This document shows, one piece after another, positions 1 to 57,623 of a stretch of 57,623 nt of DNA. The stretch's first letter is position 1. Every line of letters starts with the position of its first letter. The notes under the pieces are model-generated. The model did not search any database. It worked only from the letters and a program-made list of their open reading frames with translations, and was not told where the DNA came from. Source of the stretch: Flavobacteriales bacterium (GTDB taxonomy: Bacteria > Bacteroidota > Bacteroidia > Flavobacteriales_D > Sanyastnellaceae); NCBI GenBank assembly GCA_027491215.1, contig JAIXWP010000039.1, positions 1 through 57,623 of the forward strand, given 5' to 3'. Position numbers and translations under genes: made by a program.

Positions 1-2720
1 ACTGCTGTGGTGTTCAAGACGTCAATAATGATGGTTATGTAGTCATCATCATTCTTGATCAAAGCAAGAATCTAGTTGTAGCTTATCAGCAAGCAAATGG
101 TTCTTTCACAAGCTATAGTTATGGAACCGTTTCAAACAGTTCACAATGGGGAATGACCGTTGGTGACATTGATAACGACGGATGGTCAGATGTTATGGTT
201 GGTGGAAGCTATGATGGAGTTAAAGTCGTAAACATCGACGGTTTCACATCATACTCAATGCAAACTTATAACTGGGCGGATATCTTTATGCAGGCTTGCA
301 GCTTCGCAGATATCGACAACGATGGTTACATCGATGGATTCGCTTGTCATGATGATGGTCACAACGTGATTCTTCATAATGACCAAACTGGAGACTTCAC
401 CAATGGATCTTCAATGATCGATATGGTGTTCTATCCTGAGGTGCAAGGCGGAAATGACAATAGTGGTAACTATGGTGTTGTATGGAACGATTTCGATCGT
501 GATGGTGACATCGATTGCTTTATTGCTAAGTGTCGTCAGTTCATCAACGATCCATACGATCCCCGCAGAACGAATGTATTCCTCGTAAATGATGGAAATA
601 ATAACTACACTGATGAGGCTGATGCAAGAGGTCTTATCAATCTCGAACAATCTTGGACCGTTGATTTCGGGGATGTAGATAATGATGGTGATTTCGACTG
701 TTTCCTTACTACACACTCTGGTACTCTTGAAATTTATGAAAACGATGGTTTCGGATATTTCACAGATATCACTGCTGGCTCTGGTCTTGAAGTAAGCGGT
801 TTCTTCCTTCAAGGAAAAATGGCTGACTTCGATAATGATGGTTACCTAGACGTTATTCACGCTGGTGGTAATGAAGGTTATTATCACAATAATGGCAATA
901 GCACTTGGACGCTTATTCAAAACACATTTGACGCAAATGATGTTATGCACAGCTTCCAAATAGGTGACATGAACCACGATGGTTTCTTGGATCTATATGC
1001 TACTTACGGTAACAACTATGTTACTCCAGACAATAACAATCCAAACAAGCTTTTCATCAATAATACCAATAACAATAATTGGGTTGTTTTTGATTTGGAT
1101 GGAACAATCAGCAACAAGCAAGCGATTGGAGCTGTTGTAGAAATTCACGGTCCTTTCGGTACTCAAGTTCGTGATGTGCGTTCAGGTGAGTCATATGGTA
1201 TCACAAACACCAACCAAATTCACTTCGGTATCGGTCAATCAGAATCAATTGATTATGCATTGATCTTCTGGCCGGCTGGTGGAGTTTCTGTTATCGAAAA
1301 TCCTGGAATCAACACATTCCATAACATCACTGAACAAACATGTCCTAACTATGAAGTTGCAATTTCTATAGTAGGTTCAGGAAATGGTTGTCCAATTGAA
1401 TTGTCTTCAACAGGTTCATTCAGTAATTATATCTGGAGCAACGCTGCATCAACTGCAAATACAGAAGCATTTGTAGATGGTGTTTACTCTGTAGTAGTAT
1501 ATGATGAAAATGGCTGTGGTTCTGTTTCTAACTCTATTGAAGTAAATGTTACAGAAGATCCAGCTCCAACAATGTTGGTTGACGGTGAGATTTCTTTCTG
1601 TCAAGGTGGTACAGTGACATTGACAGCTTCTGAAGGTGTTTCATATTTATGGAGCAATGGTCAGAATTCTCAATCAATTGAAGTATCAGAAGCTGGTAAT
1701 TATTATGTAGATGTAACAGGTGGTTGCGGAACACAGCGTACCGCTGATGTAGATGTTGAGGTTTACTCAGCACCAGCTCCTGTAGCTACAGGTTTAACTA
1801 TTGCAAACGGTGCAACAGCAGATCTTTCAGCAACTGGATCTAACATTAACTGGTATGACGCTGTTGACGCAAGCAATCCAATTGCGACTGGTAATTCTTA
1901 TACAACTGGTCCTTTGACTGAAACAACTACTTACTATGTTTCATCAACTACAGTTTCTGGTGGTCCAGCAAACGGTGGTAAGTCAGACTTCGTTTCATTG
2001 GAAGGTAATAATCTTACCAATGCAAACTTCTACTTAAAGTTTGATGCTTATGAGCCATTTACTCTAGTAAGCGTTAAGGTGAAAGCAAACACATCAGGTA
2101 ACAGAACTATCCAAGCAGTGGATGCAGGTGGAAACTTGATTCAAGAGGCGACAGTAAATGTGCCACAAGGCGAAAGCGTAGTTACATTGAACTTCAGCAT
2201 CCCAGCTGGATCAAATATGAGCCTTCGTGCATTGACTGGAAGCAATCCAAACTTATGGAGAGATAAAGATTTGACAGATGGTTTCCCATTCCCATATGCT
2301 CTAGGTACTGCAGGTGCAATCACAGGCACTAACGTAAATGGTGCAGATTTCGACAATTACTACTATTTCTTCTATGATTGGCAAATCTCTACTCCAGAGA
2401 TCAATTGCGAAAGCGAAAGAGTGCCTGTGGTAGTAGAAGTACTTGTAGGTGTAAATGAATTAACTGGAATCGACGAGTTGAACATTTTCCCAAATCCAAC
2501 ATCTGGAATATTGAATGTACAATTCAATAGTTCTATCAATGGTGGTGTTGTGGTTAGAATGCTTGACGCAACGGGTCGTGTGGTTAAGACACAAAACATC
2601 AACAACGCATTCGGTAAGCAAGCTACACAGTTCGACTTGAACAACATGGCTGCTGGTGTTTATCAATTAGAACTTGTTTCTAATGGTCAAACGTCAACAA
2701 GCAAAGTAATCATTGAATAA
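1..2720 (+). CDS. FG-GAP/VCBS-ASPIC T9SS cargo protein (5' partial)
   Basis: The reading frame is already open at base 3, so the start and signal peptide lie outside the window and about 905 residues are visible. The first third carries at least seven calcium-loop motifs of the DxDNDG type (for example DIDNDG, DFDRDG, DVDNDG), as in FG-GAP/VCBS beta-propeller repeats. An ASPIC/UnbV domain follows at about nt 1110-1330 (GAVVEIHGPFG, RSGESYG). Then come three Ig/PKD-like modules (about nt 1340-1950), a beta-rich region, and a C-terminal type A T9SS sorting domain from about nt 2460 (NIFPNPTSG, DATGRVV, AAGVYQLEL). By family knowledge this is exported through the T9SS and displayed on or released from the surface. 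The ligand is unknown. A strong hairpin terminator follows the stop. Confidence 0.88.
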   Translation, partial: CCGVQDVNNDGYVVIIILDQSKNLVVAYQQANGSFTSYSYGTVSNSSQWGMTVGDIDNDGWSDVMVGGSYDGVKVVNIDGFTSYSMQTYNWADIFMQACSFADIDNDGYIDGFACHDDGHNVILHNDQTGDFTNGSSMIDMVFYPEVQGGNDNSGNYGVVWNDFDRDGDIDCFIAKCRQFINDPYDPRRTNVFLVNDGNNNYTDEADARGLINLEQSWTVDFGDVDNDGDFDCFLTTHSGTLEIYENDGFGYFTDITAGSGLEVSGFFLQGKMADFDNDGYLDVIHAGGNEGYYHNNGNSTWTLIQNTFDANDVMHSFQIGDMNHDGFLDLYATYGNNYVTPDNNNPNKLFINNTNNNNWVVFDLDGTISNKQAIGAVVEIHGPFGTQVRDVRSGESYGITNTNQIHFGIGQSESIDYALIFWPAGGVSVIENPGINTFHNITEQTCPNYEVAISIVGSGNGCPIELSSTGSFSNYIWSNAASTANTEAFVDGVYSVVVYDENGCGSVSNSIEVNVTEDPAPTMLVDGEISFCQGGTVTLTASEGVSYLWSNGQNSQSIEVSEAGNYYVDVTGGCGTQRTADVDVEVYSAPAPVATGLTIANGATADLSATGSNINWYDAVDASNPIATGNSYTTGPLTETTTYYVSSTTVSGGPANGGKSDFVSLEGNNLTNANFYLKFDAYEPFTLVSVKVKANTSGNRTIQAVDAGGNLIQEATVNVPQGESVVTLNFSIPAGSNMSLRALTGSNPNLWRDKDLTDGFPFPYALGTAGAITGTNVNGADFDNYYYFFYDWQISTPEINCESERVPVVVEVLVGVNELTGIDELNIFPNPTSGILNVQFNSSINGGVVVRMLDATGRVVKTQNINNAFGKQATQFDLNNMAAGVYQLELVSNGQTSTSKVIIE

Positions 2721-2735
2721 TAGAATTATTCGCAA

Positions 2736-2768
2736 TAAAAAAAAGGCTTCCCTCGGGAAGCCTTTTTT
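2736..2768. terminator. Bidirectional intrinsic terminator
   Basis: A perfect 7-bp stem GGCTTCC / GGAAGCC (2745-2751 with 2756-2762) and loop CTCG are flanked by an A run on the left and six Ts on the right. It can end transcription of the T9SS cargo gene on the plus strand and of porT on the minus strand. Confidence 0.85.
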
Positions 2769-2769
2769 A

Positions 2770-2797
2770 TTTGTCATTTGTCATTTGTCACTTGTAA
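2770..2797. repeat. Short tandem heptamer repeat (TTTGTCA)x3
   Basis: Three exact copies of TTTGTCA (2770-2790) and a degenerate fourth (CTTGTAA) sit between the terminator and the end of porT. No function is evident. Confidence 0.6.
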
Positions 2798-2803
2798 TTG
2801 AAC

Positions 2804-3532
2804 CTATCCTTCAAACGTGAATGAAACAATGAAGGCGCGTGTTCTAAGGCTTTCTATTGGGTTGGAAAAAGGAGTATCTTCCTTTAGAATGATATTAGGA
2901 AGACCGATAGACGTTTTGAATTCTATAGCAAACTTGAAGTATGGCAAGAAGAAGTCAAATCCACCACCTGCATCAATGGAGTAATCTCGATCTTGAAGTT
3001 TTACTATGATTTGCTCAGCTACGGCATTGTTTACGTCTTTTTGAGATTGCATATCCAAAGAGTATTTGCCTCCTAAAAGGGCATATGCTGCAAAGTTTCC
3101 CGTGCGGTTAGTTCTGAATTTCACTAACAAAGGGAAATCCAACCACACGCTTTCTGTTCTTTTCAAAAATGATTCGGTCTCTCCTTCAAATGTTCTGAAA
3201 GTATAATTCAAACCACGTTCTTGGAATGAAAGTCCTGGTATGAAACGGAAATTTACATTTTTGGTCAAATTGAATGACGCCAATAATGCGAGATTGAATC
3301 CTGCTTGAGGTACATTTTGAATCGACAACAAAGAATCAGTTGCGCTTGGAGTAAACTTTCGATCAATAAAGAAAGAAGACTGATTGTATGAAAGCAAGAA
3401 CCCGAAGTGATACATACGCTTATCAAAGCGCTCAAGATTCGTAGCACTGCCAACGCGCTGCGAAAGGGCATGCGTTGTCGTTAATGTCAAGGCAGTGATT
3501 GCTAATAATTTTAAGAGGACTGGTGATTTCAT
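2804..3532 (-). CDS. porT: Type IX secretion protein PorT (outer-membrane beta-barrel)
   Basis: This is a 242-residue protein with an N-terminal signal peptide (hydrophobic residues about 7-22, ending ALSQ) followed by alternating beta-strands typical of a small outer-membrane barrel. Motifs expected of PorT/SprT are visible: DKRMYHFGFLL early on, RFIPGLSFQERGLNY in the middle, then WLDFPLLVKFRTNR and LLGGKYSLDM. PorT is needed for T9SS function in Porphyromonas and Flavobacterium, but its exact role in the complex is less clear. It lies 41 bp downstream of a membrane-protein gene on the same strand. It may have its own promoter, since a TAnnTTTG match lies immediately upstream. The identification rests on overall pattern, not on a catalytic motif. 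Confidence 0.82.
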   Translation of the reverse strand: MKSPVLLKLLAITALTLTTTHALSQRVGSATNLERFDKRMYHFGFLLSYNQSSFFIDRKFTPSATDSLLSIQNVPQAGFNLALLASFNLTKNVNFRFIPGLSFQERGLNYTFRTFEGETESFLKRTESVWLDFPLLVKFRTNRTGNFAAYALLGGKYSLDMQSQKDVNNAVAEQIIVKLQDRDYSIDAGGGFDFFLPYFKFAIEFKTSIGLPNIILKEDTPFSNPIESLRTRAFIVSFTFEG

Positions 3533-3540
3533 TCAGAAAC

Positions 3541-3548
3541 CAAAAGTA
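3541..3548 (-). promoter_or_regulatory. Candidate -7 box for porT
   Basis: Read on the minus strand this is TACTTTTG, an exact match to the Bacteroidota -7 consensus TAnnTTTG, eight bases before the porT ATG. No good -33 TTG was found at the usual spacing, so the call is tentative. If used, the 5' leader would be only a few bases long. Confidence 0.35.
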
Positions 3549-3573
3549 ACACAAGACGACCTTATTTATTGCT

Positions 3574-4143
3574 TTAGCGCATTTTCAAGAAGCTTCTAAA
3601 GAGAAATACTGCGAATACAGCATAGATCAATGTAACAAATACTAGGACCACGAAAGAGGCTGAACTTACCACCTTGGGGCTTGTAAATAGATCTGTGCGT
3701 TTGTTTGCAGCATCTATTATTTCCTCTCGAGAAAGCTTTTCTAATTGAATATTTTGAGATCGCACGGCTTTCAATTCCTCGTCCGTATCTAATGCTTCAA
3801 TCGTTAGTTGGTAATCAGCTTTCCGCTTTTGTAAAAGTTCATCACTAATAACATTATAGTAGACAGCGAGAAGAATACCCACGCCAAGCACATATTTTAC
3901 ACAAGGAAAAGCGACATTTTTCAAGTCACCAATAAACGAATCCTTATGTCCCATTCTGCGGAGCTTGTAGAGATCCATTAATACAATGAAGATAAGAACG
4001 ATGATGAAAAGTAAATTAGACATCACACCTACAGTGCGCGCTTTATCAGGGTCTCCAAAATAGATCACTTGTGCAGCTAGCACTCGCATCCCAAGCCAAA
4101 GAATGGCGAAAATCCATGGAAGATGTTTGCCTATCGCTCTCAT
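3574..4143 (-). CDS. Four-helix membrane protein, DUF4199-like
   Basis: A 189-residue protein with about four hydrophobic segments: residues 8-24, 42-58, 83-98 and a C-terminal helix near 160-182. A charged helical loop lies between the third and fourth helices (SDELLQKRKADYQ to about residue 150). The layout of two N-terminal helices, a third helix running into a charged loop, and a last helix resembles DUF4199 proteins of Bacteroidota, but no diagnostic motif was seen. The gene starts three bases after the rho stop on the same strand, so it is probably co-transcribed with rho. Function unknown. Confidence 0.6.
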   Translation of the reverse strand: MRAIGKHLPWIFAILWLGMRVLAAQVIYFGDPDKARTVGVMSNLLFIIVLIFIVLMDLYKLRRMGHKDSFIGDLKNVAFPCVKYVLGVGILLAVYYNVISDELLQKRKADYQLTIEALDTDEELKAVRSQNIQLEKLSREEIIDAANKRTDLFTSPKVVSSASFVVLVFVTLIYAVFAVFLFRSFLKMR

Positions 4144-4146
4144 GCC

Positions 4147-6021
4147 TTATGAATTCATAGTAGCCATGAACTCCTCGTTGTTCTTAGTTTTCTCAATACG
4201 ATCTTTTACAAATTCCATTGCCTCGACAGGGTTCATGTCAGCGAGGTGACGTCTCAAGATCCACATGCGTTGAAGCACATCTCTATCGTGTAGCAAATCC
4301 TCTTTACGAGTACCTGATGATAGAATATCGATAGAAGGGAAGATTCGTCTATTGCTGATTCGACGATCCAACTGCAATTCCATATTACCGGTTCCTTTGA
4401 ATTCTTCGAAGATAACTTCATCCATTTTAGAACCTGTATCTACTAGGGCAGTAGCAATGATGGAAAGCGAGCCTCCATTTTCAATTTTACGCGCAGCACC
4501 AAAGAAGCGTTTTGGTTTCTCCAATGCATTTGCTTCCACACCACCAGACAGTACTTTACCGCTTGATGGAGCAACAGTATTATAAGCACGAGCAAGACGC
4601 GTAATTGAATCGAGTAGGATACATACATCATGTCCACATTCTACAAGACGTTTTGCTTTTTCCAAAACAATGTTCGCGATACGAACGTGGCGCTCCGCTG
4701 GTTCATCAAAAGTAGATGCAACCACTTCACCACGCACACTGCGTTTCATATCTGTAACTTCTTCAGGTCTTTCATCGATGAGTAGAACCATCAAGTAAGT
4801 CTCTGGGTGATTCTTTGCGATTGCATTCGCTACATCCTTCAACAAGGTAGTTTTACCGGTCTTAGGTTGTGATACAATCATACCTCTTTGTCCTTTACCA
4901 ATAGGAGAGAAGAGGTCCATGATTCTCATGGAAATATTGTTGTTATTATCTGCGAGATGGAAACGCTCGTATGGGAATAATGGTGTCAAGAATTTGAATG
5001 GTACTCTATCACGAACCCAAGCTGGGTCGCGGCCATTGATAGAATCAACTTTGATCAAAGGGAAATATTTTTCGCCTTCTCTTGGAGGACGAATAGCTCC
5101 AAGAACAGTATCTCCTGTGAGCAAACCATACATTTTAATTTGCTGTTGAGAAACGTAAACATCATCTGGCGAATTCAAATAATTGAAATCTGAAGATCTC
5201 AAGAAACCAAAGCCATCTGGCATGATTTCAAGTACACCTTCTGCCATCACCACACCGTCAAAATTGTAACCATGTTCATCTGGCTGACCGCGTTTGCTGC
5301 GATCTGGACGAGCGATGTTATTTTGATTGTTTTGGTTATTCTGATTGTTCTGAGTATTCTGCGGATTCTGCTGTTGCGCTTGAGGATTATTATTTCCTTG
5401 ATTATCGCGCTGTTCAAAACGAGGTCTGTTCTGATTTTGATTTGGATTCTGACCTTGGTTTTGATTTTGCCCACGATCATTTCTGAAATTCTGATCGCGT
5501 TGCTGCGGATTGTTGTTGTTATCGCGAGGCTTGAAATCTCTGCGATCTCTGTTTTCTCTATTATCGCGATTATCGCGGTTGTCTCTGTTATCTCTGTTAT
5601 CGCGGTTATCTCTTTGGCGATCGCGATTGTCTTGTCCCTCTCTATTATCAGGATTAGCTTGTGGGGCCGCATTTTCAACTGGAGCTTGACCCTTTGCTTC
5701 GTTGTTGGCTTGAGGTGTAGCTTCTGCAAATAAATCAGGCGTTGCCGCTGATTCATTTTCTTCTTCCACTCTTGTTGCCGCTGATTTCTTTACATATGGT
5801 ACTCTTTCTTTCTTTTTCTTTTCGCCATCGGCAGCAGGAGTAGCATCATTACTTGCAGGAGTAGCTGGAGTAGCAGGTGCGCTTTGAACGGCCTGAGTAT
5901 CCATGATTTTAAAAATCAACTCTTGTTTTTTTAACTTCTCTGCATTGGTAATGTTCAACTTCTCGGCAACCGTCTTAAGTTCGGCTACTTTCATTCCAGA
6001 AAGTGTAATAATATCGTACAT
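4147..6021 (-). CDS. rho: Transcription termination factor Rho with long disordered insert
   Basis: Rho is the hexameric RNA helicase that ends transcription. The start chosen is the ATG at 6021 ([10 protein letters not shown]), which begins the Rho N-terminal helical domain; the frame stays open 61 codons further up, but that stretch has no Rho similarity. The protein has 624 residues. Residues 1-45 are the N-terminal domain. Residues about 46-250 are a low-complexity insert with a tandem N-R-D triplet run (about 132-154) and an N/Q run (about 219-235). Residues 254-330 are the cold-shock RNA-binding domain (DGFGFLRS), followed by the ATPase with Walker A ([10 protein letters not shown], about 385) and Walker B ([12 protein letters not shown], about 470). 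The gene is divergent from a DUF4293 gene. Confidence 0.96.
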
Positions 6022-6186
6022 ATAAATAGAAAATTCCTTACGGATGGTTTTTGTAAAGTCTTGTAAATGAGGAAAAACAAATAGAATTGCCTCGAATGGG
6101 CGTTGCAATTGTACGGCAAAAATCGAAAGGGACAAGAAAAATTGGAAAATTTTCTCTTCTTTGCAGTCGGAATATTCAAAATACCT

Positions 6187-6648
6187 ATGATTCAAAGAAA
6201 ACAATCGATCTTTATGCTTGCTACCATTGCATGCATTATTCTGTCATTCTTCTTTCCTCAAGGCACTCTCGGCGAGGGTGAGTTGGTAACGATTCTTACA
6301 CCCTACGGACTCGTTGATCAATTTGGAGTAGAAGTAGGCCAAGCCAATAGCTATTTTTTCTACATCCCGCTCACACTAGCTCTTACTGTAACATTCATTG
6401 CTCTTTTTAATTACGCTAAGCGAAAGGCTCAAATGCGATGGCTTCAGCTCACTACGTTACTTTTATTAATAAGCATCGTTCTTCAAGCACTTTATATTTA
6501 TCAAACGAAATCTACTTTCGAGGCGCTACCATTCTCTGTAGGTCTTGGTTTTATTCTTCCGGTCATTGGTATAGTTGGAGTAATTTTAGCCAATCGTTTT
6601 ATCAAGAAGGATGAAGAGTTAGTTCGTTCTGTTGATCGTATACGTTAA
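6187..6648 (+). CDS. DUF4293 family membrane protein
   Basis: A 153-residue protein beginning [10 protein letters not shown]. The frame is open upstream, but this start fits the family. Four hydrophobic segments are visible: about 8-24, 57-75, 87-103 and 115-137. The N-terminal IQR-Q-l-y/f pattern and helix arrangement match DUF4293, which is often encoded divergently from rho in Flavobacteriia, as it is here. Its stop codon touches the ATG of the next gene, so the two are translationally coupled. Function unknown. Confidence 0.78.
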
Positions 6649-7422
6649 ATGAAGTACTTTACGACTCTGATTTTTAGTGTTATTGTAGTATTTAGCATGA
6701 ATGCTCAATCGAGTCGTGACCAAAAATTCATGGATAGTCTTTCTGGTTATGAACAGAGAATTTCTTCTTTTTTCTTAGAAAAAAGAGAATTCCACCTCGA
6801 CCTAAGTGGGCAGCTTCCTGATATGAATCAAGCGCCATATGATAGTTTAGATTTTCTCTTTTGGGAAATGAAGAAAATGGCTGATGCTTCAATTATTACT
6901 AGAAAATTTTGTGCAGAGTCAAAAAACATCTTGAATGAATCAGAACTGTTGAGTAGTTTAAAACTGAAGCAAGATTCCGCTCAAAACTTCTCAAACAGTT
7001 ACAATCGTATCTGTACACGTAACGAAATAGTTCGTCTAGAGATTTGGAAATTGGTAGAGTACACCTCAAATCAATTGATTCAATGGCAGGATAGCATGGA
7101 TTTTCAAGGTACTCTCATCGCCCAAAGTCGCATTGTGTTGAATTCAAAATTTAGCGACAAGAAAAGTCCTGAATACATGCAACGCTACAAGCCTCTTTCC
7201 AATATGGAAGCAGCTCACAAGCGTTATCAAAGTATTGTGATCCAGCTCGAAAATTCATTAACGCGATTCGAGGGATCTAACACAGAAGCTTTTTTCTACA
7301 AAGGACCTCTCATTAAAACGCGCATTGAATTAGAAGCGTTGGAACAAACTATAATGCAGCTAAGACTTGAAATGGCTGCATTCCGAGAAATACAGAATCA
7401 ATTCTTAGCTGCATTAAACTAG
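6649..7422 (+). CDS. Secreted helical hypothetical protein
   Basis: A 257-residue protein with an N-terminal signal peptide (hydrophobic residues 4-18, cleavage near NAQS) followed by mostly alpha-helical, charged sequence with likely coiled-coil segments (about 85-125 and 190-255). I do not recognise a family. The ATG follows the stop of the DUF4293 gene with no gap, which suggests coupled expression. It converges on phoH with eight bases between the stops and no terminator hairpin between them. Confidence 0.7.
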   Translation: MKYFTTLIFSVIVVFSMNAQSSRDQKFMDSLSGYEQRISSFFLEKREFHLDLSGQLPDMNQAPYDSLDFLFWEMKKMADASIITRKFCAESKNILNESELLSSLKLKQDSAQNFSNSYNRICTRNEIVRLEIWKLVEYTSNQLIQWQDSMDFQGTLIAQSRIVLNSKFSDKKSPEYMQRYKPLSNMEAAHKRYQSIVIQLENSLTRFEGSNTEAFFYKGPLIKTRIELEALEQTIMQLRLEMAAFREIQNQFLAALN

Positions 7423-7430
7423 TAGACAAA

Positions 7431-8375
7431 TTAGATATTTGCCTTCTCAAATGCGGTAATGATGCGTTTCACAAGTTTGTGACGAATGACATCTCGACCA
7501 TCGAGTTCTATTACTGCAATTCCTTCTACATCGCGCAGTAGATCAACAGATTTCATCAATCCGCTTGGTTGATTTCGTGGTAAGTCAATCTGCGTGGCAT
7601 CACCAGTAATGATGAATTTTGCGCTCTGTCCCATACGCGTCAAGAACATTTTCATTTGTCCTACAGTGGCGTTCTGAGCTTCATCTAGAATAACGAAAGC
7701 CTTATCCAATGTACGTCCGCGCATAAATGCTAGAGGCGCAATTTCTATGACTCCTTTATCAATATACTCGGCTAATTTCTCATAGGGAAGCATATCCATC
7801 AATGCATCGTAGAGAGGTTGAAGGTATGGATCAAGTTTTTCCTTTAAGTCACCAGGAAGAAATCCAAGATTCTCTCCAGCTTCAACAGCGGGTCTTGTAA
7901 GAACGATTCGTTTTACTTGTTTTTCCTTCAAAGCTCTCACAGCAAGTGCAACAGCGGTGTAGGTTTTACCTGTACCCGCAGGACCGATAGCAAAGACCAT
8001 ATCATTTTCGTTGCAAGCAACGACCATCTTTTTTTGATTCTCAGTGCGAGCTGTAACGCGATGACCTCCTGGACCAAATACCAAAACATCGTCACCTGCT
8101 GACTCTGTTTTGATTTCTTTTACCTCACCATCGAGAATTTTTTCAAGTTGGTCTAGATGAAGGTGATTATACATTTCGATGTGCCAAAAGACGAGGGATA
8201 TCTTGTCTGCGAATGCGTCAAGCTCAGATTGTTCGCCATGTGCCTTTATCATATTTCCTCTCGAAAATATCTTGAGCTTCGGAAATCGAGAGCAGATAAG
8301 CTTGAATTTGTTGTTATTCGGGCCAAAGAGTTCTAGAGGATCGATGGCCGGGATCATGATTTCTTTTTCTACCAA
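7431..8375 (-). CDS. phoH: PhoH family ATPase
   Basis: A cytoplasmic ATPase with Walker A (GPAGTGKTYT, about residue 130) and Walker B (VILDEAQNAT, about 231). PhoH proteins are linked to RNA metabolism, but the substrate is not settled. An N-terminal KH-like region precedes the ATPase (FPKLKIFSRGNMIKAHG). The start is uncertain. I prefer the TTG at 8375, preceded by AAAGGAATTAACC, which contains a Shine-Dalgarno-like AAGGA; it gives 314 residues and the family-like beginning VEKEIMIPAIDPLELFG. The ATG at 8492 would add 39 unlike residues and abut the divergent start; the ATG at 8357 would cut into the conserved beginning. Confidence 0.92.
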   Translation of the reverse strand: MVEKEIMIPAIDPLELFGPNNNKFKLICSRFPKLKIFSRGNMIKAHGEQSELDAFADKISLVFWHIEMYNHLHLDQLEKILDGEVKEIKTESAGDDVLVFGPGGHRVTARTENQKKMVVACNENDMVFAIGPAGTGKTYTAVALAVRALKEKQVKRIVLTRPAVEAGENLGFLPGDLKEKLDPYLQPLYDALMDMLPYEKLAEYIDKGVIEIAPLAFMRGRTLDKAFVILDEAQNATVGQMKMFLTRMGQSAKFIITGDATQIDLPRNQPSGLMKSVDLLRDVEGIAVIELDGRDVIRHKLVKRIITAFEKANI

Positions 8376-8491
8376 GGTTAATTCCTTTATTGAAAACTTA
8401 TTTGAATTTGTATAAATACATTGACGAAAGTAGAGCAATTTCGTTGTCTGAAAAAGGGTAACGCTTTTTTTAATATTAACGATATCATCCA

Positions 8492-9313
8492 TTGGGAGTC
8501 ATCACATTAATATCTGATATGGGCACCACCGACCACTATGTGGCCGCGGTGAAAGGCTCATTGCTGGCTTATTCTCCAGATGCAACGATTGTGGATATTT
8601 CCCACAATGTTCGTCCTTTTGATATCAACCATGCTGCATACTTGTTAAAAAGTGTTTGGCAGAGTTTTCCTATGGGGACAGTTCACATGATAGGCGTGCG
8701 TCCTGAATTGACAGCACAGCAGCCACATGTCGTGGTTCATTATATGAGTCATTATTTTATTGGAGCTGATAATGGAATCTTCTCGATGCTATTCGATGAG
8801 ATGCCAGAGGATGTTTTCGAGATCACACTGGCACAAGGGCCTGATTGGACATTCCCAATGAAAGGTGTATTTGCATTAGCAGCAGGACATCTCGCGAAGG
8901 GTGGTGTTCCTGAATTCCTTGGTAGACGTATTTCTGGAGTCAAAGAAATGCGCACACTTCAGCCGATGCTTGAAGAGAATTTGATTAAAGGAAATGTGGT
9001 GCATTGTGATCATTATGGAAACGTGCATACAAATATTGATCGAAAGCTTTTTGAATCACACGTAGCACGAAGAGAATACACTATCACATTGAACCGTGCT
9101 GCATATCAAATAAAGCGTATTAGTGGAGATTATGGAGAGGTTCCCGCTGGCAATGTAATGGCATTGTGGGGCTTCAATGGTTATTTGATGATAGCTGTGA
9201 GTCATGGGGCTAGGGGGCATGGAGGAGGCGCAGAATCGCTGCTTGGTGTAAAACTAAACGATGTAATTAGAATTGAATTTTATGGTAACACGAATCGTGA
9301 AAATGACTTTTAA
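8492..9313 (+). CDS. SAM hydroxide adenosyltransferase (DUF62 family)
   Basis: This 273-residue protein belongs to the fluorinase/chlorinase-like family; most members hydrolyse S-adenosylmethionine to adenosine and methionine. Visible family motifs are ITLISDMGTTDHYVAAVKG at the N terminus, VDISHNVRPFD, FIGADNGIFSML in the middle, and VVHCDHYGNVHTNI in the C-terminal domain. A long chlorinase-type insertion is not evident, so hydrolase activity is more likely than halogenation. The start is TTG: the family-conserved N terminus begins directly at this codon and there is no upstream in-frame ATG. The 3' end overlaps the next gene by 32 bases. Confidence 0.9.
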   Translation: MGVITLISDMGTTDHYVAAVKGSLLAYSPDATIVDISHNVRPFDINHAAYLLKSVWQSFPMGTVHMIGVRPELTAQQPHVVVHYMSHYFIGADNGIFSMLFDEMPEDVFEITLAQGPDWTFPMKGVFALAAGHLAKGGVPEFLGRRISGVKEMRTLQPMLEENLIKGNVVHCDHYGNVHTNIDRKLFESHVARREYTITLNRAAYQIKRISGDYGEVPAGNVMALWGFNGYLMIAVSHGARGHGGGAESLLGVKLNDVIRIEFYGNTNRENDF

Positions 9314-9575
9314 GCCCGAAAACACAGAGGCTTTCGAAGAACTTTTTAAGAAATATCATCAAGAGATTCGTGCTGTTGAGGGATGTGAAAGCCTTAAGAT
9401 GCTTCGCAGTGCTAACGAGGAAAATGTGTTCTTTACTTACAGTACTTGGAAAGACGCATCATACCTCGAACTTTATAGAAAGTCCACTACCTTTGGAATC
9501 GTTTGGCCGCGGACCAAGGCTTTGTTTGATAAACCAGCAGAGGCATGGACTTGTGATGAACTTTATGACTTATAG
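9282..9575 (+). CDS. ABM-fold (antibiotic biosynthesis monooxygenase-like) protein
   Basis: A 97-residue protein of ferredoxin-like alpha/beta layout: MVTRIVKMTF strand, FEELFKKYHQEIRAVEGC helix, LKMLRSA and FFTYSTW strands. These match the ABM/quinol monooxygenase superfamily. The substrate cannot be inferred. I chose the ATG at 9282 (MVTRIVKM), as in Bacteroidota relatives; an ATG nine bases upstream is also possible. It overlaps the SAM hydrolase gene, and gldF starts 32 bases downstream, so the three are probably one transcript. Confidence 0.75.
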   Translation: MVTRIVKMTFKPENTEAFEELFKKYHQEIRAVEGCESLKMLRSANEENVFFTYSTWKDASYLELYRKSTTFGIVWPRTKALFDKPAEAWTCDELYDL

Positions 9576-9607
9576 CCAAACGAAAACAATACGACGTTGA
9601 ATTAATT

Positions 9608-10339
9608 ATGATAGCTCTACTAAAAAAAGAAATAAGAAGTTTCCTTAGCTCGCTCATTGGATATGTTGTTATCGCAGTCTTCCTTCTAATCACTGGATTG
9701 TTTCTTTGGATTTTTCCTGGAGACACTAATGTATTAGACATGGGATTCTCGTCGATGGAAACATTCTTCTACATTTCTCCTTGGGTATTTTTGTTCCTCA
9801 TACCAGCCATTACCATGCGTTCTTTTGCGGAAGAAAAGAGAAATGGCACCATTGAGTTACTTTTCACAAAACCTATTTCTGATCTCAAGATTATTTTAGC
9901 AAAATACTTTGCAGGACTCATCCTAGTCATCTTCGCATTGCTTCCAACTTTACTTTATTATATCACTATTTATCAATTAGGAAATCCGGTTGGTAACATA
10001 GATAGCGGAGGAACATGGGGCTCGTACATCGGCCTTCTCTTTTTAGCTGCAGGATATGTTGCAATTGGAATCTTTGCATCGAGTATCACCAATAATCAAA
10101 TTGTAGCCTTTCTGCTAGCAGCATTACTTTGTTTCTTCATGTTTACAGGTTTCCAGGCGATAGGTGACTTCAAGCTTTTAGGGGATTTAGACAATTTTAT
10201 CATCAAGCTAGGAATAAATGATCACTACGTTTCGTTGAGCAAAGGATTGATCGACTCGAGAGATCTAGTTTATTTCATCACCTTGATTTCAGTATTTATT
10301 CTATTGACGCGCGCAGTGCTTCAAAGTAGAAAATGGTAA
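9608..10339 (+). CDS. gldF: Gliding motility ABC transporter permease GldF
   Basis: A 243-residue ABC-2 type permease with six hydrophobic segments. The N terminus is MIALLKKEIRSFLSSLIGY, and the loop RSFAEEKRNGTIELLFTKP is characteristic of GldF and related ABC-2 permeases. GldF works with GldG and the ATPase GldA; this transporter is linked to gliding in Flavobacterium but is absent in some gliders. In many Flavobacteriia gldG directly follows gldF, but here an LptF/G permease gene follows and gldG is at 52992-54728 on the other strand. No gldA is in the window. Confidence 0.88.
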   Translation: MIALLKKEIRSFLSSLIGYVVIAVFLLITGLFLWIFPGDTNVLDMGFSSMETFFYISPWVFLFLIPAITMRSFAEEKRNGTIELLFTKPISDLKIILAKYFAGLILVIFALLPTLLYYITIYQLGNPVGNIDSGGTWGSYIGLLFLAAGYVAIGIFASSITNNQIVAFLLAALLCFFMFTGFQAIGDFKLLGDLDNFIIKLGINDHYVSLSKGLIDSRDLVYFITLISVFILLTRAVLQSRKW

Positions 10340-10362
10340 TTTTTCAACGCTAATCTTAGATC

Positions 10363-11790
10363 GTGAAAAAACTCTCAGTACTACTTCTCAAATCTTACAT
10401 AGGGCCATTTGCAGTGACCTTCTTGGTGGCTATGTTCATTTTTGAGATGCAGTTTGTTTGGGTTTATCTCGATGAGATGATGGGGAAAGGACTAGGCATC
10501 GGAGTGATTCTACAACTCTTGATGTATGCCAGTGCACGACTTGTCAATATGGCTTTGCCACTTGCAATCTTAATGTCTAGCATTATGACCTTTGGTGCTT
10601 TATCAGAACATAATGAACTGACGAGCATGAAAAGTGCAGGTATTTCACTCTTTCGCATCATGCGCCCACTGATTATATTTTCAATTGTCCTCAGTGCATG
10701 TTCCTTTGTTTTTGCTAATAATATCTGGCCGATTGCCAACTTAAAATTTAGAACGCTCCTGTATAGTATCATGCAGCAACGCCCAGCGCTGAATTTGCAA
10801 GATGGCATTTTCTACAATGGTATGGAAGGAATCAGCATTCGTGTGATGAAGAATAATAAGGAGACCCGGGAGCTAGAAGATATCCTTATTTATGATCACC
10901 GTGGTGCAAATCGTGGCAACCGAACAGTTATTCGGGCGAAGAAGGGGCTTATGGAGCAAACTGAAGACAAGCGTTTTTTGGTGCTTACCCTTATCGATGG
11001 ATATAGCTATGATGAGCAAGAAGAAGAAAAAAAGAAAAAGAGGGATTATCCTCTAGTAGAAAGTCATTTTGAAAAGAGCATACTTCGCATTGATTTAAGT
11101 TCATTTGAATTTCAGGCCAACAGTGAGGAGGTGTTTAAAACCTCTTACGAAATGATGACCATTAATCAATTGCGTGAAGCCATAGATAGCCTTGATTCAA
11201 AGCTCGATTCTGTGAGGGTTAAAGTTGCTGAAGCGAATTTGAAAGCGCTACATTACAAGAAGAAAGACCGGATCAATCCTGATTCTGCTTCGGGCTGGTT
11301 TTTTAATGAAATGACGAGATCTGAACAACAACGAGCATTATCTTTTGCAAAAGAAAACTCAAGACGTCTTAAGGAAGCTTCAGCAAAACAAGATGAAGAA
11401 ATAGCGAACCGAAACAAGTTCATTATTCGCCATAAAGTAGAATGGCACCGTAAGTTTTTCTTGGCAGTAGCATGTCTCGTATTGTTCTTTATTGGAGCAC
11501 CTCTCGGCGCGATCATTAGAAAAGGAGGACTTGGAATGCCAACAGTGATAGCTCTCGGACTATTTATTTTCTACCAACTTCTCACTATTGCTGGTGAGAA
11601 GATGGCTAAGGGAGGCATTCTCGAACCATGGGCAGGAATGTGGCTATCGACAGCACTGTTCCTTCCATTAAGTGTTTGGCTGACCTATAAAGCATCGAAG
11701 GAAGCTGCGCTTCTTGATAAGGATATTTACAGCAAATTTTTCAAGAAAATTTTTACAATCTTCAAGAGAAAGAAAACAGTTGCAGCATGA
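10363..11790 (+). CDS. LptF/LptG family permease
   Basis: A 475-residue inner-membrane protein of the YjgP/YjgQ family, which moves lipopolysaccharide out of the inner membrane together with LptB and LptC. It starts at GTG (MKKLSVLLLKSYIGPF). The N-terminal three-helix bundle (residues about 12-120) contains the conserved ALSEHNELTSMKSAGIS segment. A periplasmic beta-jellyroll region follows (about 130-260), then a charged helical insert (about 265-350), then three C-terminal helices with GAPLGAIIRKGGLGMP. The last codon overlaps the next start (ATGA), so it is coupled to two glycosyltransferases, which suggests a link with lipid-linked glycan synthesis. Confidence 0.9.
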   Translation: MKKLSVLLLKSYIGPFAVTFLVAMFIFEMQFVWVYLDEMMGKGLGIGVILQLLMYASARLVNMALPLAILMSSIMTFGALSEHNELTSMKSAGISLFRIMRPLIIFSIVLSACSFVFANNIWPIANLKFRTLLYSIMQQRPALNLQDGIFYNGMEGISIRVMKNNKETRELEDILIYDHRGANRGNRTVIRAKKGLMEQTEDKRFLVLTLIDGYSYDEQEEEKKKKRDYPLVESHFEKSILRIDLSSFEFQANSEEVFKTSYEMMTINQLREAIDSLDSKLDSVRVKVAEANLKALHYKKKDRINPDSASGWFFNEMTRSEQQRALSFAKENSRRLKEASAKQDEEIANRNKFIIRHKVEWHRKFFLAVACLVLFFIGAPLGAIIRKGGLGMPTVIALGLFIFYQLLTIAGEKMAKGGILEPWAGMWLSTALFLPLSVWLTYKASKEAALLDKDIYSKFFKKIFTIFKRKKTVAA

Positions 11791-12986
11791 AGATTTTACA
11801 ACTTTGTCATAAGCCTCCTGTGCCTGCCGTTGATGGTGGTTGCATTGCGATGAATAACATCACTCAAGGATTATTGAAGGCAGGGCATCAGGTGAAGATT
11901 ATTACCATTTTTACCCATAAGCATGATTTTCTTCAGGATGAAATGAATGAAGATTATATTGCAAAGACAGATATAGAGGGAGTTTTTGTAGACACTAGGC
12001 TCAATGTAATGGATGCATATGCGAGCTTTATGACATCCGACAGCTACAATGTCAATCGATTTTTTAGCACCGATTTTGATATTAAATTGACGCGTACACT
12101 GAAGGCTGAGAAGTATGATGTAATTCATCTTGAGAGTTTATTTATGACTCCATACATGGGCACGATCAGAAGATTAAGCAAGGCTCCTGTAGTAGTACGC
12201 ACTCATAATCTAGAGTATGTAATTTGGGAGAAAATAGCTAAAGGAACATCGAATGTTTTCAAGCGTGTTTATTTGAGTTATCTCAGTCGTAAATTGAAGA
12301 ATTATGAATTGAAAACACTCAACGAAGTTCATGGAATCGCATCTATCAGTGAAGAGGATAAGAAGCGGTTTGAAAGATTGGGCATTCGCACCACTATGAA
12401 AAGTATTCCTTTTGGTATAGATTACAATAAGTATAGTGAATATCCTGAAGGTGAAACAGAGCAAGCTTTATTCCATCTTGGATCAATGGACTGGAGCCCC
12501 AATCAGGAAGGTATTCTCTGGTTTTTACAAGAAATATGGCCCAAGGTTCATGCATTAAAGCCGAATCTAAAGTTGTATCTCGCCGGCAGAAATATGCCCA
12601 ATCATTTGCTCAATAGAAGTTGGCCAAATGTTTCTGTGATTGGCGAAGTACTAGATGCTAAGCAATTCATGAAATCAAAAGCAATCATGATTGTTCCATT
12701 ATTAAGTGCAGGAGGAATTCGTGTCAAAATTATCGAGGGATTGGCTCTTGGGAAAGCGATTATCTCAACATCCATCGGCGCTGAAGGAATAGATTGTGTT
12801 CATGATCAACAACTTCTCATTGCTGATTCGATTAGTGAATGGGTAAAAGGAATTACTCGACTCATCGATGAGGAGGGATTGATCGAGAGATTAGGTAGAG
12901 CAGGAAAGGAGCACACCAAGAATTTCGATAATGATCATATCATTGAAGATCTCATTCATTTTTATAAAAAAATAAAGACATCGTGA
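11787..12986 (+). CDS. Glycosyltransferase family 4 (GT-B)
   Basis: A 399-residue GT-B glycosyltransferase. The N-terminal domain has an acceptor-side pattern (CHKPPVPAVDGGCIAMNN; VVVRTHNLEYVIWEKIA), and the C-terminal domain carries the nucleotide-sugar signature GGIRVKIIEGLALGKAIIST with the family Glu. The sugar and acceptor are unknown. The gene overlaps the LptF/G gene by four bases and its own stop overlaps the next start (GTGA), so LptF/G and the two transferases form a tight operon. Confidence 0.85.
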   Translation: MKILQLCHKPPVPAVDGGCIAMNNITQGLLKAGHQVKIITIFTHKHDFLQDEMNEDYIAKTDIEGVFVDTRLNVMDAYASFMTSDSYNVNRFFSTDFDIKLTRTLKAEKYDVIHLESLFMTPYMGTIRRLSKAPVVVRTHNLEYVIWEKIAKGTSNVFKRVYLSYLSRKLKNYELKTLNEVHGIASISEEDKKRFERLGIRTTMKSIPFGIDYNKYSEYPEGETEQALFHLGSMDWSPNQEGILWFLQEIWPKVHALKPNLKLYLAGRNMPNHLLNRSWPNVSVIGEVLDAKQFMKSKAIMIVPLLSAGGIRVKIIEGLALGKAIISTSIGAEGIDCVHDQQLLIADSISEWVKGITRLIDEEGLIERLGRAGKEHTKNFDNDHIIEDLIHFYKKIKTS

Positions 12987-14152
12987 AGTTGTTTGTTTTA
13001 CTCTCACGTGTTCCATATCCCTTGGAGAAGGGGGATAAGTTGAGAGCGTATCATCAACTGCGAAGTCTTGCGAAAAAACATGAGGTCTTTTTGTGTTGTC
13101 TTTCAGATGAAACACCAAATGAGGCTGCCATCGCACATCTCAGAACATTTATTCAGAAAGTAGAGGTTATTCAACTTAGTAAATGGAGTATTGGCACTCG
13201 ATTATTCTTGGGATTATTTTCACAACGACCATTTCAAGTTCATTATTTTTTTCAGAGAAAAGCTTTAGGTAAAATAGAACGATTTCTGAATCACTTTCAG
13301 CCAGATCATATCTATTGTCAATTGATAAGATGTACAGAATACGTCAAGAATTATCATCACTGCCCGAAGACACTAGATTATATGGATGCATTAAGTGCTG
13401 GGCATCGCAGACGTATTGCTTCCGCTCGTTTTCCAATGAATTGGCTATTACGAGAAGAGTCAAAACGATTGACTACTTACGAAAACTTGATATTTGATTA
13501 TTTTGAAAATCACACGATCATTAGTCAGCAAGATAGAGATTTGATTTATCATGAAAAAAGACAGCAGATAACGATTGTGCCTAATGGAGTAGACAGCGAT
13601 TTTTTCCAAACAAAAAATACAGAAAAGGTTTATGATATTGTGTTTACAGGCAATATGAACTACCCTCCAAATGTGTCTGGAGCCATAACGCTTGTGAAAG
13701 AGGTGATGCCTATGGTAGAAAAAAGTTTGGGCAAAGTTCGAGTGTTGATTGCAGGCTCTAGCCCAGCTCCAGAAGTCAAGGCCCTAGCTGAAAAAGAGGG
13801 AGTGACCGTTACAGGTTGGATAGATGATATTCGTGATGCCTATGATCAATCAAAGGTTTTCGTTGCGCCAATGCTCATAGGCAGTGGAATGCAAAATAAG
13901 ATCCTTGAGGCCGTGAGTATGCAATTGCCTTGTGTAACGACTTCTCTTGCAGGGAATGCATTTACAAAAGAGCAGAAGCAATACCTTTTTATATCAGATC
14001 AAATACAAACACTAGCGCAAGATGTTATTATGCTTTTGAAGGATGAAAGCAAGCGAAAAGAAGTTGGACATCAATCTCGGGAAATCATTCTAGAGCATTT
14101 TAATTGGGAGGCTACAGTCGAATTGCTAGAATTAACAATGCAGAAAGCTTAA
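12983..14152 (+). CDS. Glycosyltransferase, GT-B, TIGR03087-like
   Basis: A 389-residue GT-B glycosyltransferase with GTG start, coupled to the upstream transferase. The N terminus SRVPYPLEKGDKLRAYHQL is typical of the TIGR03087-like subgroup, and the C-terminal donor site is seen as GSGMQNKILEAVSMQLPCV. VPNGVDSDFF marks the domain junction. It probably adds a sugar to an envelope or exopolysaccharide glycan. No exosortase gene is in the window, so an XrtA link is not supported here. Confidence 0.82.
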   Translation: MKLFVLLSRVPYPLEKGDKLRAYHQLRSLAKKHEVFLCCLSDETPNEAAIAHLRTFIQKVEVIQLSKWSIGTRLFLGLFSQRPFQVHYFFQRKALGKIERFLNHFQPDHIYCQLIRCTEYVKNYHHCPKTLDYMDALSAGHRRRIASARFPMNWLLREESKRLTTYENLIFDYFENHTIISQQDRDLIYHEKRQQITIVPNGVDSDFFQTKNTEKVYDIVFTGNMNYPPNVSGAITLVKEVMPMVEKSLGKVRVLIAGSSPAPEVKALAEKEGVTVTGWIDDIRDAYDQSKVFVAPMLIGSGMQNKILEAVSMQLPCVTTSLAGNAFTKEQKQYLFISDQIQTLAQDVIMLLKDESKRKEVGHQSREIILEHFNWEATVELLELTMQKA

Positions 14153-14168
14153 TATCTTTTAGGTATGC

Positions 14169-14176
14169 TACTTTTG
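14169..14176 (+). promoter_or_regulatory. Candidate -7 box for the PhoD-like gene
   Basis: TACTTTTG matches TAnnTTTG exactly and lies 20 bases before the ATG at 14197, a usual distance. The -33 region is weak. Confidence 0.4.
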
Positions 14177-14196
14177 AAGAGCATAACTCTATAAAG

Positions 14197-15510
14197 ATGT
14201 TTAAAATTCTATCCAGTCTAGTTTTTGTATTTTTTACAATAAGCAGCTACACTCAAAACCTTCAACTTGTCGCACCGCCAGTAATGGGGCACTGCGACAT
14301 GAAAGAGGTGAAAATTTGGATTGCAGCAAAATCGCTTGGGAAATTATCTGTCGACTATTGGCCAAGCGCTAATTCGAAAGATGTCAAATCAATGCAAGTG
14401 AGCATAGATAATTCCGAGCATTACTCAACCATTTTCACACTTTCAGATCTAGAGCCAGGCACCGAATACACCTACACTTTTAAAGGAAGTTCTGACCCAA
14501 ATAAATATACATTCACTACAGAGGCTTTATGGCAGTATCGAACAGATCCTCCCAACTATAAGATTGCACTAGGCAGCTGTGCTTTTTTGAATGAAGAGAA
14601 ATATGATCGCCCAGGAAAAGGTTATGGGAATAATTATACCATATTCGATAGTATTGCCGTGCTCCAACCCGACCTTATGTTATGGTTGGGAGATAATGTT
14701 TATTTCCGAGAAGTAGACTTCGAAAGTAAGGCAGCTATGATTCGCAGATATATGTTGTCGAGAACCAATCCAGCCCTTTCAAAACTTTGGTCAAGTAGCG
14801 CACATTATGCTATTTGGGACGATCATGATTTTGGTCCAAATGATAGCAATGGCAGTTATATTCACAAGGATTGGTCGTTGGAATTATTCAAGGCATTTTG
14901 GCCGAATCCGAGTTATGGCGGACCTGCAACAGGCGATGGTATTACAACTCATTTCGCTTTTGGGGACAGTGAGTTCTTTTTATTGGATAATCGATATAAT
15001 AGAACCATTAATGATGCGGTAGGAGTGGAGGCGACTATCCTAGGTGAAGAGCAGATTCAATGGCTTATACTAGCTTTAAAATCGAGCAGAGCGCCATTCA
15101 AGTTTGTTGCAATGGGAGGCCAATTCCTCAATACCGATGCGAAGTATGAAAACTATAGTACTTATCCTTCAGAACGCAATCGCATTATTGAATTGATAGA
15201 AAAGAATAACATTAAAGGTGTTATCTTTTTGACAGGTGATAGACATTGCACTGAATTAAGTGAACTGAAATTATCGAATGGAAATGTGATTTACGATCTT
15301 ACTGTTTCACCTTTGACAAGTGGAGCTTATGATAACTCTAAAGAAAATAATACGCTGCGAGTTGCTGAAACAATTGTAGGGACTCAAAATTTTGGACTAT
15401 TTACTTTTTCAGGAAAACAAAAAGAGCGCGTACTTACGATATCGATCTACACACATACTGGAGCGCTAGCATGGACAAAAGACATTTTAAGTTTTGATGT
15501 AAAAAAATAA
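14197..15510 (+). CDS. PhoD-like alkaline phosphatase
   Basis: A 437-residue secreted phosphatase/phosphodiesterase. The start MFKILSSLVFVFF gives a clear signal peptide ending near SYTQN; the frame is open upstream into the preceding gene but without a signal sequence. An N-terminal fibronectin-like domain (about 25-120) is followed by a metallophosphatase core: GSCAF, LGDNVYFRE, WDDHDFGPND and LTGDRHCTEL supply the metal-binding Asp, Asn and His residues. The substrate is unknown. No T9SS sorting domain is present, so it probably stays periplasmic. Confidence 0.88.
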   Translation: MFKILSSLVFVFFTISSYTQNLQLVAPPVMGHCDMKEVKIWIAAKSLGKLSVDYWPSANSKDVKSMQVSIDNSEHYSTIFTLSDLEPGTEYTYTFKGSSDPNKYTFTTEALWQYRTDPPNYKIALGSCAFLNEEKYDRPGKGYGNNYTIFDSIAVLQPDLMLWLGDNVYFREVDFESKAAMIRRYMLSRTNPALSKLWSSSAHYAIWDDHDFGPNDSNGSYIHKDWSLELFKAFWPNPSYGGPATGDGITTHFAFGDSEFFLLDNRYNRTINDAVGVEATILGEEQIQWLILALKSSRAPFKFVAMGGQFLNTDAKYENYSTYPSERNRIIELIEKNNIKGVIFLTGDRHCTELSELKLSNGNVIYDLTVSPLTSGAYDNSKENNTLRVAETIVGTQNFGLFTFSGKQKERVLTISIYTHTGALAWTKDILSFDVKK

Positions 15511-15520
15511 ATATTTTATT

Positions 15521-16612
15521 ATGAAAAAAGCCACCCTTATTGGGATGAACACATTTCTTATAATGGTGGCCTTGCTATCGTTTGCTTGTAAAGGTCAAAC
15601 ACCTTCTGCAACAGCAACTTCCGAGAAATCGTCGATTGGAAGAGTCGTCCAAAAATTAGATCATAGGATTTGGCAAGTCTTCGAGGATAAATCAGGCAAC
15701 TACTGGTTTGGAAGTGATAGTGCCGGAGTCTTTAAGTTCGACGGCAAATCCATAACACAATACACGATAGAAGATGGACTCTCCAGCAATCAAATTAGAC
15801 AGATTCAGGAAGACAAATTAGGCAATATGTTCTTCTCCACGATGGGAGGCATCAATATGTTTGATGGTAACACTTTTTCAAAGTTGGAACCTGTTGTCTC
15901 GACAGAATGGAAATTAGGTAAGGATGATTTATGGTTTCAGGTGTTGGGTAATACCAAATTAAATGGTCCTTTTCGTTATGATGGTAAGACTTTATATAAT
16001 CTTCAATTTCCTTCGCATCCTCGAAATGAAGAGCGGATTAAACAAGGTATCAATCCTTTCTTTGGCCCCTATGAAGTTTATAGTGTCTACAAAGATCGAA
16101 AAGGGCATATGTGGTTTGGTACTTCTGTACTCGGAGCTTGTAGGTTTGATGGTGAAAAAATTGAGTGGATGTATGAAGAGGACTTGACCATCGTGCCAGC
16201 AGGAGGAAGCTTTGGAATTCGAAGTGTTTTTGAAGATAGTCGAGGGGATTATTGGATTTGTAATTCTCAGCAACGCTTCCAGTTCGAGCAATCCAATAAT
16301 CCAAATAGCATCGATTTGAAATACACTAAAACGCCTGGTTTTGGTAATAAAGAAATATTTAAAGGAGAAGATAGAATTTATTATCAATCAGTAGTGGAGG
16401 ATAAGAATGGTCATCTTTGGTTTTGTAATTGGACCAATGGCGTTTATAAATATGATGGAAAAAACACCATCAACTACAAAGTAGAACACGAAGGTAAAAG
16501 TGCACAAATAGTATCGATGTGCCTTGATTCAAAGGGGACCATATGGCTCGGCACCAATAATGCTGGTGCCTTCCGTTTTGTCGATGGACAATTTGTGCCA
16601 TTTGAGAACTAG
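15521..16612 (+). CDS. Two-component-regulator propeller (Reg_prop) protein
   Basis: A 363-residue probable lipoprotein: hydrophobic residues 6-22 end in SFAC, a weak lipobox. The rest consists of propeller blades with the Reg_prop pattern, for example VFEDKSGNYWFGSDSAGVFKFDG, IQEDKLGNMFFST, VYKDRKGHMWFGT and CLDSKGTIWLGTN. These blades normally form the sensor part of hybrid histidine kinases, but here there is no kinase or DNA-binding domain. It starts ten bases after the phosphatase stop, so the two are probably co-transcribed. Confidence 0.82.
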   Translation: MKKATLIGMNTFLIMVALLSFACKGQTPSATATSEKSSIGRVVQKLDHRIWQVFEDKSGNYWFGSDSAGVFKFDGKSITQYTIEDGLSSNQIRQIQEDKLGNMFFSTMGGINMFDGNTFSKLEPVVSTEWKLGKDDLWFQVLGNTKLNGPFRYDGKTLYNLQFPSHPRNEERIKQGINPFFGPYEVYSVYKDRKGHMWFGTSVLGACRFDGEKIEWMYEEDLTIVPAGGSFGIRSVFEDSRGDYWICNSQQRFQFEQSNNPNSIDLKYTKTPGFGNKEIFKGEDRIYYQSVVEDKNGHLWFCNWTNGVYKYDGKNTINYKVEHEGKSAQIVSMCLDSKGTIWLGTNNAGAFRFVDGQFVPFEN

Positions 16613-16620
16613 TTGATTTT

Positions 16621-16680
16621 TTTATTTACAATTTATGTAAATATTTATAGCCTTTTTTACTATTTTTGTAAATATTATAG
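16621..16680 (+). promoter_or_regulatory. Promoter with repeated operator-like half-sites upstream of the GNAT/HTH pair
   Basis: TATTTTTG at 16661-16668 matches the -7 consensus TAnnTTTG exactly. Two near-identical direct repeats, GTAAATATTTATAG (16637-16650) and GTAAATATTATAG (16668-16680), flank and overlap it. The upstream copy also forms an inverted repeat, TTTAC-N7-GTAAA. This layout suits autoregulation by the HTH protein encoded downstream; the binding is inference. Confidence 0.5.
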
Positions 16681-16689
16681 GCTGAAAAC

Positions 16690-17151
16690 ATGTATGTTAT
16701 AGATAAGAGAAGTGGGGCGATCTGCGATGTTGATTTTTCTAAACTTGACTATATCGAACTTGATTTATTTGTTAAAGATGATTTCATATTCGATTGGAAT
16801 GAAGAAGTTTCTTTTGAAGTATATAGATTAACCTTAGCTCAAAATGGTAAGACACTTGGATTGATTAGTATTGAAATGATGGAATCAGAATATAGAATTC
16901 ATATTCGATTGCTATCAGCTAGCTCAGATAATATTGGTAGAAATAAGGAGTACGATCGAATAGTGGGCTGCATGATATCACAAGTTGGGATGATTGCGAT
17001 TCAAAAATTTGGAGAGTTAGCTTGTGTTTCACTTCGGCCTAAGTCTGTTTTAACAAAGCATTACATTCAAAAATACAGGATGAAAATTACGGGGCAATTA
17101 TTGAGCATTGAAGTGCCTGAGTTAATTGATCTAATCAATGAATATGAATAA
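16690..17151 (+). CDS. GNAT-like protein, candidate toxin of a GNAT/HTH pair
   Basis: A 153-residue protein with the strand-helix order of a GNAT domain: VYRLTLAQNGKTLGLISIEM and YRIHIRLLSAS strands, then NIGRNKEYDRIVGCMISQVG at the position of the acyl-CoA loop and helix, then LACVSLRPKS and a C-terminal HYIQKYRM. The usual R-x-x-G-x-G/A loop is not intact (NIGRNK), so enzyme activity is uncertain. It overlaps the following HTH gene by 14 bases, which suggests a two-gene module resembling GNAT-type toxin-antitoxin pairs. The toxin role is inferred from fold and context. Confidence 0.6.
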   Translation: MYVIDKRSGAICDVDFSKLDYIELDLFVKDDFIFDWNEEVSFEVYRLTLAQNGKTLGLISIEMMESEYRIHIRLLSASSDNIGRNKEYDRIVGCMISQVGMIAIQKFGELACVSLRPKSVLTKHYIQKYRMKITGQLLSIEVPELIDLINEYE

Positions 17152-17674
17152 ACAAAAAGTAAGTGTGAGAAAAAACTCTATTGATAGCTTCGATTCAAGA
17201 TATACATCAGAGGAAGAGCAGCTAAAAGAATCAATTGCTTTATTGGAGTCGAGAATAGCACGGCTTAAGGAGTTGCCACAAAAGGATGTTTTGCGAGCTC
17301 GACTATTACAGTTGAAATTGCAAATGGAGAGTTATGTCCAAACAAAGAAACCAAAGTCTTTCGAAAATTTTCAATATTTCCTAAATGCTTATTTAGTTAT
17401 TCTCTATAAAAAGAAGACTGATTTTGCTAATGATTTAGGAACAACACCTGTAATGTTAAGTCACTTGTTAAGTGGGAGAAGAGAACCAAGCAAGGAATTC
17501 TTATATAAACTAATGACACATTCTAGAAAAGTCGCAAAAGGAATTCCAGCATTCAAAGACGAGATATGGTTAGCTGTTTTTCATAAGGATCTAATGAATT
17601 CATTTATGAACGACAGATCAAACTGGAAGACTAAGGCTGAAAAAGAAGTTAGCTGGCAAGGGGTAAATGACTAA
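17138..17674 (+). CDS. XRE-type HTH protein, candidate antitoxin/regulator
   Basis: A 178-residue protein. Residues about 25-75 are charged and helical (coiled-coil-like), and residues about 85-130 contain a helix-turn-helix of the XRE/HigA type (KKTDFANDLGTTPVMLSHLL, then SGRREPSKEFLYKL). A second possible start lies six bases inside (MNKQK). It overlaps the upstream GNAT-like gene and probably binds the repeats in its promoter. A terminator lies downstream, so the pair is a self-contained unit. Confidence 0.72.
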   Translation: MNMNKQKVSVRKNSIDSFDSRYTSEEEQLKESIALLESRIARLKELPQKDVLRARLLQLKLQMESYVQTKKPKSFENFQYFLNAYLVILYKKKTDFANDLGTTPVMLSHLLSGRREPSKEFLYKLMTHSRKVAKGIPAFKDEIWLAVFHKDLMNSFMNDRSNWKTKAEKEVSWQGVND

Positions 17675-17690
17675 GTTTAATTTTCCATAA

Positions 17691-17722
17691 AAAAAATCCC
17701 CGACACGTTTGCCAGGGATTTT
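17691..17722. terminator. Bidirectional intrinsic terminator
   Basis: The 8-bp stem AAAATCCC (17693-17700) pairs with GGGATTTT (17715-17722), with a 14-base loop and a preceding A run. It separates the HTH gene on the plus strand from the large PD40/SPOR gene on the minus strand. Confidence 0.7.
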
Positions 17723-17748
17723 CGTCTACAGAAGTCTAATGATCTGTT

Positions 17749-20700
17749 TTATTTGACAAGGATCGTATTACCATTTTCTTTGATCAAGCGATCAGCTTCT
17801 GAAAGCGTGATGCGCTTACCATTATAGTATGCAGTAATGAATGCATCATTGATTCCAAGATTTTTTGCTTGGTTTCTTTGATCTACTGCAGCTTGCAGGT
17901 TGTTGTAAATTCCAGAAGTATATCTGATCTTCTTGGTAGAAGTCAACTCGCTATTTACTGGTGAGATGTTTTTCAAGCTAGCGGATGGCACAGGCTTGCT
18001 ATAAACACCTACTTGAACAGTGTAGAATAATCCGCTTACAGTTTCAACTTGAATTGCAGGAACAGCATTTGGCGTTCCTTTGTAGTAGTTAGCATTGCGC
18101 TCTTCACTATTGGTTTCAGATGATACAGGTGTTGTTGATGCTGCTGCTGGCTTGCTTGCTGGAGCAGCACCGCCATCACCATAGATGTATTCCTTCTCAA
18201 GTGAAGCTAATGCAGCGTCACCATCAGTGATAGCAATTGCTTCGTACATTGGGATACGCTTTCCATCACGATATGCTACAACGAATGCATCGCTATAACC
18301 CATTCGGCGAATTTCCAATTTCACTTGATCAGCATTTTCGAAATTCAAGAAGAAACCAGCAGTGTATCTCGTAATGCCGGAAGCATTCTTTTCACCAATA
18401 AGTGGAGCGAACTCGTCGAATAGATTTTGAGGAATCGCATTTCTGAACGCACCAATTTGAACGCAGTAGTAAACTCCTTTCGGCATCGATGGATTCATAG
18501 GGATCGGACGCTCTTCACTGTACACCGCTCTGCTTGTTCTCACAAACAAATTCTTCGTCAATACATCTGGTGTGTTGAAGAAATATGAATTTGCTTCATC
18601 ATCTCCATAAAATCCAGGATCAACAGGTGAAGATGGAGTAGAAGGTGTGGTTGGTCTAGTAGGTGTTGTTGCAGCTGGTGTTTCAGATGTTGTTGAGCTG
18701 CTTGAAGCCACCGCAGATTTAACAGCCTCAGGATTTGTTTCTGATGCACGAACAGACGTCTTTACAACTGCCACATCTCCGTCTACACTGCTTGATGCAG
18801 GACTAACAGCAGTTGTAGTAGTTTCTTCATTTACACTATTGCTAGCCAAATCAGTTGTTGAAGTGTTCTCTTTAGCTACACCACGCTTTACGTTTGCTGG
18901 AGTACCGTAGCGAAGTTCTGTCAACTCTTGATCATCGTAAGTGAGAAGCATATCCATATTCCCATGAATATCTTTGATTTGCTTCATCAGTTCAAATGCT
19001 AATTGTTCTTTAGCAAATGCTTGACGGTAGTAGTCTGCCTTTTCTAAGTCATCTGTTACAGGACCAGCTTTTTCTCTCAAAGCCTGAGCTTCTTCGTAAA
19101 GTGATTTTGCATTCGAGTAGTTCTTCTGCACTTCATCACGAAGCATAGTTCTGCTATTGAGGTCTTCTTGATTTTCTGTATTGAGTTTGTCAACTTCTGC
19201 AGTTAATTTTTCGAATTCGGCTTTTGCCATTTCACCAATAGAAGGTGCATTGATGATTTCTAAACGTGCACGCTTGAAATATAGATCCTCCGCTTGACGG
19301 TCTAATTTTTTCTGCTTTGCAGCGTTAGTTTCGTTTTCAATTTCGCCTTCAATTAATAGGATTTCGTTCTGAATATCTTTGATTTTCTCTTGGTCTTTCA
19401 TATTAGCTCCAACCTCTGGGTGCTCGAGAGTAAGATATTCAATGATGCCAGTTTCGTATGCAAAGATTGATTCTGATTCAACTTTCGGCTTCATGATTTC
19501 TTTTAACACTCCCGCATCTTTAGACACTTTGATTGCAGGATCTTCTTCAATAACTTCAGCTGTTGTCGCTGGTTGATTTTCTTTTCCTTCAGCAGAAGTT
19601 ACATTCTCAGCTTCAATTACATCTTCTAAATTTTGATTGTTATTGGTTGCATTATTGCTTTGAGCAGCTGTATTTACGGCTACCGAATCAATTGGAGAAA
19701 CTTCTGAAGGAGTAGGCTCTGATGCAGAAGCTGTCAATCTCAAATCGCTTTCATAACTGCTCAATTTGGTTTCAGCGATGAGGTATTCTTTTTTAATCTC
19801 TCCGATTTGAGTGCGGATTTTTTCTCCTTGTGTCAAATCAGTTGAAAGCGCTAGTTCCTCTTGCTTTCCTGCCTCGAGTGCCTCAAGTGTATTCATGTAA
19901 GATTGAGTCAAAGCAATTTGATTCTCTAATCTTTCACGCGTACCTTCTGTTTCGAGAATCTCTTTATTCTCTAAATCAAAAGCAGCTTTGTAAGTATTGA
20001 CGTCATTAATTTCTTTTTCTAAAGAATTGATCGCAGCCTCTAGTTCTTTGTCTTTAGCAGCAGCAGTTGTCAAATCGTTGACTGTCGCACCATTCATTGC
20101 CACATCAGCATTTTGCTGACGAGACTTTTTCAAATCTTCTATAATTTGCTTCTGAAGATTGATTTTCTCTAAAGTGCGATCTAGCTCAGTTCCTTCGAGA
20201 TTTTCAATGTCCTGAAGTTTTGATACGTAGTCTGGGTTAACACTAGTAGCAACGACCTTTACTTTTTCAGATGTAAGGATTGGAGCTGAACTGCTTCCAA
20301 GCTTTTCATTCATTTCATTGCGAAGTGCAATTAGATTTTCGAGCTCTTGTCTTTCTTCAACGGTAATTCCAGTTCTTCTTTTCTTTTGGATTTCTAGAAT
20401 ACGATCTTCTGTGCTTTGTAAAGTACTAGCGAGGATCATTCTCTTTGCAGCCAATGCTTCTGGAGTACCAGTATTCACTTTCGCTAAGGTTGCATCTGCA
20501 TCAGTGCGCAAGGATTGTGCGTCTTTTACAACAGCTACTGCCGGATTAACATCAACAGCATTATTTGATTCACTTGCAGTTGCATTTTCTGGTTTTTTCT
20601 CTTCTGAAAGTGTTGAAGAGATTTCAATATTCAAACGATCAGTTCTTGATTCGTCGATTTCGCTAGCACCGATAAGAGCAAGTGTTTGCTCATCATTGAT

Positions 20701-23091
20701 AGCTAACTTCTCAAATCGCGCGTCAAGTGCATCCACCTTCATGGTGATAGAGCTCATCTGATTCTGGTCTAGCTTTACGATTTGATCATCAGTCATTCCA
20801 AGCTTAGAATCGGCTAATAGTTTTTCAAATATCACAACAGCTTCAGCAGCTCTGCGAGCTTCCTCACCAAGTGAGTTAGCGATTTCGTTTTGTCTTACAA
20901 TTCCACGCTGGGTGGATTCTAGATCACTTTTTAAGTTTGCAAATTCTGTTTCAGCAGCAGCTTTTTCAGAATTCTTTTTTGCAGCCGCAAGCTTCTCTTG
21001 AGCTGTATTTACTGCCTTAATCAACTCTTTTTCTTCATTTCTTAGATTCAGAAGTTTGTCTTCAGCAGAGTGAAGTGCTTGCTCTTTTGCGGTTGACTTA
21101 GATTTTAAGTCTCCAAGAGGATCGCCTGTTCCAGCGCGCAATTCAACGATACGTGCCTTCTCGGCTTGTAATTCAGTAAGGGCTAAGTCAAAGTTCTGTT
21201 CTGCCTCAGCTTTTCTTACATCATTAATATTTTGTTTCAACGCAGCTGCTCGTTCCTCTTCTTTATCTTTAAATACTCTAACATTTTCAGCAGCGATGAT
21301 TGCACCAGCAGCTTCTGTTCTCAATTCACGAGCTTCTCGAAGTAATTTCAATGATTCACGAAGCTTTACGACATCTTCGTCAGTAGTATATCCAGATGTT
21401 GAGGCACGAAGCTGTTCAGCTTTTGTAGTCAACTCTTCAGCCTTTCTCTGCTTATCTAAGGCGTAAGCATATGTGTTGTTGTATTTTGTATCTGATTCTT
21501 GTACAAAAGAAACGATTGTTGCGTATTCTTTTTCCATGTTTGCAGCAATGACATCGATGGTTTGACCATCACCAAATCCAGCAGATAAAGCGGCGTTGGT
21601 CATTGTTTTTTCTATGGATAAGTTCTCTTGTGCTCCAGTTGCCTGAGCTACGACCTCCTGTGTAGCAGAGTCACTAACTTCTAGACCAGCTTTTTTACGA
21701 AGCATCTCTGCTGCTAGTGCAGCGATATCTTCATTCAAGATTTCATCGAAATAATTATTGACGATGAGTTTCTCTTGTCCATTTTCTTTAACCAGTCTGA
21801 TTTGTTGACGAAGGGCTACAGGCTTATCGAATACAGGGATGCTTACGCGCGCTTCGTGAATAGTAGGACTGTTTTCTGTTTTCACATAATACTTATAATC
21901 ACCGCTCTTTGGAACGTATAGGGTGTATGCACCAGAATTAGAATTGGTGGCATTTTCCATGACTACACGACCGCTCATTTCATCTCTTACTTGGATGGTA
22001 GCATTCTTTTGCTCTGCATCAATATCTGAAACGAAATCGCCCTTCAAGTAAACCACTTGAAGAGGAATACCTTGAACGAGCACATTATATACATGCAAGT
22101 GATTTTGATCGCTAGTACGTCCACTCGCAAAATATGCGCGTTGATTTAATGAGTCAGCGATATAGAAAATATCATCATCTGGTGTATTGATTGCAAAATC
22201 CAAATTGATAGCTGGTCCGAAGTTGCCAGCCTTATCCATTTCACTTCTAAAGATATCATAACCGCCCATGCTGTTATGTCCTTTCGATGCAAAATATAAA
22301 GTCTTGCCATTGCTATGTAGGAAGCAATAGTCTTCATCGTACTTTGTATTTACTCCACCTCTTACTTTTTCAGCTTTGCTGAATTTTCCGTCAGGAAGAA
22401 TGTTGGCTTTGTAAATATCTTTACCTGTGCTGCCATCGGCACCATAGCTAGAAAAATAAATTGTAGTTGAATTTCCTGGGTAGTGAATAACACCTTTGGT
22501 TGTGCTCTTCTGATCGAGCTTGGATTGCAATTCTTCTGGAAGAGTAAGTATTTTTCCGCCAATACCATCAAGGTTCATATAGCGGAAGAAGTCAGATTTA
22601 TCAGTTTCAGTTTTGTTGATTACAACAACGTCCTTGATATTTGATAGGAGGTTTGATCCGTAGATGCATGTTTCAATTTCACGTTGAGCATTCATCTTAG
22701 CCGTGAGTTTTGGATCGGCGTGGGTTACGAATGTTTCATAGGCTTTTACTGCATCCTTAAACTGATAGTTCAAGTGATATGCCTTACCTAGGTAATACCA
22801 AACGAGTGGATCCTTTACTTCGCGTTTTGAAGCAGAAGAAAGAAATTGAATGGCTTTTGTTTTATCGGGATCACTATAGATGGCACAAGCGCCAAAACGA
22901 TAGCTGTATTCCGCGTTTTGCGGATACAATGAAACCAATTGTGAGTAGAGCGGGTATGCTTTCAGAAAATTTTCTGAAGCAAAAAGCTCATTGGCTTCTT
23001 TGGCAAGTTGTTGCTCACTACCAGCTTTTTGGGCTGAGGCAGCTGCTACAAACATGGCCCATAGGGTGATGACCAGTGTTGTGCGTTTCAT
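17749..23091 (-). CDS. Giant TPR-PD40-CRD-coiled coil-SPOR envelope protein (PorE-like front end)
   Basis: A 1780-residue secreted protein with signal peptide (cleavage near AASAQK). Domains in order: TPR-like repeats (about 25-150); PD40/WD40-like propeller blades (about 200-340; STTIYFSSYG, GKTLYFASKGHNSMGGYDIF, QRAYFASGR); a carboxypeptidase-regulatory-like module (about 360-437); a long coiled coil (about 520-1400) broken by S/T/N-rich linkers near 834, 1130 and 1415-1490; and two C-terminal SPOR-like domains (about 1537-1625 and 1685-1775; YYCVQIGAF and FYTVQVGVY, each ending in D-A-F and N/D-G-K-R-I). TPR-propeller-CRD is the order known from PorE, but PorE ends in an OmpA domain. SPOR domains bind peptidoglycan, so a wall-spanning anchor role is plausible but unproven. 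Confidence 0.85.
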   Translation of the reverse strand: MKRTTLVITLWAMFVAAASAQKAGSEQQLAKEANELFASENFLKAYPLYSQLVSLYPQNAEYSYRFGACAIYSDPDKTKAIQFLSSASKREVKDPLVWYYLGKAYHLNYQFKDAVKAYETFVTHADPKLTAKMNAQREIETCIYGSNLLSNIKDVVVINKTETDKSDFFRYMNLDGIGGKILTLPEELQSKLDQKSTTKGVIHYPGNSTTIYFSSYGADGSTGKDIYKANILPDGKFSKAEKVRGGVNTKYDEDYCFLHSNGKTLYFASKGHNSMGGYDIFRSEMDKAGNFGPAINLDFAINTPDDDIFYIADSLNQRAYFASGRTSDQNHLHVYNVLVQGIPLQVVYLKGDFVSDIDAEQKNATIQVRDEMSGRVVMENATNSNSGAYTLYVPKSGDYKYYVKTENSPTIHEARVSIPVFDKPVALRQQIRLVKENGQEKLIVNNYFDEILNEDIAALAAEMLRKKAGLEVSDSATQEVVAQATGAQENLSIEKTMTNAALSAGFGDGQTIDVIAANMEKEYATIVSFVQESDTKYNNTYAYALDKQRKAEELTTKAEQLRASTSGYTTDEDVVKLRESLKLLREARELRTEAAGAIIAAENVRVFKDKEEERAAALKQNINDVRKAEAEQNFDLALTELQAEKARIVELRAGTGDPLGDLKSKSTAKEQALHSAEDKLLNLRNEEKELIKAVNTAQEKLAAAKKNSEKAAAETEFANLKSDLESTQRGIVRQNEIANSLGEEARRAAEAVVIFEKLLADSKLGMTDDQIVKLDQNQMSSITMKVDALDARFEKLAINDEQTLALIGASEIDESRTDRLNIEISSTLSEEKKPENATASESNNAVDVNPAVAVVKDAQSLRTDADATLAKVNTGTPEALAAKRMILASTLQSTEDRILEIQKKRRTGITVEERQELENLIALRNEMNEKLGSSSAPILTSEKVKVVATSVNPDYVSKLQDIENLEGTELDRTLEKINLQKQIIEDLKKSRQQNADVAMNGATVNDLTTAAAKDKELEAAINSLEKEINDVNTYKAAFDLENKEILETEGTRERLENQIALTQSYMNTLEALEAGKQEELALSTDLTQGEKIRTQIGEIKKEYLIAETKLSSYESDLRLTASASEPTPSEVSPIDSVAVNTAAQSNNATNNNQNLEDVIEAENVTSAEGKENQPATTAEVIEEDPAIKVSKDAGVLKEIMKPKVESESIFAYETGIIEYLTLEHPEVGANMKDQEKIKDIQNEILLIEGEIENETNAAKQKKLDRQAEDLYFKRARLEIINAPSIGEMAKAEFEKLTAEVDKLNTENQEDLNSRTMLRDEVQKNYSNAKSLYEEAQALREKAGPVTDDLEKADYYRQAFAKEQLAFELMKQIKDIHGNMDMLLTYDDQELTELRYGTPANVKRGVAKENTSTTDLASNSVNEETTTTAVSPASSSVDGDVAVVKTSVRASETNPEAVKSAVASSSSTTSETPAATTPTRPTTPSTPSSPVDPGFYGDDEANSYFFNTPDVLTKNLFVRTSRAVYSEERPIPMNPSMPKGVYYCVQIGAFRNAIPQNLFDEFAPLIGEKNASGITRYTAGFFLNFENADQVKLEIRRMGYSDAFVVAYRDGKRIPMYEAIAITDGDAALASLEKEYIYGDGGAAPASKPAAASTTPVSSETNSEERNANYYKGTPNAVPAIQVETVSGLFYTVQVGVYSKPVPSASLKNISPVNSELTSTKKIRYTSGIYNNLQAAVDQRNQAKNLGINDAFITAYYNGKRITLSEADRLIKENGNTILVK

Positions 23092-23251
23092 GCGCTTAGA
23101 TCAAATTAGACTTCCGTTTTCCGCTTGTAAGGCGGTTTGTATTCATTTGTGTTCTCTGCAAGGTTCCTTGTCAAAGCATCGAACACACTCATTTTAACGG
23201 AACTAATCTTATTGGGTTACAATTTGGTACGTTTTTCCCAATTCTGCACAT

Positions 23252-23259
23252 CAAATATA
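23252..23259 (-). promoter_or_regulatory. Candidate -7 box for the PD40/SPOR gene
   Basis: Read on the minus strand this is TATATTTG, an exact TAnnTTTG match, about 160 bases before the start. No strong -33 TTG was seen at the usual spacing. The implied long leader contains a small hairpin (CCGC-N7-GCGG at 23128-23142). Confidence 0.4.
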
Positions 23260-23285
23260 GCAACTTATACTATAATGAATGTTAG

Positions 23286-24032
23286 CTATTCGTTCAAATT
23301 CCAGTTGTACTCAAGATAGTCAATCTTGGCTTTATCACTTAGTTTGACAGTGCTATACCTATTGATAAAGGCCACAACTGTGCCTTGCTTGGTAAAGTCG
23401 GCTTTAAACCAAGTAAAGAGCTTACTCAATTGTGCGCTATTTGCTGAGATAATGTTTTTTGACTTGTCATTTATAAACTTTCTAGCCTGATCATCGAGTT
23501 GCTCGTTAAGACGGGAAGCTAAAAATGCTTCATTTCTCAAATTAGGGCACGAAACAGACGCGCAGTTTACTGCAAAGTGAATACGAGGTTCATTAAATTC
23601 TTTTCTAATGATATCGTGCTCAATGTTGTTCAAGTCATAAGTGATTCCTTGAATGGTAATATACTTAATGTCCCAAGGTGTGTTCACTTTGTAAATAGCT
23701 CCACCGAGATCTTTGATAGATTTACAAGGGTAGTTCTTTATAATAAGTTCTATGGTAAAAGCATTATATGCATTGATCCAATAGGCTAGGCGCTCATCCT
23801 TGCTCCATTTTTCAGTATTAGGGTGAGCAGCTCTTAGAATATCCAAGTATTTTTCAAGTTGAGCTTCCTCTGACTTAAAGCCTTTGTAGTTCACATGGCC
23901 GTTTGCGTCGACATTTTTTTGAAGCAAATCATTCCAGATGTCATGACTAACGGGACTTGAGTTGTTAGGTATTTTCTGTGCATCACAGCTCAAAATCATC
24001 ATACACCAGAGGAATATAAAAAATTGACGCAT
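23286..24032 (-). CDS. DUF547 lipoprotein
   Basis: A 248-residue protein with an N-terminal hydrophobic segment ending MILSC, a plausible lipobox. The family core is clear: RLAYWINAYNAFTIELI, the segment HFAVNCASVSCPNL with its two conserved Cys, and YLEYNWNLN near the C terminus. DUF547 has a papain-like or peptidase-related look in some analyses, but its activity is not established. It is divergent from a TIGR04283-like glycosyltransferase, a neighbourhood often found in Bacteroidota. An inverted repeat lies between the two starts. Confidence 0.88.
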   Translation of the reverse strand: MRQFFIFLWCMMILSCDAQKIPNNSSPVSHDIWNDLLQKNVDANGHVNYKGFKSEEAQLEKYLDILRAAHPNTEKWSKDERLAYWINAYNAFTIELIIKNYPCKSIKDLGGAIYKVNTPWDIKYITIQGITYDLNNIEHDIIRKEFNEPRIHFAVNCASVSCPNLRNEAFLASRLNEQLDDQARKFINDKSKNIISANSAQLSKLFTWFKADFTKQGTVVAFINRYSTVKLSDKAKIDYLEYNWNLNE

Positions 24033-24064
24033 AATTTTTTCTTTATTTACTTTTACATCGTATG

Positions 24065-24089
24065 TATGAGTTACGAAAGATAACTCATA
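24065..24089. promoter_or_regulatory. Inverted repeat between divergent DUF547 and glycosyltransferase genes
   Basis: TATGAGTTA (24065-24073) and TAACTCATA (24081-24089) form a perfect 9-bp inverted repeat with a 7-base spacer, centred between the two divergent starts. It could be an operator for a dimeric regulator serving both genes. Confidence 0.5.
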
Positions 24090-24107
24090 TTAGTTTCTGA
24101 GAAATTT

Positions 24108-24839
24108 ATGTTCCCAATTATTACATGCATCATACCAACATTGAACGAAGAGCTTTACATTGGAAAGTTGCTGGCTCATCTTCATTCTTGTTATGAATCA
24201 AGTAAGGTAGAATTCATTGTAGTTGATGCTCGAAGTACTGATAGGACGAGAGAAATAGCACAGCATTACAATGTGTCGTTGATAGACTCTCAGTATCGCT
24301 CACGCGCACACCAATTGAATTTAGGAGCTCGGGCAGCCCAATCAGAAATTTATTATTTCGTCCATGCAGACACCATTCCACCACTTTGTTGTTTCGAATC
24401 AGTCATTGACCAAGCATCTAAAGGTTCTCAAATAGGGGGATTCAGATTCAAGTTTGATAGTGAGCGATGGATTCTTCAGTTTAACTCTTACCTGACTCGT
24501 TTTAATCTCAAGTCATTTCGAGGAGGCGACCAAACCATTTTCATCACTAAAAAACATTTCAATGCGTTGAATGGCTTTAATGAATATTACACAGTGATGG
24601 AGGAATATGATCTTATGAAACGTTCGGCTAGCATGGGAGAAAAGTACACGCTTATTCAAAAAGATGTGATGGTGAGTGCACGCAAGTATGCAGAAAATTC
24701 GTGGCTTCGGGTTAATTTCGCAAATGTTGTTGCCATGTACCGCTTTAATAAAGGTGTTGCACCAGATCTTATCAAAAAGGGTTATTCAGCAATGCTTCAG
24801 CATAAAATAATTGGATATCAGAATCATGAAAAATCTTAG
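24108..24839 (+). CDS. Glycosyltransferase family 2, TIGR04283-like
   Basis: A 243-residue GT-A transferase: IPTLNEELYIGKLL at the N terminus, the nucleotide-sugar Asp in VEFIVVDARSTDRT, and the metal-binding motif YFVHADT (HAD type). The subgroup TIGR04283 was named for arsenosugar biosynthesis because it can sit near the radical-SAM gene arsS, but arsS is not seen here, so that role is not supported. The 3' end overlaps the DUF423 gene by 14 bases. Confidence 0.85.
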   Translation: MFPIITCIIPTLNEELYIGKLLAHLHSCYESSKVEFIVVDARSTDRTREIAQHYNVSLIDSQYRSRAHQLNLGARAAQSEIYYFVHADTIPPLCCFESVIDQASKGSQIGGFRFKFDSERWILQFNSYLTRFNLKSFRGGDQTIFITKKHFNALNGFNEYYTVMEEYDLMKRSASMGEKYTLIQKDVMVSARKYAENSWLRVNFANVVAMYRFNKGVAPDLIKKGYSAMLQHKIIGYQNHEKS

Positions 24840-25215
24840 AATAGCTTTAATCTTACTCGCATTAGCAGTAGTACTAGGAGCCTTTGGCGCTCATGCATTG
24901 AAGGAGCGCTTGGCTGAAGACAGCCTGAAAGTTTGGAATACAGCTGTGCTCTATCATTTTATTCATGCCATTGGATTAGTCATGATTGTGATTATCTCTA
25001 ATCTTGGCTGGCTTAGTGAACGCGGCACCAAATGGAGCATTCGTAGTCTCTTTGCTGGAATAGCTTTCTTTTCTGGCTCTTTATACTTTCTGTCGACAAG
25101 AGATATTACAGGACTATCTGTTTCTTGGCTTGGACCAATCACTCCGATTGGAGGATTATTCTTCATCGGAGGTTGGCTGATTGCTGCTTTTAATTTGAAA
25201 AAATCGGCTGCTTAA
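24826..25215 (+). CDS. DUF423 (YgdD/TMEM256-like) membrane protein
   Basis: A 129-residue protein with four hydrophobic helices. The signature GAFGAHALKERL is followed by WNTAVLYHFIHAIGL and a C-terminal SWLGPITPIGGLFFIGGW, both characteristic of DUF423. The ATG at 24826 is preferred over the TTG five codons upstream because it begins the first helix directly (MKNLRIALILLAL). Function unknown. It converges on the aldehyde dehydrogenase gene with a 4-base overlap of the stops. Confidence 0.88.
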   Translation: MKNLRIALILLALAVVLGAFGAHALKERLAEDSLKVWNTAVLYHFIHAIGLVMIVIISNLGWLSERGTKWSIRSLFAGIAFFSGSLYFLSTRDITGLSVSWLGPITPIGGLFFIGGWLIAAFNLKKSAA

Positions 25216-26549
25216 GCGATATAGACGGTTTTAACTCGGCAAAAACTGTGAATGCCTTCAATTGATAGTTCACGTCCAATGCCAGAAGTTTTAACGCCAC
25301 CGAACGGCAGGCGAGGGTCCGATTTGACAATAGAGTTGATGAATACAGCACCTTCATCAAATCGAGCGATGTGATCTGCGATGCTTTCGGGATCTTTCAC
25401 ATAGATACTTACTCCAAGTCCAAATGCGGTGCTGTTGCTTACCGCTACGGCTTCTTCCCAATGATCGTAGATAAATATTGGTACCACTGGGCCAAAGAGT
25501 TCTGCTTGCATGCAATGCATTTCTTGAGTCACATTGGTTAAAACGGTAGGATAGTAGAGTGCGCCTTTCACTTCATGACCAATTAGCACCTGAGCACCTT
25601 CTGAAATTGATTGTTCAACTTGATGATAGAGTTCTTCTGCAGCATCCTTGGAAACCAATGGACCTATATAGACGGTTGGGTCGAATGGGTCTCCTACTTT
25701 TAATGATTGAACTTTCGCTACAAATTTTTCTGTGAATTCTTTTTCAATTACTCTGTCTAAAAGAATACGTTTTGCCGCAATACAGCTTTGTCCATTGTTT
25801 TGAAAACGCCCGATAATTGCATCGTTCACTGCTTTATCAATATCTGCATTTTCTGTCACAATGAAGGCATTGCTGCCTCCAAGCTCTAACACCTGGGGCT
25901 TTATATTTTTAGCTGCTAAGGAAGCAGCATGGCTCCCGGCATGAAGACTTCCCGTCAATGATATACCGTTGACAGCAGGGTGCGCGATGATATTGGCTAC
26001 ATCCTTTCCTTTAATGTGAAGAACTTGAAAAATCCCATCCTGAATGCCCGCCTCTTCGAACAATGATTGAATCGCTAGTGCGCTCTGTTGCACGTTTGAG
26101 GCGTGTTTCAGTAGAAATTTATTACCGGCAAGGATGGCAGGCACAGCGCAACGGAATACTTGCCAAAATGGAAAATTCCAAGGCATGATCGCGAGCCAAA
26201 CTCCATAGGGTTCATAAAGCACATAACTCTTCGAAGCATCGGTTTCAACAATACGTGGCGCTAAAAAAATCGGAGCTTGCTCAGCATAGTATTCACAAAG
26301 CCATGCACATTTTTCTATTTCAGCTTCGCTTTGAGAAATGGGCTTGCCCATTTCCTTTGTGAGCAGAAGCGCTAATCTCGATTTTTCTTTTCTAAGAATA
26401 GAAGCAAGCCTTATAAAATGCGGAACGAGTTCTGTTCTATCAAAGCGCTTCTCAGCTGCTTTGTGTGTTTTTTTACCTACCTGATCATGGGTATCCTCAG
26501 GCAATTCTGCCCATACCATTTGGTGATATGGATCAACGCTCCGAAACAT
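25212..26549 (-). CDS. NAD(P)-dependent aldehyde dehydrogenase (SSADH-like)
   Basis: A 445-residue ALDH. Visible are the cofactor-site motif MPWNFPFWQV (about 120), the general base Glu in LELGGSNAF (about 219) and the catalytic Cys in NNGQSCIAAKR (about 253). Length and motifs resemble short succinate-semialdehyde dehydrogenases, but the substrate cannot be read from sequence. The gene starts two bases after the tryptophan 2,3-dioxygenase stop on the same strand, so a role in tryptophan/kynurenine breakdown is also possible. Confidence 0.88.
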   Translation of the reverse strand: MFRSVDPYHQMVWAELPEDTHDQVGKKTHKAAEKRFDRTELVPHFIRLASILRKEKSRLALLLTKEMGKPISQSEAEIEKCAWLCEYYAEQAPIFLAPRIVETDASKSYVLYEPYGVWLAIMPWNFPFWQVFRCAVPAILAGNKFLLKHASNVQQSALAIQSLFEEAGIQDGIFQVLHIKGKDVANIIAHPAVNGISLTGSLHAGSHAASLAAKNIKPQVLELGGSNAFIVTENADIDKAVNDAIIGRFQNNGQSCIAAKRILLDRVIEKEFTEKFVAKVQSLKVGDPFDPTVYIGPLVSKDAAEELYHQVEQSISEGAQVLIGHEVKGALYYPTVLTNVTQEMHCMQAELFGPVVPIFIYDHWEEAVAVSNSTAFGLGVSIYVKDPESIADHIARFDEGAVFINSIVKSDPRLPFGGVKTSGIGRELSIEGIHSFCRVKTVYIA

Positions 26550-26551
26550 AT

Positions 26552-27562
26552 TTATCCGAAATAGCCCAGTTGTTTTTCTAATTCAGGGCTAAGCTGAGGC
26601 AAGTTGTGACGCTGAACCATGAAGCTAGTAAGCTCGGCGAATTCTTGGAAAATATAATGCTTCAATGCAGCTTCGCGCAGATATCCTTTACCACTACTGC
26701 CGCCAGTTCCCACGCGGGTTCCGATCATTCTGTGAACCATATTCATATGGCGCCAGCGCCAAGTAGCAAGCAATTCATCAATATCTAGAAGATGGTTGAT
26801 TAGTCGATATGGATTTTGCATGATGGGATAATCGCGATAGAGCATGATGAACAATGCCGAACGACGCGCTTTATCAGAAAGTTTGCGACCTTCATTCGTT
26901 AAGTCCGTCATAAAAAGCTCTTCGAATACACGAACATTTTGTTTTTCTCCCTCACCGAGAGAGGCGGCATATACATCTTTGTAAGAGTTCCAAAAATCTT
27001 TATCACCTCCCCAATTGGTCCAGAAAGTAGGATTAGTGAAGTATGGCATTCGCTCCAACCAATCATTTACTAATTTGATTATAGGTGTCTTTTTGGCGAG
27101 GTCATAAATTTCTTGAGCGTCCTCTTTAGTGAGTTGGCTAGTAACATACTCGCGGCCATGACGGTCTTCAATAGTCAATCCAAGCACTGTTTCTAGCACT
27201 TTGAATTGCATGCTTTGGAAGCCAGATGCAGGTCTGAGCATATCTCTAAAGTCTAAGAAGTCGAGTGGAGTCATGGTTTCAAGAATGTCCACTTGGTGCA
27301 CCAATACACGTAGGATTTCAACAACGCGATTCAATCGACGCACTGCCACTTGTAACTCTGGAGAGTTATCGTTGATCGAATCTTTAGACATGATATCATG
27401 AACCGACTTCACCTCGAATAGAATCTGTTTAAACCAAAGCTCGTAGGCTTGGTGAATCACAATGAAAAGCATTTCATCATGAGCGTGTTTGTTTTGCTTA
27501 TCACTTTCAAGGTGCTGAGCATCTAAGATTTTATCGAGTTGTAAGTATGATGAATAATACAT
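26552..27562 (-). CDS. kynA: Tryptophan 2,3-dioxygenase
   Basis: A 336-residue haem enzyme that opens the indole ring of L-tryptophan to N-formylkynurenine. Family motifs are DEMLFIVIHQAYELWFKQI (active-site His), MTPLDFLDFRDMLRPASGFQS (substrate-site Arg), WRWRHMNMVHRMIG (haem-ligand His) and the loop IGTRVGTGGSSGKGYL (ammonium/carboxylate binding). The kynurenine-pathway partners kynB and kynU are not in this window. An ALDH gene follows after two bases. Confidence 0.95.
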   Translation of the reverse strand: MYYSSYLQLDKILDAQHLESDKQNKHAHDEMLFIVIHQAYELWFKQILFEVKSVHDIMSKDSINDNSPELQVAVRRLNRVVEILRVLVHQVDILETMTPLDFLDFRDMLRPASGFQSMQFKVLETVLGLTIEDRHGREYVTSQLTKEDAQEIYDLAKKTPIIKLVNDWLERMPYFTNPTFWTNWGGDKDFWNSYKDVYAASLGEGEKQNVRVFEELFMTDLTNEGRKLSDKARRSALFIMLYRDYPIMQNPYRLINHLLDIDELLATWRWRHMNMVHRMIGTRVGTGGSSGKGYLREAALKHYIFQEFAELTSFMVQRHNLPQLSPELEKQLGYFG

Positions 27563-27753
27563 GTCGGTTTTGATTTTTGAGGAAGCGAATATACAATGTG
27601 AATATACTCATCGAATGACAGAAGTCACTTTAATGGCTGTAATCACTGCTACACCAATATACCGTGCGCTATTACACTAGCGAAATGTACCGCATGTGAT
27701 TGTGGCTTGAGTCGTGGCAATCCAGTTAAACAGTGAAGCAGTTGTTGAAAGTC

Positions 27754-27798
27754 GATAATTGTTATCAATTATACCCCTCAAAGTGAACAAAATTCACT
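27754..27798. promoter_or_regulatory. Two palindromes upstream of uvrA
   Basis: ATAATTG-TTAT-CAATTAT (27755-27772) is a perfect 7-bp inverted repeat with an internal GATAA-ttg-TTATC. AGTGAA-N5-TTCACT (27782-27798) is a second, 6-bp inverted repeat. Both sit 38-82 bases before the uvrA start, in a position suitable for an operator. Which regulator binds is unknown. Confidence 0.45.
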
Positions 27799-27835
27799 AG
27801 GATTGTTTCATTCTCGTGTCCATCTTTGAAGACTT

Positions 27836-30649
27836 ATGCAATCCGACGAAATCATTGAAGTTATTGGTGCTCGTGAGCACAATTTGAAGAATATAGATGT
27901 ATCCATACCACGCGATAAACTAGTGGTCATCACTGGTTTGAGCGGGAGTGGTAAATCATCTCTTGCATTCGATACCATCTACGCTGAAGGCCAGCGTCGC
28001 TATATCGAAACTTTCAATGCCTACGCCCGTCAATTCCTCGGCGAAATGGAGCGCCCGGATGTAGATAAAATTAATGGTCTATCTCCAGTTATTTCTATTG
28101 AGCAAAAAACGGTCAGTAGAAACCCTCGCTCAACGGTGGGTACCATCACTGAGATCTATGACTTTCTTCGATTACTGTATGCACGTGCCAGCGATGCTTT
28201 CAGCTATGTGACTGGAGAACGAATGGTCCGCTATACGGATGAACAAATTGTTCAGCTCATCCTCAAAGAATACGATGGAGATAAAATAGTGATCATGGCG
28301 CCATTAGTAAAAGGCCGCAAAGGACACTATCGCGAACTCTTTGAACAGCTCATGAAACAAGGCTATGTGCGAGCGCGTGTAGATGGAGATGTAATAGAGC
28401 TAGAGAAAGGATTCAAACTCGACCGATATAAAATACACGACATCGAACTTGTGGTCGATCGATTACAGGTTGACAAAAAAGATAAGCTTCGCATTGCTCA
28501 AACCATTCAAGTGGCCATGAAGCAAGGGAAAGGCAGCATTATGATTATGCGCCATGGGAAAAAAGAAGTGAGACACTTTTCTCGTTTCTTAATGTGTCCA
28601 ACAAGTGGTATTTCTTACCCAGAACCAGAACCCAATCTTTTTTCTTTCAACTCACCCTATGGTGCTTGCCCGCATTGCAATGGACTAGGTGAAGTTGCTG
28701 AAATAGATTTAAATAAAATTATTCCTGACCCCAAGAAGTCTATCAAGAAAGGCGGTATTGTCCCACTTGGAGAATCTAAGAGTAACGCATCTTTCCAACA
28801 AGTGGAAGCGGTACTCAAACATTTTGGACACGACCTCAACACTCCTCTTTCAGATATGGAAGAGGAAGTAATCAATACACTTCTTTACGGTTCTGAAGAA
28901 ATATTCCAAGTCGCATCTGCAGGAGGATACAGTTATCCTGTGAAGTATGAAGGCATTATCAATGCGATTGAAAAGCAAGTAGAAGAAGAAACAAGCCCTG
29001 CACTTCGAAGATGGGCTGAAAGCTTCATGAATAAAATGCCTTGCCCTGAATGCCATGGTAGCCGACTAAAAAAAGAGGCGCAGTATTTCAAAATCAATGA
29101 CAAGAGTATTGACCAATTAGCAGCGATGGATTTGAAAGATCTTGCAGCTTGGTTTGTGAATGTGGATAAGAAAATGGGGGAACGTCAATTGGCCATTGCT
29201 ATCGAACCTCTAAAAGAAATACGCGCTCGCTTGAGCTTTCTTCTTGGCGTAGGTCTTGAATATTTGACTTTGCATAGAAGTGCTAAAACATTGAGTGGAG
29301 GAGAGGCGCAGCGCATTCGACTGGCCACACAAATTGGTTCTCAATTAGTAGGAGTATTATACATTCTTGATGAGCCTTCCATTGGCTTACATCAGCGAGA
29401 CAATCATAGATTGATCTCATCATTAAAGGCATTACGCGATACGGGTAATAGTGTGCTTGTCGTAGAGCACGATCGCGATATGATGATGGAAAGCGATCAC
29501 TTAATTGATATTGGCCCAGGGGCTGGAGTGCACGGAGGGCGAGTGGTGGCGCAAGGTTCTCCTAAAGAACACCTCGCACAAAACAGCGTCACATCAAAAT
29601 ACCTTCGAGGTGAATTAAAAATTGAAGTGCCTGCAAAAAGAAGAAAAGGCACGGGTAAATCTTTGATTCTTCAAGGTTCAACGGGACACAACTTGAAGAA
29701 CGTTGATCTCGAATTACCATTGGGTAAATTCATCTGCGTAACTGGAGTAAGTGGGAGTGGAAAGTCTTCGCTGATTTCTCATACACTTTTTCCAATATTG
29801 AATAATCACTTTTACGATGCTGTAAAAAAACCTTTGCCATACAAGGCAATCAAAGGATTAGAGCATTTGGATAAAGTAATCGAAATCGATCAGAGTCCTA
29901 TTGGCCGCACCCCGAGAAGTAACCCATCCACCTATACGGGTATTTTCACAGAGATTCGTGCGCTATTTAGTAATGCCCCAGAAGCAAAGATTCGAGGGTA
30001 TCAGCCCGGTCGTTTCAGTTTCAATGTTTCTGGAGGACGCTGTGAAACCTGCAAAGGCGCAGGACTCCGCACCATCGAAATGAATTTTCTTCCCGATGTA
30101 TATGTACTCTGCGAAAGCTGCAACGGCAAACGTTATAATAGAGAAACACTCGAGATTCGATATAAAGGGAAGAGTATCGCAGATATCCTAGATATGACGG
30201 TAGATCAAGCGGTAGAGTTTTTTGAAGCTCATCCAAAAATCAAAAACGTTGTTCAAACATTGAAGGATGTAGGGCTGGGTTATATCACCTTAGGTCAACA
30301 CTCCACCACACTAAGTGGAGGAGAGGCACAGCGCGTAAAGCTTTCTACAGAACTTGCAAAAAGAGACACGGGAAATACTATTTACATCTTAGACGAACCA
30401 ACCACAGGGCTACATTTCCAAGATGTACAAATGCTTATTGATGTATTGAATCGCCTTGCAGACAGAGGAAATACTGTGCTCGTCATCGAACACAATATGG
30501 ACATGATAAAAGTTGCAGATCACCTTATAGACGTAGGTCCAGAAGGAGGAGAAGGCGGCGGAAAAATTATCGCAACCGGCACTCCAGAGCAAATCATCAA
30601 AGTAAAAGGAAGTTATACGGGGAAGTATCTAATAGAGGAGTTGAAATAG
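27836..30649 (+). CDS. uvrA: Excinuclease ABC subunit A
   Basis: A 937-residue DNA-damage recognition ATPase of nucleotide excision repair. There are two ABC modules: Walker A GLSGSGKSS (about 34) and GVSGSGKSS (about 637), signatures LSGGEAQRIRLA (about 485) and LSGGEAQRVKLS (about 825). Zinc-binding Cys groups lie near 252-281 (CPTSG, CPHC), 402 (CPECHGSRL) and 735-762 (CETCKGAG, CESC). The length is normal for the family. Two palindromes lie upstream of the start and a palindromic element follows the stop. Confidence 0.97.
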   Translation: MQSDEIIEVIGAREHNLKNIDVSIPRDKLVVITGLSGSGKSSLAFDTIYAEGQRRYIETFNAYARQFLGEMERPDVDKINGLSPVISIEQKTVSRNPRSTVGTITEIYDFLRLLYARASDAFSYVTGERMVRYTDEQIVQLILKEYDGDKIVIMAPLVKGRKGHYRELFEQLMKQGYVRARVDGDVIELEKGFKLDRYKIHDIELVVDRLQVDKKDKLRIAQTIQVAMKQGKGSIMIMRHGKKEVRHFSRFLMCPTSGISYPEPEPNLFSFNSPYGACPHCNGLGEVAEIDLNKIIPDPKKSIKKGGIVPLGESKSNASFQQVEAVLKHFGHDLNTPLSDMEEEVINTLLYGSEEIFQVASAGGYSYPVKYEGIINAIEKQVEEETSPALRRWAESFMNKMPCPECHGSRLKKEAQYFKINDKSIDQLAAMDLKDLAAWFVNVDKKMGERQLAIAIEPLKEIRARLSFLLGVGLEYLTLHRSAKTLSGGEAQRIRLATQIGSQLVGVLYILDEPSIGLHQRDNHRLISSLKALRDTGNSVLVVEHDRDMMMESDHLIDIGPGAGVHGGRVVAQGSPKEHLAQNSVTSKYLRGELKIEVPAKRRKGTGKSLILQGSTGHNLKNVDLELPLGKFICVTGVSGSGKSSLISHTLFPILNNHFYDAVKKPLPYKAIKGLEHLDKVIEIDQSPIGRTPRSNPSTYTGIFTEIRALFSNAPEAKIRGYQPGRFSFNVSGGRCETCKGAGLRTIEMNFLPDVYVLCESCNGKRYNRETLEIRYKGKSIADILDMTVDQAVEFFEAHPKIKNVVQTLKDVGLGYITLGQHSTTLSGGEAQRVKLSTELAKRDTGNTIYILDEPTTGLHFQDVQMLIDVLNRLADRGNTVLVIEHNMDMIKVADHLIDVGPEGGEGGGKIIATGTPEQIIKVKGSYTGKYLIEELK

Positions 30650-30650
30650 A

Positions 30651-30790
30651 AAATTCGAGATTCGAGATTCGAAATTAATTACTTAAAATAAATTGGTTGA
30701 AATCTAACTTGATTAGTTTTTTAGATATGTATTAAGTACCAATTATTCATCTCGAATTCCGAATCTCGAATCATGAATTTTCGAATTATA
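30651..30790. repeat. Palindromic ATTCGAGATTCG element after uvrA
   Basis: The left arm has ATTCGAG in tandem (30653-30676) and the right arm has its reverse complement (CGAATCTCGAAT at 30761-30772), with a second partly paired segment inside (AATTGGT at 30692-30698 with ACCAATT at 30738-30744) and an inner ATCTAA/TTAGAT pair. The whole can fold into a long imperfect hairpin of about 140 bases. It may end uvrA transcription or be a small MITE-like element; no terminal direct repeats could be confirmed. Confidence 0.55.
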
Positions 30791-31242
30791 TAATCTCCCC
30801 CACATGTTTCTGAATATTCATCGCGATTTGTTCGGTTGGAAGATCGTTTGCGTCGCCACCGAAAGGCTCTTCGATTTCTTCTGCTACAAGTTCGAGTGAA
30901 GCTAGAACATAGAATATAAATGCGACCACTGGAATCACATAATATCCAAGTGAGAACACATATCCGAAGCCATAATTTGCGCCCTTCCCACCAGCGATCA
31001 TATGCAATATTGGTTCTAAATACAAGTAGCAACGAAATGACAAACCCCAGCATGCCATGCATGATCGGAATATTCTTTACATGGCTGTTTTCTGACAATA
31101 TCCAATATTCCATTTCGAGCCATGCAATAGCTCCAGAGTAGAGACAAATGACCGCTATGATCGGAAGTAGTTTTCGAAAAGTATCCGCTTTATGAAAGCG
31201 AAAGATAAAGGTCATCCAGTCTTTGGGGTTGTAGGCTATCAT
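30786..31242 (-). pseudogene. Bestrophin-family channel gene with internal deletion and frameshift
   Basis: The first part (31242 to about 30970) encodes a normal bestrophin N terminus: MIAYNPKDW, FHKADT, GFVISLLLVFRTNIAYDRWW and EGRKLW. Without a gap the sequence then continues, in another frame, with the family C terminus (YYVIPVVAFIFYVLASLELV, AEEIEEPFGGDANDLP, ending HVGEII). The middle of the protein, roughly 130-150 residues, is absent, and the junction near 30965-30975 shifts the frame. Only about 150 residues of an expected 280-300 remain, so the gene cannot make a normal channel. The minus-strand frame running on to 30721 encodes unrelated sequence from the adjacent palindrome. Confidence 0.82.
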
Positions 31243-31258
31243 GAGTGTAAATATGTAT

Positions 31259-31298
31259 CAAAAAAAAGTCCTCCCGAAATATTCCGGGAGGACTTTTT
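31259..31298. terminator. Intrinsic terminator downstream of rpsA
   Basis: A 9-bp stem GTCCTCCCG (31268-31276) pairs with CGGGAGGAC (31285-31293), flanked by an A run (31259-31267) and TTTTT. Read on the minus strand it follows the rpsA stop by about 25 bases. Confidence 0.9.
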
Positions 31299-31317
31299 AA
31301 ATTATCATCTGGTTGAA

Positions 31318-33273
31318 TTATTCAGCTGATTCGCCGTCTTTTCCTTCCATTTTATCTTTAAGATTTGCAAGAACGCTAAGGTCACCTAGAGTTGATTTTT
31401 CAACTTGAGCATTTACAGCCTTAACAGCTGATGAAGACTCATTGCTTCCTTCTTTCTTACCTGCTGGACGAGCTGCTTTCTTAGGAGCTTCAGCACCAGC
31501 TTCTTCTTCTTTCCAAGTACCAGTGTGAGATACTGAAATCTTACGTTGGTTTTTGTTGAATTCAAGAACGATGAAATCCAATGTCTCTTCTACTTTAGCA
31601 GTAGAACCATCTTCTTTCTTCAAGTTCTTATTCACGCAGAAACCTTCAAGGCCGTATGGAAGAGTAACGATAGCATGGCTACCTTCTTTCTTCACGATAG
31701 TACCTTGGTGACGTGTACCTTCAGCAAATACTGTTTCGAACACATCCCATGGATTTTCTTCCAATTGTTTGTGACCAAGGCTTATACGACGGTTGTCTTT
31801 ATCAAGTTCAAGAACTACCACTTCGATTTCGTCGCCGATAGCGCAGAATTCGCTTGGGTGCTTGATTTTCTTGCTCCAAGAAAGATCAGAGATGTGGATC
31901 AAACCATCGATTCCGTCAGCTAGTTCGCAGAACACACCAAAGTTAGTGAATGCACGAACCTTCGCTTTGTGTTTGCTTTCTACTGGGAAACGACCTTCGA
32001 TACCTTCCCATGGATCTTGCATCAATTGCTTCATACCCAAAGAAAGCTTACGCTCGTCTTTGTCTACGTTCAATACAACGCATTCTACTTCTTCGCCAAC
32101 TTTCAAGAAATCTTGAGCTGAACGAAGGTGAGAGCTCCATGACATTTCTGAAACGTGGATCAATCCTTCTACACCTGGAGCTACTTCTACGAACGCACCA
32201 TAGTCTGCAAGAACAACCACTTTTCCTTTTACTTTTTGACCTACTTGTAGGCTTTCTTGAAGAGCATCCCATGGGTGAGATGAAAGTTGCTTCAAGCCGA
32301 GAGCGATACGCTTCTTCTCATCATCAAAGTCGAGGATAACAACGTTGATTTTAGTATCAAGTTGAACCACTTCTTCAGGATGGTTGATACGTCCCCAAGA
32401 AAGGTCAGTGATGTGAATAAGACCATCAACACCGCCAAGGTCAACGAATACACCATAGCTAGTAATGTTCTTAACAACACCTTCCAATACTTGACCTTTC
32501 TCAAGGCCAGACATGATTTGCTTCTTCTGTTCTTCAAGTTCAGCTTCGATAAGAGCTTTGTGAGATACAACAACGTTTTTGAATTCATTGTTGATCTTAA
32601 CCACTTTCAACTCCATCACTTTGCCAACATATACATCGTAGTCACGGATTGGCTTCACGTCGATTTGAGAACCTGGTAAGAATGCTTCGATACCAAATAC
32701 ATCAACGATAAGACCACCCTTAGTGCGACACTTAACGTCACCTTTGATGATTTCGCCAGTCTCAAGTGCTCTGTTTACATTACCCCAAGCGCTGAATACG
32801 CGAGCAGTTTTGTGAGACACTTTCAATTGACCGTTTTTGTCTTCTTGTAATTCAACATAAACAGGAACTACGTCACCAGCCTTAAGGTCTGGATTGTAAC
32901 GGAATTCAGTTACTGGAATAACACCTTCAGACTTGTAGCCGATGTTTACGACAACTTCTTTCTTGTTTACAAGAACAACAGTTCCATCAACTACTTCTTT
33001 TTCAGCGATAGTTGAAAGTGTGTTTTCATAAATGCTGTCGAAACGAGTACGATCTTCAGTAGAGTAACCTCCTGCTGCTTCGTATGCATCCCAATTGAAT
33101 TCACCAGTGCTTGTCATGTAAGCTGCATCGTCTGCTGTGCTGTACAAATCAAGTGGTTCCTCAATTGCGATTTCTTCTTTTTCTACCGCTGGGGTAACGA
33201 TCTCTTCATTGATGTTTTCAATTGGATCGATGTTTTCTGCATCTGCAGCTTTAACTTTTTTAGATTCTGCCAT
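31318..33273 (-). CDS. rpsA: 30S ribosomal protein S1
   Basis: A 651-residue protein with six S1 (OB-fold) repeats. The best preserved are marked by YGVFVDLGGVDGLIHITDLSW, YGAFVEVAPGVEGLIHVSEM and FGVFCELADGIDGLIHISDL. The N-terminal extension of about 80 residues is acidic and Bacteroidota-like, and the C terminus is Lys/Ala/Ser-rich. S1 helps the ribosome bind mRNA, which matters in Bacteroidota because Shine-Dalgarno sequences are rarely used. It has a promoter with an exact -7 box and a leader of about 130 bases. Confidence 0.97.
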   Translation of the reverse strand: MAESKKVKAADAENIDPIENINEEIVTPAVEKEEIAIEEPLDLYSTADDAAYMTSTGEFNWDAYEAAGGYSTEDRTRFDSIYENTLSTIAEKEVVDGTVVLVNKKEVVVNIGYKSEGVIPVTEFRYNPDLKAGDVVPVYVELQEDKNGQLKVSHKTARVFSAWGNVNRALETGEIIKGDVKCRTKGGLIVDVFGIEAFLPGSQIDVKPIRDYDVYVGKVMELKVVKINNEFKNVVVSHKALIEAELEEQKKQIMSGLEKGQVLEGVVKNITSYGVFVDLGGVDGLIHITDLSWGRINHPEEVVQLDTKINVVILDFDDEKKRIALGLKQLSSHPWDALQESLQVGQKVKGKVVVLADYGAFVEVAPGVEGLIHVSEMSWSSHLRSAQDFLKVGEEVECVVLNVDKDERKLSLGMKQLMQDPWEGIEGRFPVESKHKAKVRAFTNFGVFCELADGIDGLIHISDLSWSKKIKHPSEFCAIGDEIEVVVLELDKDNRRISLGHKQLEENPWDVFETVFAEGTRHQGTIVKKEGSHAIVTLPYGLEGFCVNKNLKKEDGSTAKVEETLDFIVLEFNKNQRKISVSHTGTWKEEEAGAEAPKKAARPAGKKEGSNESSSAVKAVNAQVEKSTLGDLSVLANLKDKMEGKDGESAE

Positions 33274-33375
33274 TTGGCTTTAACTTGTATCCGATCTATC
33301 CATTTCTGGATGCATTCTGAAAAACCGGAGGGGTTATGTGTTTATTAGTAACAACAATCGAATGCTTCATTGCTG

Positions 33376-33418
33376 CTTTTCAGGAATTTACCTCCCTGAA
33401 AGAAGGGGTGCAAATATA
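33376..33418 (-). promoter_or_regulatory. rpsA promoter -7 box and 5' leader hairpin
   Basis: On the minus strand TATATTTG (33418-33411) matches the -7 consensus exactly. A few bases after the expected transcription start comes a 7-bp hairpin, TTTCAGG-N10-CCTGAAA (33401-33378), so the mRNA would begin with a stem-loop. The -33 element is weak. Confidence 0.5.
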
Positions 33419-33472
33419 GTGATTTTTCTCAATCAATTATAATTTGAACCATTGAATTTATATCACTTAAAA

Positions 33473-34582
33473 TCAATGTGTTATTATGATCTTTTCTCGC
33501 TTTCCATCATGAGTTATGAAAAAGTAGATTCCAGACTCTAATGCACCTAAGTCAATCGATCCTTGATATTTTCCTTCCAAGACTAGCTGACCTTGATAGT
33601 TGATCAGTTGAAAATTTGTGTTCTGATTACCTGTATAATACAAAACATCACTTGCAGGATTAGGGTAAAGTCTACTCTCTGAAATCTCTACATCAACGAT
33701 GCTTGTATTAATATCACAACTCTTCGAGCTGAAGAAATTCCATATCTCCGCACTTGCATTGATATCCTGGTTTACCACACCGATTCCTCCCAAAAGCGCA
33801 TCAGTGCCTGGCCATTGATGACCGCCTCCAATCACTTTTAAGTGAATAAGATCTGATTCGCCTGAGCAATTCAAGTAAGTATGCCTTTCAACACTTGAGA
33901 AATCGATAAAAGAAATATTAGGCAAATTTTCAATAGATGGAACCGCATCACATCCCAACTCAGTAGACCAAAACTGTAGCACTTGCGGAACTGAGTTTCC
34001 TGCAATAGCAGACCCATCATAGCTTACTACTAAATCACTAGTGCCGTGAATACAAATCACCGAGCTTGAGAATAATGGATTGCATGCAGATACTATAGAT
34101 TCATTCATTGTTCCGCCTACTGATCCAACTGCAGCAAAACAAAATGAAGATTCACAAGCGAGTCGATAACTCATGTATCCTCCCGCAGAGAAACCACAAC
34201 TGTAAAGTCGAGATGAGTCGATGTTGTAGTTATTCGTAAATGTTTCAACAAGAAGTTCTATAAATCCAAGGTCATTTGCATCAGAACCAGCAGCTCCGAT
34301 TCCAACATTCCAAGCGTTCCCAACACCATCAGGATAAACAACTATAAATTGATTTGCGTCGGCCAGTTCATTAAAGTTAGAAATATCCATAATTCCATTG
34401 CCGGTTTGTGTAGTGCCATGCAAAACAAAAACCAAAGGAACTGCTTGGTTCGCTGGCAAGTTAGCGGGAACATAATAGGTGTAACTTCTTGAAGTTCCAT
34501 TCAGATCAATTGTTGCATCGACCTGAGCAAAAGTGTTTACAGCAAAAGCAAGAGAGAGTAGTAGGCTAAAGGAGAATTTCAT
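33473..34582 (-). CDS. PHB-depolymerase/feruloyl-esterase-like T9SS hydrolase
   Basis: A 369-residue secreted alpha/beta-hydrolase. The start MKFSFSLLLSLAF gives a signal peptide ending NTFAQ; the frame is open 15 codons upstream but without benefit. Core motifs are VFVLHGTTQTG (oxyanion strand), the nucleophile elbow YSCGFSAGGYMSY, the Asp-side CIHGTSDLVV, and the catalytic His in GGGHQWPGTD. The C terminus is a type A T9SS sorting domain (SRLYPNPASD, LESGIYFF). The family includes extracellular polyhydroxybutyrate depolymerases and cinnamoyl esterases, and the substrate is not fixed. Confidence 0.88.
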   Translation of the reverse strand: MKFSFSLLLSLAFAVNTFAQVDATIDLNGTSRSYTYYVPANLPANQAVPLVFVLHGTTQTGNGIMDISNFNELADANQFIVVYPDGVGNAWNVGIGAAGSDANDLGFIELLVETFTNNYNIDSSRLYSCGFSAGGYMSYRLACESSFCFAAVGSVGGTMNESIVSACNPLFSSSVICIHGTSDLVVSYDGSAIAGNSVPQVLQFWSTELGCDAVPSIENLPNISFIDFSSVERHTYLNCSGESDLIHLKVIGGGHQWPGTDALLGGIGVVNQDINASAEIWNFFSSKSCDINTSIVDVEISESRLYPNPASDVLYYTGNQNTNFQLINYQGQLVLEGKYQGSIDLGALESGIYFFITHDGKREKIIITH

Positions 34583-34609
34583 GACGATTATTTTGTAATA
34601 CAATAGTAC

Positions 34610-34617
34610 TACTTTTG
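34610..34617 (+). promoter_or_regulatory. Candidate -7 box for the acyltransferase gene
   Basis: TACTTTTG, an exact TAnnTTTG match, lies only four bases before the ATG at 34622, so transcription would begin at or next to the start codon. No good -33 element was found. Confidence 0.35.
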
Positions 34618-34621
34618 CCCG

Positions 34622-35599
34622 ATGCAATCGCAGAAGCTAGCCTCCATTCAAGCCCTCAGGGGTATAGCAGCCTTTATGGTTTGCTTCTTTCACCTAGCAG
34701 GACATTCAGATGGAACTAGAACATTGCTTCAAAATGAAGATCCCATCAAACAGCTTTCTTCTTTTGGACCAACTGGTGTCTTTGTGTTTTTTGTCATTTC
34801 TGGTTTCGTGATCCCGCTATCGATGGATCGATCAAAGTTCGATCTTTCAAAAGCAGTAATATTCTTCAAAAAAAGACTTTGGCGACTTCATCCACCTTAC
34901 ATCATCACCCTTGCACTCACCATTGCTATCGGGTTTTACAATAACTCAAGTGGCATGACGCATTTAGATTTGAGTTTTACAAATATTATTTCGCACTTCT
35001 TTTATGTCACACATATCTTTAATCTAGAATGGCTCAATCCAATTTTCTGGACGCTTGCAATAGAGATTCAGTATTATATCATTTTAGTTGTTCTATTTTC
35101 TTGGATCAATAGTGACCAAGTTTGGAAACGCGCCGCTGTTGTAACGTTGCTGTTATCATCTACATGGTTATTACCCGACGACCGATTTATTACATACTAC
35201 ATTTCTCCATTCATTGTAGGATTTAGCTGCTATTATTTTTTGGTAAAAAAACACAGTGTAATAGAGTGTGCTATATATGCAATTGCAGCAGCGATTGTAA
35301 TCCTGCACTACGTCGGATTACACTGGTTAATTGCGTCTCTTGCTGCTGCTGCATTCATTCTTTACATTACCTCAGTTCATCGTTCACTTTCATTTCTTGG
35401 AAATATCTCTTATTCGCTCTATCTAACACATCCTATGATTGGGGGACTAGTCATTTTTGTATTGATGCCTTTTTCAAGTGGACTGATGACAGATTACTTC
35501 ATCCTTTTTTGTGGTCTAGCTTCATCTATTGCATTTTCTTGGTTGTTTTATCGATGGATAGAGGTGCCAAGCATGAAAAAAGCTCAAAATGTGAGCTAA
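34622..35599 (+). CDS. Acyltransferase 3 family membrane protein
   Basis: A 325-residue integral membrane protein with about ten hydrophobic helices. The N terminus ASIQALRGIAAFMVCFFHLAGH carries the family R and catalytic-site His, and GPTGVFVFFVISGFVIPLSM is the second signature. Such proteins O-acetylate or succinylate sugars in lipopolysaccharide or exopolysaccharide. The gene is divergent from the esterase, and no glycan cluster surrounds it. Confidence 0.88.
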   Translation: MQSQKLASIQALRGIAAFMVCFFHLAGHSDGTRTLLQNEDPIKQLSSFGPTGVFVFFVISGFVIPLSMDRSKFDLSKAVIFFKKRLWRLHPPYIITLALTIAIGFYNNSSGMTHLDLSFTNIISHFFYVTHIFNLEWLNPIFWTLAIEIQYYIILVVLFSWINSDQVWKRAAVVTLLLSSTWLLPDDRFITYYISPFIVGFSCYYFLVKKHSVIECAIYAIAAAIVILHYVGLHWLIASLAAAAFILYITSVHRSLSFLGNISYSLYLTHPMIGGLVIFVLMPFSSGLMTDYFILFCGLASSIAFSWLFYRWIEVPSMKKAQNVS

Positions 35600-35672
35600 T
35601 CTTTTTAGGTTCAATATTTAAGATGTGGAAAAAACACTTATGTTTATACCACGAAACCAAACATCATACTAC

Positions 35673-37217
35673 ATGAAAAAACTTTACACCTCTATTATCT
35701 GCATTGGATTTGGAATTGGGGCTCTCGCACAGCCAACATTGGTTCCAACCAATAACATATCAGAAATTGTTCAAGAACATTTCATGGGCAATGGAATCTT
35801 TGTAAGTAACATTACCTTCAATGGATTGCCATCAACAGAATATCATTCTCACATTGGAGCGTTCACTGATGAACTTGCTACTATGGGTATTGGAAGTGGA
35901 ATTATGCTATCTACAGGTCCCGGCAGCGAGACGCTCGTTAATGGCCAACAATCCACCTCAGATCTATATTCTCCTCAAGATGCGGACATTATTTCTTTGG
36001 TAAATGATGCAAATTTTGTTGGTGAAGCGGCTGTACTTGAATTCGACTTTATAGCTACCGGAGATTCTGTTGCTTTTCAATATGTCTTTGGCTCTTCTGA
36101 ATACAATGAATTTGTTGGTACGCAATACAACGATCAATTTGGTTTCTTCTTGAGTGGTCCTGGAATCAACGGTACATTCAATAATGGGGCTATCAACCTT
36201 GCAGTGTTGCCAGGCACGAATACTCCAGTAGGTATCAACTCTGTTAACGATGGTGTCAATTCACAGTATTATATTTATGCAGAGCCATTGGGTGGATATA
36301 TTCCACAAAATATTGATGGACACACGGTGGTACTTCATGCTTGTATTGGTCAATTGCAAGTGGGGCAAGTATATCATATCAAGTTGATTATTGCTGATAT
36401 GACAGATTCAGCTTTAGACTCCAGCGTTTTCTTAAGCGGGTCAAGTTTCGAGCAATTTTGCAATGAACCAGAAGGAGAACCAGGGGGGATTCAAGCCCAA
36501 ACTTGCTTACTAAGCACCATAGAAGCAAGAGTAGACTACACGCTCGATTGTGGAACTATATCTATGACAAACGAAAGTAATGTCAGTGTAGAGGTTAGCG
36601 ATTGCTACTTTGATATGGGTGATGGAACTCTCACACCAGCTTGTCAAGGAGTGAACTTACACACCTATGATTCGCCAGGTGTTTATGATATCAAGTTGAT
36701 TTACTTCTCCAATGGATTCCAATCCATTTTTGATATTGACAATGTACTAATCAGCGAGTTTCCAGCGGCACAGCCAAATGTTGAGTTCAATGGAATTGAA
36801 TTATCAATTACAAATTATGATGGAACTTCTCAAGTACAGTGGTACTTGAATGATGTTGCTATCAATGGTGCGAATAGTGATGTGTTTGAACCAACTCAAA
36901 GTGGAAATTATTCAGTGAGCGTAAATAATGGTTGCCCTATTTTCTCTGAAGCCTCATCTATTGTGAGTGTAGGAAGTGAGCTAGTGTTATCGCAAATGAA
37001 TATTTTCCCAAATCCATCTGAAGGGATTGCAACCATCACTCTTCAGCAAAACACAACAATGATCAATGTATACGATGCTGTAGGGAAACTAGTGCAGTCT
37101 TTCAACACACTAGGAGCAACAAGACTTGAAATAACTTTAGAAACAGGTATGTACTTCATTCAAGCAGTAGACAAAAACGCTACAATCACGTCAACAATGA
37201 AGCATTTGGTAAAGTAA
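35673..37217 (+). CDS. Choice-of-anchor L domain T9SS protein
   Basis: A 514-residue secreted protein. The start MKKLYTSIICIGF gives a signal peptide ending ALAQP; a frame start 16 codons upstream has none. Residues about 25-265 form the choice-of-anchor L domain (GIGSGIMLSTGPG, AVLEFDFIATGDS, FQYVFGSSEYNEFVG, YHIKLIIADMTDS). A PKD-like segment (about 280-370) and an Ig-like segment (about 375-445) follow, then a type A T9SS sorting domain (NIFPNPSEGI, LETGMYFIQ). Probably a surface or adhesion protein; ligand unknown. Confidence 0.88.
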   Translation: MKKLYTSIICIGFGIGALAQPTLVPTNNISEIVQEHFMGNGIFVSNITFNGLPSTEYHSHIGAFTDELATMGIGSGIMLSTGPGSETLVNGQQSTSDLYSPQDADIISLVNDANFVGEAAVLEFDFIATGDSVAFQYVFGSSEYNEFVGTQYNDQFGFFLSGPGINGTFNNGAINLAVLPGTNTPVGINSVNDGVNSQYYIYAEPLGGYIPQNIDGHTVVLHACIGQLQVGQVYHIKLIIADMTDSALDSSVFLSGSSFEQFCNEPEGEPGGIQAQTCLLSTIEARVDYTLDCGTISMTNESNVSVEVSDCYFDMGDGTLTPACQGVNLHTYDSPGVYDIKLIYFSNGFQSIFDIDNVLISEFPAAQPNVEFNGIELSITNYDGTSQVQWYLNDVAINGANSDVFEPTQSGNYSVSVNNGCPIFSEASSIVSVGSELVLSQMNIFPNPSEGIATITLQQNTTMINVYDAVGKLVQSFNTLGATRLEITLETGMYFIQAVDKNATITSTMKHLVK

Positions 37218-37220
37218 TTT

Positions 37221-38243
37221 ATGTCTAGAAAAATATTATTTGTCTTACTATTTCTGCCCATTCTCATGAATGGGCAGATTCGTTTTAATCAAAACGAAAT
37301 AGATAGTATTTTAGGTATAAGCTTTAGTAAAAAGTTTAATGGGAACGCCGTCCTCCAAGTTGAGGATGAATTGTTTTATTATGAAAATGGCTTCCAGAAT
37401 ATGGAAAGTCGTTTACCTATTAAAAGAAATACACCATTTGTAATTGGCTCCATTAGCAAACAGTTTACAGCTGTTTTATTATTACAGCTTTATGATAAGG
37501 GGTTAGTAAAACTTGACACTCCTATAGGGAATTATTTAAAAGATCTCACGCAGCCTTGGAAAGATCAAGTGACTTTGCATCAATTATTAACGCATACGCA
37601 CGGAATTAAGGCGAAAGACTTACCCACATCATTTGAACCTGGAACTTCTTACGAATATTCTCAGATCGGCTTTCAATTAATCGCTGAAATCATCGAGAAA
37701 GTAGAGGGAGTGGCTTTTTCAAAAAGTGCTCAAGTGCTTTTTGAAAAATGTAAAATGCTCAATTCTTATCATCCAGATTTGTTACCAAAAGGAACAATTC
37801 TATTCGGATATACACGAAAGGAGAACGGAGAAGTATTAGCAGAAAAAGAGTCACTTCAAAACTATCCTGCGGCAGGTAGTTTTATCTCAACCGTAGATGA
37901 TTTAATTCTATGGAATAAGTATTTACATCAAGGTAAACTACTTTCATCTGAATGCTATAAGCTAATGCATACAGCATACCCGATTGCTGTGCGCAATCAT
38001 CCTGTTTTCGGGAAAACGCTATATGGATATGGCACTACAGTAGAGAACACAAAAAAGCCTGTCCAACTTGGTCAGACAGGCTTTACACCGGGATATGCTT
38101 GTATGAATTTTTATTTTCCTGACAGAAAAGCTTCTATCATTATTCTATCAAATGTGGTGGAGGATTCAGAAGAATTCTCGAATATATTTTCGTTCCACAA
38201 TGAACTGCTTCAACATTTCAAGAAAAAAATAGGAGGGAAGTGA
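37221..38243 (+). CDS. Serine hydrolase, class C beta-lactamase fold
   Basis: A 340-residue secreted protein (signal peptide near residues 4-19, ending MNGQ). The Ser-x-x-Lys nucleophile is in GSISKQFTA, and the Tyr motif is YEYSQIG, where YSN is more usual. The third motif is GQTGFTPGY, with Gln where most relatives have His or Lys. It may be a peptidase or esterase, as for most of this family; resistance is unlikely. It starts three bases after the choice-of-anchor gene and converges on a small minus-strand gene with no gap. A minus-strand terminator hairpin is encoded inside its 3' part. Confidence 0.85.
   Translation: MSRKILFVLLFLPILMNGQIRFNQNEIDSILGISFSKKFNGNAVLQVEDELFYYENGFQNMESRLPIKRNTPFVIGSISKQFTAVLLLQLYDKGLVKLDTPIGNYLKDLTQPWKDQVTLHQLLTHTHGIKAKDLPTSFEPGTSYEYSQIGFQLIAEIIEKVEGVAFSKSAQVLFEKCKMLNSYHPDLLPKGTILFGYTRKENGEVLAEKESLQNYPAAGSFISTVDDLILWNKYLHQGKLLSSECYKLMHTAYPIAVRNHPVFGKTLYGYGTTVENTKKPVQLGQTGFTPGYACMNFYFPDRKASIIILSNVVEDSEEFSNIFSFHNELLQHFKKKIGGK
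38051..38084 (-). terminator. Intrinsic terminator of a minus-strand gene, embedded in the convergent serine hydrolase CDS
   Basis: AAAGCCTGTC (38054-38063) pairs perfectly over 10 bp with GACAGGCTTT (38075-38084), with an 11-base loop. Read on the minus strand the stem is followed by a six-U run from the As at 38051-38056. It lies 160-190 bases past the stop of the 38244-38651 gene, which has no other terminator. Confidence 0.65.
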
Positions 38244-38651
38244 TTATTTTTTTCTAGGAGAAAAAGTTTTTCCAACGCCATCAGCGTAGTTGGTTAATGC
38301 TTTTGGATCAAGCCCTTTAGGACTGATAACTTCAGCGACATATAGTTTTCTCATGATTTGTTTTCTGAAACCGTTTACAGCTTCCTCCTCGCAAAGTGGG
38401 GTATCTAAATCATCGGCATCATAAATTTCGTAGTAATTAAGGTCTGGATAAAAAATCCACTTCATATAAATTAGGTGGCTTCCAGTAAGGTCATCAATAA
38501 AGAAAGAACCTCTGTTGTCTTTGTCATCGCTGATGAGACAAATCGTTTCTCCGTCGATTTTAACTGCGTCTTTTTTGATTTCTACATCTTGAGCAAGAAT
38601 CCCCGTAGTCATTGAGAATAGTAGCGCGAGTAGTGTAAATGCTTTTTTCAT
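38244..38651 (-). CDS. Small secreted hypothetical protein
   Basis: A 135-residue protein with a signal peptide (hydrophobic residues 5-20, cleavage near ILAQ). The mature part is acidic and beta-rich with a conserved-looking DNRGSFFIDDLTGSHL and YYEIYDADDLDTPLC. I do not recognise a family. Its stop abuts the stop of the convergent serine hydrolase (38243/38244). Confidence 0.7.
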   Translation of the reverse strand: MKKAFTLLALLFSMTTGILAQDVEIKKDAVKIDGETICLISDDKDNRGSFFIDDLTGSHLIYMKWIFYPDLNYYEIYDADDLDTPLCEEEAVNGFRKQIMRKLYVAEVISPKGLDPKALTNYADGVGKTFSPRKK

Positions 38652-38700
38652 TTCTGGTTAAATATGGTTACGAATATCGTGAATGATATGCTACAAAACA

Positions 38701-38726
38701 AAAACCTCACCAATTGGTGAGGTTTT
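38701..38726 (-). terminator. Intrinsic terminator of rpoD
   Basis: AAAACCTCACC (38701-38711) pairs with GGTGAGGTTTT (38716-38726) over 11 bp with loop AATT. On the minus strand it lies 20 bases past the rpoD stop. Confidence 0.85.
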
Positions 38727-38746
38727 AAGTATTCTCTTTAAAAAGC

Positions 38747-39616
38747 TTATCCAAGATAAGATTTCAAAATCTTTGATCTACTTGTATGTTTCAATCTTCT
38801 GATCGCTTTTTCTTTGATCTGTCTAACGCGTTCGCGTGTTAGATCAAATCTTTCTCCGATTTCTTCCAAAGTCAATGGGTGTTCGCCATTTAAACCGAAA
38901 TAAAGTCGGATCACATCAGCTTCGCGAGAAGTCAATGTACGAAGTGAGCGCTCGATTTCTTTACGAAGTGATTCGTGAAGAAGATCTGTATCAGGTGATG
39001 GTGTATCGTTAGTTTGAAGTACATCATACATTGTAGAACTGCTATCATCACCGTCTTTCAATGGAGCATCCATTGAAACGTGACGACCGCTATTTCTCAA
39101 CGATTGTTTTACTTCATCTAATGTCATCTCAAGCACTTCCGCAAGTTCTCCTGGTGTTGGAGGACGCTCGAATTCTTGTTCGAGTTTAGCGAAAGCCTTA
39201 TTGATTTTATTGATTGATCCAATCTTATTCAAAGGAAGACGAACGATACGAGATTGTTCAGCCAAAGCCTGAAGAATAGATTGACGAATCCACCAAACAG
39301 CGTATGAAATGAATTTGAAACCTCTTGTTTCATCGAAGCGCTGAGCTGCTTTGATAAGACCTAGGTTACCTTCATTAATTAAGTCGGGCAACGATAGCCC
39401 TTGGTTTTGATATTGTTTTGAAACCGATACTACGAAACGAAGGTTGGCCTTAGTGAGTTTCTCTAGGGCTACTTGGTCTCCAGCTTTAATACGACGTGCC
39501 AATTCCACTTCCTCTTCGGCAGTGATAAGATCGACGCGGCCTATCTCTTGCAGGTATTTATCCAACGACGCGGTTTCACGGTTGGTAACCTGTTTGGTGA
39601 TTTTTAACTGTCTCAT
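38747..39616 (-). CDS. rpoD: Primary RNA polymerase sigma factor
   Basis: A 289-residue sigma-70 protein of the short Bacteroidota primary type, which lacks the long region 1.1 and non-conserved region of E. coli RpoD. Region 1.2 is [24 protein letters not shown]. Region 2 contains [18 protein letters not shown] and [15 protein letters not shown]. Region 3 starts at [10 protein letters not shown]. Region 4 has [28 protein letters not shown] for the -33 contact. It is the expected reader of the TAnnTTTG promoters noted in this window. It follows pnp on the same strand but behind a strong terminator. Confidence 0.96.
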
Positions 39617-39680
39617 TTTTTACTTAAAAAATTGAGCGATTATTACTTGCGGGTTCTTTTAGATAACGTGTGCACGGGGT

Positions 39681-39718
39681 AAAAATGTTTCGTTTGCGAG
39701 GCAAACGAAACGATTTTT
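39681..39718 (-). terminator. Intrinsic terminator of pnp
   Basis: GTTTCGTTTGC (39687-39697) pairs perfectly over 11 bp with GCAAACGAAAC (39701-39711), with loop GAG, an A run on one side and TTTTT on the other. It separates pnp from rpoD. Confidence 0.9.
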
Positions 39719-39722
39719 AACA

Positions 39723-41873
39723 TTATCCTTCTTGAGGAGCACCTTCTGGCTTAGGCAGAAGAGCCTTTCTTGAAAGCTTCAACTTTCCGTTCTTAGGATC
39801 TCTTCCGATTACCTTGAACTTCACGATATCGCCCTCTTTAAGAACCTCTCTAACGTCCATTACGCGTCTCCACTCAAGTTCTGAAACGTGGATCAATCCG
39901 TCTTGGCCTGGAAGAATTTCAACGAAAGCACCGAATGCTTGGATGTTCTTCACTGGACCTTCATAGATCTCACCGATTTCAACTTGTGGAGGCCAAACGA
40001 TGCTTCTAACGCGCTTCACAGCTGCGTCAAGACCATCCTTGTTTGGTGATGATATTTCCACGATTCCTTTACCATCTTTCTCTTCGATAGTGATAACAGA
40101 ACCAGTAGTCTTTTGAATTTCTTGAATGATTTTTCCACCTGGACCGATGACAGCACCGATGTTTTCTGTTGGAATATCGAAAGAAACCATGCGAGGAGCA
40201 TGTGCTTTGTAATCTTCGTTTGGCTTGCTGATGGTTTTAACCATTTCACCAAGAATGTGCAAACGACCTACACGCGCTTGTTCCAATGCATTCTTTACCA
40301 TGTCCATGCTCAAGCCCTTGATCTTGATATCCATTTGACATGCTGTGATTCCTTTTTCAGTTCCTGTTACCTTGAAGTCCATATCACCAAGGTGATCTTC
40401 GTCTCCTAAGATATCAGAAAGGATTGCATACTTGGAGTTGTCCGAGTTTGTGATAAGGCCCATAGCGATTCCTGATACAGGAGCTTTGATTCTAACACCA
40501 CCATCCATCAATGCAAGAGTACCAGCACAAACAGTTGCCATAGAAGACGAACCGTTTGATTCAAGGATATCAGATACAATACGAATAGTGTAAGGACATT
40601 CTTCTTTCGATGGAAGAACTGGCTTCAATGCGCGAAGTGCTAGGTTACCGTGACCAATTTCACGACGACCAGTGCTTCTGATTGGGCGAGCTTCTCCAGT
40701 TGAGAAAGGAGGGAAGTTATAGTGCAATAAGAATTTATCGCTTCTTGGTTGAACAGCGCTATCGATAGTCTGCTCATCCAATTTTGTACCTAGCGTAAGT
40801 GAAGTCAATGATTGAGTTTCACCACGAGTAAAGATACTTGAGCCGTGCGTTCCAGGAAGGTAATCAACCTCGCACCAGATTGGACGGATTTGAGTCGTTG
40901 AACGACCATCCAAGCGGATGCTTTCATTCAAGATCATATCTCTCATTGCTTCTTTCAAGCAATCGTGATGATATTTCTTCAATAAGAATTTCTTCTCTGC
41001 TTTTTCTTCATCAGTAAAGCGAGTGTTAAATTCATCTTCGATCGTGTGGAATGCAGCACCTCTTTCTTTTTTACCAGATGGAGATTTTGCAGTTTCGTAG
41101 TATTGTTTGTAACAACCATCCCAAATAGCCTTTTTAAGCTCTTCGTCTTTTGGTTCGTGGTTGTAGCTGCGCTTCACTTGAGCTTTAGCAATTTTACTTG
41201 CCATTTCAGTTTGAGCGCTAACTTGTTCTTTGATTGCAGCGTGAGCGAGTTCTAGAGCAGCGATCATTTCAGCTTCGCTAGCTTCTTTCATTTCTCCTTC
41301 TACCATTACGATGCTGTCTTCGCTACCAGCTACCATCAATTCGAGATCAGCTTTGTCAAGTTGAGCCCAAGTTGGGTTGATTACGAGTTCACCGTTGATT
41401 CTTGCAACACGTACTTCAGAGATTGGTCCGTTGAAAGGGATATCTGAAACAGCGATAGCGGCAGATGCAGCAAGACCTGCAAGGCTATCAGACATATTTT
41501 CTTTGTCTGCAGAGATCAAAGTAACGATGACTTGTACTTCTGCGTGAAAATCATCTGGGAACATAGGGCGAAGCGCTCTATCGATCAAACGAGACACAAG
41601 GATCTCATCATCGTAAGGGCGAGCTTCACGCTTGAAATAACCACCTGGGAAACGTCCAGCAGCGGCGTATTTCTCGCGGTATTCAACAGTTAACGGTAAG
41701 AAGTCGATACCCTCTTTGGCCTCTTCAGCTGCAACCACAGTGGCTAACAGCATGGTATCTCCTTGTCTTACCACCACAGATCCGTGAGCTTGCTTCGCCA
41801 ATTTACCAGTTTCAATGGTAATTGGACGTCCATCTCCACGGTCGATGGTCTTGGTAATCAATTCGTAATTCAT
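39723..41873 (-). CDS. pnp: Polyribonucleotide nucleotidyltransferase (PNPase)
   Basis: A 716-residue 3'-5' phosphorolytic exoribonuclease. Two RNase PH-like halves are visible: the first has [20 protein letters not shown], and the catalytic second half has [19 protein letters not shown] and [16 protein letters not shown] (catalytic Asp). A KH domain ([16 protein letters not shown]) and an S1 domain ([20 protein letters not shown]) end the protein. It lies downstream of rpsO, the order known from many bacteria. Confidence 0.97.
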
Positions 41874-41902
41874 TTCGTCTATTGCGGATAATTTATGTAC
41901 TT

Positions 41903-41944
41903 AAAAAAAATGCAAAAAGGCAATTGTTTCAATTGCCCTTTGCA
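41903..41944 (-). terminator. Terminator/attenuator hairpin between rpsO and pnp
   Basis: The segment 41911-41944 is an extended inverted repeat (GGCAATTG at 41919-41926 with CAATTGCC at 41930-41937, plus outer TGCAAA/TTTGCA). On the minus strand eight Us follow. Such a hairpin between rpsO and pnp is well known in E. coli, where it partly stops transcription; full or partial termination here is not known. Confidence 0.8.
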
Positions 41945-41968
41945 TATAGCATAAGCTATTTACGTATC

Positions 41969-42238
41969 TTATTTACGGAGATCAAGTTCTTTGATGATTG
42001 CTCTGTAACGGTTGATATCAGTCTTGTGTAGATAGTCCAAAAGACTTCTACGCTTACCAACTAGACGGATTAGTGAACGTTGTGTTCCATAATCTTTCTT
42101 GTGCACTTTCAAGTGCTCAGTAAGGTGATTAATACGTGTGCTGAACAATGCGATCTGTCCTTCAGACGATCCAGTGTCCTTTTCTGATTTGCCGTGCTTG
42201 GCAAAAATCTGTTTTTTTAAATCTGTTGTAAGGTACAT
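41969..42238 (-). CDS. rpsO: 30S ribosomal protein S15
   Basis: An 89-residue protein with the S15 signature: GSSEGQIALFSTRINHLTEHL then KDYGTQRSLIRLVGKRRSLLDYL. It binds 16S rRNA early in small-subunit assembly and often represses its own translation. The length is normal. It has a well-formed promoter about 75 bases upstream. Confidence 0.97.
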   Translation of the reverse strand: MYLTTDLKKQIFAKHGKSEKDTGSSEGQIALFSTRINHLTEHLKVHKKDYGTQRSLIRLVGKRRSLLDYLHKTDINRYRAIIKELDLRK

Positions 42239-42310
42239 GCCAATACTTTGTTAGTGATTTTTATGTGATCCTTCGAAAAAACCTCGTTATGAGGGCTATT
42301 AAAAGGACTG

Positions 42311-42340
42311 CAAAGGTACGATTAATTTCCTTATTTGCAA
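42311..42340 (-). promoter_or_regulatory. Promoter of rpsO
   Basis: On the minus strand TTG (42340-42338), a 19-base spacer and TACCTTTG (42318-42311) fit the Bacteroidota consensus TTTG-N19-TAnnTTTG. This is the best promoter match in the window. Transcription would start about 65 bases before the rpsO ATG. Confidence 0.7.
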
Positions 42341-42348
42341 CTCTTGAC

Positions 42349-44688
42349 TCAATTCTTTACAATCATTTTAGTTAATAACTGCTCATCATTCGACAAACTC
42401 AACAAGTAACTTCCTCGAGCCAAGTCACTGATGTTTAATTGTATGTTTTGATTTTCAGAAGACACTGATGCTTTTTCAAACAGAACAATACGCCCGCTTA
42501 AATCTCTAATTATCAAATCATAAACATTGCTTACTAAATCTTTTACTTGAATAGAAATAACGGTTGTGGCTGGATTGGGATAAATGGTCCAAGATGCTTG
42601 ATTATCAACTTCATTTACAGAAACTTCACTCTCATTATTTACTGAAAAGGTTGGTGGTTGTAGCACAAATGCTCCTGTACCATTCGGATTTCTAGCAAAA
42701 GCTAAATCCTCTGCTTGTTGAGTATAAGTAACCTGATCAGCAATTAGTCCTTCTGAATTCAATAGGGTTACTGATTCTCCAGATGACGATAACTTGAAGT
42801 TAGCGTGTAAAGGACCCTGAAGTCCATCTTCATCAGCCCAAAGGATCAGATAGCTGTCAGGAGCCAACATCGTTCCTGCGGGAATTTCAAACTTGGTCAA
42901 ATTCCAATCATTATCGGTAATGTAATAACCTGTTAGATCGATCGTCTGATTTCCTTTATTGTAAAGTTCAATCCAGTCATCATACTCTCCGGCATCATCT
43001 GCCATGGTAGACTCATTGTCGGCCATCAACTCATTGATTACGATATCGGAAGATGCTGCGAATGCTGGCATCGTATTGAAATAATAAACATCATGTTCAG
43101 CACCAACGGGCTGATAACTGCGTGTGCCAGCGGTATTGGCTTCGATGGCCTCAATATAGAATCTTACCACTGTGCCAGCCGGTAGTCCAGGGATTTGTGC
43201 TTGATAAGCAGCACCGTTATATGTCATAGGCAAAACACTAAAGTTGCCCACTAAACTGGTACTGTAATAACAATTCACCGTCGCTATTCCTTCAGAACTT
43301 GATACAGTCGCTTCAATAGTTACTGCTTCATTTGCAAGTGGTGTGATCCATTCGCCATCAGCACTGACCATTTTTACACCACTAATACTAGCTCCAACGG
43401 TATTGACCTCTGCATTATTCATGGCATTTCTTCTCGCTGTAAGACGGGTCTGAAGCGTTGTTTGTTCTGTTACAAAGGCGTTATATGTTGTGAGCTTTTT
43501 AGGGTCGTTTTGAACCTGAGCATCAATAAAATCGCTCCACTGATCAATAAATGCTTGTGTAGTTGTGAGGTTTAAAGCATCGTCTAATATGGTTCTCACA
43601 TGCGCTAAATATCGCTGTCGATATGCAGGAACCTGCATCAGTTTATTTAGAAGTGGATAGTTAGCGTTATCGGCATGGTAAAATGGGGACCAGTTGTTGG
43701 CTTGATTTCCCAACACGCTATTCCCATCGTATTCAAGCGGAGTTAATCGTCCTGTCTCAACTTCCCAATAGGCATAATAGTCCATTTTTCCTTTGTAAAC
43801 ATAGCTGTCATCATCTCCAAAAGCGATTTCACATGCCAAAAACCAGAGTGCACGATCAACATCCATGACACTTGGCAACTGGGCTTCTAAACTGGAAAGA
43901 GCAGTATTTTCTAAAACGTCTGTTGTATTGATGAGCAACTGCCAAGGGTCTGTGCTTTCAGTAGACTTCAAAGTATAATAAGAAGAATAGTCTGTATCTG
44001 CAGTACCGAGATAATTCAATGCAGCTGTACCATCTCCCCATTGTGGGCCGCCGCCGCCAGGTCCGCCACCTGTCGTTCCAGTAGGTGAGTCTGCTCTCCA
44101 AAGAGTGCCGTCATTGCTTAGAAACCATTCTTCAAGATAGTCCTTGTTCATTTGCTGAACATTCGGATATAGCCCCCAATCTTGTCCGTTGATAAAGAGA
44201 TGAACAAAGCTACATTTCGCAGCAGGAATATATTTTTTGATGAGATGCAAATACATAAACTCTCGAAGAAAAGAAGCATCTCCAAAGCAATTGTTGAGAT
44301 TCAATGTCTGATATCCCATCAAATCCTGGTCAGGAATAAAGCTATCCATCTTGATAGAAAAACTCTTTTTATCTCCATTGACTTGCATGTAAGAAGTTTG
44401 TCCTTTGAATGAAACTCCCACTTGTGGATAGGCAATCCCATCTACTGTAAGGGTTGCGGAAACTTCGTTTTCAGTTCCATAATTAGAGGTTAGAAGTGTC
44501 CAATAATTACTTTGATCAAACTCTAAATAATATTCACGAATAATAGATTTGTCATATAGTCCGTCGTCTTCAACTTTTCCAATCGTGATCAAATGTTGAT
44601 CTGGAAGTAGAGACCATTGATTGGGAAGGTTTTGTGCAAAAGAAGAGAAGGCCGAAAGGGCAAAGGATAGTAGGGATAATGATTTCAT
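42349..44688 (-). CDS. CotH-kinase/lamin-tail T9SS protein
   Basis: A 779-residue secreted protein with signal peptide (ending SSFAQ). Residues about 45-330 are a CotH domain (DGIAYPQVGVSFKGQTS, LNLNNCFGDASFLREFM, LFINGQDWGLYPNVQQ, TPLEYDGNS), a family with atypical protein-kinase fold known from Bacillus spore coats. A Gly-rich loop (TGGGPGGGG) lies near 205-215. A beta-rich linker (about 420-540) and a lamin-tail domain (about 545-665; INELMADNES, DDWIELYN, LAPDSYLILWAD) follow, then a type A T9SS sorting domain (WTIYPNPATT, LARGSYLLSL). Substrate unknown. Confidence 0.88.
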   Translation of the reverse strand: MKSLSLLSFALSAFSSFAQNLPNQWSLLPDQHLITIGKVEDDGLYDKSIIREYYLEFDQSNYWTLLTSNYGTENEVSATLTVDGIAYPQVGVSFKGQTSYMQVNGDKKSFSIKMDSFIPDQDLMGYQTLNLNNCFGDASFLREFMYLHLIKKYIPAAKCSFVHLFINGQDWGLYPNVQQMNKDYLEEWFLSNDGTLWRADSPTGTTGGGPGGGGPQWGDGTAALNYLGTADTDYSSYYTLKSTESTDPWQLLINTTDVLENTALSSLEAQLPSVMDVDRALWFLACEIAFGDDDSYVYKGKMDYYAYWEVETGRLTPLEYDGNSVLGNQANNWSPFYHADNANYPLLNKLMQVPAYRQRYLAHVRTILDDALNLTTTQAFIDQWSDFIDAQVQNDPKKLTTYNAFVTEQTTLQTRLTARRNAMNNAEVNTVGASISGVKMVSADGEWITPLANEAVTIEATVSSSEGIATVNCYYSTSLVGNFSVLPMTYNGAAYQAQIPGLPAGTVVRFYIEAIEANTAGTRSYQPVGAEHDVYYFNTMPAFAASSDIVINELMADNESTMADDAGEYDDWIELYNKGNQTIDLTGYYITDNDWNLTKFEIPAGTMLAPDSYLILWADEDGLQGPLHANFKLSSSGESVTLLNSEGLIADQVTYTQQAEDLAFARNPNGTGAFVLQPPTFSVNNESEVSVNEVDNQASWTIYPNPATTVISIQVKDLVSNVYDLIIRDLSGRIVLFEKASVSSENQNIQLNISDLARGSYLLSLSNDEQLLTKMIVKN

Positions 44689-44784
44689 ACTTATTTTGGT
44701 CTATAAGACTGTGATGCCGAACAAAGAAAAAGGTTTAACCCTGATTTTACTTTTTCTTAACAAATACATTTTCAGTTAAAAGGC

Positions 44785-44814
44785 TTGTGTTTGACCATAT
44801 GTTTCTGACATTTG
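44785..44814 (+). promoter_or_regulatory. Promoter of the MBL-rhodanese gene
   Basis: TTG (44785-44787), a 19-base spacer and GACATTTG (44807-44814) match TTTG-N19-TAnnTTTG with one mismatch in the -7 box. Transcription would start about 15 bases before the ATG. Confidence 0.5.
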
Positions 44815-44834
44815 CATCGTAGAAAGAATTTAGA

Positions 44835-46214
44835 ATGAAAATAGAACAGATATATACAGGTTGTCTCGCGCAGGGAGCTTATTACATTGAGAGCAATGGA
44901 GAGGCAGCTATCATTGATCCTCTAAGAGAGGTTCAACCTTACATCAATCGAGCAGAAACAAACGGTGCGAAAATCAAATACATTTTTGAAACACACTTCC
45001 ACGCGGACTTCGTAAGTGGACACGTTGATCTTGCTAGAAAAACAGGCGCTTCCATCATTTATGGTCCTGAGGCCAATACGGAATACGAAGTGTACAATGC
45101 TAAGGATGGTCAAGAATTCGAGGTCGGAAATGTAAAGATCCGTGCAATTCATACACCTGGTCACACTCTCGAAAGTACGACATGGCTTTTAATTGATGAG
45201 AACGGAAAACCTCATTGCATCTTCACTGGAGACACCTTGTTTATTGGAGATGTAGGGCGTCCAGATCTTGCTATCAAAAATGGTTTAACTCAAGAAGACT
45301 TAGCTTCATTGCTTTTCGATTCATTGAGAAATAAAATCATGACTTTGCCGGATGACCTAATTGTATTTCCAGCTCACGGCGCGGGCAGTGCATGTGGGAA
45401 AAACATGAGCAAAGAAACAGAGGATACTCTAGGAAATCAGAAATCAACAAATTACGCATTGCGAGCGAATATGACTCGCGAAGAGTTCATCACTGAAGTA
45501 ACTACTGGTATAATGCCTGCACCTCAGTATTTCGCGAAGAATGCAATGATTAATAAAACGGGCTACGAAAGTTTGGACGCCATCATCACTCGTGGAAGTA
45601 AAGCACTTACTCCAGACGAGTTTGAAAGCGCTGCAAACGCTGAAGAGGCTATTATTCTTGATACAAGAGCAGGAGCCGAGTTTGTAAAAGCTCACATTCC
45701 GAATTCAATTTTTATAGGAATCGATGGTGGTTTCGCTCCATGGGTTGGTGCCCTAATTACTGATATCAATGCGCCGATTTTATTCTTAGCTCCAGAAGGA
45801 AGAGAAGAAGAAGTCATCACCAGATTGAGCCGTGTGGGTTACGATAACACGATCGGATTTTTGAAAGGAGGAATCGATGCATGGAAAAATGCAGGAAAGG
45901 AAGTGGAAACACTCCAGTCTGTTTCAGCTCAAGCTTTTGTTGAGGATCTTGACAAGACATCTTATGATGTGCTCGATGTGCGTAAGCCAGGAGAATTCGA
46001 AGGTGGCCATGTGGATGAAGCGACCAACCTTCCTCTAGACTTTATCAATGAGGAATTGAATAAGGTGGATAAGAATAAAACCTACTACGTGCATTGTGCA
46101 GGTGGATACAGATCACTAATCTATATCAGTATCTTGAAAGCAAGAGGATATGACAATTTGATCAATGTAGAAGGAGGATGGGCTGCAATCAAAGGACTCC
46201 TAGTAAATCATTAA
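44835..46214 (+). CDS. MBL-fold persulfide dioxygenase-like enzyme with two rhodanese domains
   Basis: A 459-residue fusion. The N-terminal metallo-beta-lactamase domain (about 1-240) has the metal motif THFHADFVSGH, the later HTPGHTLEST and FTGDTLFIGDVGRPD, as in ETHE1-type sulfur dioxygenases. The first rhodanese domain (about 265-365) has FLAPEGREEE where the active-site Cys loop should be, so it is likely inactive. The second (about 366-459) has VHCAGGYRS with the catalytic Cys near 420. The enzyme would oxidise or transfer persulfide sulfur. A terminator follows. Confidence 0.9.
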   Translation: MKIEQIYTGCLAQGAYYIESNGEAAIIDPLREVQPYINRAETNGAKIKYIFETHFHADFVSGHVDLARKTGASIIYGPEANTEYEVYNAKDGQEFEVGNVKIRAIHTPGHTLESTTWLLIDENGKPHCIFTGDTLFIGDVGRPDLAIKNGLTQEDLASLLFDSLRNKIMTLPDDLIVFPAHGAGSACGKNMSKETEDTLGNQKSTNYALRANMTREEFITEVTTGIMPAPQYFAKNAMINKTGYESLDAIITRGSKALTPDEFESAANAEEAIILDTRAGAEFVKAHIPNSIFIGIDGGFAPWVGALITDINAPILFLAPEGREEEVITRLSRVGYDNTIGFLKGGIDAWKNAGKEVETLQSVSAQAFVEDLDKTSYDVLDVRKPGEFEGGHVDEATNLPLDFINEELNKVDKNKTYYVHCAGGYRSLIYISILKARGYDNLINVEGGWAAIKGLLVNH

Positions 46215-46245
46215 TGAGACATCAGCTTCATTAAGCTATGAAATA

Positions 46246-46276
46246 AAAAAGCCGGTAGATTTTCTACCGGCTTTTT
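46246..46276. terminator. Bidirectional intrinsic terminator
   Basis: GCCGGTAGA (46251-46259) pairs with TCTACCGGC (46263-46271) over 9 bp, with an A run before and TTTTT after. It serves the MBL-rhodanese gene and, on the other strand, the pirin gene. Confidence 0.9.
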
Positions 46277-46279
46277 CTT

Positions 46280-47146
46280 TTATGCCATTGGAACTTCCAT
46301 GAGAAGTATTCGAGTATCTGAGTCTGCTTTGATATCGAGCGTGTCTACTGACCACACGCCGACAGCATCGCGCTCTTCGAGGGCTTGGCCTCCAATTGTT
46401 GCTTTTCCTTTAAGAATAAAAGCATACACACCATTCGTTGCGGGCTTTCTTATTTTATGCTGCAATGAGAATCCAGTACTCAGTTCTCCAAGATCAAACC
46501 AAGCATCCTGATGAACCCAAACACCATCATCATCTGCGCTTGGAGAAAGAATTTGCTGAAACTCATTCACTTTACCTTCTTTCAATTTGATTTGATCATA
46601 ACGAGGAGTAACTCCTTTTTTATTGGGGTACACCCAAATCTGCAAGAACTTTGTTTCCTTATTTGACTCACCGTTCATTTCGCTGTGGAAAATGCCAGTG
46701 CCAGCGCTCATGACTTGCACATCACCCGCTTGGATCACTTGCTCATTACCCATGCTATCCTTGTGAACAAGCTTACCCTCTAGTGGAATCGAGATGATTT
46801 CCATATTGTCATGAGGATGCTTGCTAAAGCCTGTGCCTCCTGCAATGATGTCATCATTGAGAACTCGCAACACACCAAAATTCATTCTTTCAGGGTTGTA
46901 GTAATTCGCGAATGAGAACGAATGGCGTGAATTCAACCATCCATGGTTGGCAAGGCCTCTTGAGTTTGCTTTATGTATAATCATGTTTGTGCTGATTTTT
47001 GAAGACTCCACCGGAATATGATTGAAGCCTACCTTTTCTTTTGGATGAGAGGATTCTTCTTCAGTGAGTCCTTTTGCCGCAACGGCAGTTACAGCGAGTG
47101 CACCTGTGCTGAGAAGTCCTTTTTTCAAAAAATCTTTTCTATCCAT
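46280..47146 (-). CDS. Pirin family protein with Tat-like signal
   Basis: A 288-residue bicupin. The N terminus is MDRKDFLKKGLLSTGALAVT, an RK variant of the twin-arginine motif followed by a hydrophobic stretch, so export through Tat is likely. The first cupin has metal ligands in FSKHPHDNMEIISIPL and GTGIFHSEMN (three His and one Glu), as in pirins and bacterial quercetinases. The second cupin lies at about 190-285. Physiological substrate unknown. Confidence 0.88.
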   Translation of the reverse strand: MDRKDFLKKGLLSTGALAVTAVAAKGLTEEESSHPKEKVGFNHIPVESSKISTNMIIHKANSRGLANHGWLNSRHSFSFANYYNPERMNFGVLRVLNDDIIAGGTGFSKHPHDNMEIISIPLEGKLVHKDSMGNEQVIQAGDVQVMSAGTGIFHSEMNGESNKETKFLQIWVYPNKKGVTPRYDQIKLKEGKVNEFQQILSPSADDDGVWVHQDAWFDLGELSTGFSLQHKIRKPATNGVYAFILKGKATIGGQALEERDAVGVWSVDTLDIKADSDTRILLMEVPMA

Positions 47147-47169
47147 GACGATTAATTTATTTATTAGCC

Positions 47170-47177
47170 CAAAATTA
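47170..47177 (-). promoter_or_regulatory. Candidate -7 box for the pirin gene
   Basis: On the minus strand TAATTTTG matches TAnnTTTG exactly, 23 bases before the ATG at 47146. The -33 element is weak. Confidence 0.4.
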
Positions 47178-47200
47178 CGATCACCAATTTAGTAATTCCA

Positions 47201-47938
47201 TTGATCTACATCAACACAATTATCTTCTTCTTGATTGCACTCATTTACAGTGCAGCCGGATTTGGAGGAGGTAGCCTTTATCTTGCAGTGTTATCCGAAA
47301 GTGGCTGGCCTCCTGAAAAACTTGTTTTCATTGCGCTTTCATGCAATTTCTTAGTAACACTTATTGGTGCCGTTCGGTTTCATTTCAACAAAGTAATTCC
47401 TTATAAAAGGCTTTGGCCCGTATTAGTGTTAAGTGTACCCTTTTCTTATTGGGCAAGCACTTGGAAAGTGACCGATCAATATTTTTACATAACACTTGCT
47501 TCTGCTTTAATGTTGGCTGCTATAGCAATGATAGCGCAATCATTGATGAAGAGGAATGCGTCAGAAGCCAAAAATCCAATTTGGATATACGCTATTGTTC
47601 CTTTCATGGGATTGTTGGCGGGAATGACGGGAATTGGTGGAGGAATTTATCTATCACCTTTATTGCATTTGAGCAATTGGGGCAAACCTAGAGAAATAGC
47701 GGCAGTAGCCTGTGTATTCATACTCATCAATTCGCTCGCGGGTCTTATTGCTCGTTGGTCTCAATTATCAGAGAGTTCGTTTTCTATTGAGCATGCGCTG
47801 TTACCTACAGCGGTTGTAGTGGGAGGTTATATAGGATCAAAACTCAGCGCAAAAATTTTAAGTCAGCAATGGATTCGTTGGATCACGATAGTAATCCTCA
47901 TCTTTGCAGCAACTCGAATATTCATTCGGTTTTTATGA
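47201..47938 (+). CDS. TauE/SafE family sulfite exporter-like permease
   Basis: A 245-residue membrane protein with about eight hydrophobic segments and the two family repeats GFGGGSLYLAVL and GMTGIGGGIYLSPLL. It starts at TTG, because the family-conserved first helix begins there and no upstream ATG exists. TauE/SafE members export sulfite or organosulfonates. The stop overlaps the moaD start (ATGA), so it is coupled to molybdopterin synthase genes; the functional link is not established. Confidence 0.87.
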   Translation: MIYINTIIFFLIALIYSAAGFGGGSLYLAVLSESGWPPEKLVFIALSCNFLVTLIGAVRFHFNKVIPYKRLWPVLVLSVPFSYWASTWKVTDQYFYITLASALMLAAIAMIAQSLMKRNASEAKNPIWIYAIVPFMGLLAGMTGIGGGIYLSPLLHLSNWGKPREIAAVACVFILINSLAGLIARWSQLSESSFSIEHALLPTAVVVGGYIGSKLSAKILSQQWIRWITIVILIFAATRIFIRFL

Positions 47939-48177
47939 AAATTAAAATTAAAGCTTTTGGTATAGCCGCAGATAAATGCGGTAAAAAAGAGTGGGAGCAA
48001 AGCTTCCCAGATCAGGTGCTTTTAAGTGTTGCTAGAAAAAATCTAAGTGCAGAGTTTCCTGCTTTAAGTGATATCATAAATCATTCATTAGCGCTAAATC
48101 AATCCTATATTCATGAAGATGTAGTGCTTAAAGAAGGTGATGAAATAGCAATCATTCCACCAGTAAGCGGAGGATAA
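47935..48177 (+). CDS. moaD: Molybdopterin synthase small subunit MoaD
   Basis: An 80-residue ubiquitin-fold sulfur carrier that ends in the essential Gly-Gly (IIPPVSGG). The start MKIKIKAFGIAADKCG matches the MoaD/ThiS family; a frame extension upstream lies inside the permease gene and is not needed. The overlap ATGA with the upstream stop and the one-base gap to moaE show translational coupling. Confidence 0.92.
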   Translation: MKIKIKAFGIAADKCGKKEWEQSFPDQVLLSVARKNLSAEFPALSDIINHSLALNQSYIHEDVVLKEGDEIAIIPPVSGG

Positions 48178-48178
48178 A

Positions 48179-48598
48179 ATGAGCAAACATATTCAGCTTT
48201 TACATACCATATTATCTTCCTCTGAGGCAGACCAGTGGCTGCGTTCGAAGGATGATGGTGCGGTTGTATTATTTGTTGGAAATATAAGAGGTCATAATCG
48301 CGGGAGTGAAGTAGTACAAATTGATTTTGAGGCCTATGATGAAATGGCGCTCAAAGAACTACATAAAATAGCAGATGTGCTCATCCAAGAGTTTTCCTTG
48401 TCGCGTGTTTGGATTGAACATCGACTTGGTACTGTTTTGCCTTCTGAAACGGCTATAATTGCTGGTGTGTCCGCAGCACATAGAGATAAAGCCTTTCACG
48501 CTCTAGAGGAATTGATGCATCGATTAAAACAAACGGTGCCCATTTGGAAAAAAGAAATATACACGGATGGACATCATTGGGTGAACTCAACACCATAA
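48179..48598 (+). CDS. moaE: Molybdopterin synthase catalytic subunit MoaE
   Basis: A 139-residue protein that, with thiocarboxylated MoaD, puts the dithiolene sulfurs into molybdopterin. Family motifs are DDGAVVLFVGNIRGHNRG, VQIDFEAYDEMA, VWIEHRLGTVLPSETAI, and the C-terminal active-site segment PIWKKEIYTDGHHW with its Lys residues. The other cofactor genes (moaA, moaC, moeA) are not in the window. Confidence 0.94.
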   Translation: MSKHIQLLHTILSSSEADQWLRSKDDGAVVLFVGNIRGHNRGSEVVQIDFEAYDEMALKELHKIADVLIQEFSLSRVWIEHRLGTVLPSETAIIAGVSAAHRDKAFHALEELMHRLKQTVPIWKKEIYTDGHHWVNSTP

Positions 48599-51115
48599 TT
48601 AGAAAGGAAATCCAATACCCAAATTGAACGCTCGATTGACACGGAAAGTAGGAGGATTGTCGCTGTCAGAAATATTTGCAAGAAACTGATTGTATTCTGT
48701 TTTTGGTTCCCAAAACCAGCGTTCACCTTCAATTTTAATAGGATCTTTGATTTGAAAACCAAGGTCAAATCTGACAAGGAAATATTCGAAATCTAAACGA
48801 ATACCCATGCCGCTTCCAATGGCTAATTCATCTATAAACTTAGCTGATTTAAACTCCGCACCCGGACGAGTAGGGTCTTCATTCAGCAACCAAATATTTC
48901 CTGCATCCACAAAGAAAGCAGCTTGAAACATTTGTGTAAGCTTGAAGCGATATTCAAAGTTCATTTCAATTTTGACATCACCAATATTGTTGAAAGTCTT
49001 GATATCAGTGGTGTCACGGTAAGAGCCAGGACCTAGAGTTCTTGCCTGCCATGCGCGTATACCGTTGGCACCACCTGCAAAAAAGCTTTCTTCAAACGGA
49101 AGTACAGTTAGATTTTTTCCAGCCACTCCCAGTCCACCACTTGCTCTAAATACAAACCCATTTCTTTCATTTAAATTAAAGTAGTAGCGTGAATCTCCAT
49201 CTACTTTGACGTAGTCCGCATATTGAATTCCTCCAAAATAATAGCTGCCATTTTCATCTTGCTTTACATCTAGAATATTTGCTATCGCTCTAGGAATGAC
49301 CTTTCCAGCTACTTCAACACCATATTTATGATAGAAATAATGGCGTTGGTATTTTGCCTTTTGAGTGTTTTGAATAAAGTCAACACCAAAAGAATGAACT
49401 AAGTGATTCTGATAGGAGTTGGCAAGAAAGCTATCATTTAAACGGCTGATGAACGCATCAAACTCGGGAGATTTTTTGATGTCAATAATGCTAAGATCCC
49501 AGTGCACAATGAATTTTGTGCCTTTATCTTTATTCTCAGTAAACCCCCATAGTGTGCGAAGTTGAGTTAGTGTGCGCTCATAGTCAGGGCGTCGCTGGTA
49601 GTTCAAAGCAAGTGAGAAGTTGGTATAAGGCTCACTGTTCTTTTTCATTTTCACAAAAGGAGTACCCACAATCCTTGGAATACGAAGCGATAATTCCGGT
49701 CCGAATTCAAATGTGTTCAATTGAAGGGATCGACGCACATCTTCTGTTCCATCTTCATTTTGACTTGTTTCATTGATGGCACGGGTAGCTTCAAAACCGG
49801 TCACAATTTTAAACTCGAGACTTTCTGCCCCTCGGAAAACGTTTTTGTGTTTGTAAACCAAGTTCCCATATACACCTGTATTTCCGGAACGGTTAGTCAG
49901 ACGTGGATCGACACTGACGATTTGTTTTTTTGCGGGGTTTAATCTTATGAAAGCGTCCAGAATATATACACCATTTGAATCGGCTGAAGGTCTTGGAATA
50001 AGCTGAATATTCACAGCTTTACTTGTGCCAAGTTGAGTATATCGTTTGTAGGTAAGGTCTACACGATCCTTTTGATACATTTCATTTGTATTGAAAAGGG
50101 TAGTGTAAGAGATCAGACTTTCTTTTATAGACGGTTCACCATTGCTAATTATAGTCAGGCCATTATATCGTAAAGTGTCTTTGAAAGCCTCGTCAGGATT
50201 GAGAGGGTCGCTTTCCGTGTAGACATAAATATTTCCAATATAATACTTCTTGTGGGGCACATCTACTAGTGAGTCACGCTGATTTATAGCGGGCAATTTT
50301 GGAGTACGGAGTCTTAGGATAACATCTGCTTTTTTACCGCCAACGGCGCTATCTACATCAAATGTGATATAATCTTTTGTAAATTCATAATAGCCTCGAT
50401 TGTTAAAGAAATTGGCTATTCGTTCACGTTCACCATCCATCACATCTTCGTCAAACAGCATGTTTGGCTTCAATGTGGATTCTGCAATGATGTCTTCCGT
50501 GCGCTTGGCCATTGCCACATCTTCAATTTGAAATGAGATGTTTCTGAGACGATAAGGCTCATTGGGAAAGACATGATAGGTTACTTTCGTTTTTTCACCT
50601 TTTCTCCAAAAAACAATTCCTTTGTTTTTATAAATAACTTCAGGAATCACCTGATTATTGAAGAAACCTCTCTTTTTGAGGTAAACGCTCATTTGTTGAG
50701 CACTGCTCTTCATCTTTGCGCTGTCAAGCTCAGCTGGCGGTTCTCCTACAGTGTAGGCCATCCACATCCAAGGACTCTGACATGACTTGGGTTTTTTACC
50801 CTTCGCGGATCTTCTTTTATTCTTTTTTACACATCTTATCGCAGCGCGCTTCTCGCTTCTTTCGAGGGCTCCTTTTGGAACAAGGGTGTAAATACCAAGA
50901 TTGAATCGAGCAAGAAAAATTCTACGGTTTGGTTTGAATTTCGTCAGTGATAGAAGCTCGGAGTTTTCTACTCTGTAGGCATCTGGCTCATCGTGAACTT
51001 TTATTCTATGCTTTTTGAAGTAGACTTCGTCTTCTCTAATTCTGTGAAAAATGGTGCACGAACTGAGTCCTGCGGCCATTATCAAAATCAGAGAAAAAAG
51101 TCTTATCAATTTCAT
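48599..51115 (-). CDS. BamA/TamA-like outer-membrane lipoprotein (TamL)
   Basis: An 838-residue lipoprotein (lipobox GLSSC, Cys near 20). POTRA-like repeats occupy the first half and a 16-strand Omp85 barrel the C-terminal half (ESFFAGGANGIRAWQAR is the barrel signature; the last residues are NLGIGFPF with the terminal Phe that BAM recognises). TamL is the lipidated Bacteroidota form of TamA and probably pairs with a TamB homologue. It is divergent from an RNA methyltransferase gene, a common arrangement in the group. It converges on moaE with no gap. Confidence 0.9.
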   Translation of the reverse strand: MKLIRLFSLILIMAAGLSSCTIFHRIREDEVYFKKHRIKVHDEPDAYRVENSELLSLTKFKPNRRIFLARFNLGIYTLVPKGALERSEKRAAIRCVKKNKRRSAKGKKPKSCQSPWMWMAYTVGEPPAELDSAKMKSSAQQMSVYLKKRGFFNNQVIPEVIYKNKGIVFWRKGEKTKVTYHVFPNEPYRLRNISFQIEDVAMAKRTEDIIAESTLKPNMLFDEDVMDGERERIANFFNNRGYYEFTKDYITFDVDSAVGGKKADVILRLRTPKLPAINQRDSLVDVPHKKYYIGNIYVYTESDPLNPDEAFKDTLRYNGLTIISNGEPSIKESLISYTTLFNTNEMYQKDRVDLTYKRYTQLGTSKAVNIQLIPRPSADSNGVYILDAFIRLNPAKKQIVSVDPRLTNRSGNTGVYGNLVYKHKNVFRGAESLEFKIVTGFEATRAINETSQNEDGTEDVRRSLQLNTFEFGPELSLRIPRIVGTPFVKMKKNSEPYTNFSLALNYQRRPDYERTLTQLRTLWGFTENKDKGTKFIVHWDLSIIDIKKSPEFDAFISRLNDSFLANSYQNHLVHSFGVDFIQNTQKAKYQRHYFYHKYGVEVAGKVIPRAIANILDVKQDENGSYYFGGIQYADYVKVDGDSRYYFNLNERNGFVFRASGGLGVAGKNLTVLPFEESFFAGGANGIRAWQARTLGPGSYRDTTDIKTFNNIGDVKIEMNFEYRFKLTQMFQAAFFVDAGNIWLLNEDPTRPGAEFKSAKFIDELAIGSGMGIRLDFEYFLVRFDLGFQIKDPIKIEGERWFWEPKTEYNQFLANISDSDNPPTFRVNRAFNLGIGFPF

Positions 51116-51159
51116 CCTAGAGAATCGTGTTATCTTGCGACCGCAATTTCCGTCAAAAA

Positions 51160-51900
51160 ATGCTGCCGATAAAAAAAGATATTAAGTTGGTTAGATCTCT
51201 TCAACAAAAAAAGTTTAGAAGAGAAAATCAATTATTTCTTGTCGAAGGTAAGAAAATGGTAGAGGAGGCCTTGGCCTCTCAATGGGAAATACACAGTTGG
51301 TATTCAACAGATCCATCTGTTCTTGAGAAACACCAAGGCGGTTTTCAAGTGACTGCCAAGGAGATGGAGATGATGTCTGCACTGAATACACCCTCCACAC
51401 ATCTTGCGGTTCTTCATAGTTTCAATCGCCCTTTAGCATTGCCAGAAGATGGAATGGTGCTCTTATTAGACGGTATTTCTGATCCAGGAAATCTCGGCAC
51501 AATCCTACGAACTGCGGAGTGGTTTGGTATTTCGAAAGTATATTGTTCTGAAGATACCGTGGAGTTATTTAATCCTAAGGTGGTACAGTCAACGATGGGA
51601 AGTATCTTCCGAGTATCCCTCTTTTATACAGATCTCCCTCAGATTATTGAAGAAATAAAAGCGAAGAAAGGCAGTGTCTATGGAGCAGATCTAGAAGGTG
51701 AAAATGCTTTTGCTTGCGAGTTTAGTAAGCTCAGCGCTCTAGTAATAGGAAGCGAGAGTCATGGGATACGCCCGAATATAGAATCCATATTAAGTCAAAA
51801 AGTATTTATCCCTGGAGCAGGAAAAGCGGAGTCATTAAACGCAGGAATCGCCGCAGGAATATTGATGGGACAATGGTTCTCTACTACAAAGGCTTCTTGA
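51160..51900 (+). CDS. SpoU/TrmH-type RNA 2'-O-methyltransferase
   Basis: A 246-residue enzyme. An RNA-binding L30e-like N domain (LFLVEGKKMVEEAL) precedes a SPOUT domain with its three motifs: SDPGNLGTILRTAEWFG, VIGSESHGI and ESLNAGIAAGILM. It methylates ribose in rRNA or tRNA; the target is not evident. I prefer the ATG at 51160 to the GTG at 51127 because the family begins near there. The stop overlaps the convergent DUF4340 gene by 17 bases. Confidence 0.88.
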   Translation: MLPIKKDIKLVRSLQQKKFRRENQLFLVEGKKMVEEALASQWEIHSWYSTDPSVLEKHQGGFQVTAKEMEMMSALNTPSTHLAVLHSFNRPLALPEDGMVLLLDGISDPGNLGTILRTAEWFGISKVYCSEDTVELFNPKVVQSTMGSIFRVSLFYTDLPQIIEEIKAKKGSVYGADLEGENAFACEFSKLSALVIGSESHGIRPNIESILSQKVFIPGAGKAESLNAGIAAGILMGQWFSTTKAS

Positions 51901-52936
51901 GATAAGCTCCCAAAGGAAGTAAGATTGGATTGAACACAAATTTTTGCGCTAAAGCAAATTCTCCTTCTTCTGTTCTTGCCCAGTAAAAATTACCATCCCA
52001 TGGTGATTCGTTACCTTGAGCATCGAATTCTCTTTTGGCAGCTCTCTTATTGTAGAGATTCAACTCTTTCACTTTGCCTGTATTCTCTTTCACGCGCAGC
52101 GTGAATGCAGGAACAACTTTATTAATGCTGTCCATTGCTTCACGACGCAAGAGCGTATTGTAAGAATCAAAGTGAACTTTTTTAAAGAGTATTAACAGGT
52201 CTTTGACAGCGACACTATCATAATTAGGAATACTTGTGCTGAATGCTTGAACTCCTGGCTGATAGCCTGCAAAAAGGGAGATATCATTTCCGCCTTTATA
52301 TTGCACACCGAATGAGTTCTGTGGATTGTAATTATCTATTACTTGTATTTCCGAGAACTCAAGATTAGGATAAGCAAAGTAACCTGTATAACGCCATTCC
52401 ATTTCATCTGTAAAAAATCGAGGAGTAAGGAAACCTGTGAATCCCTCCATATGTGTGATGTATGGATCTTCTGCGCGACCAATTCCAGGAATTTCTAACA
52501 GCATTACCGTCCCCATGTGATCAGGAGTTGAGGTACCAACATAATAAATCTTGGCTGGTTCATCACCTCCAGTATAGATCTCTACTTTTTTTCCAGCGGA
52601 TGCTAAAACGCGCATCATATTGTCACGACTTGCTGCTGAAACAGCCCCTCGTACACGAATCCTATTGATTGTTTGCAAAAGATTATTGACAGCATCACGG
52701 CGGGCTTTATACTTTCCGTTAAGCATCCAAAGCCCATTATTTGGCGTACGCTCAATCGTTACAGATTTACCATTGTTATCTGTGAGAAATATCTTATTAA
52801 TACTAGCGGTGTCTTGAATTGCAAATTCTGTCAACGGCTGACCCGAAAGGGTTGATCCTGATTGTTTATTATAAATAAAAATGGCTGCTGCCCCTAGAAC
52901 TACGAATGCAATTAATAAGATAATATTTCTCTTCAT
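51884..52936 (-). CDS. DUF4340 family membrane-anchored protein
   Basis: A 350-residue protein with one N-terminal helix (residues 5-23) and a large beta-rich periplasmic part; KIFLTDNNGKSVTIERTPNNG and a repeat of the same kind follow the DUF4340 pattern. In many bacteria DUF4340 genes sit beside GldG-like ABC auxiliary genes, and here it lies 55 bases after gldG on the same strand, so they probably act together. No molecular function is known. Confidence 0.85.
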   Translation of the reverse strand: MKRNIILLIAFVVLGAAAIFIYNKQSGSTLSGQPLTEFAIQDTASINKIFLTDNNGKSVTIERTPNNGLWMLNGKYKARRDAVNNLLQTINRIRVRGAVSAASRDNMMRVLASAGKKVEIYTGGDEPAKIYYVGTSTPDHMGTVMLLEIPGIGRAEDPYITHMEGFTGFLTPRFFTDEMEWRYTGYFAYPNLEFSEIQVIDNYNPQNSFGVQYKGGNDISLFAGYQPGVQAFSTSIPNYDSVAVKDLLILFKKVHFDSYNTLLRREAMDSINKVVPAFTLRVKENTGKVKELNLYNKRAAKREFDAQGNESPWDGNFYWARTEEGEFALAQKFVFNPILLPLGAYLKKPL

Positions 52937-52991
52937 CCTCTCACGATTTCATTTTTACTATATCCATTACCGAATGAACGCTCATTCGGTT

Positions 52992-54728
52992 TTACTTTTT
53001 TGTCCATTTCTTTTTACGGATATAAACTTGAATTCCACCAATAATCAATAGAACAAAAATTGGCAATGCCGCATTCTCGACCTGAATTCTACTGCGGTTG
53101 GCAGCGACAACGCTGTCGTCAAGCTTTCTGAGTTTAATGGTTCTAGAACGAACACTAATCAAAGCTTTATCATCCAACAAGTAATTCATTGAGTTAAGCA
53201 AAAATTCCTTGTTGTCATAGATGACTCTTTTCGCATAACGATCAAATCCTAGGGCTTGTGGCACAGGACCCTGAGGTGTTTCCATTACAGCATTGCGCAC
53301 TACGTCGCCATCTGCAATTACCATCATTGCTGTCGGTACACTGCTTTCTTTATATGCGATAACTGGGTCTTGTCTGATGGCTAGTGGAAGTTGATCCTTG
53401 AATGCAGAATTAAATTGCCCTTCCATCATCAAGGCCATAATCTGATTAGGCATTGCCCCTTGTTTGAAGTAATCCATTCCTAACTCTACTACACTAGTGT
53501 TGATTCTAACAGGAGTTTTTAGTGCTTTGGATAACTCAGAACTACGAAGAATCGGAATCTTCTTTACAAGTGGAGAAGAGTTGACTGTATCGATACTACT
53601 TGCAAATTCATACTTGATTGGATCCAAATTCGCCACGATAGGATGTGCATTTGCTGGCGGGAATAGGAGAGGAGAGTAGTACCAAGAAAACATTTGAATA
53701 TTTCTCTGATTACCCATAGGACCTGCGTCGAATGCAATTGGAGCCGCTTGAAAGTCGATGACAATATTTCTATTGATGCGGGCGCCATATTCGAATAGCA
53801 TTTCATACAACCCCATTTCGTTGCTTACGCCCATCGTTTGTTGCTGCGCGCGAAGGCTATCAAGATCCGTCAAAACCGGATCGACCATCCAAAGCACCTT
53901 ACCACCATTCATGATATATTGGTCAATTATCACACGGTCCTTATCCGAAAAAGCGCTGTCGGGCTTAGCAATAATTATAGCATCGTAAAGATTTTTACGC
54001 TGAGGCAAGCTCTCTACTTTATCACTAAGAGCATTGATTCTCTCATCAATGGTTACGATATCAATTGCATAGTTCTGTTCTAGCCCATTGAGGTAATCGG
54101 CCATTTCGATAGGCAATAATTCTCCATGACCTTGAATGATCGCAACTGCTGGTTTATCTTTTCTGAGCGCTTTTCTAAGATTAGAGGCAAGCTCAAACTC
54201 AAGACTATTCACAGATGAATTGATCATCTCATCGCTTGGCTCCGGCATATCGCTTTTGAAAAACTGCACAGGATATTCTTTTCCTCTGTACTCGATAATT
54301 GCTCCAGGCCAAATCAACTTTGATTGCTGCGCACCATTTTCCTCATAAGATAGACGAGTGAAACGCAAACCTTTTTCGTACAGGGCGTTCTCTGTTTCTT
54401 CAATCGTTTTTTTATCTCCGCTGGAGTAAGGATCAATGAACTCATATTCGATTTGACTACTGCTGTAGTCTCTGAATTCATCCAATCTTTCCTTGATGTT
54501 TTGTTCAAGTCTTTTGAATCCAGCAGGGAATTCTCCAGTTAAATAGCAACGCACAAACACTTTATCCTCAAGCGAGCCAAGCATTTCCTTGGTAGGTTCA
54601 GTAAGTGTGTGGCGTTTTTCCTCGGTGAGATCGAGCTTGAAAAAAACGAATGTGAGAATAAATGCTAGGAAAAAAAGAATTCCTATGGAAAGGAATAGAT
54701 TAAATAAGTCTGTTCTTCTTGCTTTCAT
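52992..54728 (-). CDS. gldG: Gliding motility ABC transporter auxiliary protein GldG
   Basis: A 578-residue protein with N-terminal helix (about 10-33) and C-terminal helix (about 549-570), separated by a large periplasmic GldG/ABC_transp_aux domain. LTEEKRHTLTEPTKEML is the typical start, and KPAVAIIQGHGELLP and MNGGKVLWMVDPV are recognisable. GldG works with permease GldF and ATPase GldA. The ATG at 54728 (MKARRTD) is preferred; two upstream ATGs lie within or above a small hairpin. gldF itself is at 9608-10339, not here. Confidence 0.88.
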   Translation of the reverse strand: MKARRTDLFNLFLSIGILFFLAFILTFVFFKLDLTEEKRHTLTEPTKEMLGSLEDKVFVRCYLTGEFPAGFKRLEQNIKERLDEFRDYSSSQIEYEFIDPYSSGDKKTIEETENALYEKGLRFTRLSYEENGAQQSKLIWPGAIIEYRGKEYPVQFFKSDMPEPSDEMINSSVNSLEFELASNLRKALRKDKPAVAIIQGHGELLPIEMADYLNGLEQNYAIDIVTIDERINALSDKVESLPQRKNLYDAIIIAKPDSAFSDKDRVIIDQYIMNGGKVLWMVDPVLTDLDSLRAQQQTMGVSNEMGLYEMLFEYGARINRNIVIDFQAAPIAFDAGPMGNQRNIQMFSWYYSPLLFPPANAHPIVANLDPIKYEFASSIDTVNSSPLVKKIPILRSSELSKALKTPVRINTSVVELGMDYFKQGAMPNQIMALMMEGQFNSAFKDQLPLAIRQDPVIAYKESSVPTAMMVIADGDVVRNAVMETPQGPVPQALGFDRYAKRVIYDNKEFLLNSMNYLLDDKALISVRSRTIKLRKLDDSVVAANRSRIQVENAALPIFVLLIIGGIQVYIRKKKWTKK

Positions 54729-54748
54729 GGTCATGCACAAAGGTGCAT

Positions 54749-54774
54749 CTAAAAAGGCCATGATTAATGGCCTT
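54749..54774 (-). terminator. Intrinsic terminator overlapping the WbqC stop
   Basis: AAGGCCAT (54754-54761) pairs with ATGGCCTT (54767-54774) over 8 bp; a five-U run follows on the minus strand. The WbqC stop codon lies in the hairpin. Some read-through to gldG is possible because the stem is short. Confidence 0.65.
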
Positions 54775-55378
54775 CACTGCCAATTTTTTTCAATAATATA
54801 TAGTCAATAGCTTTTGGCCCCATGTTAAAGAGAAGGTCAAGGCTTGACAGATTATTCTGAAATGTGAATCGGTCAGCAAAAACTTGAGGATATTCTTTCG
54901 TCAAAAACGGACCTGATGATGGTTCAAACTGCAATCGAATATCATTCTCCTGAAAAGGAATTTGCTCGTCAATAATATTCACTTCTCGTGTTCCAATAAA
55001 GAGCTTTCGATGTATTTCAATACTTGATAAATTGTAATCAATCAAGTACTTATCTTTTTTCAAATAAAGTTTTTCTACAAGTGGGTAGAAGTGATCAAAG
55101 AAGGCTGACTTCCCATATGCACTTCGAATTGTACCCAAATGTGTATTCATCCAAGTGCCATGAGCGATCTGAATTTCTTTGATAGAGATCTTAACTCCCT
55201 TTTGTCCAATGACAGGAATTGTAAGGCTGACTTTACCATTCACACCCAAAATATCATAGCGATTTCGATAGGTCTGTTTTGGGTAATGCTCAAATTTATC
55301 TAGATAAATGGATTCATTGCGCAACGCAAGAGACCACCAATAGATCGATGGAAAAGGACAAATCGGTAAGACTTCCAT
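54764..55378 (-). CDS. WbqC-like family protein
   Basis: A 204-residue protein with the WbqC-like pattern: LPICPFPSIYWWSLAL near the start, HYPKQTYRNRYDILG and NGKVSLTIPVI, then WMNTHLGTIRSAYGKSAFF. The family is named for a polysaccharide gene of Pseudomonas, but its activity is unknown. It starts three bases after the lepB stop, matching the common Flavobacteriia order dapB-lepB-WbqC. Confidence 0.88.
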   Translation of the reverse strand: MEVLPICPFPSIYWWSLALRNESIYLDKFEHYPKQTYRNRYDILGVNGKVSLTIPVIGQKGVKISIKEIQIAHGTWMNTHLGTIRSAYGKSAFFDHFYPLVEKLYLKKDKYLIDYNLSSIEIHRKLFIGTREVNIIDEQIPFQENDIRLQFEPSSGPFLTKEYPQVFADRFTFQNNLSSLDLLFNMGPKAIDYILLKKIGSEGH

Positions 55379-55381
55379 GCC

Positions 55382-57085
55382 TTAGTCTACAAACTTGAAC
55401 ATGCGCTCCCAACGAGTTCTATTGTTTCTGCGGTAGTTAGGATCTTCTTTCGAGAACCAAGTGAATACAGCTTTACCAACCACGTGGCTTTCTGGAACAA
55501 AGCCCCATACACGTGAATCCGCAGAATGATGGCGATTGTCTCCCATCATCCAATAATAATTGGATTTGAAAGTGTATGACTTCGCCTCAGCACCGTTAAT
55601 GAAGATTTTATCTCCTTTCACTTCTAGTTTATTCTCCTCATAAACTTCAATAGCTCTGCGATAGACAGGCAGATTACCCAAGTTTAGATCAATTGTTTCT
55701 CCTTTAGCAGGAATATGAATAGGCCCGAAATTATCCGCCGTCCAATGCAAGTATGGTTCTTGACTGACATTAGGGAAGTATCGCGCCATGTTATTTTCCT
55801 CTAAAGGAAATTGTTGAACATAAATCGAGTCTACGAATGAAAGCTTCTTCACTTTATCTGCTACTTCTCTTGTCATTGTAAGCACAAAACCGTTCTCAGA
55901 TCGCTGACTAATTTCTTGGTAGTTTAACTCGTGCTCCTCAATGATCTTCACCAGCGCTTTTTCCAATTGCTGTTGCGAATATGAAGTAGTAATATCGACG
56001 TTGTAGGTGAACTGCAAACCCTGTGGATTTTCAATCGCAGCTCCGTTAATCATTACTTGTTGATCCTTGATTTCGAGATTATCGCCAGGAAGACCAATAC
56101 AACGTTTGATATAGTTTTCTTTCTTATCGATTGGACGATGTCTCAGTCCTTGGAATTTTACGCCGCCTGCAACAAGCTGTCCATCCTCAGAGCAAGACAA
56201 ACAAAAACCTTCATTAAAATTACTTCTTGCTTGTGTAAAATATTTTGATGAATTCGCAGCAAAAGCCTTGTAAGCCGCGAGTCCTGTAGTGTCTGTCAAA
56301 TAGCTAGTTCTGTTTTCTTTTCTGAAAAGGAAATAAGCTTCTTCACGCAGGATTCCATAATAGTCGTGTCCAGCATAATAAGGATGCACTAGCACTGTAT
56401 CGCCATTTGGGAAGTTGAATACAACTGGGTCAAATCTTTCTACATCGCCAAAGCCTGGTAGACGATAGTTAGGAAGTGAAAACCACTCCACATAACTGTT
56501 GGCCATTGTTCCGGGAATAGCATTATGGACAAACGGAATTGAAACGGGAGTTTGTGGCAATTTTGCACCGTAGCTCATTTTGCTTACAAATAAATAATCT
56601 CCCACCAACATGCTTCTTTCCATAGAAGGCGTTGGGATTGTAAATGCTTCTAAGAAGAAAGTGCGAATAACGCTAGCGGCAACAATAGCAAATACTATTG
56701 CTTCACTCCATTCACGAGCAAATGACTTTTTCTTTCCAGTCCAGTCGCGTGGTCCTACAAAAGCTTGATCCTTTTCCTTAAACGTAAGATTCAAAATAGA
56801 ATACCAAGGAAGAATTGCAAAGAGCCATTGATCTTGTGTCTTTCTTTTATCGAAAGCAATACCCAATTCTACATTGATGATCATTAACATGATCAAATTC
56901 ACTCCCGGAATTATTAGAAGGAAAAACCACCACCATGGGCGTTTCAATATTTTTAGAAAAGGAAAAAATTGTACTAAAGGAAAATAGGCGAGGGCAGAAG
57001 TATGACCTGCTCTCTTTAATAATTTAGGTAGCGCTACACAATAAATAATGATAAGTAGTGCTAAAAATATTTCTGGAATTCTCAT
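55382..57085 (-). CDS. lepB: Signal peptidase I, long Bacteroidota form
   Basis: A 567-residue inner-membrane protease that removes signal peptides. The N terminus has three extra hydrophobic segments (about 1-90) not found in E. coli LepB. The catalytic Ser is in IPTPSMERSM (about 153) and the general-base Lys in NYIKRCIGLPGD (about 324), with an insertion between them. The last box is MMGDNRHHSADSRVWGFV (about 517-534). It follows dapB after five bases. Confidence 0.95.
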   Translation of the reverse strand: MRIPEIFLALLIIIYCVALPKLLKRAGHTSALAYFPLVQFFPFLKILKRPWWWFFLLIIPGVNLIMLMIINVELGIAFDKRKTQDQWLFAILPWYSILNLTFKEKDQAFVGPRDWTGKKKSFAREWSEAIVFAIVAASVIRTFFLEAFTIPTPSMERSMLVGDYLFVSKMSYGAKLPQTPVSIPFVHNAIPGTMANSYVEWFSLPNYRLPGFGDVERFDPVVFNFPNGDTVLVHPYYAGHDYYGILREEAYFLFRKENRTSYLTDTTGLAAYKAFAANSSKYFTQARSNFNEGFCLSCSEDGQLVAGGVKFQGLRHRPIDKKENYIKRCIGLPGDNLEIKDQQVMINGAAIENPQGLQFTYNVDITTSYSQQQLEKALVKIIEEHELNYQEISQRSENGFVLTMTREVADKVKKLSFVDSIYVQQFPLEENNMARYFPNVSQEPYLHWTADNFGPIHIPAKGETIDLNLGNLPVYRRAIEVYEENKLEVKGDKIFINGAEAKSYTFKSNYYWMMGDNRHHSADSRVWGFVPESHVVGKAVFTWFSKEDPNYRRNNRTRWERMFKFVD

Positions 57086-57090
57086 ACAGT

Positions 57091-57623
57091 TTAAAATTTA
57101 AGAAAGTCTTTCATTGTAAAAACACCTTTCTTGTTTTGAAGCCATTCAGCTGCTTTCACAGCTCCTAGCGCAAATCCTTTGCGACTTTTGGCTTCATGTT
57201 TTATTTCAATAAAATCTACTTCTGAGTCGTACTTTATGATATGTGTACCTGGAACTTCGGGTTCGCGTAACACATCAATGTGAAGGTCTTCACTTGAAGG
57301 TTCATCTAAGGTCCATTGTTTTTTTCTATCTAGATTTTGTAAAATACCCTCTGCAATGGTAATCGCTGTACCACTTGGTTTATCAAGTTTTTGCAAGTGA
57401 TGAATCTCTTGAATGCTCGGCTCATATTCTTGAACATCGTTCATGATACTTGCCAATTTTTCATTGATGTGAAATAGAATGTTGACACCTATAGAAAAGT
57501 TTGTCGCATATAGAAGTGTTCCGCCTTTACCTTCAGCCTCTGATTTGATTTCATTCAAACGATTGTACCATCCCGTTGTACCAACAACTACAGGAACACC
57601 AAGCTCAAAACAAGCTAGAATAT
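57091..57623 (-). CDS. dapB: 4-hydroxy-tetrahydrodipicolinate reductase (partial, 5' end missing)
   Basis: The frame is open to the end of the window, so the start and NAD(P)-binding N terminus lie beyond it; 177 residues are visible. Clear motifs are PVVVGTTGW (end of the nucleotide-binding domain), EIHHLQKLDKPSGTA (catalytic His-His-x-x-x-Lys and substrate loop) and EIKHEAKSRKGFALGAV. The enzyme makes tetrahydrodipicolinate for lysine and meso-diaminopimelate. It heads the lepB-WbqC-gldG-DUF4340 run. Confidence 0.95.
   Translation of the reverse strand, partial: ILACFELGVPVVVGTTGWYNRLNEIKSEAEGKGGTLLYATNFSIGVNILFHINEKLASIMNDVQEYEPSIQEIHHLQKLDKPSGTAITIAEGILQNLDRKKQWTLDEPSSEDLHIDVLREPEVPGTHIIKYDSEVDFIEIKHEAKSRKGFALGAVKAAEWLQNKKGVFTMKDFLKF

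Follow-up and report, generated by a model that had tools for sequence, protein, structure and literature searches.

A large exported protein with a PorE-type head and a SPOR tail

The window, i.e., the whole stretch of 57,623 nucleotides of Flavobacteriales DNA that was analyzed, carries at positions 17749..23091 of the minus strand a single uninterrupted open reading frame of 1780 codons. The frame and its orthologues define a gene for an exported TPR-propeller-CRD / helical linker / SPOR-SPOR protein of 1780 aa, hereafter called the giant, whose architecture, homology, conservation, distribution and gene context were established by computation. An assembly or frameshift artefact was ruled out by the many independent genomes that carry the gene. 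At the N-terminus we read a Sec-type signal peptide (MKRTTLVITLWAMFVAAASAQ; about residues 1–20, 23032..23091, minus strand), which ends in ...AAASA/Q and has no lipobox; a lipobox pattern scan of the orthologues gave 2 doubtful cases out of 108. In the Pfam scan of the giant, segments of TPR, PD40 and SPOR scored close to the threshold or under it. The best NCBIfam matches, at about residues 207–396, were PorE (76.8 bits, cut-off 600) and CHU_0125 (65.8 bits, cut-off 620). No match to an OmpA domain was obtained in Pfam or NCBIfam. The original prediction of a PorE-family front end, an absent OmpA domain and a SPOR tail was borne out by Pfam, NCBIfam, hhalign and the family SPOR profile. It had also held the role to be undescribed, and we found no description of this architecture in the openly licensed papers searched for SPOR together with TPR, WD40 or PD40 in Bacteroidetes.

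The head begins with a TPR domain (about residues 26–151; 22639..23016, minus strand), recognized by Pfam TPR, by AlphaFold2 helices at positions 2–127 of the model and by matches to TPR structures with Z ~15. It is followed by a PD40 beta-propeller, shorter than in PorE (about residues 157–338; 22078..22623, minus strand), which is supported by the NCBIfam PorE model (76.8 bits over residues 208–396), by AlphaFold2 strands and by hhalign, and by a CRD-like beta-sandwich (about residues 347–447; 21751..22053, minus strand), an eight-strand module in the model with weak Pfam matches to CarboxypepD_reg and DUF3244 and an hhalign match to the CRD region of PorE-like proteins. The AlphaFold2 model of the head, for which an alignment of 72 orthologous heads was used as input, has a mean pLDDT of 91.6 and proceeds from eight helices (TPR) through propeller-like strands to the eight-strand beta-sandwich. 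Since the matches of the whole-head fold search were dominated by TPR structures, the propeller and the CRD-like module rest on sequence homology and on the strand pattern of the model. Giant heads were compared by hhalign with a profile built from seven PorE-like proteins that the same genome encodes and that carry OmpA. The whole front end was aligned over 406 columns (probability 100%, E 1.5e-44), up to the start of the PorE-like OmpA domain, and the propeller of the giant was shorter than in these own-genome proteins. As judged by profile comparison, the head is homologous to PorE-type proteins along its full length. The order TPR, PD40 propeller, CRD-like module foreseen for residues 25–437 and the expected match of residues 1–450 to PorE-type templates were both confirmed by these analyses.

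The middle of the protein is rich in helices. AlphaFold2, run with a 19-sequence alignment, gave a mean pLDDT of 76.5 and three helical modules with low-confidence or disordered linkers between them. On the minus strand, module 1 covers about residues 497–807 (20671..21603; pLDDT mostly 77–95), module 2 about residues 858–1123 (19723..20520), including a unit (residues 942–1001) that is tandemly repeated in other species, and module 3 about residues 1185–1394 (18910..19539). A linker rich in S, T, P and N (about residues 1397–1530; 18502..18903, minus strand), delimited by composition and by low pLDDT at model positions 947–989, precedes the SPOR domains. This region had been described as an 880-residue coiled coil; its helical character stands, but a single continuous heptad coil was rejected, given the three modules with their disordered linkers, longest helices of about 60 residues and a heptad-like periodicity that exceeded that of shuffled sequences in few blocks only. 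No significant structural match was obtained for the helical middle in a fold search. Strong conservation is confined to the head and the SPOR module; the middle is poorly conserved in sequence and varies among relatives from 712 to 2257 aa, partly because of tandem repeats with a period of about 100 residues, of which there are up to 13 copies in one relative (L103) and one in the window. Relatives with more copies tend to have a longer middle (correlation r 0.56), and a search of shuffled sequences with the repeat unit gave no matches.

SPOR domain 1 (residues 1539–1620; 18232..18477, minus strand; motif VQIGAF), scanned alone, scored 25.8 and 25.2 bits, above the Pfam gathering score of 21. 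SPOR domain 2 (residues 1687–1768; 17788..18033, minus strand; motif VQVGVY) scored 13.2 bits with Pfam alone, under the cut-off of 21, but it falls into one family alignment with SPOR domain 1 and reached 116.9 bits with the family SPOR profile. In that alignment 48 of 77 domains match Pfam SPOR, and the profile matched the CwlC SPOR structure 1x60 with E 1e-4. The claim of two C-terminal SPOR-like domains is borne out by Pfam for the first one and made probable by the family profile and the shared Q and R for the second.

The SPOR tail was present in 84 of 86 complete relatives, with 2–5 SPOR domains each. The SPOR domain of RlpA contacts denuded glycan through Q270, through the main chain at A273 and F274, and through arginines, R309 among them (PMC6895207). 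In SPOR1 the positions matching Q270, A273, F274 and R309, the last one by our own alignment, are kept in 83/84, 82/84, 82/84 and 80/84 sequences, respectively; in SPOR2 the Q is kept in 81/84 and the R in 78/84. In the extra third SPOR domains of other species the contact residues are lost (Q in 19/55). A C-terminal SPOR domain with the conserved glycan-contact Q is common to the giant and to RlpA, FtsN, DamX and CwlC, which are far smaller and have different N-terminal parts; to our knowledge, neither a TPR-propeller head nor a helical arm built of repeats is found in any of them. Glycan without stem peptides is the preferred ligand of SPOR domains, and all known SPOR proteins have a role in cell division or morphogenesis (PMC6895207).

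Other proteins with the same SPOR type

The same SPOR type occurs in four proteins of the genome: the giant, an N-acetylmuramoyl-L-alanine amidase with a C-terminal SPOR domain, followed by an MlaD/MCE-like gene (L192:556-1764, contig C31), a 525-aa protein (L193), and an 878-aa PorE-like lipoprotein with the order TPR-PD40-CRD-OmpA and one C-terminal SPOR domain (L012:61-2697, contig C105). The last one shares with the giant the TPR-PD40-CRD head and the SPOR type; it differs in being a lipoprotein, in keeping OmpA, in having one SPOR domain and in its operon, which also encodes a type-B-CTD protein and a member of the PorP/SprF family. A role as static anchors has been proposed for the PorE-like proteins of type-B-CTD / PorP operons of this kind (PMC9143113, PMC12618676), and the 878-aa protein represents a variant of this static type-B complex with two wall anchors. 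Its operon is the sole real link between SPOR and the T9SS, which keeps the earlier T9SS idea alive for the 878-aa protein; by this precedent, a T9SS link of the giant is possible.

Distribution and gene context

Most genomes of the family and of the order, among them Crocinitomix catalasitica (L145) and Salibacter halophilus (L155), have a strong orthologue of the giant, in open frames of about 1400–3100 aa, typically of about 2100 aa. In the tree the orthologues form a clade to which no PorE-like paralogue of the window genome belongs (support 96/98), and the diverged versions of reduced-genome members of the window's family still group with them. Paralogue-level matches only were obtained for about 18 of the 159 sampled genomes of the order (manual count from the listing). 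The giant is missing from some genomes; since it can be lost, a division role, if any, is not essential.

The usual gene order is prmA - an exported protein of about 1500 aa - plsY - giant - clpS - M48 (- NfeD - FloA), that is, housekeeping and envelope genes, with tpiA as a further usual neighbour. This order is not universal: in the window's own family the neighbours are different, with DUF547 upstream of the giant. In several species the genes downstream, namely clpS and those for an M48 metalloprotease, for NfeD and for a FloA-like flotillin, form a conserved envelope block (L155:15206-17821, L140, L136, L125); a search for NfeD, FloA and ClpS in Bacteroidetes found nothing in openly licensed papers. 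The exported protein (L056:12211-16659 and 50-odd other loci) is encoded between prmA and either plsY or the giant gene and is common throughout the order. It is beta-rich in appearance; Pfam and the PDB sequences gave no match to it, and NCBIfam none that was meaningful. It was rejected as a strict partner of the giant, as it persists in genomes that lack the latter. Two loci (L181, L182) read prmA - exported protein - plsY - clpS, the giant being cleanly missing and SprA and GldJ kept, and a third (L183) reads prmA - exported protein - clpS, also without the giant. A member of the window's genus (G002, 99% complete) has neither the giant nor the exported protein, and SprA and a match to GldJ are present in it.

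Relation to PorE and the T9SS

PorE is a known secretion-system anchor, and the barrel PorP is the presumed binding partner of its head. The giant shares with PorE (PG1058, NCBIfam NF052230) the order TPR - propeller - CRD, homology over the whole head, export and a C-terminus of the wall-binding type. In contrast to PorE, it has two SPOR domains in place of OmpA, a helical middle of about 1080 aa, a shorter propeller, a score far under the family cut-off (76.8 bits vs 600) and no PorP-like neighbour, and it lacks a lipobox, whereas PorE of P. gingivalis is a lipoprotein. The gldG gene and T9SS cargo that had been reported for the genome were confirmed in the window, where we found GldG (52992-54761, minus strand, 530.8 bits) and one T9SS type-A cargo protein (153-2720, plus strand); genes associated with the T9SS and with gliding are thereby confirmed for this genome.

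The search for a canonical PorE that the original prediction had proposed was carried out and gave a PorE-like protein with an OmpA domain and full-length coverage (491 bits, positions 4–647 of 648), in addition to about 10 further paralogues. A PorP-like gene lies near the giant at 1 of roughly 110 loci. SprA was detected in 157 of the 159 sampled genomes of the order, including nearly all of the about 18 with paralogue-level matches only, and GldJ is present both with and without the giant; because both are near-universal in the order, T9SS co-occurrence is uninformative for the presence of the giant. The retention of an OmpA-bearing PorE-like protein and the locus data indicate that the giant is no substitute for PorE and is not linked to T9SS genes. 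The idea of a PorE substitute serving the T9SS or gliding, on which the missing lipobox and the losses beside a retained SprA also bear, was therefore not supported. Moreover, the PorE-type front end is not T9SS-specific, since CHU_0125, with the order TPR-PD40-OmpA, acts in outer-membrane integrity as a Pal-like protein (PMC5891637).

Possible function of the giant

On balance, we favour the view that the giant is a periplasmic tether or scaffold that connects an envelope complex with septal or remodelled cell wall, and not a dedicated T9SS part. For this we infer a ligand, a location, a partner and a role. The signal peptide would direct Sec export. The SPOR pair would grip peptidoglycan, most likely the stem-peptide-free glycan left by septal amidases, as suggested by the conserved contact residues and by the SPOR type that the own-genome amidase shares with the giant. 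The helical middle may serve as a flexible arm of variable length, and the head, by its homology to PorE and CHU_0125, may bind a partner on the outer-membrane side. In this way the protein would contribute to a general envelope or division function.

Other explanations were weighed against this one. In a T9SS or gliding anchor, the PorE-like head would hold a PorP/SprF-type barrel or the GldK/N ring, with the SPOR tail in the place of OmpA. The homology of the head to PorE, the constant availability of a T9SS in the order and the own-genome operon that joins an OmpA- and SPOR-bearing PorE-like lipoprotein to PorP and a type-B CTD speak for such an anchor; but the genome has an OmpA-bearing PorE-like protein as well, the giant has no lipobox and is almost never next to a PorP-like gene, housekeeping genes surround the locus, and genomes without the giant retain SprA and GldJ. 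This reading is weakly supported and we consider it unlikely. A Pal-like tether that maintains outer-membrane integrity over the whole cell, as CHU_0125 does, with no special link to the septum, appears rather unlikely too. The CHU_0125 model (NCBIfam NF053607) matches the head in 29 of 29 scanned relatives, the two proteins have in common a TPR-PD40 head and a presumed outer-membrane-to-wall tethering, and deletion of chu_0125 causes a leaky outer membrane and ~6-fold more vesicles (PMC5891637). However, CHU_0125 is a protein of 656 aa with an OmpA tail, which the giant lacks, whereas SPOR prefers stem-peptide-free glycan (PMC6895207), and the score of the giant, 65.8 bits, is far under the family cut-off of 620.

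A spent or chance fusion without conserved function could be suspected from the poorly conserved middle and from the absence of the gene in some genomes, but it has next to no probability: the combination of this head with a SPOR tail is repeated in over 80 genomes, with 33–80% head identity and open frames of 1100–3100 aa, and this conservation, like that of the SPOR tail in 84 of 86 complete relatives, refutes it. A more specific version of the favoured tether, which we regard as doubtful, is a lineage-specific link from the outer membrane to the septum, in which the head would sit on an outer-membrane or periplasmic partner, the tandem SPOR domains would recruit the protein to amidase-processed wall, and the protein, with an arm that evolves in length by 100-residue repeats, would do part of the job of Tol-Pal in Proteobacteria. 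The exported protein of about 1500 aa encoded upstream would then perhaps be linked to the partner of the head.

The PorE-type head would be a general adaptor that is combined with various wall-binding tails (OmpA, OmpA plus SPOR, SPOR-SPOR), and such a head alone thus does not imply the T9SS. If the septal reading is true, the giant would be a new candidate factor joining the outer membrane and the septal wall in a large group of Bacteroidota, and the conserved gene block would hold a second large exported protein without a known family.

A short TPR-PD40 protein in another order

Beyond the order, the phylum sample gave mostly PorE-type paralogues, together with a TPR-PD40 protein of 477 aa that lacks a SPOR tail. 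It was found in two genomes from another order (L158:1444-2877, L159:1030-2457), in which SprA was not detected. Its gene is directly before NfeD, with a FloA-like gene also present in L158. In the tree, for which its propeller alone was used, it falls on a long branch with PorE-like proteins, while with the TPR-plus-propeller profile it scored 206 bits, higher than any PorE-like paralogue of the window genome. By these comparisons, the 477-aa protein is possibly a short relative of the giant.
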